From Sphaerosporella brunnea (Eukaryota > Ascomycota > Pezizomycetes > Pezizales > Pyronemataceae), in NCBI GenBank assembly GCA_008704415.1, contig VXIS01000078.1:1-64000 (forward strand): a stretch of 64,000 nucleotides of DNA, written 5' to 3'. The notes under the pieces were generated by a model. That model was not told the DNA's origin, did no database searches, and saw only the letters and a list, made by a program, of their open reading frames with translations. The position numbers were made by a program, and so were the translations under genes. The first letter of the stretch is position 1, and every line of letters begins with the position of its first letter. Shown here one piece after another: positions 1 through 64,000 of this stretch.

Positions 1-2054
1 CCAGGGTACAAAATAACTCACATCACGTTGCGCCCGACCGTTATACCGGAACGTACCCGGTGGGTATATGAGGGAGCACCTGTGACAAGACTTGATAAGT
101 ACCAAAGTCACTTCGGTAATTGGTCATCACGTCATAGCTACTGCGGCACTTCAATAGGGCATTCTAGGCGTCAAAGCTTACGCGTTCATCACGCCATAGC
201 TGCAGAAGAGTGTCCGAGTTGGAGTGGGGGTTATCTATAATCCCTGGCTAGTCAAAGAAGCTCGGTACCCTTACGTGGCATCGGGGCAATTGTTCGTCCG
301 AGGATTGGAAATCAACTTTGAGGCTCAAGGCGAATCCGTCAGGATATAACCCGCGAGATTTCCCTCGAGTTGAGAGACCACCAGAGTTAGCAGACATCAT
401 CGTTAGGATATTGTGAGGTTCAGCCTTAACAATATTGTCGTTTACACAATCTATATTCGTTTCGAAATCTTTATTCTATTTTCCCTTCGGTACGAATACA
501 GGATGATTAAAACAAAAACAAAAATCGGGAGCAGCTGGGAAGACTTGTACCCTGGGCCAGTGATGGCACGGACTATTACAAGAACAGTATGTGTTGCTCG
601 ACATATGTACCGATACAATCATTCTGGACCAATCACTAATCTAAATCCACTTTACAGACGAAGACTAATTTGGCGCGGCGGAGGTGAGACGCGGCATGAA
701 CGGTACGCGGTGGGTGTTGTCCCGAGTGCTGTCCCATGACTCGGTACCTACCCCCATGAGTGACAATGGTTGACAGTCAATGCTGATTGTCATTTCGTCT
801 GTTTTCTAGGTTTCGCTCTTCCTGTCAGTCTGCTATATTTCTTTCCCTGAGAGGTAATGGTCTGTTCGAGAGGTAGTGAGCTGTTGCGTTGTCGTTTTTT
901 TTCTTTGTTGCATTGGGTTTTGAGATCGCTGAGCGAGATCATATGCATGGGTTTGTACGGGTTTCTATTCTTTGTTGTGTGAGGGCAAGCCGAACTTGGC
1001 GAAGCACTGTAGGAGGAAGAAACATAATGCTTACTGGAGATATGGGGTTTTCACGGGTGTGTTCTGGGGGACTTGATAGGGAAAAAAAGATGGCTTCTGT
1101 ACTTGAGCTGAGGGGTTGATAAAGTTCTTTACTTTTTGTGTACAAATAATGTCGACGGTCCCCGCGATCGTTGAGCGCCCTTGTAATCCTCAATTCACTG
1201 CGATCCTGCTGACAATTTACCATTCGGCATATGTGTGGGTGTTTAAATATGGAGCCTGGAATTCTGAGCTAGTGTGCGAGGCGTTAAGCGCGGCTAATTT
1301 GTCTTTAATGCCGGTAGCGCGCTTGCAACTGAGACGTCACCCAAAACTATGGTTGACTAAGCCGCTGTGGGCTAGCAGGTCGTCAAAGGTTGTCCCTCCG
1401 CGGGTGAAACCGACTCGGGGTCCACATTGTAGCGCGCGGCTTGCCGAAGCGCGGTGCGATTAGGAAGCGCGGCTAAGTGTGGCACGGGTGGCACTAGGTA
1501 GAGTGGTGGGTATGACGCTACGGCGGCCACTCGCGCAGCTCACTCCCGTGCTCCCTGGTAAGCTCGTCAATTGGTACATTGCCGTAGAAGTCGGGTGTCT
1601 CGGCATAGCTGTCGGCCCGGGCGGCTTGCGTATGCACGTATGGATGACGGCTACGGGGCGCGGGCCACCATGAGTAGGGGCTGGGTCCGGTGGACCCTGG
1701 ATTGACCGCGAGCGCGGAAGGAAGTCCCCGACCGGCAGACCAGCGGTCTGGCCACGAGGGTTGGGAAGCATATCAGCACAGGGTGGTGTGTACGGGAATC
1801 TCGGAGAAGAGTTGTGCACGTTCTAGAAGCCCGCGTTCCGAGATAAGGGCGCGTGGCGAGGACCCTTCGCGGAAGGAAAAGTTTTTCACCGAGGCTCAGC
1901 TCGCGGTATGCTCGGAGTCCGAGGAAAGATTTGCACGGAAAAGATTTGCACGGAAAGATTTGCACGAAGCATGGAAGGATTGTGGCGGAAAGAGAATGGG
2001 CATGAAGGGAAAGGTTGTCTTAGAAATTATGGGAGTTGGAGGGCGGAGGATTGG
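1..2054. other. Gene-poor spacer
   Basis: I see no supportable gene. Open frames are short, on both strands, and without recognisable domains. The stretch 1250-1800 is GC-rich with repeated GCGCGGCTAA-like words. Around 1923-1967 there are three near-identical copies of a unit resembling AAGATTTGCACGG in tandem. Confidence 0.6.
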
Positions 2055-2270
2055 TATAAAGGCCTCGCGCCCGCTCGATGTAGATACTTCTCTCTTCAGC
2101 TCACTTAGCGACTGTCTAAGAGATTATTGCGTTCTCGTCACTAAGCTTTCTCTCTTGCTCTCTTTCTTCTGCTCTCCCGCTCGACCTCGCTCTCACTCGG
2201 TCTTCTCCCCTCACTCGATCTTCCTCTCTCACTCGCGCGTCAGCGAACCCCCAACACTCTCGCACCTGTA
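2055..2270 (+). promoter_or_regulatory. TATA box followed by CT-rich tract (orphan core promoter)
   Basis: A TATAAAGG box at 2055-2062 is followed from about 2090 by some 180 bases of almost pure pyrimidine, the usual layout of a strong fungal core promoter. No credible coding region follows: the first ATG after the tract opens a frame of only about 14 codons. It may drive a non-coding transcript or be a relic. Confidence 0.35.
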
Positions 2271-3001
2271 GTTAAGCTAAGCCCCCGTAACACAACGCGA
2301 TGGTGGGTGTGGATATGTCAGCATCCCTGACTCGTGTAACGTGACAAAAAAACGACCTCGAATCCGATAAATCGTCCTTTTTTCCTCTTTACAGTATCAA
2401 TAAAACTTTAGGTCACTATAGGTAGAGTACTAGTACATATCTACCGGACGTTGACGCGGCTTCGTTTTTTTTTTTTTTTTTTCAAAGCCCTTCATCGGAC
2501 TTCTTGTGTGGAGACGGTAGTTTTCTACTTTTCAGGCGTCTGTTGGCCAATCGTTGAGACGGGTGGCTCAGTTCATCTGGTCACTTCATATGTTATCAAC
2601 CATTGTCTTTAAAGTATCTACCTAGTTCGGACATCCACCCAGCCGGGAGAACGTCCCCAAGTGCCGAATTTGCACTTCCCTAAATTCGGTAGCTCCCCAA
2701 ACCCCATGGGAAAATTGATGAAGCGACGGCGGGTGGCGGAACAAATTGCAGGGAGAGACAGGACTTTCATATTGCCTTACGATGGTCCGTGCAATGCTTC
2801 TATGTATGGGAATGTCGGTATGGCCACGATTTTAGGGCGCGGTCCTATCTCCTCTAAGTATGCTGACCTATCAGAATCGGCATTACGGCAGTTGGGAGCG
2901 TTCAATTCGGCGTCGTCCAGTCGGGTTCGCTTTAGTCAAGGAAAATGTATGTATGCAGCAATATCGGGGCTTTCCTCTTCGTGCTGATGCCGTATGTAGT
3001 A
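2271..3001. other. Spacer
   Basis: No gene seen. It holds an 18-base T run near 2466 and short open frames without recognisable content. It ends at the TA next to the inverted-repeat element beginning at 3002. Confidence 0.5.
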
Positions 3002-3242
3002 CTCGACGAAAAAAAAAGTATTCGGACACCTTGTGTAACAACACCAACCCGCGGGTATCCCACCAAAACGCAACAGCGCAACAAAAAATCGTCAGCACAA
3101 ATTCTCTATGCCTGAAGGGTTCCAACTGCTATCTCTTAATTTGAGACTTCTTCCAAATTTTTTGAGTGAGATCCAGAGAAGTTATCGATTTTTCACTGCG
3201 TGGCTTGGCTGTGAGTGTCCGAATACTTTTTTTTTCGTCGAG
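3002..3242. mobile_element. MITE, 241 bp, TA target duplication
   Basis: A perfect 28-bp terminal inverted repeat (begins CTCGACG, then nine A, then GTATTCGGACAC) lies at 3002-3029 and, inverted, at 3215-3242. A TA dinucleotide sits directly outside each end (3000-3001 and 3243-3244). No coding capacity. The size and TA duplication fit a non-autonomous Tc1/mariner-type element; the superfamily is inferred. Confidence 0.85.
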
Positions 3243-4847
3243 TAGATCTAGAGTACCTCCCCGAGACAGCTAGCAAGTATGTATGTGTGCGAACTGCAAC
3301 GCATCTGAGAGGAGTATCATGGTCACTCACTCGAGTACACCCACCTCGGCTTACATACTTAGCAGGTTTTACTATTTGGGGGGGCGCGCGGAATCACCAT
3401 CCAACAGTCGGACGGCACGCACGCACGCACGCACTTTTGTCCCGAATAGCCGTATGAACGTATCAGAGGCCGTGAAACAACGCACACGCGAAAGTGTGCG
3501 CATCCGGAATTCCGACTCTTCGCTTGGAACATCCTCGCGGCAGCAGCACCGTTATGCACGCATGCCTTTGGTATAGAGTGATACCCACACCTCCTACATA
3601 CTCCATCAAAATCAAAATCACATAGATAGGTAGGAAACGTCAAAAGGGAGGAGACAGATCATGGTGGGGGGATATCACATTTGATGGACACAGCAGCAGC
3701 AGCTCTACGTATACGTACTCTACTCTAGGTACGGCCCGCCAAAGCAAAGGGGGGGGGGGGGGTTCGCAAGCAACGCAGGGATCCGCCATCGCATGTTTTG
3801 CGACGAGATCTTGCATACGCGACGTATGTATGTAACTTATCATTTATTGCCCGAGGGGCGGGCGCACTCCCGCGCGTGGGATGCATGTTTGGGGGACATA
3901 GATAGTGTTTATCTCTCGATAAATTGCTTAGTTGTGGTCTCGGTACTTATATGAGGTGGATACTCTACAGCTGACGGTATGTATGATTGCTCTTGTCCAC
4001 GCAGGTGGGTGGTGGATTGGATCTCCCATGGCCAATCTGGGAACATTGACGCGAGCGTGAGTTGGCTGTGCGAGTGAGCGTCTGTGTATGCGCGCATGTT
4101 GCTGTTCGTTCTCGCTGTCCCTCCTGTTGTGAGATGGAGATGAGACCCCTCGAGATTTGGAAGGCCCTCCCGGAATGCGCATTTCTGGCCTTTCGATGCG
4201 ATGCGAATGCAGACTGCGGTGAAACTTTTGCCAAAAGCTGTGCAAGCTAAGGCGCAAGAAACAAAGCGGGAATGTGGATACGGACACCACCCGTCGGAAC
4301 TATGGATGATGCTACCCAGACGATGGCCTTGGTGAGTGCGAAATTGTGATGCGAATGTCTTGCAGCGGTGATCAAGTGTACCGTGGGTTCAGAGTTCAGC
4401 ACGGCCCCGCCGCTGCGTGGTAAAGGGGTTGACGCAGGGTGCCAGCTGCCTTTGAGAAACCGAACAGTGTGGAGTTGCGGTGTTTGAGATGCAAGGGACG
4501 TTATGCCCGTCCTCCGCATGTGAACATACATACATAGCAACGAGTGATTTGTGCTGGCGTGCACGGTCATGATTTGCGACGGAATTCCTCACCGCGCTTT
4601 TCGTTGCTTCGAGCTGTTGCTGCATTTCCTGGCTTCGCCCAACCTCGAGATCGCCTTTAGCGCGCGGTGCCAAGGGCGCTCGAAAAGTGGGTCAGAATCG
4701 CCTTTTCCGGCCTTCCAAGACGAAAAATCGGCCGGAACTCTTCGACTTTATACTCCACTCTAAGAGCGCTTTTTACTACTGTCGTATGAGGCTATGAGCT
4801 CATGATCACCGCCGGCAACGACGACCAGCGCACATACCGTAGAATCA
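3243..4847. other. Spacer with simple repeats
   Basis: No gene seen. It contains a short GCAC tandem (about 3418-3435), a run of 14 G at 3749-3762, and scattered short open frames on both strands that lack family resemblance. Confidence 0.5.
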
Positions 4848-5200
4848 CGGTAATAACGAAATTTCACAGACCCCGAAGTATACTGACACGTACCGTTCAG
4901 CGGGCAGTGAAGCTGTCTGAGAGGCGGTTGGAAGCGACGTGCTTGGACAGTGCTCGACCAGTGGTGGTCAGTAAAACCTTAAACAGAGCGGGAGATGGAG
5001 ACCGCAGCGACAGCCTGAGCGCTCACTCTTCCCCGTCTCCACCTTGTCTCCAGAATCTTCGTCGCATTGACGTCTTTTTGACTTTTCACGTCGCCTCTTT
5101 GCACTCCAGCTCGCGTCGAAACACTTCTCACCCAGCTTCACTGCCCGCTGAACGGTACGTGTCAGTATACTTCGGGGTCTGTGAAATTTCGTTATTACCG
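4848..5200. mobile_element. Foldback/MITE element, 353 bp, long terminal inverted repeats
   Basis: A perfect 68-bp inverted repeat (outer end CGGTAATAACG, inner end GAAGCTG) lies at 4848-4915 and, inverted, at 5133-5200, with weaker pairing for about ten more bases. The 217-bp middle has no recognisable coding sequence. I see no clean target duplication: the flanks are ATCA and GGAT. Identical arms suggest recent movement or conversion. Confidence 0.8.
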
Positions 5201-7984
5201 GGATAATGCGGCCTAGGTTGGCAGTAAACGATGGGGTTTGTTGCCGAACAGAGGTCCATCACAAAACGCCCATATCGTTGAGCTTCCCGAAACTGGTCTA
5301 GACAACATGATCGCCGGATGGTTGGACCGTGCCTTTCTCTGTAGAGAAGTGGCAAATTTGATCCGTTGTCCCTAGCCCTAGGGTAAGTTGAAAAGAAATT
5401 CTGAGGTGAAACGAAAAAAAAAAAAGTTTTTGTACGACGGCTTGCTTGGTGAAGTTCTAGCTGGACTGTCAGTGATCACAATTCACAGTTCAACAGTCAG
5501 TCCGGCCCACCAGCTTATCCGCTTACTTACCTAGGTAGTGGATTTGAACGACGGTGAGGATGATGGTGATGATGGTGATGATGCTGCTGACCATGATTGC
5601 TGGCTGTCAGCAATGGAACGGGTCACCATGTTATGTACAGACAAGAAGGTGTTTATGCAGAGGCTGAATGCGGTATGTAATCAAATCACGATGATCTCTA
5701 CCACGCAGCCTTCGCAACGCATGCCTGGAGATGGAAATGCCCCAATTGGCGAATAAATTGCCGCCATCTTGCGATTTGAAACAACTGTTTGTAAAACGCC
5801 GCTAACCGCGGATGTCGATTTGCATATTGTTTGGCGAGCCTCGAATCGAGAGAGTGAGATGTGAGATGGATGTGTGTGCTGCTATGCACGGCAGTTGTTG
5901 TTGTTTGAGGCCAACGTCAACAACGAGCACCTTCTTGGTCGTGAGAAAAAGAAACAAAAACGTGGAACGCGTTTCTATCTTGCAGGATATTTCTGATTGT
6001 TGGTTTGCCAATGAGCATCGTGGTGGGGGGAGGGGGTTCCCCGCATGATAACCGTGAAGGCATGCGTATGTAGGATTTGTCGCGACGATCTGACGGAGGG
6101 GCAACTGTTATGATGTGCTGCAGACCTGCAGTGCAAGCGGGGTATCGTGATCTCGTGTTTTCACGCCTGTCCGCCGCCCCGTCCAAAGGCTCACAACGGG
6201 TCGCAGCCAAAGAGGAAGAGCAGGGGTGGCGCGTCCGTCCGTCCACGTCCGTTCGCTCATGTCCAGGCAAAAGGTGACCTATCATCGTTTGTTTGGCAAG
6301 CGAGGAGAGAGTTTATGCTCTCCACCCCTACGGCTGGCTGAAGATAGCTATTGCCAGCCGTGCACACCGTGTTGTTTGTCGCATTTTTTTCTCCTTTTGC
6401 GCGGTTAGAAGGGCTGGACGTTGAAATTGTCGCGGACGAACGTCTGTCGGTGTCCGCCGCAGGATATTCTGTGGGGTCTCCAGGGCGCAGGCGAGGCGGC
6501 AGATGCGAAAACCCGTTCGCGAATGAACGACAGCCAATGCACAACTCTCATCGTCGACGAGAAGAGCTGTAAGTTGGATGCCAACAACCAATCATTTTTG
6601 GCGCGCTCTATCAGCTGCAGAGCCGAGAAGAGCAGAGGTACATACCGGAAGAGCAGCGGTACATACCAGAAGCGCAGAGGTACGTACATACATACCAGAA
6701 GAAGCTCGACCGTTTTAATTCACGAGTGTGCAGTTAATTTAATCCATTCTTTCGTCATGTTTTTTTTCATTCGGATTCGAGAACCGCGAAAGTTCTGGAT
6801 ACGGCGCATTTCCTGGATTCTCGAGCTGCTGCGCTCAGTGCCATAGAGTGCGAGCACACCACTGGAACGAAAGGCTGGGTAAATAGCGCATGACCAGTTA
6901 TTTTTGAGCGCCATAAAAGCAAGCAAGCAAGCGATGACGATAGACGGACATGTGGAGGTTGCGTCCTCCACCACATGCGTTTCTGTGGGTTTCCGGGCGT
7001 GGTGCCTCTAACCCAGGAGGAGGAGGGCTGGGTGGTGGATCGCTTCGCAGCAACGACCACCAGCCAGCCAACCCAGCCAGCCAACCCAGCCAGCCAACCC
7101 AACGCCTTTTCTTTTCTTTTTTCGCTGCGGTGTGGTGGATGGACCCTGTCCAGCTGTGTTCCCGTTCGTGTGGTCCACCGCCGCCATCCATCGTCCATCA
7201 TCCCCCTCGCCATGCCACCAGTTCCACAACCCCCCCGATGAACCCTCGACCCCCGCGCTATTGTCCAGCACCCACGCTCTAGCTGCCCTCTGGCCATCCT
7301 CTAAATCTCCCGGCCTCTCCCAAGACTTGCCACTTCCGCGTCTCTGCCTCGTTTCTTCTTCTGCTTCTCCCCTTCTGGCGGCTGTCGGCTGGCTGCGCGC
7401 GCCCTGGTTGGTCCTCTCGTTTCTGTGTGCCTGCTCCTCTGCCTTCAAAATCCCCCCGTTGTCGCCCACCACACCCCTCCTCTCCCCCCCCCCCAAAAAA
7501 AACAAACAAGACAAAGTCACCTCCTCCACCCCAAACTTCCCTACACGCCATCATCGCCATATCGTCACTCAAAGAAAAAAAAAAAAAAAAAAAAACGAAT
7601 TAACGAGCCTCTCATCTCGTTCCAACAGTTTACGTTAACCCCCGCATTCCGTCTAAATACAACGTTCCGGCTCCAACACTCACTCTCGTGAGATATTTTC
7701 GCTTCGTTGTCCATCACCTTTACTCCAAACACAACACCTTATACACCTGGAGCTGTTTTTCATCATGGGACGTATACGACTGTAACAAAAACAATCACCG
7801 TCTCTTCTAGAGTCGATCGCTTGCCAGCGGCCCGCTCTCGATTTGCCTACGCCTTTCCACGTAGCCTGAGGAGCAAGACACATCCCGATCCACTACTACA
7901 ACCGCCCATATACACAACCCTCTACATCATCGATTCCATAACGGCTCATCACTGAACTCTACCACGGTTGAGTTCTGTTGAAGG
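5201..7984. other. Spacer with repeats and pyrimidine tracts
   Basis: No supportable gene. It contains a GATGGT-type repeat at about 5560-5583, three imperfect copies of a GAGGTACATACCAGAAG-like unit (about 6635-6697), a hairpin near 6949-6975, a 13-bp tandem (7062-7100), a CT-rich tract (about 7180-7500) and a poly-A run (about 7574-7594). The last kilobase probably holds the promoter and leader of the gene starting at 8252. Confidence 0.5.
7062..7100. repeat. Tandem repeat, 13-bp unit x3
   Basis: Three perfect head-to-tail copies of AGCCAGCCAACCC, in non-coding DNA upstream of the gene at 8252. Confidence 0.85.
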
Positions 7985-7994
7985 TTTATATAAA
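7985..7994 (+). promoter_or_regulatory. TATA box upstream of the 8252 gene
   Basis: The palindromic TTTATATAAA lies 258 bases before the ATG at 8252. Its spacing and the pyrimidine-rich surroundings suit a core promoter with a leader of about 230 bases. This is inferred from sequence only. Confidence 0.4.
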
Positions 7995-8251
7995 GAGTGC
8001 AACTGCGCCTTCGGCAAGCTGCATTAGCCCCCATCACGAATATCTCGAGCCGGCACCGAGCATAATCTGCGCCACACCCCAACAACATTTGTCAGGCAGT
8101 GGCAGTGACAAATTCGAATCAACTCGCTGTGGACGTTGACCTTTCTTAGTCTTGTGTCGATAAGCGATTTTTCAGTGGCTGCGGTTAAGGGCAGTGCTGG
8201 TGGTCAGATTTCAGCCTCACGTAATCAGCGATTACCATATATTCTGCCGTC

Positions 8252-10324
8252 ATGTCGTCTGAGCAGGGACATTCGATTTTCCGCCACGGCTTCTACATGC
8301 AAAATTTCTCCCCCTCGGGAACAGCGAACCTCCCCTCGACCTGCGATGAGGAGCTCGTAGACGAGGCCGATGAACCCCCGGATGCTATAGCGACTCATTT
8401 CTCCCGAATCAACTATTCGTTGTCCGATGCCGAATTTTCGAAGCATTCAATCTACGAACATCCTGCTCCGAAGGAGTCTCTCCTGACTCGAGCATTGCTC
8501 ACGAGTCCAGTCCTTGGTCCTGTCGACCGTGTCGACCCGCCACAGTTCAGCCGTGGAATGTCCGTCTGGAGCAACACCAGCGCTGGTTCCACTGTTGATC
8601 TCACGAGCGATTGTGGCATGACAAGCCCGTCGAGAGCGAACACGCCTAGCCCGCCTCCTCCTATGTACCTTACCGGCATTGCAAGGGTTATGGAGAAAGG
8701 TCTCACCTTCAACGAGCCTAAGCGAATCGACATCGTCGGCGACAAGCAGGACGTCATCGAAGGTCTGGGACGCAAGAGGTGCATCACTTTTGCCGCTGGT
8801 GTGCCTCCGCCCTCTCGACGCGGATCTGAGGATCAAGTTACTCGTGCCGATGAATTCAAGAAGGAGCCCATCAGACCTTCTCCGTCGAAGCGCAATTCTG
8901 CTTTGACTTTTGTGTGTGCCCAGAAAGAGGATTCCCAGCAGTCGACTGCTCGTCCACTGAGGTCGCCCCCGCCGGCACCAAAACATATTGATTTCGCCGC
9001 GACTGCTCGACGCGAGTCGTGCGCTACAGCGCAGACTAAAGTCGTTGCTCCAGTGGCCAGCAAACCGGTTACCTTTGCGCCTAAGGTCGCGTACCCGGAA
9101 CGACAGCTCTACGACTCCGAGAGTGCAGCAGATTCTTGGACGAACTTGCCGATCGATAAGACTCGGTTGCTTAGGGTGGATGATCTGCTTAGGAAAGAGA
9201 GGGACATCAGGAAGTTGAGTGAAGAGGCTGAGGCTGAGGCCTTGCAAGAGGAGGGAATGGTAGACGAGGAAGAGGAAGAAGAAGAGGAAGAAGATACTTT
9301 GGTCCAAGAGGATGTCGATGAGGAAGAGGAGGAAGAGGACGATGAGGACGATTACCAGGATGAATACGATGAGGACGAGGACGAGGACGACGATGATTAC
9401 GACGGCGAAAGCGGCAATGAGAGCGACAACGAGTCAGGCTTTGCATCGGACGACGAAGACGACGACGATTTCTTTGCCCTGCACCCCCCAATGCTCATCC
9501 CAACCCGGCCGGCCTATGCCAACAGCTTTGCCGACATGGCCATGTCGCCGAGACAAATTCGTCCCACTTCACCTGAGTTGCCCGATAGCACAGACTTTGT
9601 GTGTGGAACATTCGACGAGGACAAGCCGCTGGAAGAAGCATATCTTTCTTGCTTAGAAGAGCGCAAGCGCATCAAACACAAGGCCACTCCTCAGGACATC
9701 GACCCCAGCTTCCCAACTTCGGACCCCGAGGACTCCGACCATGAGCCTGAGACCAGACACATCGGCAAAATCACTCGCGATGATAGCTCTTCCGACGGAA
9801 ACCAAAGCAGAGGACGTAAGATGCGTGGTGGCATGACCAAGGATCAGTCTCCGAACCGAGGTCGTGTCCATTCGCCTGCCCCAGTCCGGCGTACTGCCCT
9901 CGCGCAGTCGCCTGCTCCAAGCCGTCGTGTTCCGTCCAGGACCAGGCATGCATCGCCCCCGCCCCCCGTCCGCCGCGGCAGCAGGATTCTGTCCCCTGCA
10001 CCCTGCCGTCGCCGCACAATATTCCAAACAGGCAACAGCATCGTCCGAGCCCGGTCTCTCCCACGCAATCGTACCAGCAAGTCGTCAAGAGTCGACTCTG
10101 CCGCAGGATCGCCCGTAAGGGCTCGACCCGTGTTCATCGGCAGAGGTGCCATTGATATCGTCAAAGGGTTGGAGAAGAAACGAGAGCGCAGAAGGGCGCG
10201 TCTCAACAGGAAGGAAAAGGATGAATCCTGGCGGGCTGGAGCGGGCGTTGAGAAGATGAGAGAGCTTGGGCTGGAAATCTGCGGCAAAGGTCGGACACGC
10301 CCGATTTGGGTGATCTCTGCCTAA
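8252..10324 (+). CDS. Fungal-specific disordered protein with acidic tract
   Basis: An uninterrupted 690-residue frame; no intron is needed. The N-terminal half is Ser/Pro-rich and contains a KRCITFA motif near residue 175. Roughly residues 335-420 are a nearly pure Asp/Glu tract. A basic region follows with several copies of an SPAPxRR-like unit (about 560-625). The C-terminus is conserved in style, with GRGAIDIVKGLEKKRERRR and then WRAGAGVEKMRELGLE. These end motifs recall a fungal family of unknown function (I think of DUF3295, from memory and unconfirmed). The composition suggests a nuclear scaffold or regulator, but I do not know the role. An isolated gene with long spacers on both sides. 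Confidence 0.8.
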   Translation: MSSEQGHSIFRHGFYMQNFSPSGTANLPSTCDEELVDEADEPPDAIATHFSRINYSLSDAEFSKHSIYEHPAPKESLLTRALLTSPVLGPVDRVDPPQFSRGMSVWSNTSAGSTVDLTSDCGMTSPSRANTPSPPPPMYLTGIARVMEKGLTFNEPKRIDIVGDKQDVIEGLGRKRCITFAAGVPPPSRRGSEDQVTRADEFKKEPIRPSPSKRNSALTFVCAQKEDSQQSTARPLRSPPPAPKHIDFAATARRESCATAQTKVVAPVASKPVTFAPKVAYPERQLYDSESAADSWTNLPIDKTRLLRVDDLLRKERDIRKLSEEAEAEALQEEGMVDEEEEEEEEEDTLVQEDVDEEEEEEDDEDDYQDEYDEDEDEDDDDYDGESGNESDNESGFASDDEDDDDFFALHPPMLIPTRPAYANSFADMAMSPRQIRPTSPELPDSTDFVCGTFDEDKPLEEAYLSCLEERKRIKHKATPQDIDPSFPTSDPEDSDHEPETRHIGKITRDDSSSDGNQSRGRKMRGGMTKDQSPNRGRVHSPAPVRRTALAQSPAPSRRVPSRTRHASPPPPVRRGSRILSPAPCRRRTIFQTGNSIVRARSLPRNRTSKSSRVDSAAGSPVRARPVFIGRGAIDIVKGLEKKRERRRARLNRKEKDESWRAGAGVEKMRELGLEICGKGRTRPIWVISA

Positions 10325-13184
10325 ATCCGCCCTCGAAGCTCTCGTAGTATCACGCCGGGGAATTTTAGGCACTTCGAGGGCTGGTTGCTTACTCAGAGAT
10401 TGTTCCTTTTATTATGATGACCTTCTTGTGCATACTACTTACAACTTTTTGTCATGATTAGACATGAACGGGGTCCGGTGTTTTTGTTTTTTTTTCTGCT
10501 TTTTTTCTGCTGTGATTGGGTGGGACAATTTCAAGGCTTTTTTCTTCTTATCCTTCCAATTCTTCTTCACCTTTACATAGTTCCTTTTCTTTTTTCCTTT
10601 CGATTCTTTCCAGTGTCGGCATTGACTTATTTTCTGGAGAGGCGGGTGGGTTTTCTTCTTTTTTGCTTTGTGGCACGGAGTTATATATATACATTATTTC
10701 CTCCTTTGCATGGCATTTTCATGTTTTCTCTAGCTGTTATCACGGTCTTGTTTTGGAGGCAGAGGCGTTGATGTGTTGTTTTTCTCTTCGTCCCTCTTAC
10801 ACGACCCCCCACAGGATAAAACAGCGACGAGTTGCGTGGTTATGTTGCTTGCACTTGCTTTTTGGTTCTTTTTTGGGGAGGGGGGTTTGTCTGGGCTGAG
10901 GATATGTGGCATTTGGGAGGGAGAAAGAGTTGCGGACCGAGGAATGGCAACTTCGGATTCCGGGCTCGAGCTCTGGTTGAATAATTTTTTATTTGTGTGG
11001 TGTGTCATGTGTGATGTGATGTGTTGAGTGGTTTTTTTGTTTTTGTTTTAATCATCCTGTATTCGGCCGCTTGCGGTCATGACAGAGTAGTACATGCAGA
11101 CTGCCCTTAGGCCTTGGGGCCTACAGTCGGGTGTGTCTGTAAAAGAAATACGACGTCAGGGAATAGAGAAAACTCATAGCTGATATAGGAGAAAAGTGGT
11201 CCACACATGTTCGTCATTTCATTTTAGGCCTCTCAGGCCAGGTCCCGATCTTTGTGCACGCGAGGAAATCCAGCACAGCCTTGGTACAACGATCGTCTGC
11301 CAACAAAGCCTTGAGGGGGTGGGGGTCTTTCTTCTCCCACTCCCTTTCTTTCCTTCTGCTGTCGTGGCCTCGATGTGTTGGTTGAGTGGTGAGTGGTGGT
11401 GATTGGTGATTGGGCTTCACGAAAAGGAGAGTACAACCATGACGTGCGAGTGAGAATTATGATCCAAGTCCCCCGTGATGATACATATTAATGGCCATAG
11501 ATCCTCCTAGAGGTAGATGGTACATACAGAGCACATATACCACCATATCTATACAACAAAAGCCCCCCAAAACGCACCTTGAACACATTGAGACATCCGG
11601 CTGGCAGCTTGGGATTCACAGAACTGAGATCTAGGTCTAGCTGGTGAAAGGGCGATGATGACCTTTTGGGGATCTGTAGTTGTTAGTGTAGCTAGGGCGA
11701 ATTGACACGGCTGAAGGCTTTCGGTGGGGGTTTTCGCTTGCGTTTGGGATTTGAGTGCTTGCATGGCTTTCGGCGGTTGGCTTCGGTGCTTGGTTCGAGT
11801 GATGGGAGGAGTGACATAGCGAGATGGTGAATCACGCTCCGAACCGTCTGCCGAGAAACTGGGTTTAAAGCTTAGTATGGTGCACGCAGCATATGTATCA
11901 ATGGCCTCTCATGTTTGTGGATGGCGGGATTCACCGCGTTCGCGGTCACCAGAAAGAGGGTCAAAACCGGTCCGTATGTTACCCCACTGCCCCCGTGGCA
12001 TTTAACAAAACAAAAAAGAAAACTGCATGTAACTCGAAGATATGGCCAGGTACGCACCTCGGGACCGTGCCTATGCGGCTACGCCCGCGCCCAGACATCG
12101 ATCAGGTATATTTGATTTATGTCCTCACTCCAGACCATTCTTGCAATGTTCCTCGAGCTAAGCTTGCCTTTCGTCGAGAACTGACGGCGGTGCTCGACGG
12201 TTGGCTACTAAGTACTAACGTGAACGAGCGAGGTGGGGTTCTTATAATTGTTGAGTACAAATGCCTGAAGTTTCTATTCTCTCGGTATCACCACGAATTC
12301 CTGGCCACAACAAACCGCCAACGTGTTGGTCAAACTCTTTGAGGTTGTTGAGAAACAGCTTCAATTGTTGTACCTCGCTCGTAGTTTATGGTTGCCAGTG
12401 AGGGTAGCGGTTGGCTGGAAGACCAGCCAGTTGACTGTCCGCCGACGAGAATAGAGACAGCCGAAATACGGACGAATCATGTTTCTATTCGAGTGGGCAA
12501 ATATGCCAAGCCTAAGAGAAATTCCCCCCATCGCCGTCATTGTTGCGTTGCCATCGCTCTCGCCCTCGTCCTCGCCATGGGATGAATTTGTCGACTTCAA
12601 GGCCTTCAAGGCCGCAATGAGGCATGAAAAGCTCTGTACTCTAATCTACTATATTGAAGAAGCTATGTGAGTTGACTTCACCACTTACCACTCGACCTCG
12701 GCACTTTGCCCATTGAGGGATATCGAGTTTTTTAGCATTCTCTGTTTCTCGAATCCTTCGCCCAGGCGCCTGGTGGTTGTGGCACAAGAAAGTCAAGTGA
12801 CATACTACATTTGTCCTCTCGTACTCGCACGGGATTCGTGGGCATGATTGTTTCGTCGTGTGTTGAAGGGACACCTGTGGAAATTGGTACTGGTTAATCA
12901 AGGCCATCGAAAAAAAAATACAGTCTCAAGAGCTCACGGGTGACTGTACTCTACAAGGTACCGTGGAGAGAGCTTAATCATCCTGATGATCGAGCCTGTT
13001 TAAAGAGGTGGTGGGTGGGCAGGGGTAGATTATCTCGAGCCACTAAGGCAACATCACCAACTCGAGCATACAACTTTTCACCACCCTCAAGAAACAAACG
13101 AAGTTCACAAGTTTTCCCTACACCCCCACCTACGTCCACACCGACACCCACCTCCATCGCAAAAACAACAGCACCGCCGCAAAC
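10325..13184. other. 2.9-kb spacer
   Basis: No gene seen. The first kilobase is T-rich and is probably the 3' end of the preceding gene. Beyond that there are short hairpins, such as GGTTGGCTGG..CCAGCC near 12410, and short open frames without resemblance to any family. The final 200 bases are presumably the SAR1 promoter and leader. Confidence 0.5.
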
Positions 13185-14143
13185 ATGTGGATGATAAGCT
13201 GGTGTATGCTATCTCCACCTGTCCCGAACGAACGGGGACCTCCTGAGCTTTAACTTTAGAATAACTGACAAAAAAACCCCAAGTCTGGGATGTCCTCGCC
13301 TCCCTCGGGCTCATGAACAAGCACGCAAGGCTGCTGTTCCTGGGCCTCGATAACGCCGGCAAGACGACGCTGCTGCACATGCTGAAGGTTAGTTCCATCC
13401 GTCCATCCATTCATCCATCGCATCGATGCCGGGTGTTAACAAAACCGCGCAGAACAACCGTGTCGCTATCCTGCCGCCCACTCTGCATCCCAGTGAGTCC
13501 CGTCGAAATGCCATTAAATAAATAAAAAAAAAAAACAATATCTAATGCGCAAAAGCTTCGGAGGAGCTCGCGATCGGCAACGTGAAGTTCACCATATTTG
13601 ACCTGGGTGGTCACCAGCAGGGTAAAAACCCTCCTCCCCCCCCCCCAATCTACAGTCCACTGACACTGTAAATAGCGCGTCGTCTCTGGAAGGACTGTTT
13701 CCCCGAGGTCACAGGCATCGTATTCCTTGTCGACGCCAAAGACCATGAGCGGCTTCTGGAGAGCAAAGCAGAGCTGGACGCGTTGCTGTCCATGGAGGAA
13801 CTGTCAAAGGTGCCATTCCTGATCCTGGGCAACAAAATCGATCACCCCTCTGCCATTTCCGAGGAGGAGCTTCGCAGCGTTCTCGGCCTGTATCAAACTA
13901 CTGGCAAGGCCAAGGTCCAGCTTGAGGGCATCAGGCCGATCGAGGTGTTTATGTGCTCGGTGGTTATGAGGCAGGGTACGTCTCCCCACTCCCCCTCTTC
14001 CTTTTGTGCCGAATAGAGGAAGTGTTTCGGCTTGGCTTAGAAAAACGCAAACCCTTATGCGCCAATGAAGGATGCTGACAGTTGTGTGTGCAGGATACGG
14101 AGAGGGCTTCAGGTGGATATCACAGTACTGTAGCGAGCAATGA
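13185..14143 (+). CDS. SAR1: Small COPII GTPase Sar1, C-terminus altered by a MITE
   Basis: Sar1 binds GTP to recruit the COPII coat at ER exit sites. Exons: 13185-13203, 13284-13387, 13453-13492, 13556-13621, 13676-13975, 14094-14143, all joined by GT..AG introns, giving 192 residues. The N-terminal amphipathic helix begins MWMISW. G1 is GLDNAGKT, G2 PTLHPTSEE, G3 DLGGHQQ, G4 NKID. The family normally ends at SQYV or similar near residue 189. Here the frame runs from Tyr188 into an inserted element and ends CSEQ. Removing the element and one TA (14128-14281) would restore a codon for Val and a TAG stop. The family's usual LQPTLHP reads LPPTLHP here. Functional unless the tail change matters. 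Confidence 0.95.
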
Positions 14144-14279
14144 GGTACGTACACGCTAGTGAGTCATCAACGTTAGCGCGCAGTGGCGAAGTCACTGCGC
14201 CACGTGGCACAGTGACTGCGCCACTGTCACAAAAGGCCGCTGGTGACAGGTGACGTACGTACCTCATTGCTCGCTACAG
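14128..14279. mobile_element. MITE, 152 bp, inserted in the last codons of SAR1
   Basis: A perfect 25-bp terminal inverted repeat (outer end CTGTAGCGAGCAATGAGG) lies at 14128-14152 and, inverted, at 14255-14279. TA duplications sit at 14126-14127 and 14280-14281. The interior is itself palindromic, with copies of GTCACTGCGCCA in both orientations. No coding capacity of its own, but its first 16 bases supply four SAR1 codons and the stop. TA duplication suggests a Tc1/mariner-type element. Confidence 0.92.
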
Positions 14280-14288
14280 TACGTCTAG

Positions 14289-14959
14289 ACTAGATACAAC
14301 AGCGCGCGCTCGCCGAAAACCCGTCTTTTCAGAGTTGGCACCGACCGGGTCACGTTCAATGACCGGGGGGGTCAGCAGAGGGACTGACCGGGGGTCAGTA
14401 ACGGGTCAGTGAGGTTAGGGTTGAGGTTGCGGTTGAAAATTTGCGGTGACGCCCGAGCACCCTCCTAATTCACAGTGTCACAACCGGATCAGCCTAGGGA
14501 GCTTCACGCTTATGAGGAGCAGCAAGCGGTGGCTCGCGCAATCAATGGACAGGATGACCATAATCCTTTATTCCTGGACATCGCTGATGCTCTGGGAGAC
14601 TCCTAGTAATTACCGCCGAGCCCCCCCCCGCCAAGTTCCCGCCGCGTTGTCTCTTTCCGGGCCCGCAAGATAGAAGTTCGTTCTTTCCCTTCGCCTTTCG
14701 GGTCTTCTCTGACCCGGCCATGGAGAGACGGAATTTTTCTTTTTTTTCCCTATGTTATTTTATTAGTTATACTGTTCAAATTCAAAGACTGGGAAGCTCT
14801 ATCCTACGTCCTCTGTCGGTCCGTCGCACGCTGTGGCTGTGGTGGGTAGTTCGCTGAAGTCAACTCCATGGGCGGACAGCGTCGCGGCTGCGGCATCATG
14901 AGCCATCACACACATATCATGTGACTTTTGACCCCTCGCTGACCCGGTCGTTGACCCTA
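14289..14959. other. SAR1 downstream spacer with an orphan exon-like frame
   Basis: GACCGGG/GGTCAG words recur at 14345-14410. From 14469 to 14606 a frame without ATG is open; it follows an intron-like acceptor (TTCACAG, ending 14475), has normal codon use and ends in TAG. It reads in part QPRELHAYEEQQAVARAING. I do not recognise it; it could be a last exon cut off from its gene or a chance frame. Confidence 0.3.
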
Positions 14960-14975
14960 GAGTGCCCGCCATCTA

Positions 14976-15310
14976 CTCGTTGGATTCAAAAAGATCGGGA
15001 CAGCGCTAAGCTAGAACAGGTAACGCTAACCCACGGCCGCCCCACCAAAATCGAATCACCGATTTCTTTTTATTCCGACCTTTCTTTTTTTATTCGGGGA
15101 ACGCTTCATTTGATTGATTTGTTTCGCGCTTCCATATTAATCTCTAGCATCATCTCTTTTTTTTTGAGTCTAGATTCAATCTTTTTCAAGAAACGTTGGG
15201 GTAGTTTTTGATTTTTCTTTGCGAGGCTATGGTTGTCGCCGTGGATTTTTTGGTGGGGTGCGGTTACCCGGCCTGTTTAGCGCTGTCCCGATCTTTTTGA
15301 ATCCAACGAG
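14976..15310. mobile_element. MITE A of the nested array, 335 bp
   Basis: A perfect 34-bp terminal inverted repeat (outer end CTCGTTGGATTC, inner end CAGCGCTAA) occupies 14976-15009 and 15277-15310. It is flanked by TA at 14974-14975 and 15311-15312; the right TA is shared with the next element. The T-rich interior has no credible coding frame. Confidence 0.9.
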
Positions 15311-15312
15311 TA

Positions 15313-15510
15313 CCGTAAAAACTCACTTAAAAGAGACCCCCCCCAGATTTGGTTAGCGGCACATAATTGCCATATATGGAATTTAATGTCTCCAAAAGGA
15401 AGTCACTGAAAAACAAAAACCCTCTTTAGTAATCTCAAAAGTTTCCCTATGAGGCAATTATTCGCCGCTAACCAAATCTGGGGGGGTCTCTTTTAAGTGA
15501 GTTTTTACGG
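15313..15510. mobile_element. MITE B of the nested array, 198 bp
   Basis: Terminal inverted repeats of about 58 bp (outer end CCGTAAAAACTCAC, then AAGAGACC, a C tract and AGATTTGGTTAGCGGC) cover most of the element. The C tract is eight on the left and seven on the right, and two further bases differ. It is flanked by TA at 15311-15312 and 15511-15512, both shared with neighbouring elements. Confidence 0.9.
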
Positions 15511-15512
15511 TA

Positions 15513-16211
15513 GTCAGGGTAGCGCGACAGGGGGGGTAAGGCCTCAACACAACCCCCCAACGCCGACCCTTATTCCTCCACAAAGAATAAAAAAGAATTT
15601 ATTTCACGAGCGTCAGGTGAAAGAGCGGCATGTGTTCCATAGTTTGACGTTGAGATTTTGTGGTTGGAGGGGGTGGGGGTGGGGAAATATTGGCCAGAAA
15701 AAAAGTAAATTTTATATGGGCAGCACCAATTTTTGGACATTCTTAGAGCCGCACAGAGCCTCAAAAATTACCGAAAAAGGCAATTCGAGTGACGGTGTGT
15801 GATGCAGAAATTACCCGAAATACCCCTTGGTTGATCTTATCTGAATGACCAAAAAAAGAGGAGTCTGGCAAAATAAAAATAATAGCATTCAGTCGATACC
15901 TTGGCGAGTTATGGGCCGTGATCGCGGACGGACGTGCTTTGTTGAGGGGTAACATGGCAAGGATTAGCGACACCTCAAGAACAATTGACAGTCATGCGTT
16001 TTGCAGAATCGCAACCGCTTTTCATCACATAATTACTATATCTTATACTAAAGACCATCCAGGAGCCGGCTCTATGGAGAATTCTGATGTTGGGAATCTA
16101 TTTACCACTCATCTCGAGCCCGATGTATGGGACATAACCCATCACTCGACTCTTACTAAGCGAAAATAAATTTTTGGACCTTGCCAAGAAATGCCAAGAC
16201 GCTACCCTGAC
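15513..16211. mobile_element. Element C of the nested array, 699 bp
   Basis: Short inverted ends (GTCAGGGTAGCG at 15513-15524 and inverted at 16200-16211) are flanked by TA at 15511-15512 and 16212-16213. The interior is AT-rich with no transposase-like frame. The ends are only 12 bp, so this call is weaker than A and B, but its position between two shared TA sites supports it. Confidence 0.7.
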
Positions 16212-16229
16212 TAGATGGCGGGCACTCTA

Positions 16230-17032
16230 TCACTACTAACTAGGTGGCGCTGTCAGCTCATTTTTTCGACTGACCCCCGGTCAATGCCATCTCTGGCTGG
16301 GGTGGGCTGAATAAGGTTTAGCCGTATTGTGATCATGGGGTACCATTCGATGTTAACTATTCACTGTTCACTTGTTAATGGTGCGAGTCTTTCGGGACAG
16401 GAATACTTCGTTCCAATAAGTCAAAAGTTAAAAGACCAAGCAGAGTAAATACAAGTGCAAGTGCCACGCCTCTACCCATACGTAGTGTATACATGTTGCA
16501 ATTACAGAACCGACCCTTAACCCGTATGCTATGCAAAACCAACAAACAAAACAGACAAAAGGCAATCCATCAGGATATCTTCCAAAAAAAAAAAAAAAAA
16601 GCTATTCTATCCTGCCGAGCAGATGCACCAAATACGCACCAAAACATAACACAACCATTTACGAAAAGAGAAAAGAAGGGGGGGGGGCAAAGTTGGGAAT
16701 ATATACTACCGCAGGGAGACTCTTCTCCGATATCGATGTATTCCCCGGATTTTTAGAGAAATTTTGGACGTCATCAATATCGCAAACGAGCCCCAGCATT
16801 TACCCCACTCCACCATGCCATGCATGCAGGGGAAAGCAAGTGGACATCACGGCAGCCCCCAAAATACCCCAAAAATGCCCCGGCTTTCCACACGACCTCT
16901 CCGTTATTTGGAATTAAAAAGTTATTGGGTGGAAATCAATCTTTGTTTCGTCGGCTGGCCGGCCTGGCGATCCGCCGGGACAATCTGATCGGCAGGCAGG
17001 ATAGAACAAATATAAACTCTGTGCTAAATTTT
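16230..17032. other. Spacer between the MITE array and TED1
   Basis: No gene seen. It contains a poly-A run (about 16585-16600), a G run near 16679 and short open frames. The right end is the 3' flank of TED1. Confidence 0.5.
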
Positions 17033-18462
17033 TCACTGCTTCTTCTTCTCTTCCGGCACCGTCTTCTTCTTGGCCGGTATCATAATGAGGAAGTCGACGA
17101 CGTGCCACAGTACCAAAACGGCAGCCCAGATGGCGGTTATGACATTGACGACTTGTACCGTCCACCAAATATGCTGCACCCCCAGCGAGCAGGAAGTGTA
17201 CTCAAAAACCCATTCTATGTAAGGTTAGCTGGGGGAAAGCCAAGAGAGGAGAGGGATGGGGAGGACTCGCCATTGTTCTCATAATCGAACCACGCAGAAA
17301 ATAACCCAGCATTCCCGCCATATTCACCCATCATGCTCCTAACGGTAACCTCTCTGACCACCTTCTTTGTATCTCCATTCCATCCTTCCCAAGTCCTAAC
17401 ACCCCACGCCTCTCTTTCCTCGTCCCAAAAATGGACTGTTTGGCACCCCTCATGGTCATGACCCGTCATTATCACGCCTTTTGACTGGCGTCCAAACACC
17501 CACCCCTTCACCTTGTCGCTAACATCCTCGCTGACGAAGTTCTGGCTCTTGATCCCTCCTCCATGATGCGAGGCGAAATATGTGATCTCGGGCCCATCGA
17601 CGCAGATCCGCGCAGGTTTATGCAACGGAAGGTGTGTAAGCAGGAGTGTAGCCTGCGCCGGATCCTCCTTCCACCCCTTCTCCAACTTTTCCAAGAACTC
17701 GTAACTTTCGTCCTGCAAACTCTGGTCCCAAATGGGAGTATCAAGCGTCAACGAATTGAGCACCGCAATCCTCAGCTCCGGCTTTGTGACAAAACTTGCG
17801 TTTTCTGGAGGATGGAATGATAGCTGGTAATTGTAAGGTCCGAATGCTTTCTCGTATCGGTTCAACCGTGGCCGTGAAATATCGCCTGCGTACCCCACGT
17901 CGTGGTTTCCGGGCATCATGATGAGCTTCCTTTCCCACTCTCCCGTGGCAAGTCCTCGGGCCAAATCTGCGCCACCAACTCCCTCCGCCCCTTCAAATAT
18001 CTTCCAAAACCGTTCCGCGCGCCGAAAAAACTCATCGTCGCCGATCCATTGCGAGCCGAGAAGATCGCCGAGCACGGTTACGTGGGTGGGAAACGTATGC
18101 CGTTTCATAGTCCGGTATATATGCCGGAGATATAGGTCGTTACCCCACAGATCTAACATCTTGCCATACTTCCTGGCTTTTACGCCGAGGGTGTGTGCTT
18201 GAGCGGGGATGCGTTGCGGGAGCGGCAATGCGGCGAGGGACTCAGTGGAGGGGATGAGCCGATCATATTTACGCAGTGTGGTATCGCCTTCGATCTGCGG
18301 GTCGGCGAGGGAGAGCAGTCGGAAAGGTGCGGCGCCGGAGGGGCTACGTGGGAATGCACAGCCGTACAGGATCGGGTAGAAGTGGAGGTAGATGTTTAGG
18401 ACTATGGCGGCGGGGAGGAGGAGGTCTACGAGGACTATGCTGAAAAGACCCTTGGCCGTCAT
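17033..18462 (-). CDS. TED1: Ted1/Cdc1-type ER metallophosphoesterase
   Basis: Proteins of this family (yeast Ted1, mammalian PGAP5) remove ethanolamine phosphate from GPI anchors in the ER, which allows GPI-protein export. Exons: 18462-17271 and 17214-17033, 457 residues. The N-terminus has a hydrophobic membrane segment (about 5-25). Metal-site motifs follow in order: LADPQ, LGDLLGSQW, MPGNHDVGY, LTHLPLH, TGHDHEG. The short second exon supplies a tail with YTSCSLGVQHIWW and a second membrane segment, ending in a Lys-rich KKK tail typical of ER retrieval. The intron (17270-17215) must start with GC (GCGAGT) to keep frame. The frame also runs on to a stop at 17215, which would drop the conserved tail. 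Confidence 0.88.
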
Positions 18463-18760
18463 CGTTGCGGTGGACGAGAGGTTAACGTTGTTGTTCTAGT
18501 GCGGCACATAAGGAGACCACGCGGTATGGGGTTTTGGCTGCAGAGCTGGTGATGGCGCGCTTTGATGCAGAGCTGGTGATGGTGTGCAGGGATTGCTATG
18601 ATTTGGAGCGCGGCAATAGGATTAAGGTACACAAGAAGGCTGCAAGCTTCACTGCTTAGGCTTAGGGGTAGTAGTACAGTATCTCTCTTCTATTTCATGG
18701 CCGCAGGAGGCCGAATGCTTTATGATGAAACAAAAAAAAAAGACCCAGATCTCCACCACC

Positions 18761-20474
18761 TTAGTCCACAGTGATCGTCGGCTCGAGCGCAGAGTAGTGC
18801 TCAAAGTAGCTCTTGAACAGCTTGACGGCGTGCTCAACGTCATGGGAGCCACTGTTCCATTCCGCATGAGCAATTATTCGGCAGAGTGGGGATGGGGGTG
18901 GGGGCAGACTCACCCAGTCTCACGGATACTGTGCATACTCAGCTGCGCATTTCCCATGTCCACGGTTCTGGCGCCGAGAGCAGCCGAGAGCATCGGGCCG
19001 ATGGTGGATCCGCACGAGGAGTCATTGCGGACTACAAACAGCTGCAGAGGAACGCCAGCCTTCTGCGCAACTTCCTGCGTCATCACTATGCCTGGGGAGT
19101 TGGTCGCATACCGCGCGTTCGCGTTGACCTTGATCACGGGGCCCTTGTTCATTTCCGGCCGGTGGCTGGACTCGTATTTGGCGCCGTAGTTGGGGTGCAC
19201 TGCGTGCGCCTGGTCGCAGGACCAGAGCATGCTCTTGATCAAGGTCTCTTCGTAGGCGGAGGTGGAGGGAGGGGCCGGGGAGGAGCCTTCGGCAGGGAGG
19301 ACAGAGAGGCGGCGGATCACTGCTGGGAGCAGGTTGGAGTCGGCACCTTGCGCGGTCTGGGAGCCAATTTCTTCGTGGTCAAAGAGGGAGATCAGGCGGA
19401 TGCCAGGTTCGTCGTCGAGGGCAGTTTCTGAGGAGAGAGACTCAATGATACCCTCAGTTGCGCAGTATGACATCATCAGGTTGTCGAGACGCGCAGAATA
19501 GATGAACTCGTCGTTCAGTCCGCCAAGCACGGAGAGCTGCGTGTCGTAGAGTATTATTTCAAAGTCGATGATGTCTTTGACTTCGACGCCGGCTTCTTTG
19601 GCGATGCGCTCGACGATGGGGGCGTGGTGACGCTCGGTGATGGCAGCGAGGGGCTTGAACTCCCCCTCAGTAGTCTCACTCTCGCCCTCGGGCTTCTCCT
19701 CGCCCTTGGGATTTTTGTTGAGCTCAGCGGTGGCGAGACCGGCAATGGGGAAGAGCTGCGTCTCTTTGTTGAACTGGAAGTTTTCTTGCCGATCGAGATG
19801 GATGGCTAGAGTGGGGATGCGGAGGATTGGGCTGTCGACTTTGATGAGCTTAGAGACGATCTGGCCGCCCTCTCCGCGAACCATTGCCCGGCCGGCAATC
19901 GACAGGTCACGGTCGAACCAAGTGTGCCAGAGACCGCCTGTAAGGGACCATTAATCCCAGCGCTAAACGGGGAAATATAGCCACGAAGCAAAGTACCTCC
20001 ATAGGTCTCGACGCCAACCTGGATGTAGGAGCCGTTCTCGCCGAATTTCCTGGAAATGGGCTTAATGCGCAGCGCCGGGGAATCGGTGTGCGCACCCAAC
20101 AAGGCCATTCCGTTTCCGGGCTTCCACTTCTTGCCGACACCAAAAGCCACAATGGAAGAGCCATTGCGGGTCAGGAAGTAGCGACCGCCCTTCTTGACGG
20201 TGCTGGCCCAAGGGTCTCGCTCCTACCGCAGTTAGTGCATGTTTCTGTGATTTTGCTAGGCCGGGGGGGTAAACACCTTGATCTCACTGAAGCCAGCCTT
20301 TAAAAGCCTCTGCTTGGCGGATTCTACAGCATGGAAAGCTATGCGTTGTCGTCAGTGGGAAGCTCTGTCTACCTATGTATCTACCCCGCCCGTCATTGAG
20401 TCCAGCTGCTTACGGGTGGGAGAGGCGTTGACGAAGGAGAGGAAGTCAACGGCGTATTTCTTCGAAGCGGCCAT
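18761..20474 (-). CDS. Aspartyl aminopeptidase, M18 family
   Basis: A cytosolic or vacuolar zinc exopeptidase that removes N-terminal Asp/Glu; yeast Ape4 and human DNPEP are the type members. Exons: 20474-20414, 20338-20277, 20222-19997, 19937-18914, 18851-18761; 487 residues. Seen motifs: GAHTDSPALRIKP (metal-binding His), FDHEEIGS (metal-binding and catalytic Glu pair), DQAHAVHPNY, and LSMHSIRE with HDVEHAVKLFKSYFEHY at the end. Introns are ordinary GT..AG. The length matches the family (about 470-500). The longer frame upstream of the chosen ATG is read-through of leader. Confidence 0.95.
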
Positions 20475-21082
20475 ATTGGTGGAGTGGCGAGGGTGACTGG
20501 GGAGGGAAGGTGACGTTTGCTCGTGGTTGAAGTGGACTATGGCGGGGCTCTGCTGTGGGGATGGAAGACGGAGGTGGAGGTGAAGCGAAGTGGTTGTTGG
20601 TCCAAGCTCCGCTGCTGGGGTTGAGGTTGCGGCGCCATGTGGGTGCTCTGGCCAGTTATCCGAGTCTGTCAAACGAAAGAGAAGCCTTAGTTTGGGTGGG
20701 ATTCCTGGGTGGAAGGAGGAGGAGAATGAGGAATCCATTCACTTCTGGATGAGGACGCACTCACTCCGCATGGCCGGATTGTATTCTACGTTCCCTACTC
20801 TATGTAGCTGTTTTACTGTTTTTTGCAGTGGGGAAGAGAGGATAGAATAGAGCCTGGTTGTCACTTTTGAAATCGTGGTTCGGACACCCATGTAGTTACC
20901 CGATTCAAGGTATGTAGAATAAAATACACCGGACCCTCTTTTTCAAGGCCCATTACTGTACATGACATGTTTGTGTTCGTAGCTCATACGCCTCCGGATC
21001 GCTCGACCAGGTAGGAACGACAACAAAAAGAAACGCACCGTCAGCTTACAACTATTCCGCGAATCGAACCCCTGCACTGACT
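20475..21082. other. Spacer between aminopeptidase and TIM9
   Basis: 608 bases holding the aminopeptidase promoter and the TIM9 3' flank. A GGTTCGATTC-like word (minus strand, near 21062) looks like a tRNA B box, but no cloverleaf can be drawn around it. Confidence 0.5.
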
Positions 21083-21553
21083 TTATATTCCACCCATCTG
21101 ACCGGTACCCTGCATCATAGCCTGGTTCTGCTCTGCGAAGCGCTGACCAAGGCGCTCGGAGGTTTTGAGGGACTTGTCAACGCAGCGGCTTACGCATGTC
21201 TCCTCCTTGGAGGACACGGCCTTGGAGGTGAAGTCGTTGATGCAGTCGTCGAAACACCTATGCGCAACGAGTCAGCGCCTGACAATTGCGTATCTCGGTA
21301 GAAATCGCCGCCAAGAAAGCACCAACCTCTGGACCAAGTTGGAGTACATCTGCCCACGGCATCAGTCAGCAAACTCCCAAACTTCTCCAACCATTCAAAG
21401 CTCAGAACCGCACCGTCATGAAGTCCTTCATCTGTCTTCTCTCCATAATCGCCGCGAACTCGCGCTGCTCATTTGCGTTCAGACTAATCCGTCGTTAGTC
21501 AAGTCGTTTTTCACTGGGGGGTGGCGTGCAGAATGATGTACTCACGCTTCCAT
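21083..21553 (-). CDS. TIM9: Mitochondrial intermembrane-space chaperone Tim9
   Basis: Tim9 pairs with Tim10 to carry hydrophobic precursors across the mitochondrial intermembrane space to the TIM22 complex. Exons: 21553-21546 (only 8 nt), 21483-21414, 21349-21327 (23 nt), 21257-21083; 91 residues. The twin CX3C signature is present as CFDDC and CVSRC, 15 residues apart. Family words [20 protein letters not shown] and [16 protein letters not shown] support every junction. The very short first and third exons mean the gene is not visible as a single open frame. Confidence 0.95.
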
Positions 21554-21791
21554 TTTGGCTGTGAATATTCCCGTGGCTCGGTGCTGGAGTTGTGAAGTTG
21601 TGAAGTTTTGGTTTGCTCTGGAGTTTACTTTTCAGAGTACGAGAACCGGGGCATTGCACGTGACTCGTTACTTACCCGGCTTTTGGAGGTGAAGTGTTCG
21701 CTGCTGGGTCCTTTTTTCTCTCGCCCTCTCGCTTTTTGGTACTATGTTTTGGTAACAAAGCGTGTTGTTCAGGACGAATTCTTGGAGATCC

Positions 21792-21836
<45 letters not shown>

Positions 21837-22972
21837 CATGCTAGCGGCGTTGACACGGTAAATCGCGCCGTTGCCCCTGGCAACAGTTCGACACGGAGTT
21901 TACAAACCCACCCACTCAGCCGTGTCGACGCCGTCTTCTGTCACGCGAGGTACTCTCCAGCGCAGGCGGAGGTTACAGTAGGTACAAGTTGTTTTGCACG
22001 GTATATAGAGAGGGACAGGATATGGGAGGCCAGCGGCCGATCGACCCCGAGCGCTGGAGAGACTCTCGAGTGAACACGGGCATCGCAGTCAAAAAGATAC
22101 AGAACACAATGGAACCCGCATGGAAGGTACTACATGTAAATGTATTTGTATCGCGACGAGTGCTGCTGCTGCCAAAGCATCCTGAACAGAGAATCGTGAC
22201 TGGATTGAGGTTTCTTATACACAAAGAGAGGAAGTCGGCGCCCGGCACATGCGAAGAACGGGAGCGTGCACACGGCGCTAGGCCCAAAAGGTGCAGAAAG
22301 CTCAAGAGGGAAATCGCAAAAATCAAAACAAAAGAAAAGAAAGACGAAGAACTTCTTGAAGAGAGAGAGATAGACGGTCATTCTGCAAACAAACGCTTTT
22401 CAGTCTGCTCTCTACCACCGAGACAAAGAATTCCCCACGCTCTCCAACTCTCTGGCCTCTCTTTGTATTTTTCAGTCGCATGCAGAGCGCTCCCAACAGG
22501 GAATTTGTTTGTGTGATGATTCCTCAAAAAACCGTGGCCCAGCCAGCAGATCCTGCCATCCACTCCACAGTCTGCTCACTTCTGCCAGGGGTGTCCATTC
22601 CCTCTTTTGGCCCATGTCTGTTTACTCTTGCTGGTGGTGCTAACTTGCTGCTTGCTTCTTCCCTTACCCTCACCTCCCCCCGCCTCTCCCACCCACCACC
22701 ACCATCACCCCCCCCCCCCCCAATCCTTCCAACTGAGCGTGCCTGCCGAACCTCTTCCCGTCTCCTACTCGCTCGCCCACTTCATCCTCTCCGAACTGTG
22801 TTTGTCGTGCCTGCCTGCGAATCCCTCGTTATTATTCCTGCGAAAAGCAACAACAACAGCAACAAAAACACGATCCATCGCCATCTCGCCCAAAAGCACC
22901 ACCACCACCACCACAACAACAACAACAACAACAACATCCACAAACAACTACCCCCTCTCGTTTGCGGCAAAT
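21554..22972. other. Divergent spacer TIM9 / CDH1 with CAA microsatellite
   Basis: Holds promoters for both neighbours. It contains (CAA)15 at 21791-21835 and, near the CDH1 start, CT-rich and CAA-rich leader sequence (about 22600-22935). Open frames here are low-complexity. Confidence 0.55.
21791..21835. repeat. (CAA)15 microsatellite
   Basis: Fifteen perfect CAA units in the divergent spacer between TIM9 and CDH1. Confidence 0.95.
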
Positions 22973-24867
22973 ATGCCCCCACCCTCACGCCCTATGCGAG
23001 GCACGGAGAATCGTGAATTCGAGAACCGAGTCCGCCACGCAACTACCGCTGCGAAGCCGAAGACGCCGCCGGCTGGGTCGCCTGTGACGAGGCAGAACAA
23101 TGGCCCGGATCCAACTGATCTGAGGGCCGCATTGGAGGATGCTGTGGCGACCCCCACGCCGTCGCCCAGCAGGAAAAGGCAGAAGATTGTGTATCAGGAC
23201 AGGTGGGTAGATGGCAGAGAGCTAGGGAGAAGGCTGTGGAAGGGCTGCAGAGTGGGAAAACGCGGGCAGGATGCTGATTCTGTGCGTTCACAGATTCATT
23301 CCGAACCGAGATGGCGTAGACCTGCAAGCTAGCTTCAGCTTATTACCGTCGACGCCGTCGAAACCGCCGAAGCGTACTCCGCAGGGAGAGCTGCATTTCC
23401 AGAAGAGTAGATTGTTTCCTTCCGGCACGTGTCAACCGTTTTCTGACCGTAGTTTCAGATGAGCAAGCGAATAATACGTTCACTCACCTGCTGCGATCGG
23501 AGTTGTTCCACAATGAGATCCCTCAGGCCGAACCTCCATCGTTTAACACCCGTAACTCCGCAGCTTCAGCTCGGATAGACCCCGTACGCAACAGAACCCC
23601 CCCAATAACCGCGACGAATACAAATGCCCCATCAACGCCCTCAAAAAATCTGTTCACTTACATGTCCCCCAAAACCGGGACCCCAAAAACGCGACATGGG
23701 CCAAACTTGGACACGAGATCAGAAATTTACTCGCTCTCGCCAGTGCGGTATGACAGCCAGAAAATGCTCTTGTCACCGCGAAAACAGCCGCGTGCTGTCA
23801 GTAAAGTACCCTACAAGGTGCTAGACGCACCAGAGCTGGCGGACGACTTTTATCTGAACTTGGTCGACTGGGGGAGCACGAACATATTAGGCGTAGGCCT
23901 AGGTAGTTGCGTGTACATGTGGAATTCAAACTCGGGGAAGGTGACGAAGCTGTGTGATTTGGGTTTGGGCACGGAAGACAGCGTGACAAGCGTGTCTTGG
24001 ATAGAGCGGGTATGTACTCACTCGCCTGCAGCAAACGTCCCCGGCTCGCTAACGACGGATAGGGTTCGCACATTGCGATAGGGACGAACAAGGGATACGT
24101 GCAAATATGGGACGCGCGAGAGTGTCGTCGGTTACGCACCATGACCGGGCACACAGCTCGCGTCGGTACGTGTCCCAGCCTCGAGATCTAAGCTCGTGCT
24201 AACTGTAGCAGGTGCGCTTGCATGGAATGATCACATCCTCACGTCAGGATCACGGGACCGGGCGATATACCATCGCGATGTCCGTGCACCAGATCAGTAC
24301 ATTGCCAAGCTCACTGGCCATAAGCAGGAAGTATGCGGGCTAAAATGGAACTGCGAAGACGGACAGCTCGCATCAGGGGGCAACGACAATAAGCTTTACG
24401 TCTGGGACAAGCTCACGACGCAGCCGCTGTACAAATTTGCCGAACACACAGCGGCCGTCAAGGCCATCGCCTGGTCACCGCACCAACACGGGACTCTAGC
24501 ATCTGGTGGAGGAACTGCGGATCGCAAAATTCGGTTCTGGAACACGCTCACGGGACAGCCAATAAACGAGATCGACACGGGTAGCCAGGTGTGCAACCTG
24601 GCGTGGTCCAAGAACTCGAACGAAATAGTCTCGACACACGGCTTCTCAGAGAACCAAATCGTGGTGTGGAAGTATCCTTCGATGACCCAGGTGGCTACGC
24701 TTACAGGCCACACGTACCGAGTGCTGTACCTGGCCATGTCACCGGACGGCCAGGTGATCGTCACAGGCGCTGGAGACGAGACGCTGCGGTTCTGGAACTG
24801 CTTCGCGAAAAGCAAAAACGAAGGCCGCATATCGACCGCGTTTGACCCGCTCGCGCAAATCCGATGA
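22973..24867 (+). CDS. CDH1: Cdh1/Fizzy-related APC/C activator
   Basis: A WD40 co-activator that brings substrates to the anaphase-promoting complex in late mitosis and G1. Exons: 22973-23202, 23294-23406, 23459-24009, 24063-24165, 24212-24867; 550 residues. The C-box reads DRFIPNR, split by the first intron. Then come LHFQK, LLRSELF, a seven-blade WD40 region (TGHTARV, GSRDR, LTGHKQEV and others) and the C-terminal Ile-Arg tail (LAQIR) that docks on the APC/C. A Cdc20 paralogue is less likely because of the GRISTAFDPLAQIR ending and the CVYMWNS/SHIAIGT words. The ATG chosen is the first in frame after a CAA-rich leader. Confidence 0.95.
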
Positions 24868-25838
24868 TTCAAACCGCCACCACATCATCACCTTATACAT
24901 TGGACTTATAGACAGGCCTTTTATCCGTCTTATTACCTTTTAGATGTTGATTTTATTACCCTTGCATATGAAATTTTTTTGCTTGTCTACTTTTCTTGCT
25001 TTCGGGGTCTCCTTTTTTTTGCTTCTTGGTGTTAGGGGTAGGAATGGGCGAACCTTGGGTTGTTGGTGTTTTTGATTTCCGCTGGATGGGTTGGTGGTGA
25101 ATCTGCGTTGGATTGTCCTATTGTCCTTTGGGCATGCATTCTCTCACTCTCACCTTTGAGTGAGGGGCGGAGGAGGCGGAGGCGGATACAGGGGATGTAC
25201 AATATAGGGGCATTTGGGTGTCTTCTATTGCTTGTGTGTCGGAGTTCTTTTTTTTTTTCTTCTTGACGTCTATGGGAGCGACACACTGTTTGGCCTTTTT
25301 TGATCATTTTTTTCCCCTTTTCACGATGCATGATATCCTCATCATTCCTGCCGGCTTAACCTTACAGTTTATAGTCCTTGTTGCATTGAGTTTTTACCAG
25401 TGTTGGGCTGGGGTTTCTGGCTGTCTGTTTTTTCTATTTCTTTTGCGTTTGATGGATGATGACGAATGGGTTTATGTATGAGGTTTTTGTTTTTTCTACG
25501 GTCACATGGGCGGTGATGGTGGTGGTGGTGGGGGATATTCGCTTTTCTGGATGGAGATTCTTGGCTTTTTGAGGAGATTGCTGGATGGGTGGCTGGTAAA
25601 AGTGAATATGGAGCGTTCATGAAGACATACTTCCTACATATTTCTCTGTTGGCATGATATTCCCCGCATTTTGTCATTCATTATGATATCCGTACGTAGC
25701 CAGCCGTGGATAAGGAAACAAACAGAACTTAGCAAATCAAAAAGCAAACCTGACCATCACCGTATCTTAAAAACCGTAAACACAGATATAAGAAAGCACA
25801 ACCCCACACCCATTTTCCCAGTTCGCAATGCAATGGTT
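24868..25838. other. Convergent spacer CDH1 / SEC9
   Basis: About 970 bases of T-rich 3' flank between convergent genes. No gene seen; the short frames are low-complexity. Confidence 0.55.
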
Positions 25839-26971
25839 TTAGTGGATCTTCTTGATCCGGTGGTGGGTGATGGTGATCTGGTTGTCGACGTTGTCGCTCT
25901 GTTTTCAGATAGTTAGACATGCATTTGCACGATAAGAATGATGCGTTGGGGAAATACCTTGCCCATGATCTGATTAATCTGCTGGTTCTGGCGGTCGACC
26001 TCCTCGCCCGTCGCCATAGCCAGATTCTTGAGTCTCCCCGTCACCGACTGCAGTTGATCCAGATTATGTTCGATCTCCTTCTCCTTCTCATCATCGCTCT
26101 CATCAGCTTCAAACTGGTATTTGCTCCTCTCGGCCAACGAAGCTTTCGTTCCACCACCGGGTTTTCCATTCTGGTTCAGCGCGCGCCCAACGCGGTCTCG
26201 GCTCTCGTATCCAAACTGTCTTGTGCGCTCGCGCTCCTCACGCTGGTTCTGGTGGCGATCCAATATCTTCTGCTCCTCCGCCTCGGCGCGGGATTTGGAT
26301 CTGAGCGGGTTGTTCATGTGCACGGCGAACATGCTTCTGTTCAGAGTCTTCAGCTCGCGCGCTTTCTCGGCCGCGACCACGTTGTGCGCCGCCGCGACGT
26401 CGAGGTTTTTTTCCGTGTTGTAGAGACGCTCCCCCTGCTGGCCGAGGCGGGTTAAGGTGTTCCGACCCGTCTCTTCGGCTTGGGAGGCGATCCGGAGCGC
26501 GTTACGTGTGCTGGATACCGACTCTTGCTTCGTGAACCGGATCTGCTGCTTGATCGCGTTGACGTCTTCTTCCTCTTCTTCTTCGGCCGTCAGCTGCCGG
26601 TCGGGGTCTTGGCCGTAGCCCCCGTAACTGCTGGGCTGGCCGTAACCTCCAGCACTGTTGCTATTGGGTGGGCTGACGTTGTGGCCGTACCCGCCTGCTT
26701 CGTTTCCCTTGCCATACCCACTTCCTCCGGCATAACCACCATACCCCTGCGGGGCCGCAGCCTGGGGACGCTGCCCAAACAAGGCCTCACGATTATTTCC
26801 GGGTGTGGGGTTCTGACTCTGGCTATGCGACGGGGTGTGGGCGGGCTGATACGCCGGCGGGGGCGCCGCATACGGGTTTGTGCTCGAGCTGCCACCGCGG
26901 TTTCCAAAGAGCTCGTTGCGCGCTTCTTCTTCTTTGGCGGAGGACTTGTCTTTTTTGCTGAAGAGGCCCAT
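25839..26971 (-). CDS. SEC9: Plasma-membrane t-SNARE Sec9 (SNAP-25 type)
   Basis: Sec9 gives two Q-SNARE helices to the exocytic complex with Sso and Snc. Exons: 26971-25958 and 25898-25839; 357 residues. The N-terminus MGLFSKKDK is followed by a disordered Pro/Gly/Tyr/Gln-rich region (about 30-120). The first SNARE helix lies near 130-205 (IRFTKQESVSSTRNALRIA). The second spans the intron (about 280-355) and ends in HHRIKKIH. No membrane segment, as expected for this family. The first exon's frame runs past the donor into a short non-conserved tail; splicing restores the ending IMGKSDNVDNQ. Confidence 0.92.
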
Positions 26972-27432
26972 TGTTGCTTGCGTTGTGTGGGTAAGAATAG
27001 GGCGGGGAATTGGGTATCGTTGAAGTGGAATATGGAGTTGGTGGTTGGGCAGGTGGGGTTTTGTAGCTGAGCTGCTGAGCGAGGGTTTGGGGCTAACTAA
27101 GGAAGCTGGCGGGGCGCAGCAAGCAGGGACACGCAGACGATCGCCGCTGCGGCTGGGCTGGAGTCCCAGCTGCTTATACTAATCTGGACTTCGTGTCCAA
27201 TTGCTTTGCGAGAGCATGAAACAGTTCAAGTCCACAGTGTTGCTGCTTCTATTTTTAGCATTGGTGATGATGATGATGCTGCATCTTCTTTTTGGACTTC
27301 CAACACCGACGCCTTTCTAAATTCTCAAGCATAAAAAAGCACTATCCCAATAAAACGCCGTGCAGAAATGCCACTCGCTCTTTCCCCGGGTATCCTCCGT
27401 CCAGTATCATTATTGCCGCCAGCTTGCTCTAC
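26972..27432. other. Spacer SEC9 / VPS52
   Basis: 461 bases: SEC9 promoter and VPS52 3' flank. No gene seen. Confidence 0.5.
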
Positions 27433-29618
27433 CTACTCCTGGAATGCCTTCTTCAACGCTTCAAAATGGTTTTTTTGCTCCATGGCGAGTTTTCCATCCG
27501 TGTCCTGTCGCACACATGTCAGTTTTTACACAAGTCATATGGGACGGGAAGGGGTCCTCACCCCAATAATCGTCAAAATCAGCGAGTAATTATTAAACAA
27601 GAACCTCTCCCTCTTTCTGGTATCGCCGATGCCCGAACTGAGCTTAGTCAAGAAAGCTTCAAAGTCGCTGCGTAACCTGGCCAAACTCCTCTGCACGGGC
27701 TCATCGTCTCCCGCCTCTGCGCTCAACGATAGAAGACCATGCAGCAGGCTTGCAAACCGTTGGGTCAAGAAGTGTGGAGCCGCGCTTTGTTTAGCCGCGG
27801 GCCCGGTCATAGCGGACAGCATGCGGGTGTTGTTATTGTTTCGGCGGAGACTCTCGCAGTGCGCATCCATGACCACCTGGAAGCGGGGCCACAGCAGCAT
27901 ATTCGTGCCGTTCAGATATCCCTCTGCGGCTGGGATGCGGCGCTTCTGCATCTCAAAAAGGGCATACTGGTTAAGCCTCACGCACAGCAAGATACCCAGG
28001 GAGTCGTAAGTGTTATCAACGAGGGTTTTGGTGAAAGCCTTGCCCAAGTTAAAGGATGGCTCAAAGATCTGGTTGAAGATGTGGTTCATCTGATCATATT
28101 TCTTGTGCGAGAAGAAATCGCTGATGAAGGTGTATTCTGTGGCGCAGTTCTCTACCAAAGCGGCGTTGAAATGGCGGAAATGGTATTCCATGTAGTGCGT
28201 GATCTTGTCCTCTTCGGCTTGGTAGGCAGCCATGATAGGTGCCGTGGTGTTGCGCAATATCTCAATTCTGCGGCCAATGTTGAAGGGATCGTATGCAGGT
28301 GCAGCAGCGGACTTCAGACCGGGAATGATACTACCGCCTTTACGGGCGTTCTCTTCTTGTCCCAGAACATCGTTCCGGTCCATCACATGTAACTTCAGCC
28401 TCTCAAAGGCCTTGTGATAGCGCTGGAAGTGCGTCGAGTAGTACCACCGCATGGTGTTGGTATATGCCTGTGCCAATTCCTCCGCAAGCTGGGGATGATG
28501 GATTGCCATGAAATGGAACAGTTCCTTGTAACGAATAAACCCTTGCTGTTGGATCAGCTGCGAATTTGCACCTGGTACCCGTAAAGCCTTGATTCGAGAC
28601 ACAAAGAAATCCCGTACTCTTTCAACAGTCTGTACTCGTTAGGCTGGATTAATTGGGCACTATCAATGAATAGTACCTTGTGCTTGATCTTCTCCAGCTC
28701 AGGTTGGACTTCCTGCACCGACTTCACCTTTGACGGGTCTTTGCCCTCAATCGCCTTGATCCGGCGATCCGTGTCGTGAAGAGCTTTGACCCAGGTATCG
28801 TTGACGTCACCCTCAATCAGTCGCCGAACATCGTTTGGAGGCAGCACGACATCATCGACAACTGGCCCCAGCAGCTTCTCGACAGCTTTTCGATTGTCTA
28901 GTTGCCTATTGAGGCTCATCGAGCGGTTCTGTAGTGACTCGATCTCCCCACTAACAGTGCCCAGATCCGTCTGGAAAGCCGAAAGATACGATTCCACCGA
29001 TTTCAGCACTTCGTCGCACGCCTTGATGCTGCGGTGTAGGTCCTGGAACTTATCCTTTTCCATCTCGTCTGGTGTGCTGTCAGTTCCTCATATCTGAACC
29101 TCTCTACAAGGGTCCAGCATACACTCTTCGACCGATTGTTCACTATACTTCCTGACCTTAGGTTTCTTCTTCTCCTCCGCTTCAGCCTTCCGAACAAACT
29201 CCTCCAGACTTAACCCATCAAACTCAATCCCCTCTGCATCCTTCAACTCCGGCAGTTTTGCATCCATATCCCTCCTCTCTTCGCCTCTGCTCACCGGCGC
29301 CCCCAGAATAGCCTCCAACACCAACATCGGATCCCTAACCCCCGGCGGCGGCATAGACGAGACCGCTTTCCTGTAACCCATGTTCTGCTGATTCTTGATC
29401 TGCTGTGGCAAGGAGGTGGTGGAAGCATTTGGCGTAGCAAGGCTCATCATCGACGAGTGATGTGACAGCACCGGACGCGCGCCGGGGCGGCGGTTGAGAG
29501 GGTTGGCGCCATAGTTGCGTAGCTGCTGCGGAGTGAGATTGTTGTTTTGTGGAGGCGGAGAGATGGAGCGAGGTGGCAGCGGCGACGAGGAGGAGGACCA
29601 GTTGCCTGGTCTCCACAT
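27433..29618 (-). CDS. VPS52: GARP complex subunit Vps52
   Basis: Vps52 is a core subunit of the GARP tether, which captures endosome-derived vesicles at the trans-Golgi. Exons: 29618-29123, 29068-28677, 28629-27562, 27504-27433; 675 residues. The N-terminal 130 residues are disordered and Pro/Asn-rich. A coiled coil follows (DKFQDLHRSIKACDEVL, then EIESLQNRSMSLNRQLDNRK), then the Vps52/Sac2 helical domain (VERVRDFFVSRIKALRVP, QQQGFIRYKELFHF). The 47-nt intron at 28676-28630 lies in a stretch that also reads open in the first frame, so a naive reading splits the gene in two. A GTG 35 codons upstream is not needed. Confidence 0.93.
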
Positions 29619-30238
29619 GTTGATTGGATTCGATCGATGTGGTGATTTGGGTGAGGTCGAGCTGGCAGGGGAGCCGCTAACTAAGTATTTACAGGGATTA
29701 GGGTTATGTTCACCATTCATCACCAGTGCATGGGTCCAGAACTTCCAACTTCCAGGCGGAGATCGAGTAGTCGGTCCCCATTAAGGGGCTAATACCACTG
29801 ACTTAAGGTGTGTTTAATGGTTCGATTTGCTTTTATGTATTCCTTTTGTATGGGGAGCCCCAACAGACGGGTGAAACCATGGGGACAGGATACCAGGTTT
29901 CTTTTGTCCGTCATAGGCCTTTGGCCTCACTCCGATTCGCAAGATAGGAGGCACTTGGGCTAACGTCCTTGTGTACGATGTATGATTTAAAACAAAACAA
30001 AACAAAACAAAAACAAAGATCGAGTAGTCGGGCCTTGCCGCGATACGAGAAGTGCCACGTCGACACGGTATGGGTATCTCGTATCCATGCATTTACAATG
30101 ATCAGGCCTCTATTAGGCATCCAACGTATACGGCCTTTTTCGTTTATAAATGGAGTGATTTGGCTTGTTTTTGTGCTCTGAATTTCATCGCCGTCAAACA
30201 ATAGGTAGTCTCTTTCTGGCTCGAAGTACTCGAATAAA
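29619..30238. other. Divergent spacer VPS52 / GFA-domain gene
   Basis: 620 bases holding two divergent promoters. A 15-base direct repeat (AGATCGAGTAGTCGG) occurs at 29760-29774 and 30017-30031. A run of AAAAC units lies near 29990-30015. No gene seen. Confidence 0.5.
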
Positions 30239-30875
30239 ATGACAACACTCTGGACGACTCCCCTTCGTGGCCATTGCTTCTGCAATGCCTGCTCCTACAC
30301 TCTTGACCCAACACGCGAGATCCCCGCGGCTAAACTCGATGCCTTCATCAAAGAGTTCAAAAACAACTTCATATCCTTCTGGGACCGTTAGTTCTGCACT
30401 TATCGGTGATTCAAAAGCCATACTGATGGGACAAACCATAGACTGTACAGACTGCCGTCGAGCGACCACCTCTTTGGCCACCGCCTACTTCATCATCCCC
30501 CTGGAATACCTGGTGTGGTCAGAAGGCACGGAGCAGCATCTGAAGACCTACGTTTCATCGAACGGCGACGTGGAACGGAAGTTCTGCAGGCAGTGCGGAA
30601 CATCATTCACCTACTTTCGGCACTCTCGGCCGGGGGGAGGTATCGACATTACCATTGGAAGTCTTGCAGACGAGGATTTGCAGAAACTGGAAGAGCTCGG
30701 GATGACGCCTACAAAGCTGCATGTGTTTTGGGAAACGGGAGGAATCCGTTGGTACCAGAAGGAGTGGCTGCATGGGGGCAAGGAATATGAGCCGAGCTTG
30801 TGGCTGGATGGGCATGTGGCGGATGAGCATGCTGTACAGATCGATGTTGATGCTGAGCTGGCGAAACTGAAATAA
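30239..30875 (+). CDS. GFA-domain (Mss4-fold) zinc protein
   Basis: Members of the glutathione-dependent formaldehyde-activating (GFA)/CENP-V fold bind zinc through cysteine pairs. Most fungal ones are uncharacterised; a few act in thiol or secondary metabolism. Exons: 30239-30386 and 30442-30875; 193 residues. Zinc-ligand candidates: GHCFCNAC (13-18), HCTDCRRAT (made by the splice) and KFCRQCGTSF. The rest is typical: LRG near the start, a Phe-rich strand (TAYFIIPLEYLVW) and GGIDITIGSLAD. The 55-nt intron is the only join that keeps both cysteine groups. The substrate cannot be inferred. Confidence 0.88.
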
Positions 30876-31436
30876 AGGATGCGCTCGAGCGAATATCCTA
30901 TACACACAGATGTAGTTATAGGAATATTAGGACGTGGCAACTTGCTGATGCAGACTCCAAGCTTTGGATCGAGGGCTTTCCCGTGAGAATATTCTGCTCG
31001 TCACTTCTCAGCTCAGGAGCATGGTTTGTTGGGGTTGAGAGGAAAAAAGGCCAAAGAATGCAGAATGCAGCATGGAGCATCCAGGAGAGTGAAAATGTGT
31101 GATTTTAAAGGCCTTCTATGACAGGCAGACGAGTTTCCAACCAACACTTGCCAAAACACAAGAAACCGGGCCTGACATGTTCTGGTTGCGGATTGACCAA
31201 TTTCATGAAATTGGAGACCCACTCACACCAAAAAAGCCACCTCTCAACGAAAAACAACTAAAAATGAGTACGGTGCTCGCAACTTTCAGAGGTTATTCAG
31301 ATGCCTCAAAATCGCACATTTTGATGTATTTTGGCGGGTGTCTAATTACCAAATAGTTGATTCACGCCTCTGTAAGTGCAGTGGCAATGGTCAAACTTAT
31401 CTTAATACATTTTTGATCTCCTGAAGATCTTGGGTC
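30876..31436. other. Convergent spacer
   Basis: 561 bases between the GFA gene and GWT1. It contains the perfect palindrome CCAATTTCATGAAATTGG (31198-31215). No gene seen. Confidence 0.5.
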
Positions 31437-33009
31437 TCACAACTTGATACTCAAGTTCTTGTAATCAAGGATCAATGCGAACGCCGTGATCACCACCATG
31501 TACGCCGTCAAGATTCCCATGGCTGCCACTCGACCTACATCCAGCGTCTTAACCGAAACATTCACGAGACCAGTCAGGAGATTCGCCTATTGTTTGTTAG
31601 CATCGTGTAGGATTGGCAGCGCATGCCGATTCTACTTACCACCAAGAAGACTGGAAGCCCGTTGCGGTTGAATGCTTCCAGTACTCTGGGAACATTGAAC
31701 TTGTATGCCTCCTTCTCGTCCGCCGCACCGCTCTGTCGCTTTGGAAGAAGAAGCTTCTCCACAAGATAAAATGCCACCAACTGAGAGGAATTGAAAGCAG
31801 CCACCCAAAATACGTACGAGAGATTCGCCAATCTTCTCGAGACGCCGATCCCAAAACCATAATACTCTGTCGAAATCCAAAACGCAAGAATCCAGAAACC
31901 TGCCCAGCCCAACATGGTCTTCAATAGCTTGCCCTCTTTGTCGCGAGGCAAGACGTATGTCCCCGTTGCCATTCCTGCCAGGAATATAGCGAGATAGCCT
32001 GCAAAGCTACTGGCACCCTCCTTGTTCATTCCCAACAGGCCGTACTTGTGGCGGTCGCCAATGAGGACGTACTCCTCCAGACCGGTCGTTTTCAAGGCAA
32101 TTTGATAGCCTGCCGCGACAAACAAGCTGAGAACTACATAAACCACAGTGGGGTTCCGCTTCCCAGTGGGAATGGACTGCAATAACGCAACGAATGGCGG
32201 CAAGAGCCCCAAAGTGAAGAAGAAGTTCCAGTGGACTCCATATTCGGTAACATGTTCAGCATATTCCACGCCTTTGACCATGGCCAACCGGACGAAACCA
32301 AGGATCAAGAGAGGCAATGAGCTGCGCATGGCGGTCTTCATCCTTCTTGCGAACGAAACTGAGCTGCTGGTAGGCGAAAGGTACTGCTTCACCACGGTCC
32401 TTGCCGACACCACTCCCGAAGAAAATACAAAGGATCCGACGCCGAGATCCATCAACGAAGTCCCCCAGTTCTCGACTTTGGCAAATTTCCTAGGGAAGAC
32501 GTGGAAGTCCACAGCTAGAATTGCAATGCATGTAATCACCATCATGGTCCCGCGATAGACAGTGATGAATGCTTTCTTGGGCAGCGGGTCCTGGCTCTTC
32601 TCAGACTCTTTGCCGACATTCTTGGGCTTCGAGACTTTGGGAGGTGGTGAACTGGTGAGGTAGATGAGGACAGCTGGCGAGAGCACCAGGATGTTCAAAA
32701 GTAGTGGTTGGTATGCGTAGATAGTGGTTGCAAGGAGGATTGCACCGCAATTGAGAATGAAATCGAGAATGAGTTGTACAGGGCCATATGAGGAAAAGAA
32801 GCGCAGTTGTGACTGAAGGACCGCGAATAATATGTATGAGATCTAGAGCTCTGCCGTTAGCACTAGAGGCACATGAATTCGTGGAATTTGGCAGGGCACA
32901 CCGGAGCTATGGCGGTGACCAAATTGATCTCTCCGATTGTTCCTCCGGCGAGGTTTGAAACAAAAGCCTCCTTCCGGAGCTTGTATAATTCTTCTGGTGT
33001 CTTTGTCAT
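31437..33009 (-). CDS. GWT1: GPI inositol acyltransferase Gwt1 (PIG-W)
   Basis: Gwt1 acylates the inositol of glucosaminyl-phosphatidylinositol in the ER, an early step of GPI-anchor synthesis and the target of fungal-selective inhibitors. Exons: 33009-32902, 32842-31640, 31586-31437; 486 residues. The start [20 protein letters not shown] followed by GGTIGEIN is characteristic. Then come about a dozen hydrophobic segments with the family words [22 protein letters not shown] (given here in part), FSSGVVSAR and HWNFFFTLG. The last exon gives ANLLTGLVN and the ending DYKNLSIKL. The start codon is only 147 bases from that of ISC1 on the other strand. Confidence 0.95.
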
Positions 33010-33156
33010 GGGTGCCGAAGCGTTGTAGAGGACACCCTGGAAGCCGATTTATGCATAGCAGCTTTCAATGCCTGCGATGGGCTAGGGTTTCTCCCGCTTG
33101 CCGTCAGCCCCCCTAGCAACAGCGCTGCCGTGGTTTCGACTTCCAACAGCAACAAT
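33010..33156. promoter_or_regulatory. 147-bp divergent promoter GWT1 / ISC1
   Basis: The two start codons face away from each other with 147 bases between, so the promoters must overlap. No TATA box is evident. Both products handle membrane-anchored inositol lipids (GPI and inositol-phosphosphingolipid), so shared control is plausible but not shown. Confidence 0.6.
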
Positions 33157-34774
33157 ATGGCGCCTCTAAGCATCAACGGCGATGTTCCTGTGGTGAACGT
33201 CTTCAGCATGAACTGCTGGGGAGTACGTTGTCCCCTGCACCCAGTCATCGCGTATACTGATCTCCCGACAGCTCAAATACATTGCCAAAAATCGCGTCGC
33301 CCGCCTCAACGAGATCTCTCTGCGAATCGCTCGTGCTGTGCCTGCTTATGACATTGTGGCACTTCAAGAATTCTGGGTGTACAGCGACTACGTGAATCTC
33401 CGCCACAAGACTCAAAATGTCCTTCCATACGGAAAATTTTACTTCTCTGGTGCGATTGGTGGCGGGCTTGTGATTCTCTCCAAATGGCCTTTCGAGCAGA
33501 GCAGCATGTTTAGGTATCCCCTCAATGGCCGGCCCACAGCGTTCTTCAGAGGTGATTTCTACGTGGGTAAAGGAGTAGCTTGTGCCTCGATTCGGCACCC
33601 AGGCGGAAAAATCATCGATGTTTTTAATACGCATGTCCGTGCACCTACTTTTTATATGGTACGGTGGAGCTGACTTCCCCAGTTGCATGCGCCTTATGAG
33701 GAGAAGGATACCTACCTCTGCCATCGTACCGCCCAAGCTTGGGAAATCGCGAAGCTTTTGAGAGGGGCGGTTCAGAAGGGCCATGTAGCAATCGGGTTGG
33801 GGGACTTCAACATGATTCCGTCCTCCCTCGCACATCGGCTCATATCTACCCATGGCCTGGTTTCTGACAGTTGGCTTTCCGCCTATCCCGATACCCCCGA
33901 TGTTGCTCCCCCCGGGAGGAGTGCTCAATACAATATCGAGACCATGGGAGTAACGTGTGACAGTGTTCTCAATACTTGGAGGATGCACGGACTCACATTG
34001 CCTCCGCCTGAGACTAATGATCCGGGGGGGAAACGCTTGGACTATATCTTCCACTCTCCAACGAACTCCTCGGTGCGCAGCGTAAAAGTTGGCATGACTG
34101 AACCTATGGACATGCCTTCCCAAACTGGAGGGAAAGGTGGTGCTGGAAGGAACTGTAGTCTGTCGGACCACTTCTCAATCGAAGTTCAACTCGCTCTTGC
34201 TCCAAACTATGAACAACAGCGCGCACTCGCGGATGCGAAAAATCCGACCCCCGTATCACACGAATCGCTCATCGATTTCGCTGGCCCCGCCAGAGCACGA
34301 GAGGCCGAGATGTCGCACCAGATTGGGGAGAAGGGGGGCGAAAAGTACTTGCCGTCTGATATCATTGAGGAGATCTTCGCCGTGCATAAAGAGTACAATG
34401 ACCGTGAGATTAAGGAGAAGAAGTGGCGTATCGCTCATTTCTTCCTTTCGGTCATTGTGTTGATCCTTTTGCACGTCGCGATTTGGTGGAGTCCGCACAA
34501 CGGTGTGGCATTCTTGATCATGGTTCTTGGGTGGATAATCGCTGTCACCGGTGTCTTGGATGGCCTGATAGGCTTTATGTTCACCGGGAGTGGCACGTAT
34601 CCCGACGCCTTTAGCGCTTGAGCAATGACTGATGATTGATCTGTAGAACTTCGGGCTTTAGCAGAGTTCGCCGAGGAAATGAAGATGTATCAGCACATCG
34701 CAGAGATGTCCTCCAGTGACAGGAAGAGCCAAGAAGATGATGGTAATGAACGGATTTCTATAGTCTACGAGTGA
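33157..34774 (+). CDS. ISC1: Inositol phosphosphingolipid phospholipase C, Isc1
   Basis: Isc1 hydrolyses inositol phosphosphingolipids to ceramide at ER and mitochondrial membranes; it is the fungal neutral sphingomyelinase. Exons: 33157-33222, 33272-33634, 33683-34592, 34647-34774; 488 residues. Endonuclease/exonuclease/phosphatase-fold motifs in order: FSMNCWG, ALQEFWV (metal-binding Glu), FNTHLHAPYE, GLGDFNMIPSS, CSLSDHFSIE. Two C-terminal membrane segments follow (about 405-455). The last intron needs a GC donor (GCACGT) to give SELRALAEF, like the family tail. Alternatives: no splice, ending FSA at 34621 with 455 residues, or a GT donor at 34597 giving an unrelated basic tail. Confidence 0.92.
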
Positions 34775-36254
34775 TTTTTTGGTGGGCCATGGTTAACGTC
34801 CTTATGCAATTCTTCAGGTTACGGGCGTTGATATATCATTGGGTACTCATTTGGCTTGCATCAGCATGGTTTTGGAAATTTGGAAGTTCTATATCATTCG
34901 TAGGGGTCTGTACAGTGATACAACACTCGTACTGTGCGCAATAATATTAGAGATGGATTCGTTGGCTTTCCTTCCTCTCCAGCTGCCGTGTGATCCACTC
35001 TTCTCTTCATCTGTTCACAACATTGAAAGAGCGGAGATAGTTGGCCAACTGTTGTAGTATGCGTTCCCTCACCGCTCCGCCCAGCGCAAATGTTCTACAG
35101 TCGAGGGGATAGGTATGTTGTAATGTAATAGATACATACCAGCCAGCCAGCTATGGGAGCCATTGGGGAGGGGGGGTTGGCATTTTTGTTTATACACTGA
35201 GTGAAGCAGTAATACTTGATAGATAGACTTAAGTACTTAGGTATATATGCTTCATTAGAATACCTACTGCTATTCCCATGCCAAAACTGGTGATGTTTTG
35301 CTGGGCGGGTTAGGTCGTGATTCTGTTGGGCCCAGAATCCGTCGGGGTTCTCAAATTGAAAAAATGCGGACGGACCGAAAACCCTTCTCCGGCGCATGGG
35401 TAACCCACTACTCTAAAATGTAGGTCTTGTTTGTTTGTGATCAAGTATATTGTATGTATGCGACTGCGAGCGATCATGGATGTAGGTCTTGTGTTTCTTG
35501 AAGGGAACGCCGTCCACCTGGGCACAAAGTTCATACGGCCTGATCTTGTCCTTGTAGTAGGGTGCGCCATACGATCTCTTCAGAAAACGACAGGCCACCA
35601 AATGAAAGTATCAACATGCGAATAGGAGGCCACACGAGCTTTCATAGAAGTTATAAAAGTTGTATGGAGTACATTATGTACTTGTCAGCCGGGAGGGGAG
35701 AACAGGGAATGCAGAGTGAGAAATATGATTCCTAACGTGGTTGGTTTTTTTTGATCCCCGCCCACCGCCGACAATTTTGCAGCGATCCGACTGGGAGCGA
35801 CTCTACTCTATACTAGTAAGTCGCAATATCGGCAAGTGTGTGCTTCGCTTCGAGTTTCGCGAGGGTTGGCTCTTTCTGTCAGGTCTGATAAAGGAAAAGC
35901 GAGTGATAAGTGGTGATCCCGTCTTCCCCTATTCCTTCCCGATGTTCCTCTCCTCGCCCGAGCAGACCAAGCCGACGGCCCCTTTTCCTAGGATATCTAT
36001 GCCATGAGCTGGCTGGTCGAAGAACAGGCGGAAGCAAAAAAAACTTCTGGAGCTTTCCCCAGTTTCCCCTCCCCCGAAAAGGATCCATAGTTACTTGATA
36101 TCTGCTGGATTAAGTTGACCTGGTGCAATCTGCAATCACATATATCGGGGCTTATGTCTTCATTTATCAGCGGCAGATATGGAGCAATCTTCGTTTGGGG
36201 AGGAAGAGGGGGGGGGATGAACAATAAGCAGTGGTATCAAAAGCTACTCCCGCT
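34775..36254. other. Convergent spacer ISC1 / CAX4
   Basis: 1.48 kb, mostly AT-rich and without recognised genes. It includes the unidentified protein-like frame at 35413-35601. Other open frames are short and without resemblance. Confidence 0.5.
35413..35601 (-). CDS. Possible small protein or exon, unidentified
   Basis: A 62-codon minus-strand frame with protein-like composition (RSYGAPYYKDKIRPYELCAQ, then VDGVPFKKHKTYIHD). It lacks an ATG in frame (it opens at GTG), so it would have to be a downstream exon or a relic. I do not recognise it. The codon use resembles neighbouring genes, which is the only reason to list it. Confidence 0.25.
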   Translation of the reverse strand: MVACRFLKRSYGAPYYKDKIRPYELCAQVDGVPFKKHKTYIHDRSQSHTYNILDHKQTRPTF

Positions 36255-37065
36255 TCACCTCTTCTTCTTCTCCGTACCATTCCTGGCCGCATTCCATCCA
36301 GCCACAACCAAATCCACTTTCAAACACCGATCACGGATCCAGAGGCATGCACCAAGGCCCAACATCGCATCCCACAGTTTACCACCCCTTATCGTCCTCG
36401 CAGCTGATGTGACAGCGTACCACCCAAGCGCACACACCAAGCCCGCCGCATATCCCACCACCACTTGTTTCGGCGTGTGATAGTTAAGATAGACCCTGCT
36501 GGCAGCAACGGCGACACTACCCGTCACCGCAGCGACGGCATACACGGCTCTCCTCCAGCCCGGCAGCTCGCCACCACCCAGATTCCGCCGCAACAACAGG
36601 AGCACTAGGTACAACGCAAAGAAGGCTGAGAATTGTGCGTGCGAGGAGGGCATGCCGTACCCTTTGCCGTGCATCACTGTAGCACACGATGTCGTCAGTT
36701 TTTTACCCACACACAAAGGTGCTGGGGAAATACTGACGCTTCGGCCGCTCTTCGCGGATAATTCGCTTCAGGACGAAGTTGGCGGCTTCGCATGCTAGCT
36801 GCCCGGCCAACATGAGCGCACATTCAAGCTCGCGCGTGCAGAATAGTGTTGTCACGTAGACGATCATCATCGCTTGCGGGAGGAGTGCAAGCCATGCTGA
36901 GACGAGTGATAGCGGGTCTTCGGGGCTCTGTTTACTGGGTTGTTAATTGAAAGGCTCTTGGAATGTCCGGCAGGAAATTGAATCCAGTTTAGTACGAACA
37001 TAATAGACGTGAGTTAGGCTCAAGGATGCCAGCGGGGGCTGACCCGCAGCATAAGAGGCGGTCAT
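36255..37065 (-). CDS. CAX4: Dolichyldiphosphatase Cax4/Cwh8
   Basis: Cax4 dephosphorylates dolichyl pyrophosphate on the lumenal ER side, which recycles the lipid after glycan transfer. Exons: 37065-37000, 36927-36738, 36676-36255; 225 residues. PAP2-superfamily motifs: LKRIIREERPK (C1), YGMPSSHAQF (C2) and SRVYLNYHTPKQVVVG (C3). Four or so membrane segments. The middle join restores ERPKLMHGKGYGMPSSH. The length is close to yeast Cax4 (239). The N-terminal MTASYAAGQPPLASLSLTHV is also family-like. It lies in a minus-strand run with the SEN15-like gene and OST3. Confidence 0.92.
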
Positions 37066-37550
37066 TTTGTTGCGGTGCGGGAGAGGCGGCGAACACGGAG
37101 GAGCAAGTCTGAGGGGGGTGGGTTAGGGGTCAAGCTTGTAGTACCGTAATGGAACACCTGGTAGAATAGGTACGGCACATACGGTTTTGTTTCGCTGGTT
37201 ACAAAACTCAGAGGAATTACATACATTGGACATCTGTCCTGTGATACAGAGACTTTTAATATCTCTTTCCAAGTGGCCATAATACCTATCGTTTGAATCT
37301 TCACATTCCTCGTGCAGCCGACATTTAGTCAATCAGAAAGTCGCGCCGGCAACTAAAAAGTCTGGGAGACAGACAGAGCAGCACATCCTCGGCCAATCTC
37401 CAACCAACACATCCAAGTCGCTTCCTCCGCTGCTTCTCCTTATCGCTCGCATGTGCTCCACACGCCCCTGAATCAGGCGGCAATTGAGGCCCAGACAGCT
37501 TGGAGCTTACCGGACGAGACCAGGAGCCAAAAAAAACCCAGCCATAGTTA
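37066..37550. other. Spacer CAX4 / SEN15-like gene
   Basis: 485 bases: CAX4 promoter and SEN15-like 3' flank. No gene seen. Confidence 0.5.
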
Positions 37551-37993
37551 TCAACTATCCCAAACGCCAGATTCCGGGCCCTCCCCTAGTTCTGCCACGC
37601 CATCATGAACAAAATAATACACGACCGTCGAGTCCACAACTGCCAGCAGCAACCGTTTCTTCCGCAGCCCGCCCTTTGCATCCACGCTCCAATCTCCGGC
37701 TGGCAGAGAATCGAACACCTCTTCGGACTCCATTTCTCGCGCAGGTCCACGGGCAGCAACCATTCACGCTGGGTGGATATTGTTGGGAGCGGAACGTTCG
37801 GGTCCGCGTCTGGGTCGACGTAGATTGGTGTTGGAGGAACCCCCGAGAGCAGCGGACGCGGGTAGGCGCTGGTGGTGTGCGCGATGAGGGACGTCCATAG
37901 CATCGCGTGCTCGAGATTTGGGTGCACGGTTTGTAGGAGGTGTGCTTTAGAGTGTTGATGATCACCTCGTATTCGGTCCGCGAGTCTTGACAC
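37551..37993 (-). pseudogene. SEN15: SEN15-like tRNA-splicing endonuclease subunit, apparent frameshift
   Basis: Sen15 is a structural subunit of the heterotetrameric tRNA-splicing endonuclease. The first part reads LLQTVHPNLEHAMLWTSL, SGVPPTPIYVDPD and QREWLLPVDLREKWSP in one frame. The second reads EEVFDSLPAGDW, KKRLLLAVVDSTVVYYFVHD in the next frame. The change falls at about 37727-37733. No intron fits: the two parts abut and the intervening sequence is too short. One missing base (in the genome or the assembly) explains it. The family often ends VKPRQN; here WQN appears at the right place but in the first frame, hinting at a second, compensating slip. The true N-terminus is unresolved and an upstream exon is likely. 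It could still be a live gene with a sequence error. Confidence 0.65.
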
Positions 37994-38280
37994 CCTTGAT
38001 TCCCATCATACCCGGGACCTATCCCGCCGCAATGCTGAGTGCCGGTCATGAAAGCGGCGATGGCAGTGAGCGGGATGTAGTTAGTCGACACGAACAGCGA
38101 GTGCGATTTTGTGATGCACATTTCTAGAAATACAGCCGGTGTCCCATTGATACATGTATTCGCAAGACGATACGCCCTTCTTTTCCTCCGATGCTACAGT
38201 TACTACCGCTTTTGTGGTTCTGGCCTGCAAAACAGCCTCCTTCAATCCCGCTATGCTTTCCCCGCGCTCTATGTTTGTGT

Positions 38281-39447
38281 TTACCAGAAGGGAGGGAGGA
38301 AGAACGGGTAGCCGCCGTTCTTCTGCCTGAACAAGCTCAGCAGGAAGCTGAAGCAACACAACAAGACTGCGTTCCAGACGATCACCGTGACCTTCTGCTT
38401 GGTGGGGTCCGCGATTCTGGGGACTTTCATAGCCAAGGAGATAGCGCAGAATGCGAGGATGGCATCTTTTGCGCACAATTAGCCCCTCCATTCACTCCAG
38501 AATGGAAACAGGGAAAACATACAAACAACAGCGACAATCTGAGTCTCAAGACCAAATTGGTTCTGGAAGCCGCCGGCAATGTAGGCGATTCCGCCCTTTC
38601 CGTTGTTGGCAACGTACGGAACCCTTCTTATGTGGTTGTACATATGGCCGGAGGTGAACAGCAGGATCAGGATCAGTGAGACGGCGGACCATAGGTTGCG
38701 AGAGTACAGAGCTGGTTTAAGGGTGTTGAAGGACAGCTTCAGGATAGTGAGCGCCGCAGCCGCGGCGCTGATGCCGATTACGAGATTGGTATAGTCGAAT
38801 GGCCGCACGACCTTGGGCTCGTAAGGAGTGTGCTGCGAGATCCAGCGCGCAATGCTTTCGGCGGGGATTTGACTGTAGTCCTCCTGTCAGCGTCCGGCAC
38901 GCCAATTGGATGGATCAAAAGAGCGCATACTGCTGCGAGAAATCGAACTTGAGAGGATCGGTGATGTGGAGCGGGTCCGCGTTCTCTCCGACGGTGGGCG
39001 GGAACAGCATCAATATCGGCGCAGTGTTCAACCCGAGCTTCTAACCGTCAGCATCTTGATCCCCATATCACATGGAACGGTAGAAATCAAGCACACCTTC
39101 ACAAACGTATCACGGCCCTTTGCAAAATCCAGCATGGCAAAGAACAGCCCGTCATTGTTCTTGTGCTGTGCCTGCCAGCTCTTTGCCAGCAGCTCGTACT
39201 CGGGGTGGAATTCACGACACAGGTGACATCCAAATTTCGTGTCCAGAGCGGTCAAGAGCACTGCCGCGGTGTAGTTTCTCGGTGAACCGACAATCTCGCT
39301 GTAGAGCGAATTCGTGAGGGGAATAACGCCTGACTTGGACTTCGCGATGTTCGAGAACTTTTCGATCTTGTCGACAGCGGCCGAAGCAGCGGCGCTCACG
39401 ATTGGGGTGAGCGCCAGCAGCGAAAGAACAGAACCGATTAAACGCAT
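38281..39447 (-). CDS. OST3: Oligosaccharyltransferase subunit Ost3/Ost6
   Basis: An ER-membrane thioredoxin-like subunit of oligosaccharyltransferase that holds acceptor proteins by transient disulfides. Exons: 39447-39097, 39040-38931, 38872-38523, 38465-38281; 331 residues. A signal peptide occupies about 1-20. The thioredoxin-like lumenal domain carries the CXXC motif as CHLC within KFGCHLCREFHPEY. Four membrane segments follow, with SGHMYNHIRRVPY between them. The ending RQKNGGYPFFLPPF is the family's signature. The second-to-third join uses acceptor CTACAG (giving FSQHQIP); nearer AG sites break the frame. A length of 331 fits Ost3. Confidence 0.95.
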
Positions 39448-39808
39448 AGGTAGTGGTGAGGATAATAATTGTCGGACTAGAAAGCTTTCGTTACTTTCTC
39501 AACTCTTTTCCCGACTGCTGACGACGACCCAGCAACTCGACCGCATAAGGAGAGGTGTCATTAACTGATGCGATAAGATAATAAAAAGATAAGATGAGTA
39601 ATTCGATGTTATCTTATCACTGATTATCACGATCATCTCATCGCTGCACGGTTTGTTTTGATGTTCGAACTCGCGTTTTCCTACCAGTCTGTCAACACTT
39701 ACACCACCTTCCACCACTCACTCCCATTGCTTGTGTCCCGCCACTCCCCCTATAGTCGTGTCTTTTAGTTAAGTCAACGGACTGGATACTCCGCAGAGCC
39801 AATCCACC
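39448..39808. promoter_or_regulatory. Divergent promoter OST3 / coiled-coil gene with GATA cluster
   Basis: Six GATA-factor core sites lie within 57 bases: GATAAG 39572, GATAAT 39577, GATAAG 39588 on plus; GATAAC (39608-39613), GATAAG (39613-39618), GATAAT (39623-39628) on minus. The cluster is far denser than chance and partly palindromic. Fungal GATA regulators of nitrogen or iron use such paired sites. Which gene it serves is unknown. Confidence 0.55.
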
Positions 39809-42206
39809 ATGGCCCCAGCTGCAGGAGACACCCCACGCGACATCCCCGGGAACTCGAGCCCGGTCGAAGACGAGGTTTGTGGCCTCTTAAGATCTCGCAA
39901 TGAAAATGCCTTTTTAACAAGTATACTAGCTCCGGCGAACACTCGCTATAGCGGAAAGCCAGAGATTTTATGAACTCAGCGTTGCTGAGCGACGCTATCT
40001 CGAGGCAATTGACGTAGCCCGCCCCCTACGACATCGACTGACTTACGTTGAGCCCCTGTACCGAGAGCTCTACGAGGAGCACTGCACTACGCTGGCACGC
40101 ATCGAAGAACTCGAGACTGAAATGGGAGAGAAGGAAACCGAACTGGCAGAACTTGAAGAACGTTCCGCCGAAGCCCAGCGAGAAACCCAGACTGAGCTTG
40201 CCACGGCACAAGGAAAGCTTCGGGCGGTGGAAAAGGAACTTCGTGAGCTTCGGAAGGCAAAAGATTCCTCAAATACGAACATGATGTCCGAAAAAAATCA
40301 GGCTGTAAGCGACTTGGCGGAAGCTCAATTGGAATGCCAGATGGCGAAGGAGCGGTCGGAGGCTTTGGAAGTTGAGGTGGAACGGTTGAAGAAGGAGGCA
40401 GAGGCGAAGGAGAAGGGGCTGCGGTCAGAGATTGCTGAATGTAAGAAGGAACTCAAGGTCTTGCAGACGAAACACGACAAAGCCCAGAAGCAGGCCGACA
40501 GCGAACGTAAAAAGCTGGAGGAGCAGGTCGGGGAGCTATTACAAAAGCTCGAAGACGAGAGCTCCACCGCCGAAAAGTTGAATGCGGAAAAGGCAGAATT
40601 AGTCAAGGCTACCAAGAAGGAAACTGCCGACCTGAAAGCCTCGTTGGCAAAAGAAACCAGAGCGCGGGAAAAGGCAGAGAAGGAACTCACCAGCCTGAAG
40701 GAGGCCCAGGAGAAGTTGTCTCAGAAGGAGGAATCTTCAAAGGCCACCAAGAAGGAGCTGGCGGAGCTACGAGCGGCCCTCGTAAAGGAAACCAAGGCCA
40801 GAGAGAAGGCGGAACAGGAGTGCATGGAAAATCTCGAACTTCTCAAGCAAGAGCAACTGAAGGTGTCGAAAGAGCCAAAGGCCAGCAAGAAGGAGCTGAA
40901 AGCTGCTCTCGCAAAGGAGACCAAAGCAAGAGAGAAGGCCGAGCAGGAGCGAACCGAAGCGGAGGAAAATCTAGAGCTTCTCAAACAGGAGCAACTTAAG
41001 GTTCCAAAGGAGACAAAGCCTACCAAAAGGGAACTCACCGAACTGAAATCCGCCCTGGCAAAGGAGACTAAAGCCCGAGAGAAAGCCGAGCTGGAACTCG
41101 GCGAGGCCACGGAGCATTTGGAACGACTGAAAGCAGAGCAGAATGCTGCCCCCAAGACGTCAAAACCCAGCAAGAAGGAAGTCGCGGAACTCAAAGAAGC
41201 TCTGGCACAGGAGGCAAAAGCACGAGAGGATGTCGAGCGCGACTTTGAGCACTACAAGAAAGACCAAGAGACGAAGCTCGACTATGCGATGAAGCAGCTC
41301 GAAGCTTCGAAGGCAAAGTTGCGAAAGCTCGAAGAGGCAGCTACCAACACGAAAGCCACCTCGAAAACAACTATCACCAGCAAAACCGCCACTACCAAGG
41401 TTCCCCTAGAGAACCCTCGGAAACGCGCGCCTCCTGTGGTCATCGATTTTGAAGAGGCTTCCGTCAAAAAGCCGCGCACCAAGCCCACAACAAAGGAGTC
41501 CGACTTCTCTGTTACCCCCTTTCTGAAACGAGCAGCAGCGCCGGCGGGTGATGCAGACGCCTCTGGCACTGGGGATGATACTGTCCCTGGCGATGAGTTA
41601 GCCCCTGGCATCGCTGAGACCTCTATCATGTCAATTATGGGAAACATGCCGCCCGCACGCACGCTCTTTGCCGGCGCCAACCGGAAAAGGAAGACCACAA
41701 AACCGGAAAACAAGACCCTTCTCGAGATCGAAGAGGAGGAGGAAGCTGCCGCCGCAAAGCCTAAACCACAGGCCGCACTTTTGGAGGAAGATGATGAGAC
41801 TGGAGATGACTCCATGCTCATGGGAAAGCCCCCGGCCGCCAGCAAGCCCAAGCCCGCAGCAAAGCCTCGGGGTAAAGTGCCCTCCACCAAGGCCGCTCCC
41901 AAGCCGAAGCCGGTGTTACCCGCAATCTTCGATTCCTCGCCGCCCCCAGCTGAAAAAGCGGCACCGAAGCCGCGTAAAAAGGCTACCGGCGAAGCGTCCT
42001 TCATGGGCATCCGACCTACCAAGTTCAAAGAGGACGACGGAAGCGGCAAGTTGGAGCTGAACCTTGACGACGGATCGCAGGGCTTTGGTGGTAAGAAGGG
42101 TGTGCCGACTTTGCTACCGACCGCGGGTGTCTTCAAAGGGGAGATCTCGCCGCCCAAGAAGCGTCCAGCGGCATTGAGCAAGATGTTTACAGCGAAAAAG
42201 AAGTGA
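39809..42206 (+). CDS. Large Lys/Glu coiled-coil protein, unidentified
   Basis: Exons: 39809-39874 and 39930-42206; 780 residues. A short disordered N-terminus leads into a helical start (LRRTLAIAESQRFYELSVAE), then about 350 residues of nearly unbroken coiled coil. Within it, a unit like ELKxALAKETKAREKAEQE recurs at least six times (about 225-405). The C-terminal third is disordered and basic with KPKP-type repeats and two short motifs, ASFMGIRPTKFKEDD and PTLLPTAGVFKGEISPPKKR, that look like partner-binding sites. It suggests a nuclear or chromosomal structural protein, but no family is recognised. The repeat units are similar at the DNA level, so unequal exchange is likely. Confidence 0.85.
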
Positions 42207-42542
42207 TACCATGTGCGCTATTCGCTTGAACTTTATTTCTTTTGTTTCAGTATTTCTTTTTGGTCGGTCCATAATTTTCCCTGTTGCAGGTTTGAGGCGT
42301 TTTGCGTTGTTCTATTTTTGCTTTGCTTGGCTGCATGGTGGTACTATGACACTGTTTTTTCTGAGATGGGTTGTCCAGACATTGTGATGAGAATTGTCCA
42401 TCGCGTTGCTGGGATTTGTTTCTTGTATTGGAAAGGTCGAATAGGACGCATATTCTTTCACTGGAGATCATTCATTTCTCTAAGTGATGGAAAGGCAAGC
42501 CACTGCCATTGAACGCCGGGCCTAAATCGCTATACGCACAAC
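42207..42542. other. Convergent spacer
   Basis: 336 bases of T-rich 3' flank between the coiled-coil gene and NTH1. No gene seen. Confidence 0.5.
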
Positions 42543-43853
42543 CTATATGCCGACGACATCCTCTATATCCATCATCCCCTCGTCCTCCTCCTCCTTCTTG
42601 ACCTTGACCTTCACAGCCCTTCTCGGTCGTTTGCTTCTCGGGGTATTCCCGGCCCCCGGTTTGAACTCATCATCAGTCTCCTCCTTCTTCACCGCATCCA
42701 AGTCCTCTTCCAAATCCCCCTTGATCCTAACCCTGATCCGCTTTGGCCGTCTCTTTATACCACCCTCTTCATACTCATCATCCTCATCACTCTCCACCTT
42801 CATGGCCTTCCCACGTTTACTCCTTGCCCCCTTCGCCGCATCACCCACATACGCAGCTCTACACAATCCCTGACTGAGCTTGCACTCCCCGCACTTTCTG
42901 CCACGGGGTAAACAAATCGTCTGACCAAAGCCCACCAACAGCCAATTGATCTCCCTCCACTTATCCCTGGGCAGCCAGCTCTCGAGCTGTTCCCTGGTAC
43001 CCTCAGGATTGGAGCTGTCGACCCACCCCCACAGATTGCAGATGCGGTGCACATGCACATCGACGCCTATGCCCATGGTCTTATCCCACGCCGCGCTCAT
43101 GCACAGATGCGCCATCTTCGGCCCCACGCCGGGGAGGGATGTAAGGCCTTCTACAGAATCGGGAATATCCCCGCCCCACTGATCCCTCAATATCTCTGCG
43201 GTTTTTTTGATGTACTCGGTCTTGCGCCGGTGGAACCCGACCGCACCGATCAGCCGGTTCAGCTCCGCGGGGTCCACGGAGAGTATCGACTCCAGCTTCA
43301 ACCCTCCTGGCAACGACCGGCGCAACGACGCCATCACAACGGAGGTCACAGTGTCTTTGGTCTGCGACGAGAGCATCAGCGCGATAAGCGTGTGAAAGCG
43401 CTGGGTTTTTGGCGATGCGGTGACGTCGGCGAGGCGCTCGCAGCCCATGGTATCTACCGGCGCTGGATTCGAGACCCGCATCGACTTGGCGAGCGTGTAG
43501 ATTTCCTCCCAGTTGGGTGGAGGCGATGTCGCTCCCGCCTCCTTCTTCCGCTTCGATTTCTGCGAGGACTTGACCGTGGGAAGAATTTTTGGGATGTCGC
43601 CCATGGACTTTTCGGGCTCGGATGAAGACTTGATAGCAGGCGAGGTGGGCCGTCTCGCATGCTTCCGTGAAGGGATTGCGAAGTGTGGAGAGACGGCTTC
43701 TTCGGAGGAGGAGGAGGAAGCTGGTGGCGAGGATAAATCAGAGCTTGATGGGGAGGGCTCGCGCTCCAGCGCGCGGACGGGAGAGGTTGCCATTGAGCGT
43801 GATGATGGGGCGCGGGTTGCTCGTGCTATCGCGGCGCTGAATTTCGAGACCAT
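42543..43853 (-). CDS. NTH1: Endonuclease III homologue Nth1/Ntg1 (DNA glycosylase/AP lyase)
   Basis: A base-excision repair enzyme that removes oxidised pyrimidines and nicks the abasic site. A single exon, 436 residues. The first 115 residues are disordered and Ser/Pro-rich with basic patches that may hold mitochondrial and nuclear targeting signals. The HhH-GPD core follows: LMLSSQTKD, helix-hairpin-helix LPGVGPKMAH (catalytic Lys), VDVHVHRICNLWGW (catalytic Asp) and LVGFGQTIC. The iron-sulphur loop reads C-X6-C-X2-C-X6-C; the bacterial enzyme has X5 in the last gap. The tail of about 100 residues is acidic/basic mixed with KRPKRIRVRIK. Confidence 0.95.
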   Translation of the reverse strand: MVSKFSAAIARATRAPSSRSMATSPVRALEREPSPSSSDLSSPPASSSSSEEAVSPHFAIPSRKHARRPTSPAIKSSSEPEKSMGDIPKILPTVKSSQKSKRKKEAGATSPPPNWEEIYTLAKSMRVSNPAPVDTMGCERLADVTASPKTQRFHTLIALMLSSQTKDTVTSVVMASLRRSLPGGLKLESILSVDPAELNRLIGAVGFHRRKTEYIKKTAEILRDQWGGDIPDSVEGLTSLPGVGPKMAHLCMSAAWDKTMGIGVDVHVHRICNLWGWVDSSNPEGTREQLESWLPRDKWREINWLLVGFGQTICLPRGRKCGECKLSQGLCRAAYVGDAAKGARSKRGKAMKVESDEDDEYEEGGIKRRPKRIRVRIKGDLEEDLDAVKKEETDDEFKPGAGNTPRSKRPRRAVKVKVKKEEEDEGMMDIEDVVGI

Positions 43854-44126
43854 TCTTGTGGTTGTTCTTGTGGTTGGAGGGATGACTAGCGGTGGGAAGA
43901 TGAGATGAGATCACTCTTCGCGTGTTGTCGAGCGCGCCATCATCGTGTCGCGCTTGCGACGTCACCACTAATCACCACGATCGATGATCGATCACGAGTC
44001 ACCATAATTACGGGATGTGAATTGCTCAGGCGGAATTAATCTATGTCTATGCCCTCCTGCTCCAGATACTGTACAAAGCCCTCATTATCCCCCTGCCTCT
44101 CCCAAACGTCAAAAACAGCAGGACAA
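43854..44126. promoter_or_regulatory. NTH1 upstream region
   Basis: It contains GACGTCA (CRE-like, near 43959) and the palindrome GATCGATGATCGATC (about 43979-43993). Regulatory use is inferred only. Confidence 0.3.
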
Positions 44127-45638
44127 TCACCCCATCATCAATCCCAAGCCCTCAAAATCCTGCAACCTCAGGTTATCATACGGAAACAACAGCAGCGCCG
44201 CCTTATGTCTTACAAATAGGCCGAGCGCAGCGCACGCCACCTGTATGCCGACGAGACCCCAGGTGACCTTATCCTCTCTCCTCGGGCCCATGCGTACGAG
44301 GTACAAGTTTATCAGCGTCAAATTGCTGAACTCAAGGATATTCCCTCTGTCGTCGCACCAGAGCTTTACCAAGCCCAGTTTTTCGAGCATTTTGAGTGCC
44401 AGGCTGATATACCACTTTGGCGGCCTCATGAACGAGCCTCGGCTCGGCTCCATTAATCCTGTCCGCGCGTTGAAATGTGGCAGTCGGTGGCGCGGACATG
44501 GGACTAGGTGGAAGAGCTGTGGCGCTGAGTAGAGGAAGTTGAAGATCTGGGGGATAAATAGGAGCAGCAGGGTTTTTGAGAAGTGTCCCAATATGCCCAC
44601 GACGGCGAAGGTCATTCCGGCGAAATAGCAGTAAGTGTCTCCGACGAAGACTTTGGAGGGGTATTTGTTATGGATCCAGAGCGCCACTGAGACACCCAGA
44701 AATGGAAGGAGGAAGTAGAGTGAGAATAGGTGCGAGTCTGTGGCTGGGTGCCCCTTGACCGTGATGTACAGCAGGTCGTTGATTATGATGAACACTGCGA
44801 TCACGATACTTTGCGCTACTTCGAGCCCGTTGATGCCGGCTAAGATATTGATGCTGTTAGGACAGAAAATGGCTATAGCGGCCATGTAAACGTAATAGCC
44901 CCAGGAGAGGTTCAGGAGCTGTCCCAGGTATGCTTGGAGGGGTAGCGGGACTACGATGTTGGTAACGCCGAAGTCGATGTAGTACATCACCAGCATCGGG
45001 ATTGCGGCAATCGCGGGGAGGAAGAGTTTGTGTCGCCACCGGATATCGAAGAGATCGTCGGCGACACCGAGGATGGCCATAGATTGTAGGGAGAGAAGGG
45101 CGGAGAGGTATTCGCCCAGCTGTTCAAGTCAGCAGATGCACCGCCGGTGTGAGGAAGTCGCACCTTGTTATGCGGGAACCTGTGCAGCATCCGCCCTGTC
45201 TCTACCATCTCCACAGTCACGTCCCGGTTCCCTCCACCGCTCGTTGACGACACAAAGTACTCATAAAATGGGAACGGTATGAACACGATCATAACCATCA
45301 AGTAGATGACCGCGCAAACGGCACCCATAGTCTCTGGCCTTCCCTGGGTGTCAGCGCCACCGTACAGCAATCCACCACCGCATGAGAAATACTCACAGCT
45401 CCCTCTTATCGATCTTGCTGACATCCCTCCCCTTCAGTCCGACCCGTTTGAACTCGTCTCCAAGCCAGCATATCAAGCAATAAGTGGCGGCGAATGCTAT
45501 TCCGCTGAAGCCGAGCGATGCGACCAACGGTTCGCCATCTCCTTGAAATACGGTGACTAAGAGCCCGCAACAGGCCCCGACAAGCGTGAATAAGAAGAAA
45601 TACCAGGCCGCTGTTATTGGAATGTTGCCACCCGCCAT
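44127..45638 (-). CDS. ALG7: UDP-GlcNAc:dolichyl-phosphate GlcNAc-1-P transferase Alg7
   Basis: Alg7 starts N-glycan assembly by moving GlcNAc-1-phosphate onto dolichyl phosphate on the cytosolic ER face; it is the tunicamycin target. Exons: 45638-45397, 45338-45164, 45119-44127; 469 residues. About ten membrane segments. Family words: KRVGLKGRD, PETMGAVCAVIYL, LGVADDLFDIRWRHK (Asp pair), NSINILAGINGLEV, VFVGDTYCYFAGM, FNFLYSAPQLFHLVPCPRHR and LPHFN. The first join uses acceptor GAAG to give RELPETMG. An upstream in-frame stretch before MAGGNIP is probably leader. Confidence 0.96.
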
Positions 45639-46068
45639 CTTCGTCGTTGGTCGTCGAATGTGGAGTTTTGGGAGCTGCGCTCCATTGAGATGGCGCGGAT
45701 GACGCGCACTTGCAGCTTGAAACACCGTGTCAGCTTCCGCAGAGCCGCAGAGCTTGCGGTCTTGGCAGGGACCACCCTTTACCTCCAGTAATGCCAGGAA
45801 CTAATGTTTGGAAGGCTGTTTAAGTTGTGCTGTAGCTCTATGGCGTTTGAAACTTGGACATTTCAACTTCACGCAATACGTAAATTTTCAATCATATGAC
45901 GTCACTCGGTTGGTGAAATGTCTATCTGCCATTGAAAATCTCAATAGAAAGAATAGCGTGTATACTCTAAGCACCTAATCTACAGCTCTTCCCATGCAGT
46001 TCGAATACCCAGAAAACCCAGAAATTATTTTTCTACGTTACAAATATAAGATACATAGATAAAGTAGA
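45639..46068. other. Spacer ALG7 / YSH1
   Basis: 430 bases: ALG7 promoter and YSH1 3' flank. No gene seen. Confidence 0.5.
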
Positions 46069-49000
46069 TTAGTAGACCCCATGCAGATCAACAAACGGCG
46101 CAATTGTCTCCACTGCACGCTCCACAATCGCCTTGACCCTCATCTTCAATGTCTCGTTGCGGCACTCCACCTCGAGCGTGTCGAAGGGGACTGTGGCAAC
46201 CATGTTGTCGATGGTGATCTTGACCCCGGGACAGAACTTGTAGTCGATTTCACGCTTGACCAAGGCCTCTGCGCTGTCCTCCATGTCGGCGTCCAGCTTG
46301 GGAGGCTCCAGAGGCTCAACACAGTCGCCGAATTGCGCCTCGAGGAACATCATCAAGCGCTGGATGCGCTGCTCTGGGGTGATGTGGGCGTGAGGGGAGG
46401 GGGTAAGACCACCAGAGTGCCCGTGGCTATGGCTGCTGTGAGTGTTTGCCGCGGTGTCTATACGATGTCAGTTTGCTGTGTGCAAATGGTGGTTCTGGAT
46501 ACTCACACTTGACGGCGGCGGGGCAGCTCTCCAGGTTCAGCAATATGGCCGCACAGGCATCAGCAATACCGTCGTTGAGGACATTACCGACCCATTCCAT
46601 CTCGACATAGCACTTGTGGCAGCGAACAGTAATGGTGTCCATGATCCTGAAAGTCCTTCCGCTGAACTTGCTTTTGTCTCCGTACAACTGCTCATCGTCG
46701 GGCTCGTTCGCGAGGTCTTTCTCAGGATCGTATTCATCGTCGTCTTCAGGCTCCTCCTTCTTGGCGGGTTCGTCCTCATCAACCCAATCGTCTTCGAGGA
46801 CGACGACTGCGCCGAACATGCTCTCCATGCTCCAACGGATTAGGTCGAGACCAGCGGCATACATCGGAATGCGCTGCCTGCAGGTGACGACCGTGGTCGT
46901 AAGACCAGCATACTCGCGCAAGTCTTCGGGTGCCATCAGGGAATACTTGAAATCTTGTTGAACAAGCACTCCCGAGAGGATCTGATCTTTGGTGACCACC
47001 GAAGATGATTCGCCAGAGGGGAAGTATGGTACCTTCTTGGCCAGTCTGCCGACAACCTGCACGATGATACCGTCAGTATTTTTCGCCATCATACCAGAGG
47101 AGAGTGAATAATGGGAAGGTGGAAGTGGAAGTGGAAATCAAAAGTTTGGATTAAATAGAACGAGATCATATCTCGCGTCTTCCACGTATGAATGAGCGTC
47201 GGACGGTTAATCACGCACCTTTACCATCTTCTCGCCCCTAAAAGGGATCCGTAACTCCTCACAATTTTTGGGATTGTAAATCTTGATCCTGTCCGCTTCC
47301 TTCTTGTCATGATTCTTACTGAGTAACGCGCTCTTGAGACGGCCCATGTTATTCTGCTCTCCATGGACCAAGATCAACACCTTTGCGCCTACTTCTTCGA
47401 TGAATCCGGAATTCTGAGCGTAGTCGACATGAGCAGCAAAGGACAACTCCTCAACACTCATCCGCCGGGGAACCATTATCTGCGAATCTGGATCATTTCG
47501 TCGGCCACCGAATCGGTTGGCCGTCATGACCGCTGGAATTTCCGTCGGTTCATTGACAATCTGCTTTGCCATGGTTCCTTCGACTGAGTAACCGGTGATG
47601 ATCAAGCCGTTTCGTGGATCGGGGGCCCATCGCTCAAGGAGCTCTCGGGAAACACCATTCTGGCAGGCACCGCCGTCAGTAACCAGTCGACACCACGTTC
47701 AACGAGCGGACGGTTGCGGATGCGGGCTTGGAGATAAAAAGTATATTCCACTACGCAGATATGTATATTGCGGTATGACATGATGCATCGCTGAAAGGAT
47801 GCTTGATACACGACAGACAGGACAACAATAACAAGAAAGAAGTAAAAACTTTGATCGAAAATCGTTTCTCGATACTCTGTGAATTGGTGAAGCGCGGGCA
47901 GCAAAAGGGGACTCTAATGAAAGCATGAGGAATTGGGGTCCTACCTGGAGCATACCGGGACTTGCCAGCATCACACAGCCACCAACATCGTCAAATCGCT
48001 CAATATTCTTCAAACTTCTGACCCATCGAAAATCCCACGGGTTGCGTCCCTCTCCTTCGAACATGGCTCTCTTTATCTTGTCGTTCATGGTATTTATGTA
48101 TGTGCGATACACATCCATACACTTTCTTGCCAGATTACTGGCATAGTAGATTGGATACTGTTGGAACTTCGGGTGTTTCTCCCAGTACTCGTCGAGGATC
48201 AATAGTAGTTCCTGCGCTCGTCCCAGCGCGAATACTGGCATCAAGACACGGCCTCCACGGTTTAAGATATCCGTTGTCAGTTTCATTAGCCGTGCCTCCT
48301 TCTCCAGTCGGGGCATATGGGAAGCGGTTCCATAGGTAGATTCGCAGATGAGGATATCCGGCTTCACCGGCGGAACCTCAGCGGAAACAAGATGCCGGTC
48401 GTCTTCACGGGAGTAGTCGCCGGTAAAGAGGATCTTCAGACCTGCGATCTCGATCATAAACATAGCACCACCGAGAACGTGTCCAGCATGGTATGGTGTA
48501 ATGGAGATTCCGGAATGTGTTAATGTGGTGTGGTAGTCTATCGCCTCGATCCGGCTGTAGGAAGCCAAGTGGTCGGCTTCTGTATACAGACTGTCTGCTG
48601 TGTTGTGAACGTTCCTGCACAGCCTATCAGCGCCTGCGGAACTGCTGAGAGAGACGCGATGCTCACCCTACCCGCACACTGTCCTGGATCAGCCACTTGT
48701 AGATAGCCTTAGTTGGATGCGTCATGAAAACGCGTCCCTTGAAATTCGTCTTCGACATGACATAGGGCAAACTGGCGGCATGGTCGAGGTGGAAATGGCT
48801 GATCAGCAGCACGTCGACGGTACTAAGGTCGAACTCGTCATAGAATGGTAGCGCAGCGAGACCATCGTAGGCTGGATGAACGCCGGCGTCCAGCATCACC
48901 GTCTTGCCCTTGTACTGCAGGATATGACATGATCGTCCGACCTCGTTGCCGCCGCCGAGGCAGATAAAGTTGAGATAGTCGTTATCATCCTGCGCGCTGG

Positions 49001-49095
49001 TCAATATACGGAGATCGAATGCGAAAACACGACGGCTGGTCACTGACGATCACTTCTTCTTCGACATTGGCGTCGAGCTTCCGTTTAGTAGCCAT
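46069..49095 (-). CDS. YSH1: Pre-mRNA 3'-end endonuclease Ysh1/CPSF73
   Basis: The metallo-beta-lactamase/beta-CASP nuclease that cuts pre-mRNA before polyadenylation. Exons: 49095-49048, 48989-48667, 48614-47945, 47659-47219, 47056-46507, 46457-46069; 806 residues. Motifs: [28 protein letters not shown] (zinc site), [19 protein letters not shown], the beta-CASP words [34 protein letters not shown] and [14 protein letters not shown], then HVDYAQNS. The C-terminal CPSF73-100 domain starts about 500 and includes [22 protein letters not shown], an acidic insert (about 590-615) and a His/Ser stretch ([11 protein letters not shown]). Intron 47944-47660 is 285 nt, unusually long here. Confidence 0.95.
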
Positions 49096-49494
49096 CGGTG
49101 CTGTCGTGGTAGTGGAGCTCGCAGAAGCAAGATTATGGATCAGCGATGTGAACAGAAGCGGCGTGCGGTGGTGGTGGTGGTGGTGGTTTCGTGTCGCGGT
49201 TGTGAGTCGTGTGTCGTGACTTGTTCACGTCACGCTAGGAAGCCGCGTAGGGATGGCTGATCACTGGTCATCACTCCCCCATCCCAGAGCCTCGGTGGGG
49301 CAACTGAAAGTGGGGGGGACGAGTCGTAGAGATAGACTCACTCACTCACTCACCCATACAAAATTCGCCTTCTTCGCCATTCAAACACAACAACCCAAGA
49401 ACACCCTCCCATCCGCCACTGCCAGATATCCCAGCAAGCAGGTCTTTTGCTCTATCCGAATCCCACGACAAATCCTCCTAGAATCTGCGCCGCT
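49096..49494. promoter_or_regulatory. Divergent promoter YSH1 / methionyl-tRNA synthetase
   Basis: 399 bases between divergent start codons. It contains a GTG/GGT simple repeat (about 49168-49190), a CACT/CTCA tandem near 49337-49352 and a pyrimidine/A-rich leader before the synthetase ATG. Confidence 0.5.
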
Positions 49495-52148
49495 ATGGCC
49501 AACCCGACATTGAAGGTGGACATTCCTGTCCCCGCCTCCAAGAACTCAAAGGCCTTCACTGCGGCGCTCAAGGTCTGCCTTGCAGCTGCCGCCTTTGACG
49601 TCCCTCTGCAATACTCTACCGGTAATTCAATGGAACAGCTCTTGGAAGCTTTGACCGGAGCAGTAGTGCTGACCATGTGGACAATCAGCGCCTTCCCAAA
49701 CTCATGTCACCTTGGAGTCACCTCGCGACCACCACAAACAGCTGATTGAGGCCAACGCTATTGTCCGCTACTTTTCAAGGATCGGTGCGAAACCGTGGGG
49801 AAGGGCCGGAGAGGAGGCGCTGAAGGACTATGCTTTGATTGAATACGAAGAGAGCGTGCTCTCGAGCGTACTTGAGAAGAGTGCTGATGAGGCACTGACG
49901 CTCGCGGAGTCCGTTATTGCGAAGGCTGGCCTTGGTACCGAGCCCCCCAGCCCGGCCGAGATCATTATCTTTTCCACAATCTACGATATTGCCTCCACGG
50001 CGAAGGTAGATACGCATCCTGCGTTGTCAGCATGGTTTGCGAAGGTTGTCAAGACCACGTGGGCGAAGGAGGGGATCGAGAAGGTGGCCGTTTCTACCTC
50101 TGTCAAGCCAATCAAGAAAAGCAAAGGGGGACCTGCGCCCGTGGTGGAAACTGCTCCTCGGGAGATGACCCAGAAGCTCAGAGAAGGAATTGAGATGAAG
50201 GTCCCCAAGGAGGGTGAGAAAATGTTAGTGGGTCTGGCTGTCATATTATGTGAAGTCCTTCCAGCTAACATGGTTGCAGCCTTCCTATACCCGGCCAAAA
50301 GAACATCCTCATCACTTCAGCCCTGCCGTATGTGAACAATGTGCCGCACTTGGGCAACATCATAGGCAGTGTTCTCAGCGCGGATGCTTACGCCAGATAC
50401 TGCAAGGCCCGGAATCACAACACTCTGTTTATTTGCGGGACCGACGAGTACGGTACCGCCACCGAGACCAAGGCCCTCGAGGAAGGTTGCACCCCCCAGG
50501 AGCTTTGCGACAAGTACAACATCCTTCACGCCGGAATCTACCAATGGTTCGATATTGGCTTCGACTACTTCGGTCGCACTACAACGGAAGAACAAACGGC
50601 GATTGCGCAGGACATCTTCTTGAACCTCAAGAAGCACGGCTTCTTGGCGGAGGAATCCGTCACCCAGCTGTACTGTGAGAAGCACGATGGATTCCTTGCT
50701 GATCGTTTCGTCGAGGGAACCTGCCCGAAGTGTGGTTACGATGATGCCAGAGGAGATCAGTGCGACAAGTGCGGACAGCTCCTCGACCCCGCCGAGTTGA
50801 TTAACCCCCGGTGTAAGATCGACAACCACACCCCTGTGCTGCGCGACTCGCTCCACACTTTTCTGGAGCTCGACAAGCTGCAGCCTGAGATTGAGGCATG
50901 GAGCAAGAAGGCTGCGGAGGAAGGCCAGTGGTCTAAGAACGGTCGCATCATCACAGAGTCCTGGCTGAAGGAAGGTCTGAAGAGACGATGCATCACCCGT
51001 GATCTTAAGTGGGGTACTCCTGTCCCGCTACCTGGTTACGAGAAGAAGGTGCTTTACGTATGGTTCGACGCTTGTATCGGATACGTTTCCATCACTGCGA
51101 ACTACACCAAGGACTGGGAGAAGTGGTGGAAGGCCGGGAGCGATGTTAAACTCTACCAATTCATGGGCAAGGATAACGTGCCATTCCACACCGTTGTCTT
51201 CCCCGGTAGTCAGTTGGGAACAAGAGAGGGCGAGTGGACCATGCTTCACCACCTCAGCACTACGGAGTACCTGCAGTACGAAGGTGGAAAGTTCTCCAAG
51301 AGCAGAGGTGTGGGTGTGTTCGGAAACAATGCCCAGGACACCGGCATCCCCCCCAGCGTAAGTTCTATCGTCCCACTATGAATTCGCATTGATATATAAC
51401 CTGGCATCAGGTCTGGCGTTACTACCTCCTGTCCTCCCGGCCAGAAACTGGAGACACGCAATTTGTCTGGAAGGACTTCGTGACTAAGAATAACTCCGAG
51501 CTTCTCGCCAACCTTGGCAACTTCGTGAACCGCCTTATAAAGTTCGTGAACGCCAAATACGCCGGCGTGATCCCCGACTACACCAAGAGCATGGCGGATC
51601 CCGCCTTCCTCCCCTACAAGGACGCCATCAACGCGCTCCTCCTCACCTTCAACGAAGAAATGGAGAACGTCCACATCCGCGCTGGTCTTGAGAAGGTCAT
51701 GCTGATCTCGGGCGAGGGCAACCGTTTCCTCCAGGACAACAAGCTCGACAACAGGCTCTTCAACGACCACCCTGAGAAGGCTGCTGCCGTCGTTGGATAT
51801 GGTCTCAACTTGATCTACCTCCTGAGCTCGATCGTCTACCCCTTCATGCCCGCTACCGCTCTTTCCATCTGCGAACAGCTGAATGCCCCGCTGCGGACTA
51901 TCCCCGACACTTGGGCACCCGAGGATCTCCTGCCTGGTCATGTCATTGGCAAGGCGGCGTACCTGTTCAGCAACATTGATGAGAAGAAGGGAGAGGAGTG
52001 GAGAGACAAGTATGGCGGCAAGCAGGAGGTTGCCGCGGCTGACGACAAGAAGAAGGAGAAGAAGAAGGGGAAGAAGGCTGCTAAACAGTCGAAGGATAAG
52101 GCTGAGGAGCCTACGACTGCGGAGGTTGAGGTCCGGCCAACGGCTTAA
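49495..52148 (+). CDS. MES1: Cytosolic methionyl-tRNA synthetase
   Basis: Charges tRNA-Met for initiation and elongation. Exons: 49495-49621, 49689-50223, 50280-51357, 51411-52148; 825 residues. A GST-like N-terminal domain (about 1-190; [14 protein letters not shown]) usually docks the enzyme to the Arc1-type cofactor. A Lys-rich linker follows. The class I core has the HIGH-type signature as PHLGNIIGS, zinc-knuckle cysteines ([18 protein letters not shown]) and the KMSKS-type loop as KFSKSRG. An anticodon-binding helical domain and a Lys-rich tail ([10 protein letters not shown], then KQSKDKAEE) follow. The tail probably binds tRNA. There is no mitochondrial presequence, so this is the cytosolic form. 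Confidence 0.96.
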
Positions 52149-52266
52149 CGGGATGTGACTGTGAGCTGGGTATCTTGGGAGCGGTGGTGTCATTTTGTCT
52201 GTATTGCTTCTGTTGCAATTCGATGATTCACCGCGTGAATATTACCCTTTCTGATCATTGATTAAA
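52149..52266. other. 3' flank of methionyl-tRNA synthetase gene
   Basis: Short T-rich flank up to the outer arm of the inverted duplication. Nothing else seen. Confidence 0.4.
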
Positions 52267-52628
52267 CGGCTATCATGCCCCATAACCCCCAAAATACAGT
52301 GAGTGATAGATTATGATTCTCTTCGTTCAAGGGGTCCCCCAACGAAAAAAATAACATGAACAGAATAAAGCTCTCGTAAAATAAAAAGCCAAATTACCTG
52401 CTTTGCGCGGTCATCTAACTTGAGTGTACAAGCAAAAAAAGGCAACCCGGAGTAACACCGTCCTGCCGAAACACCGTATCCTATGCTATCCGTCCGAATT
52501 AACCATGGAAAACCAGAAATTCTATACAGCACCGTCCTGTGTCATGTCAATGAGTCACCCATCTTTTCAAATGAATCGACTTCAGTATGCTTACCCATGC
52601 CATAGGCCCATAGCAGCGCTCCAGGATT

Positions 52629-52867
52629 CTACTGCGGCTTACCGCCTTTCAACATAAGGGCGCCCAGGAAGAAGTACATCATACGATCAAACTTGTTGTG
52701 CATCCTGTTGCCGAGAGCTTTCAACTCCGTGTCCAACTTGTCGAATCGCTTGTCCAAATCCTGTTTCAAGACTTTCTGGCTCTTGTACCTTTTCTACCCG
52801 AGCCAAACTCTCATAGAATTTAAGAGTAAAGGTCCCGAGTTTTAATCTACCCACACCCGGTACACAA
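52629..52867 (-). pseudogene. C-terminal half of a small coiled-coil protein, frameshifted
   Basis: The minus strand reads CVPGVGRLKLG, FTLKFYESLARVEKVQEPES, then, after a one-base slip near 52771, LKQDLDKRFDKLDTELKALG and MMYFFLGALMLKGGKPQ with a stop at 52629. Heptads and a hydrophobic tail suggest a coiled coil with a membrane-like end. No start codon. Its first eleven residues also occur on the plus strand at 53375, so this is one part of a split gene. I do not recognise the family. Confidence 0.45.
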
Positions 52868-53263
52868 GAACCACAACATGACGATGCGACGCAAAAGAAC
52901 CGGGAAAAATAAATACAAAAAAGATTAAGAAACCTAGCGCTGGAAATTGGGGGTTATGCGCTAATTTTTACTGAGTTTTTAGGGCAAAAAATGATAAAAT
53001 GATCCTTCTAACCCCTAACCTTGATTTAACCTCCAGTTTAAATCATACCCCTAGGCCTAGCTTTCATTAGGGATCGAATCTTTCGCCTCGCTTGCGTAGG
53101 TTATACGTTCGTGACTGTAAGATTTCTAAGGTTTCGCCCAAAAATACCGCGATCTAATACCGCTCAAAAAAGACTCAAAAAATAGCTTTCTCGTGACATT
53201 TTTAAATGCGGATCACTCGTTTTCTTTAGCTTTGCTATGGTTTTTCTATAGTTTGACGTAATC

Positions 53264-53458
53264 TTGGGTAACTTTACGTATTTAACTGAAATTGTACCGT
53301 ACGAAAAAATTGTATATCATCTTCTTAGACCACTAGCTTTCATCGATCCTATTCACAGAGAATTTTTTGGGTATTGTGTGCCGGGTGTGGGTAGACTAAA
53401 ACTCGGCGGGCATTGTAGACCATTAAATAAAGGTGTGCGCGCCGGCGCGGCATCATGA
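53264..53458 (+). pseudogene. N-terminal half of the same small protein, opposite strand
   Basis: A plus-strand frame from ATG 53264 reads YLTEIVPYEKIVYHLLRPLA, then FFGYCVPGVGRLKLG, then an unrelated 17-residue end. CVPGVGRLKLG is the same peptide that opens the minus-strand fragment ending at 52629, and the two DNA differences within it are both synonymous (GTA/GTG, TTA/CTA). It is read here as the front of a gene whose back half lies inverted on the other side of the duplication. Confidence 0.4.
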
Positions 53459-53605
53459 TCTATCACTCACTGTTTTTTGGGAGGTACGCTGCACACTCAT
53501 AAAAATGGGGAATAGCGAGGACATTTCGCCTCTTTTGGGGGGTATAGAGCATGATAGCCGTTGATTAAATTCCTTCGTAATCCCTCCCAGCAGCAGCAGA
53601 GGGTT

Positions 53606-54843
53606 TTACTTCCTCTGCTTCATAACCGCGACACCCTGCCTAACCACGCCCGCCAAACCTCCGGTCTGCACAGCCTCCCCGCCACCACTACCAACGCGCC
53701 ACTCAATCTCTGCCAACCCCTCCATCCACAGGACCATAGTCTGTGTCGGTACCTGCAGCTTCCCCAGCTCCTCGCTGAGTGCACTTAGGATATCTGCTAG
53801 CGCTAGACCCTTCTTCGTCTTAATCTCATGGATGGTCCGTAGACTCGTGGTGATATCGCTGTTCAGCAGCGTATTCATGATCTGCATGATATCCTCCGGA
53901 TGCGGTGCAGCAATGCAGTCGTAGACATCGGACTCTGTGATCTCGTCGCGAGGGAGGGAAGGGTCTGGCCGACCATTTGCGTCCAGCGGAGTCGAGGAGG
54001 CATGGCATGCCTGCAGTACGTTGAGTGAGCGCCGCATGTCGCCGCGCGAGAGCTTCAGCAGCGATTCCACGGCCGCCTCGGTTATGCGCACGTTTTCGGA
54101 GGCAATGACGTGGTCGATGCGGCGCCGCAGCGCCGGAAGCGGCAGCGGCGAGAAGCGGAAGCGGGTGCATCGCGATAGCAGCGCCGCCGAGAGCTTGTGT
54201 GTGTAGTTTGCGATTATGCAGAAGCGGGTGTTGGCGGTGTACCTATAAACTCATCAACATTGCCCACCACCACCACCACCACCACCACCACTACGGGGAA
54301 CGGGGAAGCCTACTTCTCCATAATCCGCCTCAACGCATTCTGCGCCGCGCTCGTCATCGCATCGGCTTCATCCAAAATAATGAGCTTAAAATTCCCCAGG
54401 CCATCGCCCTTCCCCTGCACGTTGCCAAAAATCTGTCGTGTGCTCGCAAACGTTTTGATCTGTTCTCTGACAACATCGATACCTCTGTCATCACTCGCAT
54501 TAAGCTCCAATACCTGCTGGCGCACATTTTTAACGCCATAGATCTGGCGCGCGAGGGCGAGGATGGTGCTGGTTTTTCCGGTGCCGGGCGGGCCATAGAA
54601 TAGTAAGTGCGGCAGCCGGTTCGAGGCTACAAAGCGGTTGATCGTTTGCAGAATGTCTTCGTGCCCGGATACGTCCTCGAGGGTATTTGGCCGGTACTTT
54701 TCAACCCACGGTAAGGTGTCGCCTGCCGACACCGGAAGGTTCGCTTTGCTGAGCTTTTTGCCTTTGTCGCCAACGGCACTGGAGAATTCGACTTTGAGGG
54801 TTTCGACGTCGACGTCGATGTCCATTTCTTCGATGTCCGACAT
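53606..54843 (-). CDS. RFC3: Replication factor C subunit 3 (clamp loader)
   Basis: A small RFC subunit that helps load PCNA at primer ends. Exons: 54843-54314 and 54242-53606; 388 residues. AAA+ motifs: LPWVEKYRP (RFC box II), FYGPPGTGKTS (Walker A), NASDDRG, ILDEADAMT (Walker B), NALRRIMEK|YTANTRFC across the intron, and LLSRCTRF (arginine finger). A collar domain follows. The sequence around DLLNRYRP-type boxes and SDDRGIDVVREQIK fits Rfc3 (RFC5 in mammals) better than Rfc2/4; that assignment is from memory. An upstream in-frame ATG at 54972 would add 43 disordered residues, but MSDIEEMD is the more family-like start. Confidence 0.92.
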
Positions 54844-55256
54844 TTTGGTGGTTGTCTTAGTGGTTGTGGTGGTATTTGAGATTTCTGGTGGTGAGACGTG
54901 GGAGCGTTCGTCGGGGCGACGCGCCTTAATCGAAACGCGTTTTCCAGGCTTGGCGGCAGTTCTATCACTCACAAAATATCACGCAACAAGCATTCAGAGT
55001 CGAATTGCGTTCGACAATGCCATGTCCTTCATCGCCATGAATTATTTATACCAACTACATGTGGTAAACAACCAGAAGCAGTCAATTGTCCCACAAATAT
55101 AATTTCAAAACAGCCCAACACCCGAACTCGCCAACCCAGAGTAGAAAAGAAAAAACCAATGATAGCAAGCAAAAAGACACAACACCGGCACATAAATGAT
55201 GTACAAGGAAAAGGCCCACAAAGAATACGCAAAAAGGTTGGATATAGCCAGTTCTT
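54844..55256. other. Spacer RFC3 / gamma-tubulin
   Basis: 413 bases: RFC3 promoter and gamma-tubulin 3' flank. No gene seen. Confidence 0.5.
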
Positions 55257-56796
55257 TTACTCATCATTACCGCCCCGCGGAGGCTCTCGCTCTGTCGTGG
55301 GGCCTTCGAGGTAACTGGCACTCTCGGCCGCCTCATACTCGGCGATCAAGTCTGCTATTTCCGCTCGTGTGTCATCGAACTCACTGAGATCATTGGCAAA
55401 AATTGGCTCTCGCTTGTACTGTTCCAAGAACGCATTGCGCTTCCTGAGACGATCATACTGTGCCACAATACGTTTGAATAGCTGCACAGCGATTAGTTAC
55501 AGTCATGGCGGCTTATTAGAGACACATACCGTGGCAATGCTAGTATGATTCGCCAACATCAGCCCACTCACACGGTTGGAAGTTGGGATGTGAGGAGACT
55601 TCTTGGTTAACGCGACCTGTATACTTGCAGGGCCCCACGGAATGAAGGTGGCCAAACGTCGCTCACGGATCCTCAGCAGAGATTTGTGGACCTATCCAGT
55701 CAGTAACGCCTGACCCTTTAGCACCAGATATAGTACTCACATCTGTAGGATCCGCTTCTCCCTGGATGATGTTGAGGATAGAAATGTAACAACTGTTCTT
55801 GGTTGTGTTGGTCAGGACCATGCGGTTCTTAGGCTGCAATAGCCGACGCATAACATCCAGCACAGTCGTCTTGCGCACTGTTTTGCCAGCCTCTATCGAG
55901 TCGCTGGTAAATGGCGTGTAGGACGTCATCAAGAAGTGGCACCTCGGTGTAGGGATCAAAGAAGCGATAATTCCGGCCAAGTCGTTGTGCATGTAGCCTG
56001 GGTATCTCAGGGTAGTTGTACTAGCCGACATCACGGTGGACACCAGCTGATTGGTCTGCGCGAACGAGGGAGCCTGGATATGCAGCCTGTCGGCAGCGAT
56101 ACGCGTCAGAGCACCGTTGTCCAGCACGACGACGGAGTCTGCGTTCTGCGCCAATCGCTTCATGGCAAGCATGCTGTTGTACGGCTGGACGACGACATCG
56201 CCGACGCTCTGAGTATCCGGGAAAACCGAATACGTCTGGATGAGCTTCTTTGGGAAGCGATCGTTCAATCTCTCCAAAAGGAACGAGCCCAGGCCGGAAC
56301 CCGTACCACCAGCAATCGAGTGCAATAGCATGAAGCCCTCTAGCGAGTCGCTACCGTCCGCTTCTCTCTCGATCATCTCCATCACCTCCTCACAGACGTT
56401 TTCGCCCATCGCATATCCAGCTGCCCAGTTGTTTCCAGCACCACTTCCATGCGTCGGGACGTGAAAGTTCTCGGGGTTGTAGATGTTCTTGTACGGTCCG
56501 TTCTGGATGCCTTGAATAACTCGGGGCTCAAGATCTAGAAGAATAGCTCTTGGAATGTATCGGGTGTCGTCAGACTGGTAAAAGAACACATCTTTTCTAT
56601 CGGTGCCTTCTTCGGTGGCTTCGAGGTTACCGTCCGGAGAAATAGCGTGCTCCTGGCCTGAAGGTGTCAGCGAACCTTGTCTCCTCCAAGCTGCAGTCGT
56701 AACTATGAAGAGATACTAACAGAGAGTTTGCCAGAAGGCGGAGCCGACCGCGTTACCGCATTGTCCAGCTTGAATGGTAATAATTTCGCGGGGCAT
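55257..56796 (-). CDS. Gamma-tubulin
   Basis: Nucleates microtubules at the spindle pole body within the gamma-tubulin complex (TUB4 in budding yeast, mipA in Aspergillus). Exons: 56796-56721, 56657-55741, 55691-55530, 55481-55257; 459 residues. [20 protein letters not shown] opens the protein. The GTP-binding tubulin signature is [42 protein letters not shown] and [19 protein letters not shown] are gamma-specific. The tail is acidic. Introns are ordinary GT..AG with a first exon of 76 nt. Confidence 0.97.
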
Positions 56797-57535
56797 AGCG
56801 GTAGTGAACGAGGTGGCTGTGTCGTGTTGCGAAGTCGTTGCACTACAACCGCGAACCCTTCAAGACGCGTCTAATCCCGCCAAGCCACCTCCAAGCTTTC
56901 CTGTCCACAACATGCGAAATCACCAGTGATGATTCGATGCATCTATTTTCGATCCTAAGCTCATCATTTCAAGGAATAGTGTTTGAGTGACACATCGTCA
57001 ATGACTTGTTTTCAATCACATTTTGTTACTCGGATAGTCACTGAACTGTGTTCGGTACAGCAGAACGTCAGGAGGCCATGGATATGTGAGCTCAACTCTC
57101 TTGACCATGGAATTTCTTGGTCTTGTCTGACGATAGTAGACCATACTGAAGGCTGGTTCAGAACATAGCCTGCGACAAGCAGCAGATGAAAACCCTCCTT
57201 CCAACCAAAATACCAGATTATTCGCCTTTTCACAGGAATCCCCGCCTTTCAGACTGAAGGAAAGTTATACTCTATACTGAGCCTACTTATTACCCCTCAT
57301 GGGCCATCTGAGAGGTTCCAAATGTGTCCAAAATGCCCTTGATACACTTTCCAGTGACTCAAAAAGCTTCACAACGACGAAAGCTTCCAGCTCACAGAGT
57401 TCCCAAACAAGCTATATAAGCAGCTATCTTTCCTCTTTCCCCAGCTTCCAGTCTTCCCTTCATCACATCTCTTCTCTCCAAAATCGACATCGATCATCGA
57501 AATTAATTCTAATCTCCACTTCGTTAACTACAACA
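56797..57535. promoter_or_regulatory. Divergent spacer with TATA box for the small gene at 57536
   Basis: A CTATATAAG TATA box at 57412-57420 is followed by a strongly pyrimidine-rich leader and ends 116 bases before the ATG at 57536. This is the layout of a highly expressed or inducible fungal gene. The left half is the gamma-tubulin promoter. Confidence 0.5.
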
Positions 57536-57736
57536 ATGCCTTCCACCACGAACACCACCCCCGAGTTCGAGTTCAGCAACTCGGCCGAATTCCACTACGC
57601 TCAATTCCGTGCCGGCAACATCAAACCATACGACGATGCCTACAGCACCGAATACTACATCGGACCCAAGCCTCAGAAGAAGAAGGACTCTAGGATCGAG
57701 AGACTCTTCAAGAAGATCGCTCAGAAGCTGGAGTAA
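57536..57736 (+). CDS. Small protein, 66 residues, unidentified
   Basis: Starts MPSTTNTTPEFEFSNSAEFH and ends in a basic amphipathic helix (KKKDSRIERLFKKIAQKLE). The first half is acidic/polar with many aromatic residues (Phe/Tyr); no signal peptide or membrane segment. A TATA box and CT-rich leader sit at proper distance and the ATG context (CAACAATGCC) is good, so I think it is a real gene. It may be an abundant stress or development-related small protein; the function is unknown. No intron. Confidence 0.65.
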   Translation: MPSTTNTTPEFEFSNSAEFHYAQFRAGNIKPYDDAYSTEYYIGPKPQKKKDSRIERLFKKIAQKLE

Positions 57737-58435
57737 ATAAAGGTATATCATCCAGTAATGGATACCCTCTGTTATGTTATGATCTTGGCCATGTTCAAGT
57801 TAACAAGTTGGAAGTTGGTTTATTCGATACTGAAAATCACTCGACAAATGGAAAGCTCACATGCCTCATAGAGTGGCTTAAGGTTCTGAAACATAAAAAA
57901 CTTTGTCACATACGATTGTTCTGACGTGACAAATAGACCGATTCTCACTGCACGTGTGAAGGAACGAAGGCATCACCGAACAAGCCTTTCGAGGTCGAAT
58001 CACAGAGAGGAGAAGAGATTTCAACTGGATGTTACGTTTTTTTTTTGTTGTTTTGTCTTGGTTTTATGTGGAGGAACGCATTATTTTCTTGATGAATGTT
58101 CTGCAGATATGAGCGGGTGGAAATCTATCAGCGACGTCAAATAAGAGAGGAAAAAATAGTGCTTTTGTCGTGAACCTTCCAAACATGAACCCAAACTTGA
58201 ACTTTGGTCAAACGAAACCACAGCCAATGCCGTTTTCGAGCACCGAAATCGCCCGAGATTCTGAAACTCAAAGCCAGCCTGATAGATACAGCTAGATAAC
58301 ATGTACTCGTACATAAAATTAAACAGAATACACGACGCAGTGTGTACGGAATAACATCATGACAGAACTGCTTCAAACCCCGATGCCCGTTTCTTCTAAT
58401 GCCTAGACTATCCCGAGGAGCTCGATCATGCCTGA
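57737..58435. other. Convergent spacer
   Basis: About 700 bases with no gene seen; AT-rich 3' flanks of two convergent genes. Confidence 0.5.
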
Positions 58436-59302
58436 TCAGACTCTCTCCGATTGCGCTGGTTCCTTCTTATTGGGATTCCATCTTTTCAACAGAAACCAAC
58501 CCGCCACAAAACCCACACACCCAAGTACGGCCACAACAACCAACACAGCTGCGATAGTAGTGGACATACCATTCGATACTCCAGCACTTCTGTCTAACGG
58601 TACACCTTCCGCAGGTGGATCCGAGAGAGAGCGGCGTATGCGAGGAAGCGGTGTTGGAGGAGTGAAGGGACATCGACAGTTGAAAGTAGCAATAGAGTCG
58701 TCGGTGCAACTACTCGCCGTGGCTGACGGTGTGGTCATAGGGTTGAGGCCGGCAGTGCCTGAGGGAAAAGGAGTCCAGGGGACTACGCCGGGTTGTCTCT
58801 CGATGGTGGTTACCGGCACGATTGCTGATAAGATGGATGGGTCTGTTGAAGGGGTAGGTGTTGGATAGGACTCGGAAGCTCGCTCCACGAGGGCCAAAAT
58901 ATTCCCAAGAGTTGGGCTGGCAAAATCGTGGATTGTGGGGATTGTAGCCGGCGTAGAGTTTTTGCCCATGTGCTCTGTTGTGAGAATATTCGCCGGTAGA
59001 AACTTGAAAGACGGAGCTCCATGTTCTCCACATCCCTTGGGATGAACAATAACACCGACGTGTAGTCCACTGGCACACTCGCCCGCTGCGGCCACCTCTG
59101 CGCACTGCTGTTCATACGCCGCTCCTGGGATGCGGGCACAGAAGCTGCTGCAACTGTCTTCTGTGTATGCCCGGGCGATGGCGAAAGCAGTCAAGAAGGT
59201 GATGGTCATCACGATAATGGCGGTTCCCCACCGCGGGAGGGGCGGGAATTTATGCCATATGTTCTTGAGGGAGCCGGTCCTCACGCTGATAATTCCAGAC
59301 AT
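58436..59302 (-). CDS. Membrane-anchored Cys/Pro/Ser/Thr-rich protein, unidentified
   Basis: 288 residues from ATG 59302 (MSGIISVRTGSLKNIWHK). A hydrophobic segment at about 27-45 (signal anchor) is followed by a cysteine cluster (CSSFCARIPGAAYEQQC and CASGLHV...GCGEHG). Then comes a long Pro/Thr/Ser-rich region likely to be O-glycosylated, a C..CRCPF motif, a second membrane segment (about 247-270) and a short basic tail. The layout resembles a cell-surface sensor or adhesion-type protein. The frame extends further upstream in the ORF sense, but those residues look like leader and an intron cannot be excluded. Family unknown. Confidence 0.65.
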   Translation of the reverse strand: MSGIISVRTGSLKNIWHKFPPLPRWGTAIIVMTITFLTAFAIARAYTEDSCSSFCARIPGAAYEQQCAEVAAAGECASGLHVGVIVHPKGCGEHGAPSFKFLPANILTTEHMGKNSTPATIPTIHDFASPTLGNILALVERASESYPTPTPSTDPSILSAIVPVTTIERQPGVVPWTPFPSGTAGLNPMTTPSATASSCTDDSIATFNCRCPFTPPTPLPRIRRSLSDPPAEGVPLDRSAGVSNGMSTTIAAVLVVVAVLGCVGFVAGWFLLKRWNPNKKEPAQSERV

Positions 59303-60434
59303 AGCGGGAGAAGAGAGCTGATGTGTGTGCACGGATTGGACTGCACGTTCTTGTCCGTGCTCACGGCATATATAATGTATCTTCAGCGTTTCGTCTGGCT
59401 TTCTTTGTGCTGAAAGGGCATTATTGGCACTGTCAGCCGGCACCCAAAAAGACACCTGGAAGCGCTTCCAGCAACACCGATAAGTTGAATGGCGGGATCC
59501 TTTTTGTTGATCGCTGGTGGGAGTTGGTTTCAGAAGGGTTTCTGGAACTGCGGATTGGTCCTCCAGTTTCAAGATGCCCCACCAGCCGGCGCCGTAAGCA
59601 CCGTGGATCAAATGGGAGTACCATGTTCTGGATGCTGCTGAATTGGCTTTCATACAAGGACATGAGCTGTTGTGGAGCCTGCAGAGGCGTAAAAACGTAA
59701 GCATGCGGGTGGGCCCTTCGGCAAACAAAGTGCACAAACACTGCCATGTTGTTCCTTCGCATGGTATTTCCTCACGTCACGATGTTGGGCGCGGAAACTA
59801 AGAGGTTGGTTTAGACGACTTCCACCGCCGTTGTACTTATAGCAAGATATTATTATCTGGATCCTGGAACTGTTTAAACAAACAAAGCGAGGAAGCGTCA
59901 CTGAGCAGCCGTCCGTAGTCAAAGCGCAGTGGCTAGTGATAACTGTATCGATGCCGTTGGCAAGCAGATCGCTTTCTCAGTCTAGACCGCTTGGCAAAGG
60001 AACAGATGGAGCTCTTGGCTATACCGATGGAAAGCCAGAAGCCGAAGAATCAATGTTTTGGCAAGTTTTTATGATCAGGCGGTTGCCAGGGAGAAAAACA
60101 AGCCATCAAATACGACACATCGAGAGTTTCCCCAAAATTGCAGGTGGCTTGGACCAATCCAAGCCACATCGATATAACTGTCGGTGGACATTCACAGGCG
60201 AAGAGACCTTTCAGCTCAGTCACTCTAACACTGATCGCTTCTTTAAGGCTTCAGTGAAGCACTCAAATTGTGGATCGGGAAAAAAAAGGTATATTAGCGA
60301 TTAAGAGAGTCAGCTCGTAGATGTCGATGAATGCTTGTTTGCAAATCCTGTGTTTCGACTTCTCATCTTTCAGCCTTGTGCTCAGCCTTACCCATCGAGT
60401 GACCGCAGGTGAGACGGCGCGCCAGAATCCGCAC
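59303..60434. other. Spacer
   Basis: 1.13 kb between the membrane protein's 5' end and the VPS26 3' end. Open frames here have no recognisable content. Confidence 0.5.
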
Positions 60435-61592
60435 TTAAGGCTGCTGCCGGTAAAGAACAATCTCGGATTGCTTGAAGTACCGTCTAGCGTCTGTATTTTT
60501 GTGATAACATTAGCATCGAACCACCTCTCAGAAACATGGGAACAAGCCTTCATCAATCAAAACCAAACTCAGGTAATAGCGTGTAGAATACTTCTTGTTG
60601 ACCTCACGGAACGTAGGAGTCAGATCAAATCCTCCCAAGAACAACCGGATTGGAATGGTTTCGCCTGCCAGGGGATAAGCAAAATTAGTGACACAAAACA
60701 CCAAATACAGGACAAAAACAAAACCATCTGTGGTTACCTCTTGACGGGGAGCCATCCATAATCTGCAAGACGTCGTCAGAAGCATACTCTACACAGCTAT
60801 GCGGGATAACGATGGAGCCAAATACCTCAAATCTCACCAACGTTTCACTCTCATTATACTGGTTCGGAGCTGTGCCCGTCGTCTCTCTCCGGATTATGGA
60901 CAACTCCATGTGTTTAATCTTGAGTCGCACCAACAGGAAATATATCCGACCGACTATGACATCCTTCAGGTGGTATTTTGACTTGGAGTACTCAAACTCG
61001 ATGTGCAGACAGTCCTCGATGCCGACGTCCATCTTTATCGAGCTGTTGCTCTCCGGTGGGATGCGGTATGAATAGACCCAGATGTCCTTCTCACGGATCA
61101 CGTCGGCCATTCGCCTGGAGACAGTTACGCGAACAAAGTAACGAAGCTTCACGTTGATTCCGTTGTACGATTCGTACTGCTTTTCGACGTTCTTGAACTC
61201 AAAGTCGAAAGTCTGAGGGTGTTGGAGGTCTCCCGGAGCAGCCAGCTCCTGTCCGAGGGACAAAAACTCATAGTGGTTTCCACGGTCGAAGAACATCTCT
61301 GCATCGCAACGGAAAAAAAAGTCAGCAACGGGGTCCTCCCGGACTGCGGTCGCTTCGGGGAAGTCCACCGACCTATTGTGCCAATGAACTGCACCTTGAT
61401 TCCGGTGTGTTCCAAGCGCTTTCCATCCTTTGGTCTGATAGTCACAGCTCCCTTGACCGTCTCTCCGTCCATGTACAGCGGGCATTTTTCCTTTCTGTTC
61501 TTATCCAACTTGATATCGACCATCTGCCGCTTGTCGTCGGCATCGTCAAGACGGATGTCAATGTCGAGAGGGGTCGAAAAGAAGTAAGACAT
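60435..61592 (-). CDS. VPS26: Retromer subunit Vps26
   Basis: An arrestin-fold subunit of retromer that helps select cargo for endosome-to-Golgi retrieval. Exons: 61592-61373, 61298-60826, 60762-60738 (25 nt), 60664-60548, 60490-60435; 296 residues. Words that match the family: PLDIDIRLDD, GIKVQFIGTIEMFFDRGNHY (split by an intron), FKNVEKQYESYNGINVKLRY, SIIRRETTG, DGSPSRGETIPIRLFLGG, STRYYLSLVLIDEDARRYFK and QSEIVLYR. The last intron (60547-60491) must start GC (GCTTGT) to join LIDE to DARRYFK; no GT donor keeps frame. It lies divergent to PUS1 with 151 bases between starts. Confidence 0.95.
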
Positions 61593-61743
61593 GGCGGGTT
61601 GGGATGGCAAAAGAGGTATGTAGGTGAAGCTCAAGGGTGGTTATGGCACTTACTTACTAACGCGATGAGGCTGAAAGACAGCCTTGGTTGTCCCAAGTTT
61701 TCACAACCTTCCAGGTCCGGCCCCACCGTCCCCACTATCCAAA
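61593..61743. promoter_or_regulatory. 151-bp divergent promoter VPS26 / PUS1
   Basis: Start codons face away from each other with 151 bases between, so the promoters overlap. No TATA box is obvious. Confidence 0.55.
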
Positions 61744-63590
61744 ATGTCGACCACAAATGAGGCTCTCGCTCCTCCAGCAGCTGCACCAGCGCCTGTGTCA
61801 GCTGCTCTTGCGACTACCAAAGCCCTGGCCGGCACCACTCAATCTAAGCCCCAAGAACGCGACTCTCGGGCCCCGCACCGGGACGGCCGAACTGGCGGCG
61901 GGCGCGGTCGTCCCAATGGCAAGAGGAACAAGAACATGGGGCGGAACGACTACACGTATGTATGCGCGGATCCCCTCCCTCTCGTGCCGGGGTACCACAA
62001 CTAACATCGCATTTCCGGCAGTCGTATGCAAGATGAGAGCAAACGCACGGCCAAACGCCTTAAGATGGAGGGCGGCCAGCGCACTGAATGGAAGCCTCGC
62101 GAAGGTGTAGCAGACGAAGACAAGGAGGAGCGCAAGCCGAAGCGGAAAGTCGCTGTGATGCTCAGTTACTGCGGTACTGGCTACAAGGGAATGCAATTGA
62201 ACCCGCCGTTCAAGAGTATCGAAGGAGACCTATTTGAGGCGTTTGTCAAAGCCGGCGCTATCTCGCGTGCGAACTCGGATGATCCCAAGAAGTCTGCACT
62301 AGTGCGGTGTGCGAGGACGGACAAAGGTGTGCATGCGGCCGGAAACGTTATCTCGTTGAAGCTCATTATTGAGGATCCGGACGTCATCCAGAAGATCAAT
62401 GCGAACCTGCCGGCTCAGATTCGCGTGTGGGACATCATCCGGACTACAGGCTCGTTCAGTTGCTATAACCTGTGCGACAGCAGAAAGTACGAGTACTTGC
62501 TGCCTACGCACGTTTTCTTGCCACCACAACCTAAGTCATGGCTTGCCTCCCACTGCCGCAAATACGCCGAGAAGGAAGGTGACTTGGAGGGCTTCTTGTC
62601 ACGGCAGAAGGAGGTGGAGGGTTGGTGGCCAGAGGTGATGAAGAAGACCGCGGAGCATCTCAAGGACGAGCCTAACATTGAGTCTTTAATGGCTCAATTC
62701 AACAAATTGCAAGAAGATCTTACGCCCACCGCAATGACGGATGACGAGGAGTTGTATCGGAAGATTATGGGCTTCCAGATGCAGCAAAAACGGGCCTACC
62801 GCATTTCTCCGGAACGGCTGGAGAGAGTCCGTGAGGCTTTCCGTCAGTTTGTTGGTACTAACAACTTCTGGAACTACACCATCGACAAGTCTTTCAAGGA
62901 CCCAAGTGCAAACCGTCATATCAAGTCTTTCGAGGTATATCCTATCTCGCCATCGTGGCTTTGTGGCTGTTGTTGATAATTGTAGGTCAGCGATCCGATC
63001 ATCATCAACGGCACTGAGTGGCTGTCGATCCACGTCCACGGCCAGTCCTTCATGATGCACCAAATCCGCAAAATGGTCGGTATGGCCATGATGGTGGTAC
63101 GCTGCGGCACTCCCGTCTCTCGCATCAAGGAAGCTTTCGGCCCCAGAAAAATCTCAATCGGCAAAGCGCCGTCCCTGGGACTTTTGCTGGAGTACCCGCT
63201 CTTTGAGCACTACAACGCGAAGATGGCGAAGGAAAACGACCGGGCTCCCCTTGACTTTGCCAAGTACCAGGAGCAGGTCGATAAATTCAAGCAGGAGTTT
63301 ATCTACGACAAAATATTCGACCAGGAGCAGAAGGAGAACACGTAAGTTTGCACTTGATGTGCACGAGTGCCCTGCTGCGATCCAGCTGACAATGGAACTG
63401 CAGGTTTACTTCGTTTGTGCAGTACTTGGATACCTTTAGGAATTCAACGTATATGTACCTCACCTCCGCCGGTTTCAAGGCCATCGATGATCTCAGGGCA
63501 AATGGAGAGCTAGAGTGGAAAGATGCTACGCAGGACGATGTTGATGTTGACTCCGAGGGGGAGCTGGCTGGTGCTACCGAGGAGGGATAA
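61744..63590 (+). CDS. PUS1: tRNA pseudouridine synthase Pus1
   Basis: A TruA-family enzyme that makes pseudouridine in tRNAs (positions such as 26-28, 34, 36) and some mRNAs in the nucleus. Exons: 61744-61955, 62022-62934, 62986-63341, 63404-63590; 555 residues. An Ala/Pro-rich, Arg-rich N-terminus and a basic KRTAKRLKM patch suggest nuclear import. The catalytic motif is ARTDKGVHA (Asp nucleophile). MLSYCGTGYKGMQ, FWNYTIDKSFKDP and GQSFMMHQIRKMVGM are family signatures. The tail is acidic. Confidence 0.95.
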
Positions 63591-63720
63591 AAACGCTGCT
63601 TGCTTTGATATCTCCTTAGACTTTCATCTGTGCTAATTTTGGAATTACACACTTGTACAATAGGCCAAAACATGAACAATGACTTGTTTTGAGCGCCATA
63701 TTAATTTCACAACACTGTGA

Positions 63721-64000
63721 CTAAAATACTGGCTGTACAAAAGCAACTCCCTCCAGTACAGGCATCTTCTCCTCCCACTTGCCGGTCCTCTCCCAGCTCT
63801 CGACCTCAAGCCACACCACATCCGGTGCCACCTCTTCCAGCGCCACTTTAAGATCCTGCCTTTCCGCCAACACCTCCCCACCACACATCTCACAGATCTC
63901 ATCCACAATCTCATCCGTCACGCCCGCATGCTTGACCAGCGCACTCAACATCACAACCACTGCATCCCACACCTTATAGTTGACGCCATATATGCCCATA
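63721..64000 (-). CDS. Unidentified protein, C-terminal part (cut by window end)
   Basis: A minus-strand frame stays open from the window edge to a stop at 63721; about 92 residues are visible. It looks helical (VWDAVVVMLSALVKHAGVTD, then a Cys/Glu-rich stretch, then WERTGKWEEKMPVLEGVAF). It could be the end of a HEAT/ARM-repeat protein; a TTI2-like protein came to mind but this is a weak impression. Convergent with PUS1, 130 bases apart. Confidence 0.6.
   Translation of the reverse strand, partial: MGIYGVNYKVWDAVVVMLSALVKHAGVTDEIVDEICEMCGGEVLAERQDLKVALEEVAPDVVWLEVESWERTGKWEEKMPVLEGVAFVQPVF

Follow-up and report, generated by a model that had tools for sequence, protein, structure and literature searches.

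An already redundant copy of SAR1 in Sphaerosporella brunnea, a mycorrhizal cup fungus, carries a MITE that, as judged from sequence divergence, probably entered it recently. The insertion is real and of an ordinary kind for a gene that is redundant, and the steps that led to it can be read in order. SAR1 was duplicated and the copy diverged; we consider it probable that the element later inserted into this redundant copy, and that the deposited protein model of the locus, which ends in QYV, is an artefact of the paralogue. The locus provides a clean case of a MITE in coding sequence: a paralogue in the genome preserves the empty site, and divergence shows in which order the events took place. 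It also illustrates how, given redundancy, a transposon can add residues to a protein end that is normally conserved. The window analysed here is a stretch of 64,000 nt and forms part of contig C617 (155,848 bases). Genome searches covered 50.6 Mb in 640 contigs, a set that may be incomplete or another version when compared with the published assembly (51.6 Mb and 872 contigs in the accessible part of PMC6908789).

The SAR1 copy of the window comprises six exons from position 13185, and GT and AG are kept at all five introns.

13185..13203, + strand: SAR1 copy exon 1 (homology gene model, GT-AG introns)
13284..13387, + strand: SAR1 copy exon 2, bearing K22R (homology gene model)
13453..13492, + strand: SAR1 copy exon 3, bearing D43N (homology gene model)
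13556..13621, + strand: SAR1 copy exon 4, bearing T68I (homology gene model)
13676..13975, + strand: SAR1 copy exon 5, bearing Y84C (homology gene model)
14094..14143, + strand: SAR1 copy exon 6 in the DNA reading, entering the element and ending in TGA at 14141-14143 (homology model and window letters)
14126..14127, no strand: TA target site, copy 1 (inverted-repeat analysis; empty site on contig C68)
14128..14279, no strand: non-coding element with terminal inverted repeats, 152 bp (inverted repeats, sister copies, window letters)
14280..14281, no strand: TA target site, copy 2 (inverted-repeat analysis, window letters)
14282..14288, + strand: displaced old ending, consisting of C (position 3 of the former Tyr codon), GTC (Val) and TAG (stop) (window letters)

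With modelled splicing, the DNA frame gives 192 residues ending SQYCSEQ, as the initial annotation had read it; the element completes the Tyr codon with its last base and contains the stop (TGA, 14141-14143). Joining 14127 to 14282 yields SQYV followed by a stop. The predicted protein matches PF00025 at 209.9 bits, in line with the SAR1/Arf family of COPII GTPases, and differs from the Sar1 encoded on C68 at four of the first 188 residues. It departs from the family in R22, N43, I68 and C84 and, in the DNA frame, in its CSEQ tail, an ending found in none of the 120 homologues listed (the best 120 of 6507, each standing for a cluster at 90% identity). The solved chains of SAR1a and SAR1b (198 residues) extend one residue beyond the aligned end, so a short C-terminal extension is at least not absurd.

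The two arms of the inverted repeat, at 14125-14152 and 14255-14282, each span 28 nt and are 100% complementary, with 25 nt of each arm belonging to the element and 3 nt (GTA / TAC) to the host or the duplicated target. Arm complementarity, the window letters and the empty site on C68 all bear out an earlier description of a 152-bp element that has TA duplications and whose 25-bp inverted ends match perfectly, and comparison with the empty site confirmed that the TA was duplicated. A four-base GTAC target was ruled out, as the base preceding TA differs between copies of the family. The element end holds stops in all three frames within twelve codons, so that an insertion read through from coding sequence ends translation at once. 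Folding of the RNA from 14110 to 14300 predicted an extremely stable hairpin (-106.3 kcal/mol, z -10.4).

When the genome was searched in six frames for the window protein, Sar1-like exons at 77-93% identity were recovered at two loci, C617 and C68; the remaining matches were at 32-40%, apart from the last one (81%), which is exon 6 of C617. The search thus found a second SAR1, located at C68:283532-284483, that is uninterrupted, encodes 189 residues and ends SQYV. Its empty site reads ATCACAGTACGTCTAGAC at the point where the window is longer by 154 bp, and its reading of TCACAGTACGTCTAG supports the displaced old ending at 14282..14288. The ancestral SQYV-stop ending proposed in the initial annotation is therefore the junction that the C68 copy has. 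The same annotation went further and took the window gene for the essential Sar1 itself, with the transposon end acting as its coding sequence and terminator. The frame for such a reading is present in the DNA, and in that respect the claim holds; the deposited protein ends QYV, which may contradict the CSEQ tail. Against the essential-gene part stands the uninterrupted SAR1 on C68, which has the usual residue at all four positions changed in the window, and by divergence the window copy would already have been separate when the element arrived. As regards a sole SAR1, the reading is refuted, and we regard it as a whole as extremely improbable.

The two genes belong to a duplicated block that was delimited with blastn.

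13024..14329, + strand: duplicated block with SAR1 copy 2, ~160 bp of upstream DNA, five introns and ~41 bp past the old stop (blastn)

When the window was compared with 24.7 kb of C68, only four matches were obtained (92-99% identity), all within 13024-14329, and no similarity was detected outside the block between these 24.7 kb and the 64-kb window (E 1e-5). Because introns are included and flanks are unmatched, the block represents a dispersed DNA duplication and not an allele. Alleles or haplotigs were ruled out on the unmatched flanks in the 24.7 kb of C68 and on the origin of the published strain, which was raised from a single spore according to the accessible part of PMC6908789.

With regard to divergence, the two SAR1 copies differ in 10 of the first 188 codons, six of the differences being silent. 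The window replacements are R22, N43, I68 and C84, and C68 has the usual residue at each of these positions (K in 117, D in 113, T in all 119 and Y in 118 of 119 homologues, i.e., the best 120 listed of 6507 minus the window's own entry, each a cluster at 90% identity). R22 was seen in 2 of the 119, and K22R is thus not unique to the window. These four residues would make C68 the parental locus. For the pair, dS was 0.047 and dN 0.0093 (ratio 0.20), and 6 of 370 aligned intron sites differed (1.6%). The coding sequences are without any substitution from after codon 135 to the insertion. Markers specific to the window copy lie at codons 84, 94 and 135 and, downstream of the site, in two additional bases within 14291-14294. 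The dN/dS of 0.20 indicates that selection is not absent from the pair as a whole, a ratio that does not tell how it is split between the copies; together with the intact GT-AG introns, it may mean that the window copy is still under some selection. Inspection by eye of the ten codon differences revealed no bias of the type that RIP would leave in a duplicate.

It is possible, if on balance doubtful, that the window copy is unexpressed or a dying pseudogene with a tail of no consequence, a view that overlaps with our main account and differs from it in the last step only. Four replacements at near-invariant sites would fit such decay, as would the copying of just ~160 bp of upstream DNA and the replacement of the original 3' region by a repeat. 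Against it, the frame is open, GT and AG are present at all five introns, and the dN/dS of the pair is 0.20.

The DNA beyond the block consists of repeats. The duplicated block stops exactly where a repeat of another family, ~630 bp long (14330-14959), has its terminus (CAGAGTTGGCACCG), and the original 3' region of SAR1 is replaced by this repeat from 14330. The terminus was found in seven of the nine copies examined, with unrelated DNA before it (by eye), so that a transposon edge coincides with the duplication breakpoint. A second TA-flanked MITE family is represented at 14974-15312 (~335 bp); its 36-nt inverted arms, with the TA counted in, are perfect, and it has numerous genomic matches.

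Further copies of the element within SAR1 were found across the genome, where its 25-nt end occurs at 63 places (up to 3 mismatches) and the reversed control pattern at none, which rules out chance and supports the earlier assignment to a MITE-type insertion. Both ends were present at 22 of the 34 loci examined, which are only part of those found by the genome search, at a spacing of 131 to 3595 bp. TA flanked 18 of the 22 paired copies on both sides; the other four are without TA on one side. The 131-153 bp form has at least three copies, search counts being lower bounds. The longest spacing belongs to an element on C621 (3595 bp), both ends of which are without mismatch over 19 bases. It contains minus-strand ORFs, one of which has a DDE_3 match (E 0.001) that falls short of the curated cut-off, and two other pieces showed no convincing family. 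Of its 16 relatives, 2 carry PF03184 or PF13358. The C621 element may thus be the putative autonomous partner, with a DDE-like ORF. In being short and non-coding, with perfect terminal inverted repeats and a TA duplication, and in having several copies along with a longer relative that shares their ends and contains a transposase-like ORF, the family resembles the TA-target MITEs of Tc1/mariner-pogo (DDE) transposons; it differs in that only three copies of the 131-153 bp form were recovered, as a lower bound, and in that Pfam matches of the transposase are weak.

The window element is identical to a copy on C323 except for a 21-bp gap in the latter, and one substitution and one indel separate it from a copy on C357. 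The element is thus 0-1 substitutions away from its sisters, against a divergence of 1.6-4.7% for the two genes. Provided that gene and element evolve at similar rates, the insertion is much younger than the duplication, and the gene struck was hence already a second copy. We infer a young insertion into an already redundant SAR1 copy, based on these sequence comparisons. The course of events began with the copying of SAR1 to the window locus as a ~1.3 kb DNA block with introns, and the window copy diverged. The C68 copy would keep the conserved protein and presumably do the essential job. Later, by the divergence estimates, a non-autonomous TA-target element entered the TA of the penultimate codon. 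As read from the DNA, the window copy would then have lost Val189 and gained Cys-Ser-Glu-Gln. Such an insertion was probably tolerated since the gene was redundant and the lesion, at the last residue, would cost only one terminal residue. A narrow literature search (titles and abstract starts) returned no report on point of MITE-made protein ends in fungi.

The deposited protein of the window locus, behind which stands a MycoCosm model (Sphbr2), equals the window protein through residue 188, including its four window-specific residues, and then ends in V189. To account for this ending, we went through the single removals that are 30-1499 nt long and begin no more than 400 nt from exon 6. QYV was reached by eight removals of exactly 154 nt and by three longer ones; TA-AG and GT-CA are among the ends of these QYV-giving removals, whereas GT-AG, GC-AG and AT-AC are not. 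A predictor limited to standard introns would not arrive at the QYV model, and transcript or protein evidence without the element therefore probably did. As no tested standard intron can produce the deposited gene model, it would reflect either an artefact of the paralogue or, in this fungus, RNA excision guided by the hairpin. Most likely, the QYV model arose in annotation as an artefact of the C68 paralogue: transcript evidence of that gene would have been placed on the window locus and the element taken for an intron. Cross-assignment of transcripts is favoured because, past codon 135 and as far as the insertion, the coding sequences of the two copies are identical. Trinity was used to assemble the RNA reads (stated in the accessible part of PMC6908789), and a merged Trinity contig of both SAR1 copies would look like the QYV model.

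A different source for the model would be the spliceosome, with the element removed as an introner whose end, CTACAG, serves as 3' splice site and GTACTG or GTAGCG as donor. The accessible part of PMC9860276 describes introners that bring their own 3' site and obtain the 5' one from the duplicated target, and the window element has GT at 14125 and 14130 and an AG ending at 14279. The likeness to these transposon-made introns lies in an element with terminal inverted repeats in a coding exon, an AG at its end and a possible donor from the target site. An intron at 14130-14279 would give SQYLRLD followed by a stop; neither GT-AG intron yields QYV, and the longer one leads to a long frameshifted tail. 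Within the range enumerated (30-1499 nt, within 400 nt of exon 6), no standard intron restored the host protein, in which respect the case differs from introners, and an intron that changes the frame would still be compatible with this result. By eye, both donors look less usual than most of the five SAR1 donors, and no further copy was recognised in a coding exon. We therefore hold removal by the spliceosome to be highly improbable, and return to the paralogue artefact as the preferred source of the model.

Transposon splicing has been reported in maize and worm. In animals, SOS splicing involves factors besides RTCB, and fungi usually rely on Trl1. By analogy, the 25-28 bp stem of the element RNA could be recognised and the element cut out exactly by a non-spliceosomal cut-and-ligate reaction, with QYV restored and the deposited model representing a real mRNA. 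This would agree with a deposited protein that is the window gene save for V189 in place of CSEQ, with 154-nt removals that yield QYV through non-standard ends, and with the extremely stable hairpin. Also encoded in the genome are a ligase of the RtcB family and a Trl1-like protein of the T4-RNA-ligase family. As in SOS splicing of animal mRNAs, a stable element with inverted repeats lies in an exon and the gene model omits exactly that element; the differences are the fungal host, a simpler cause at hand, and that the case is known here from DNA and the deposited protein. Indeed, the empty-site paralogue accounts for the model without new biology. In the accessible part of a review, SOS splicing is described as metazoan, an animal pathway in which ends are joined by the ligase RTCB. 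The fungal protein would have to be an RtcB of the animal type; the NCBIfam models PRK09588 and TIGR03073 both matched it below their cut-offs.

Nor was a second coding insertion recognised. After joining 21 of the 22 paired sites of the family (the one on C639 was excluded for 5 mismatches in its right end), no conserved gene was found across a junction. An open frame of at least 100 aa was present at nine of the 21 joined sites, and none of the nine exceeded a Pfam cut-off (two chance-level matches). In the 335-bp family, 11 of 20 loci were paired, and the sole joined frame above 110 aa was without a Pfam match. These tests cover joined frames of the stated lengths and would miss genes with introns at the site. 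A narrow literature search found no report of Tc1 removal from pre-mRNA. Taken on its own, exact excision guided by the hairpin at this locus seems very unlikely, and we give only a slight chance, a little below that, to the broader proposition that a fungus excises an inverted-repeat transposon from mRNA exactly, at no standard splice sites, keeping the QYV of a SAR1 copy, in an SOS-like process outside animals. The paralogue artefact thus remains our preferred explanation of the deposited ending.

As to the ligases themselves, the RtcB-family RNA ligase gene is located at C16:113866-115512 (L066 859-2505) and matched PF01139 at 176 bits; its matches to PRK09588 and TIGR03073, below the cut-offs, are to a prokaryote library (NCBIfam). 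The T4-RNA-ligase-family (Trl1-like) protein is encoded on C557 of the same genome.

Some other copies of the element family were also of note for their position. The nearest full-length sister (C357; L002 1501-1655) ends 73 bp before the ATG of a ribosomal protein S13/uS15 frame (PF08069; L002 1729 on), and it may lie in the 5' UTR or promoter of this gene. Two copies on C53 (60641-61033 and 107439-107842; L047 and L048) have 12-base host flanks that are reverse complementary to each other, which suggests an inverted duplicated segment.
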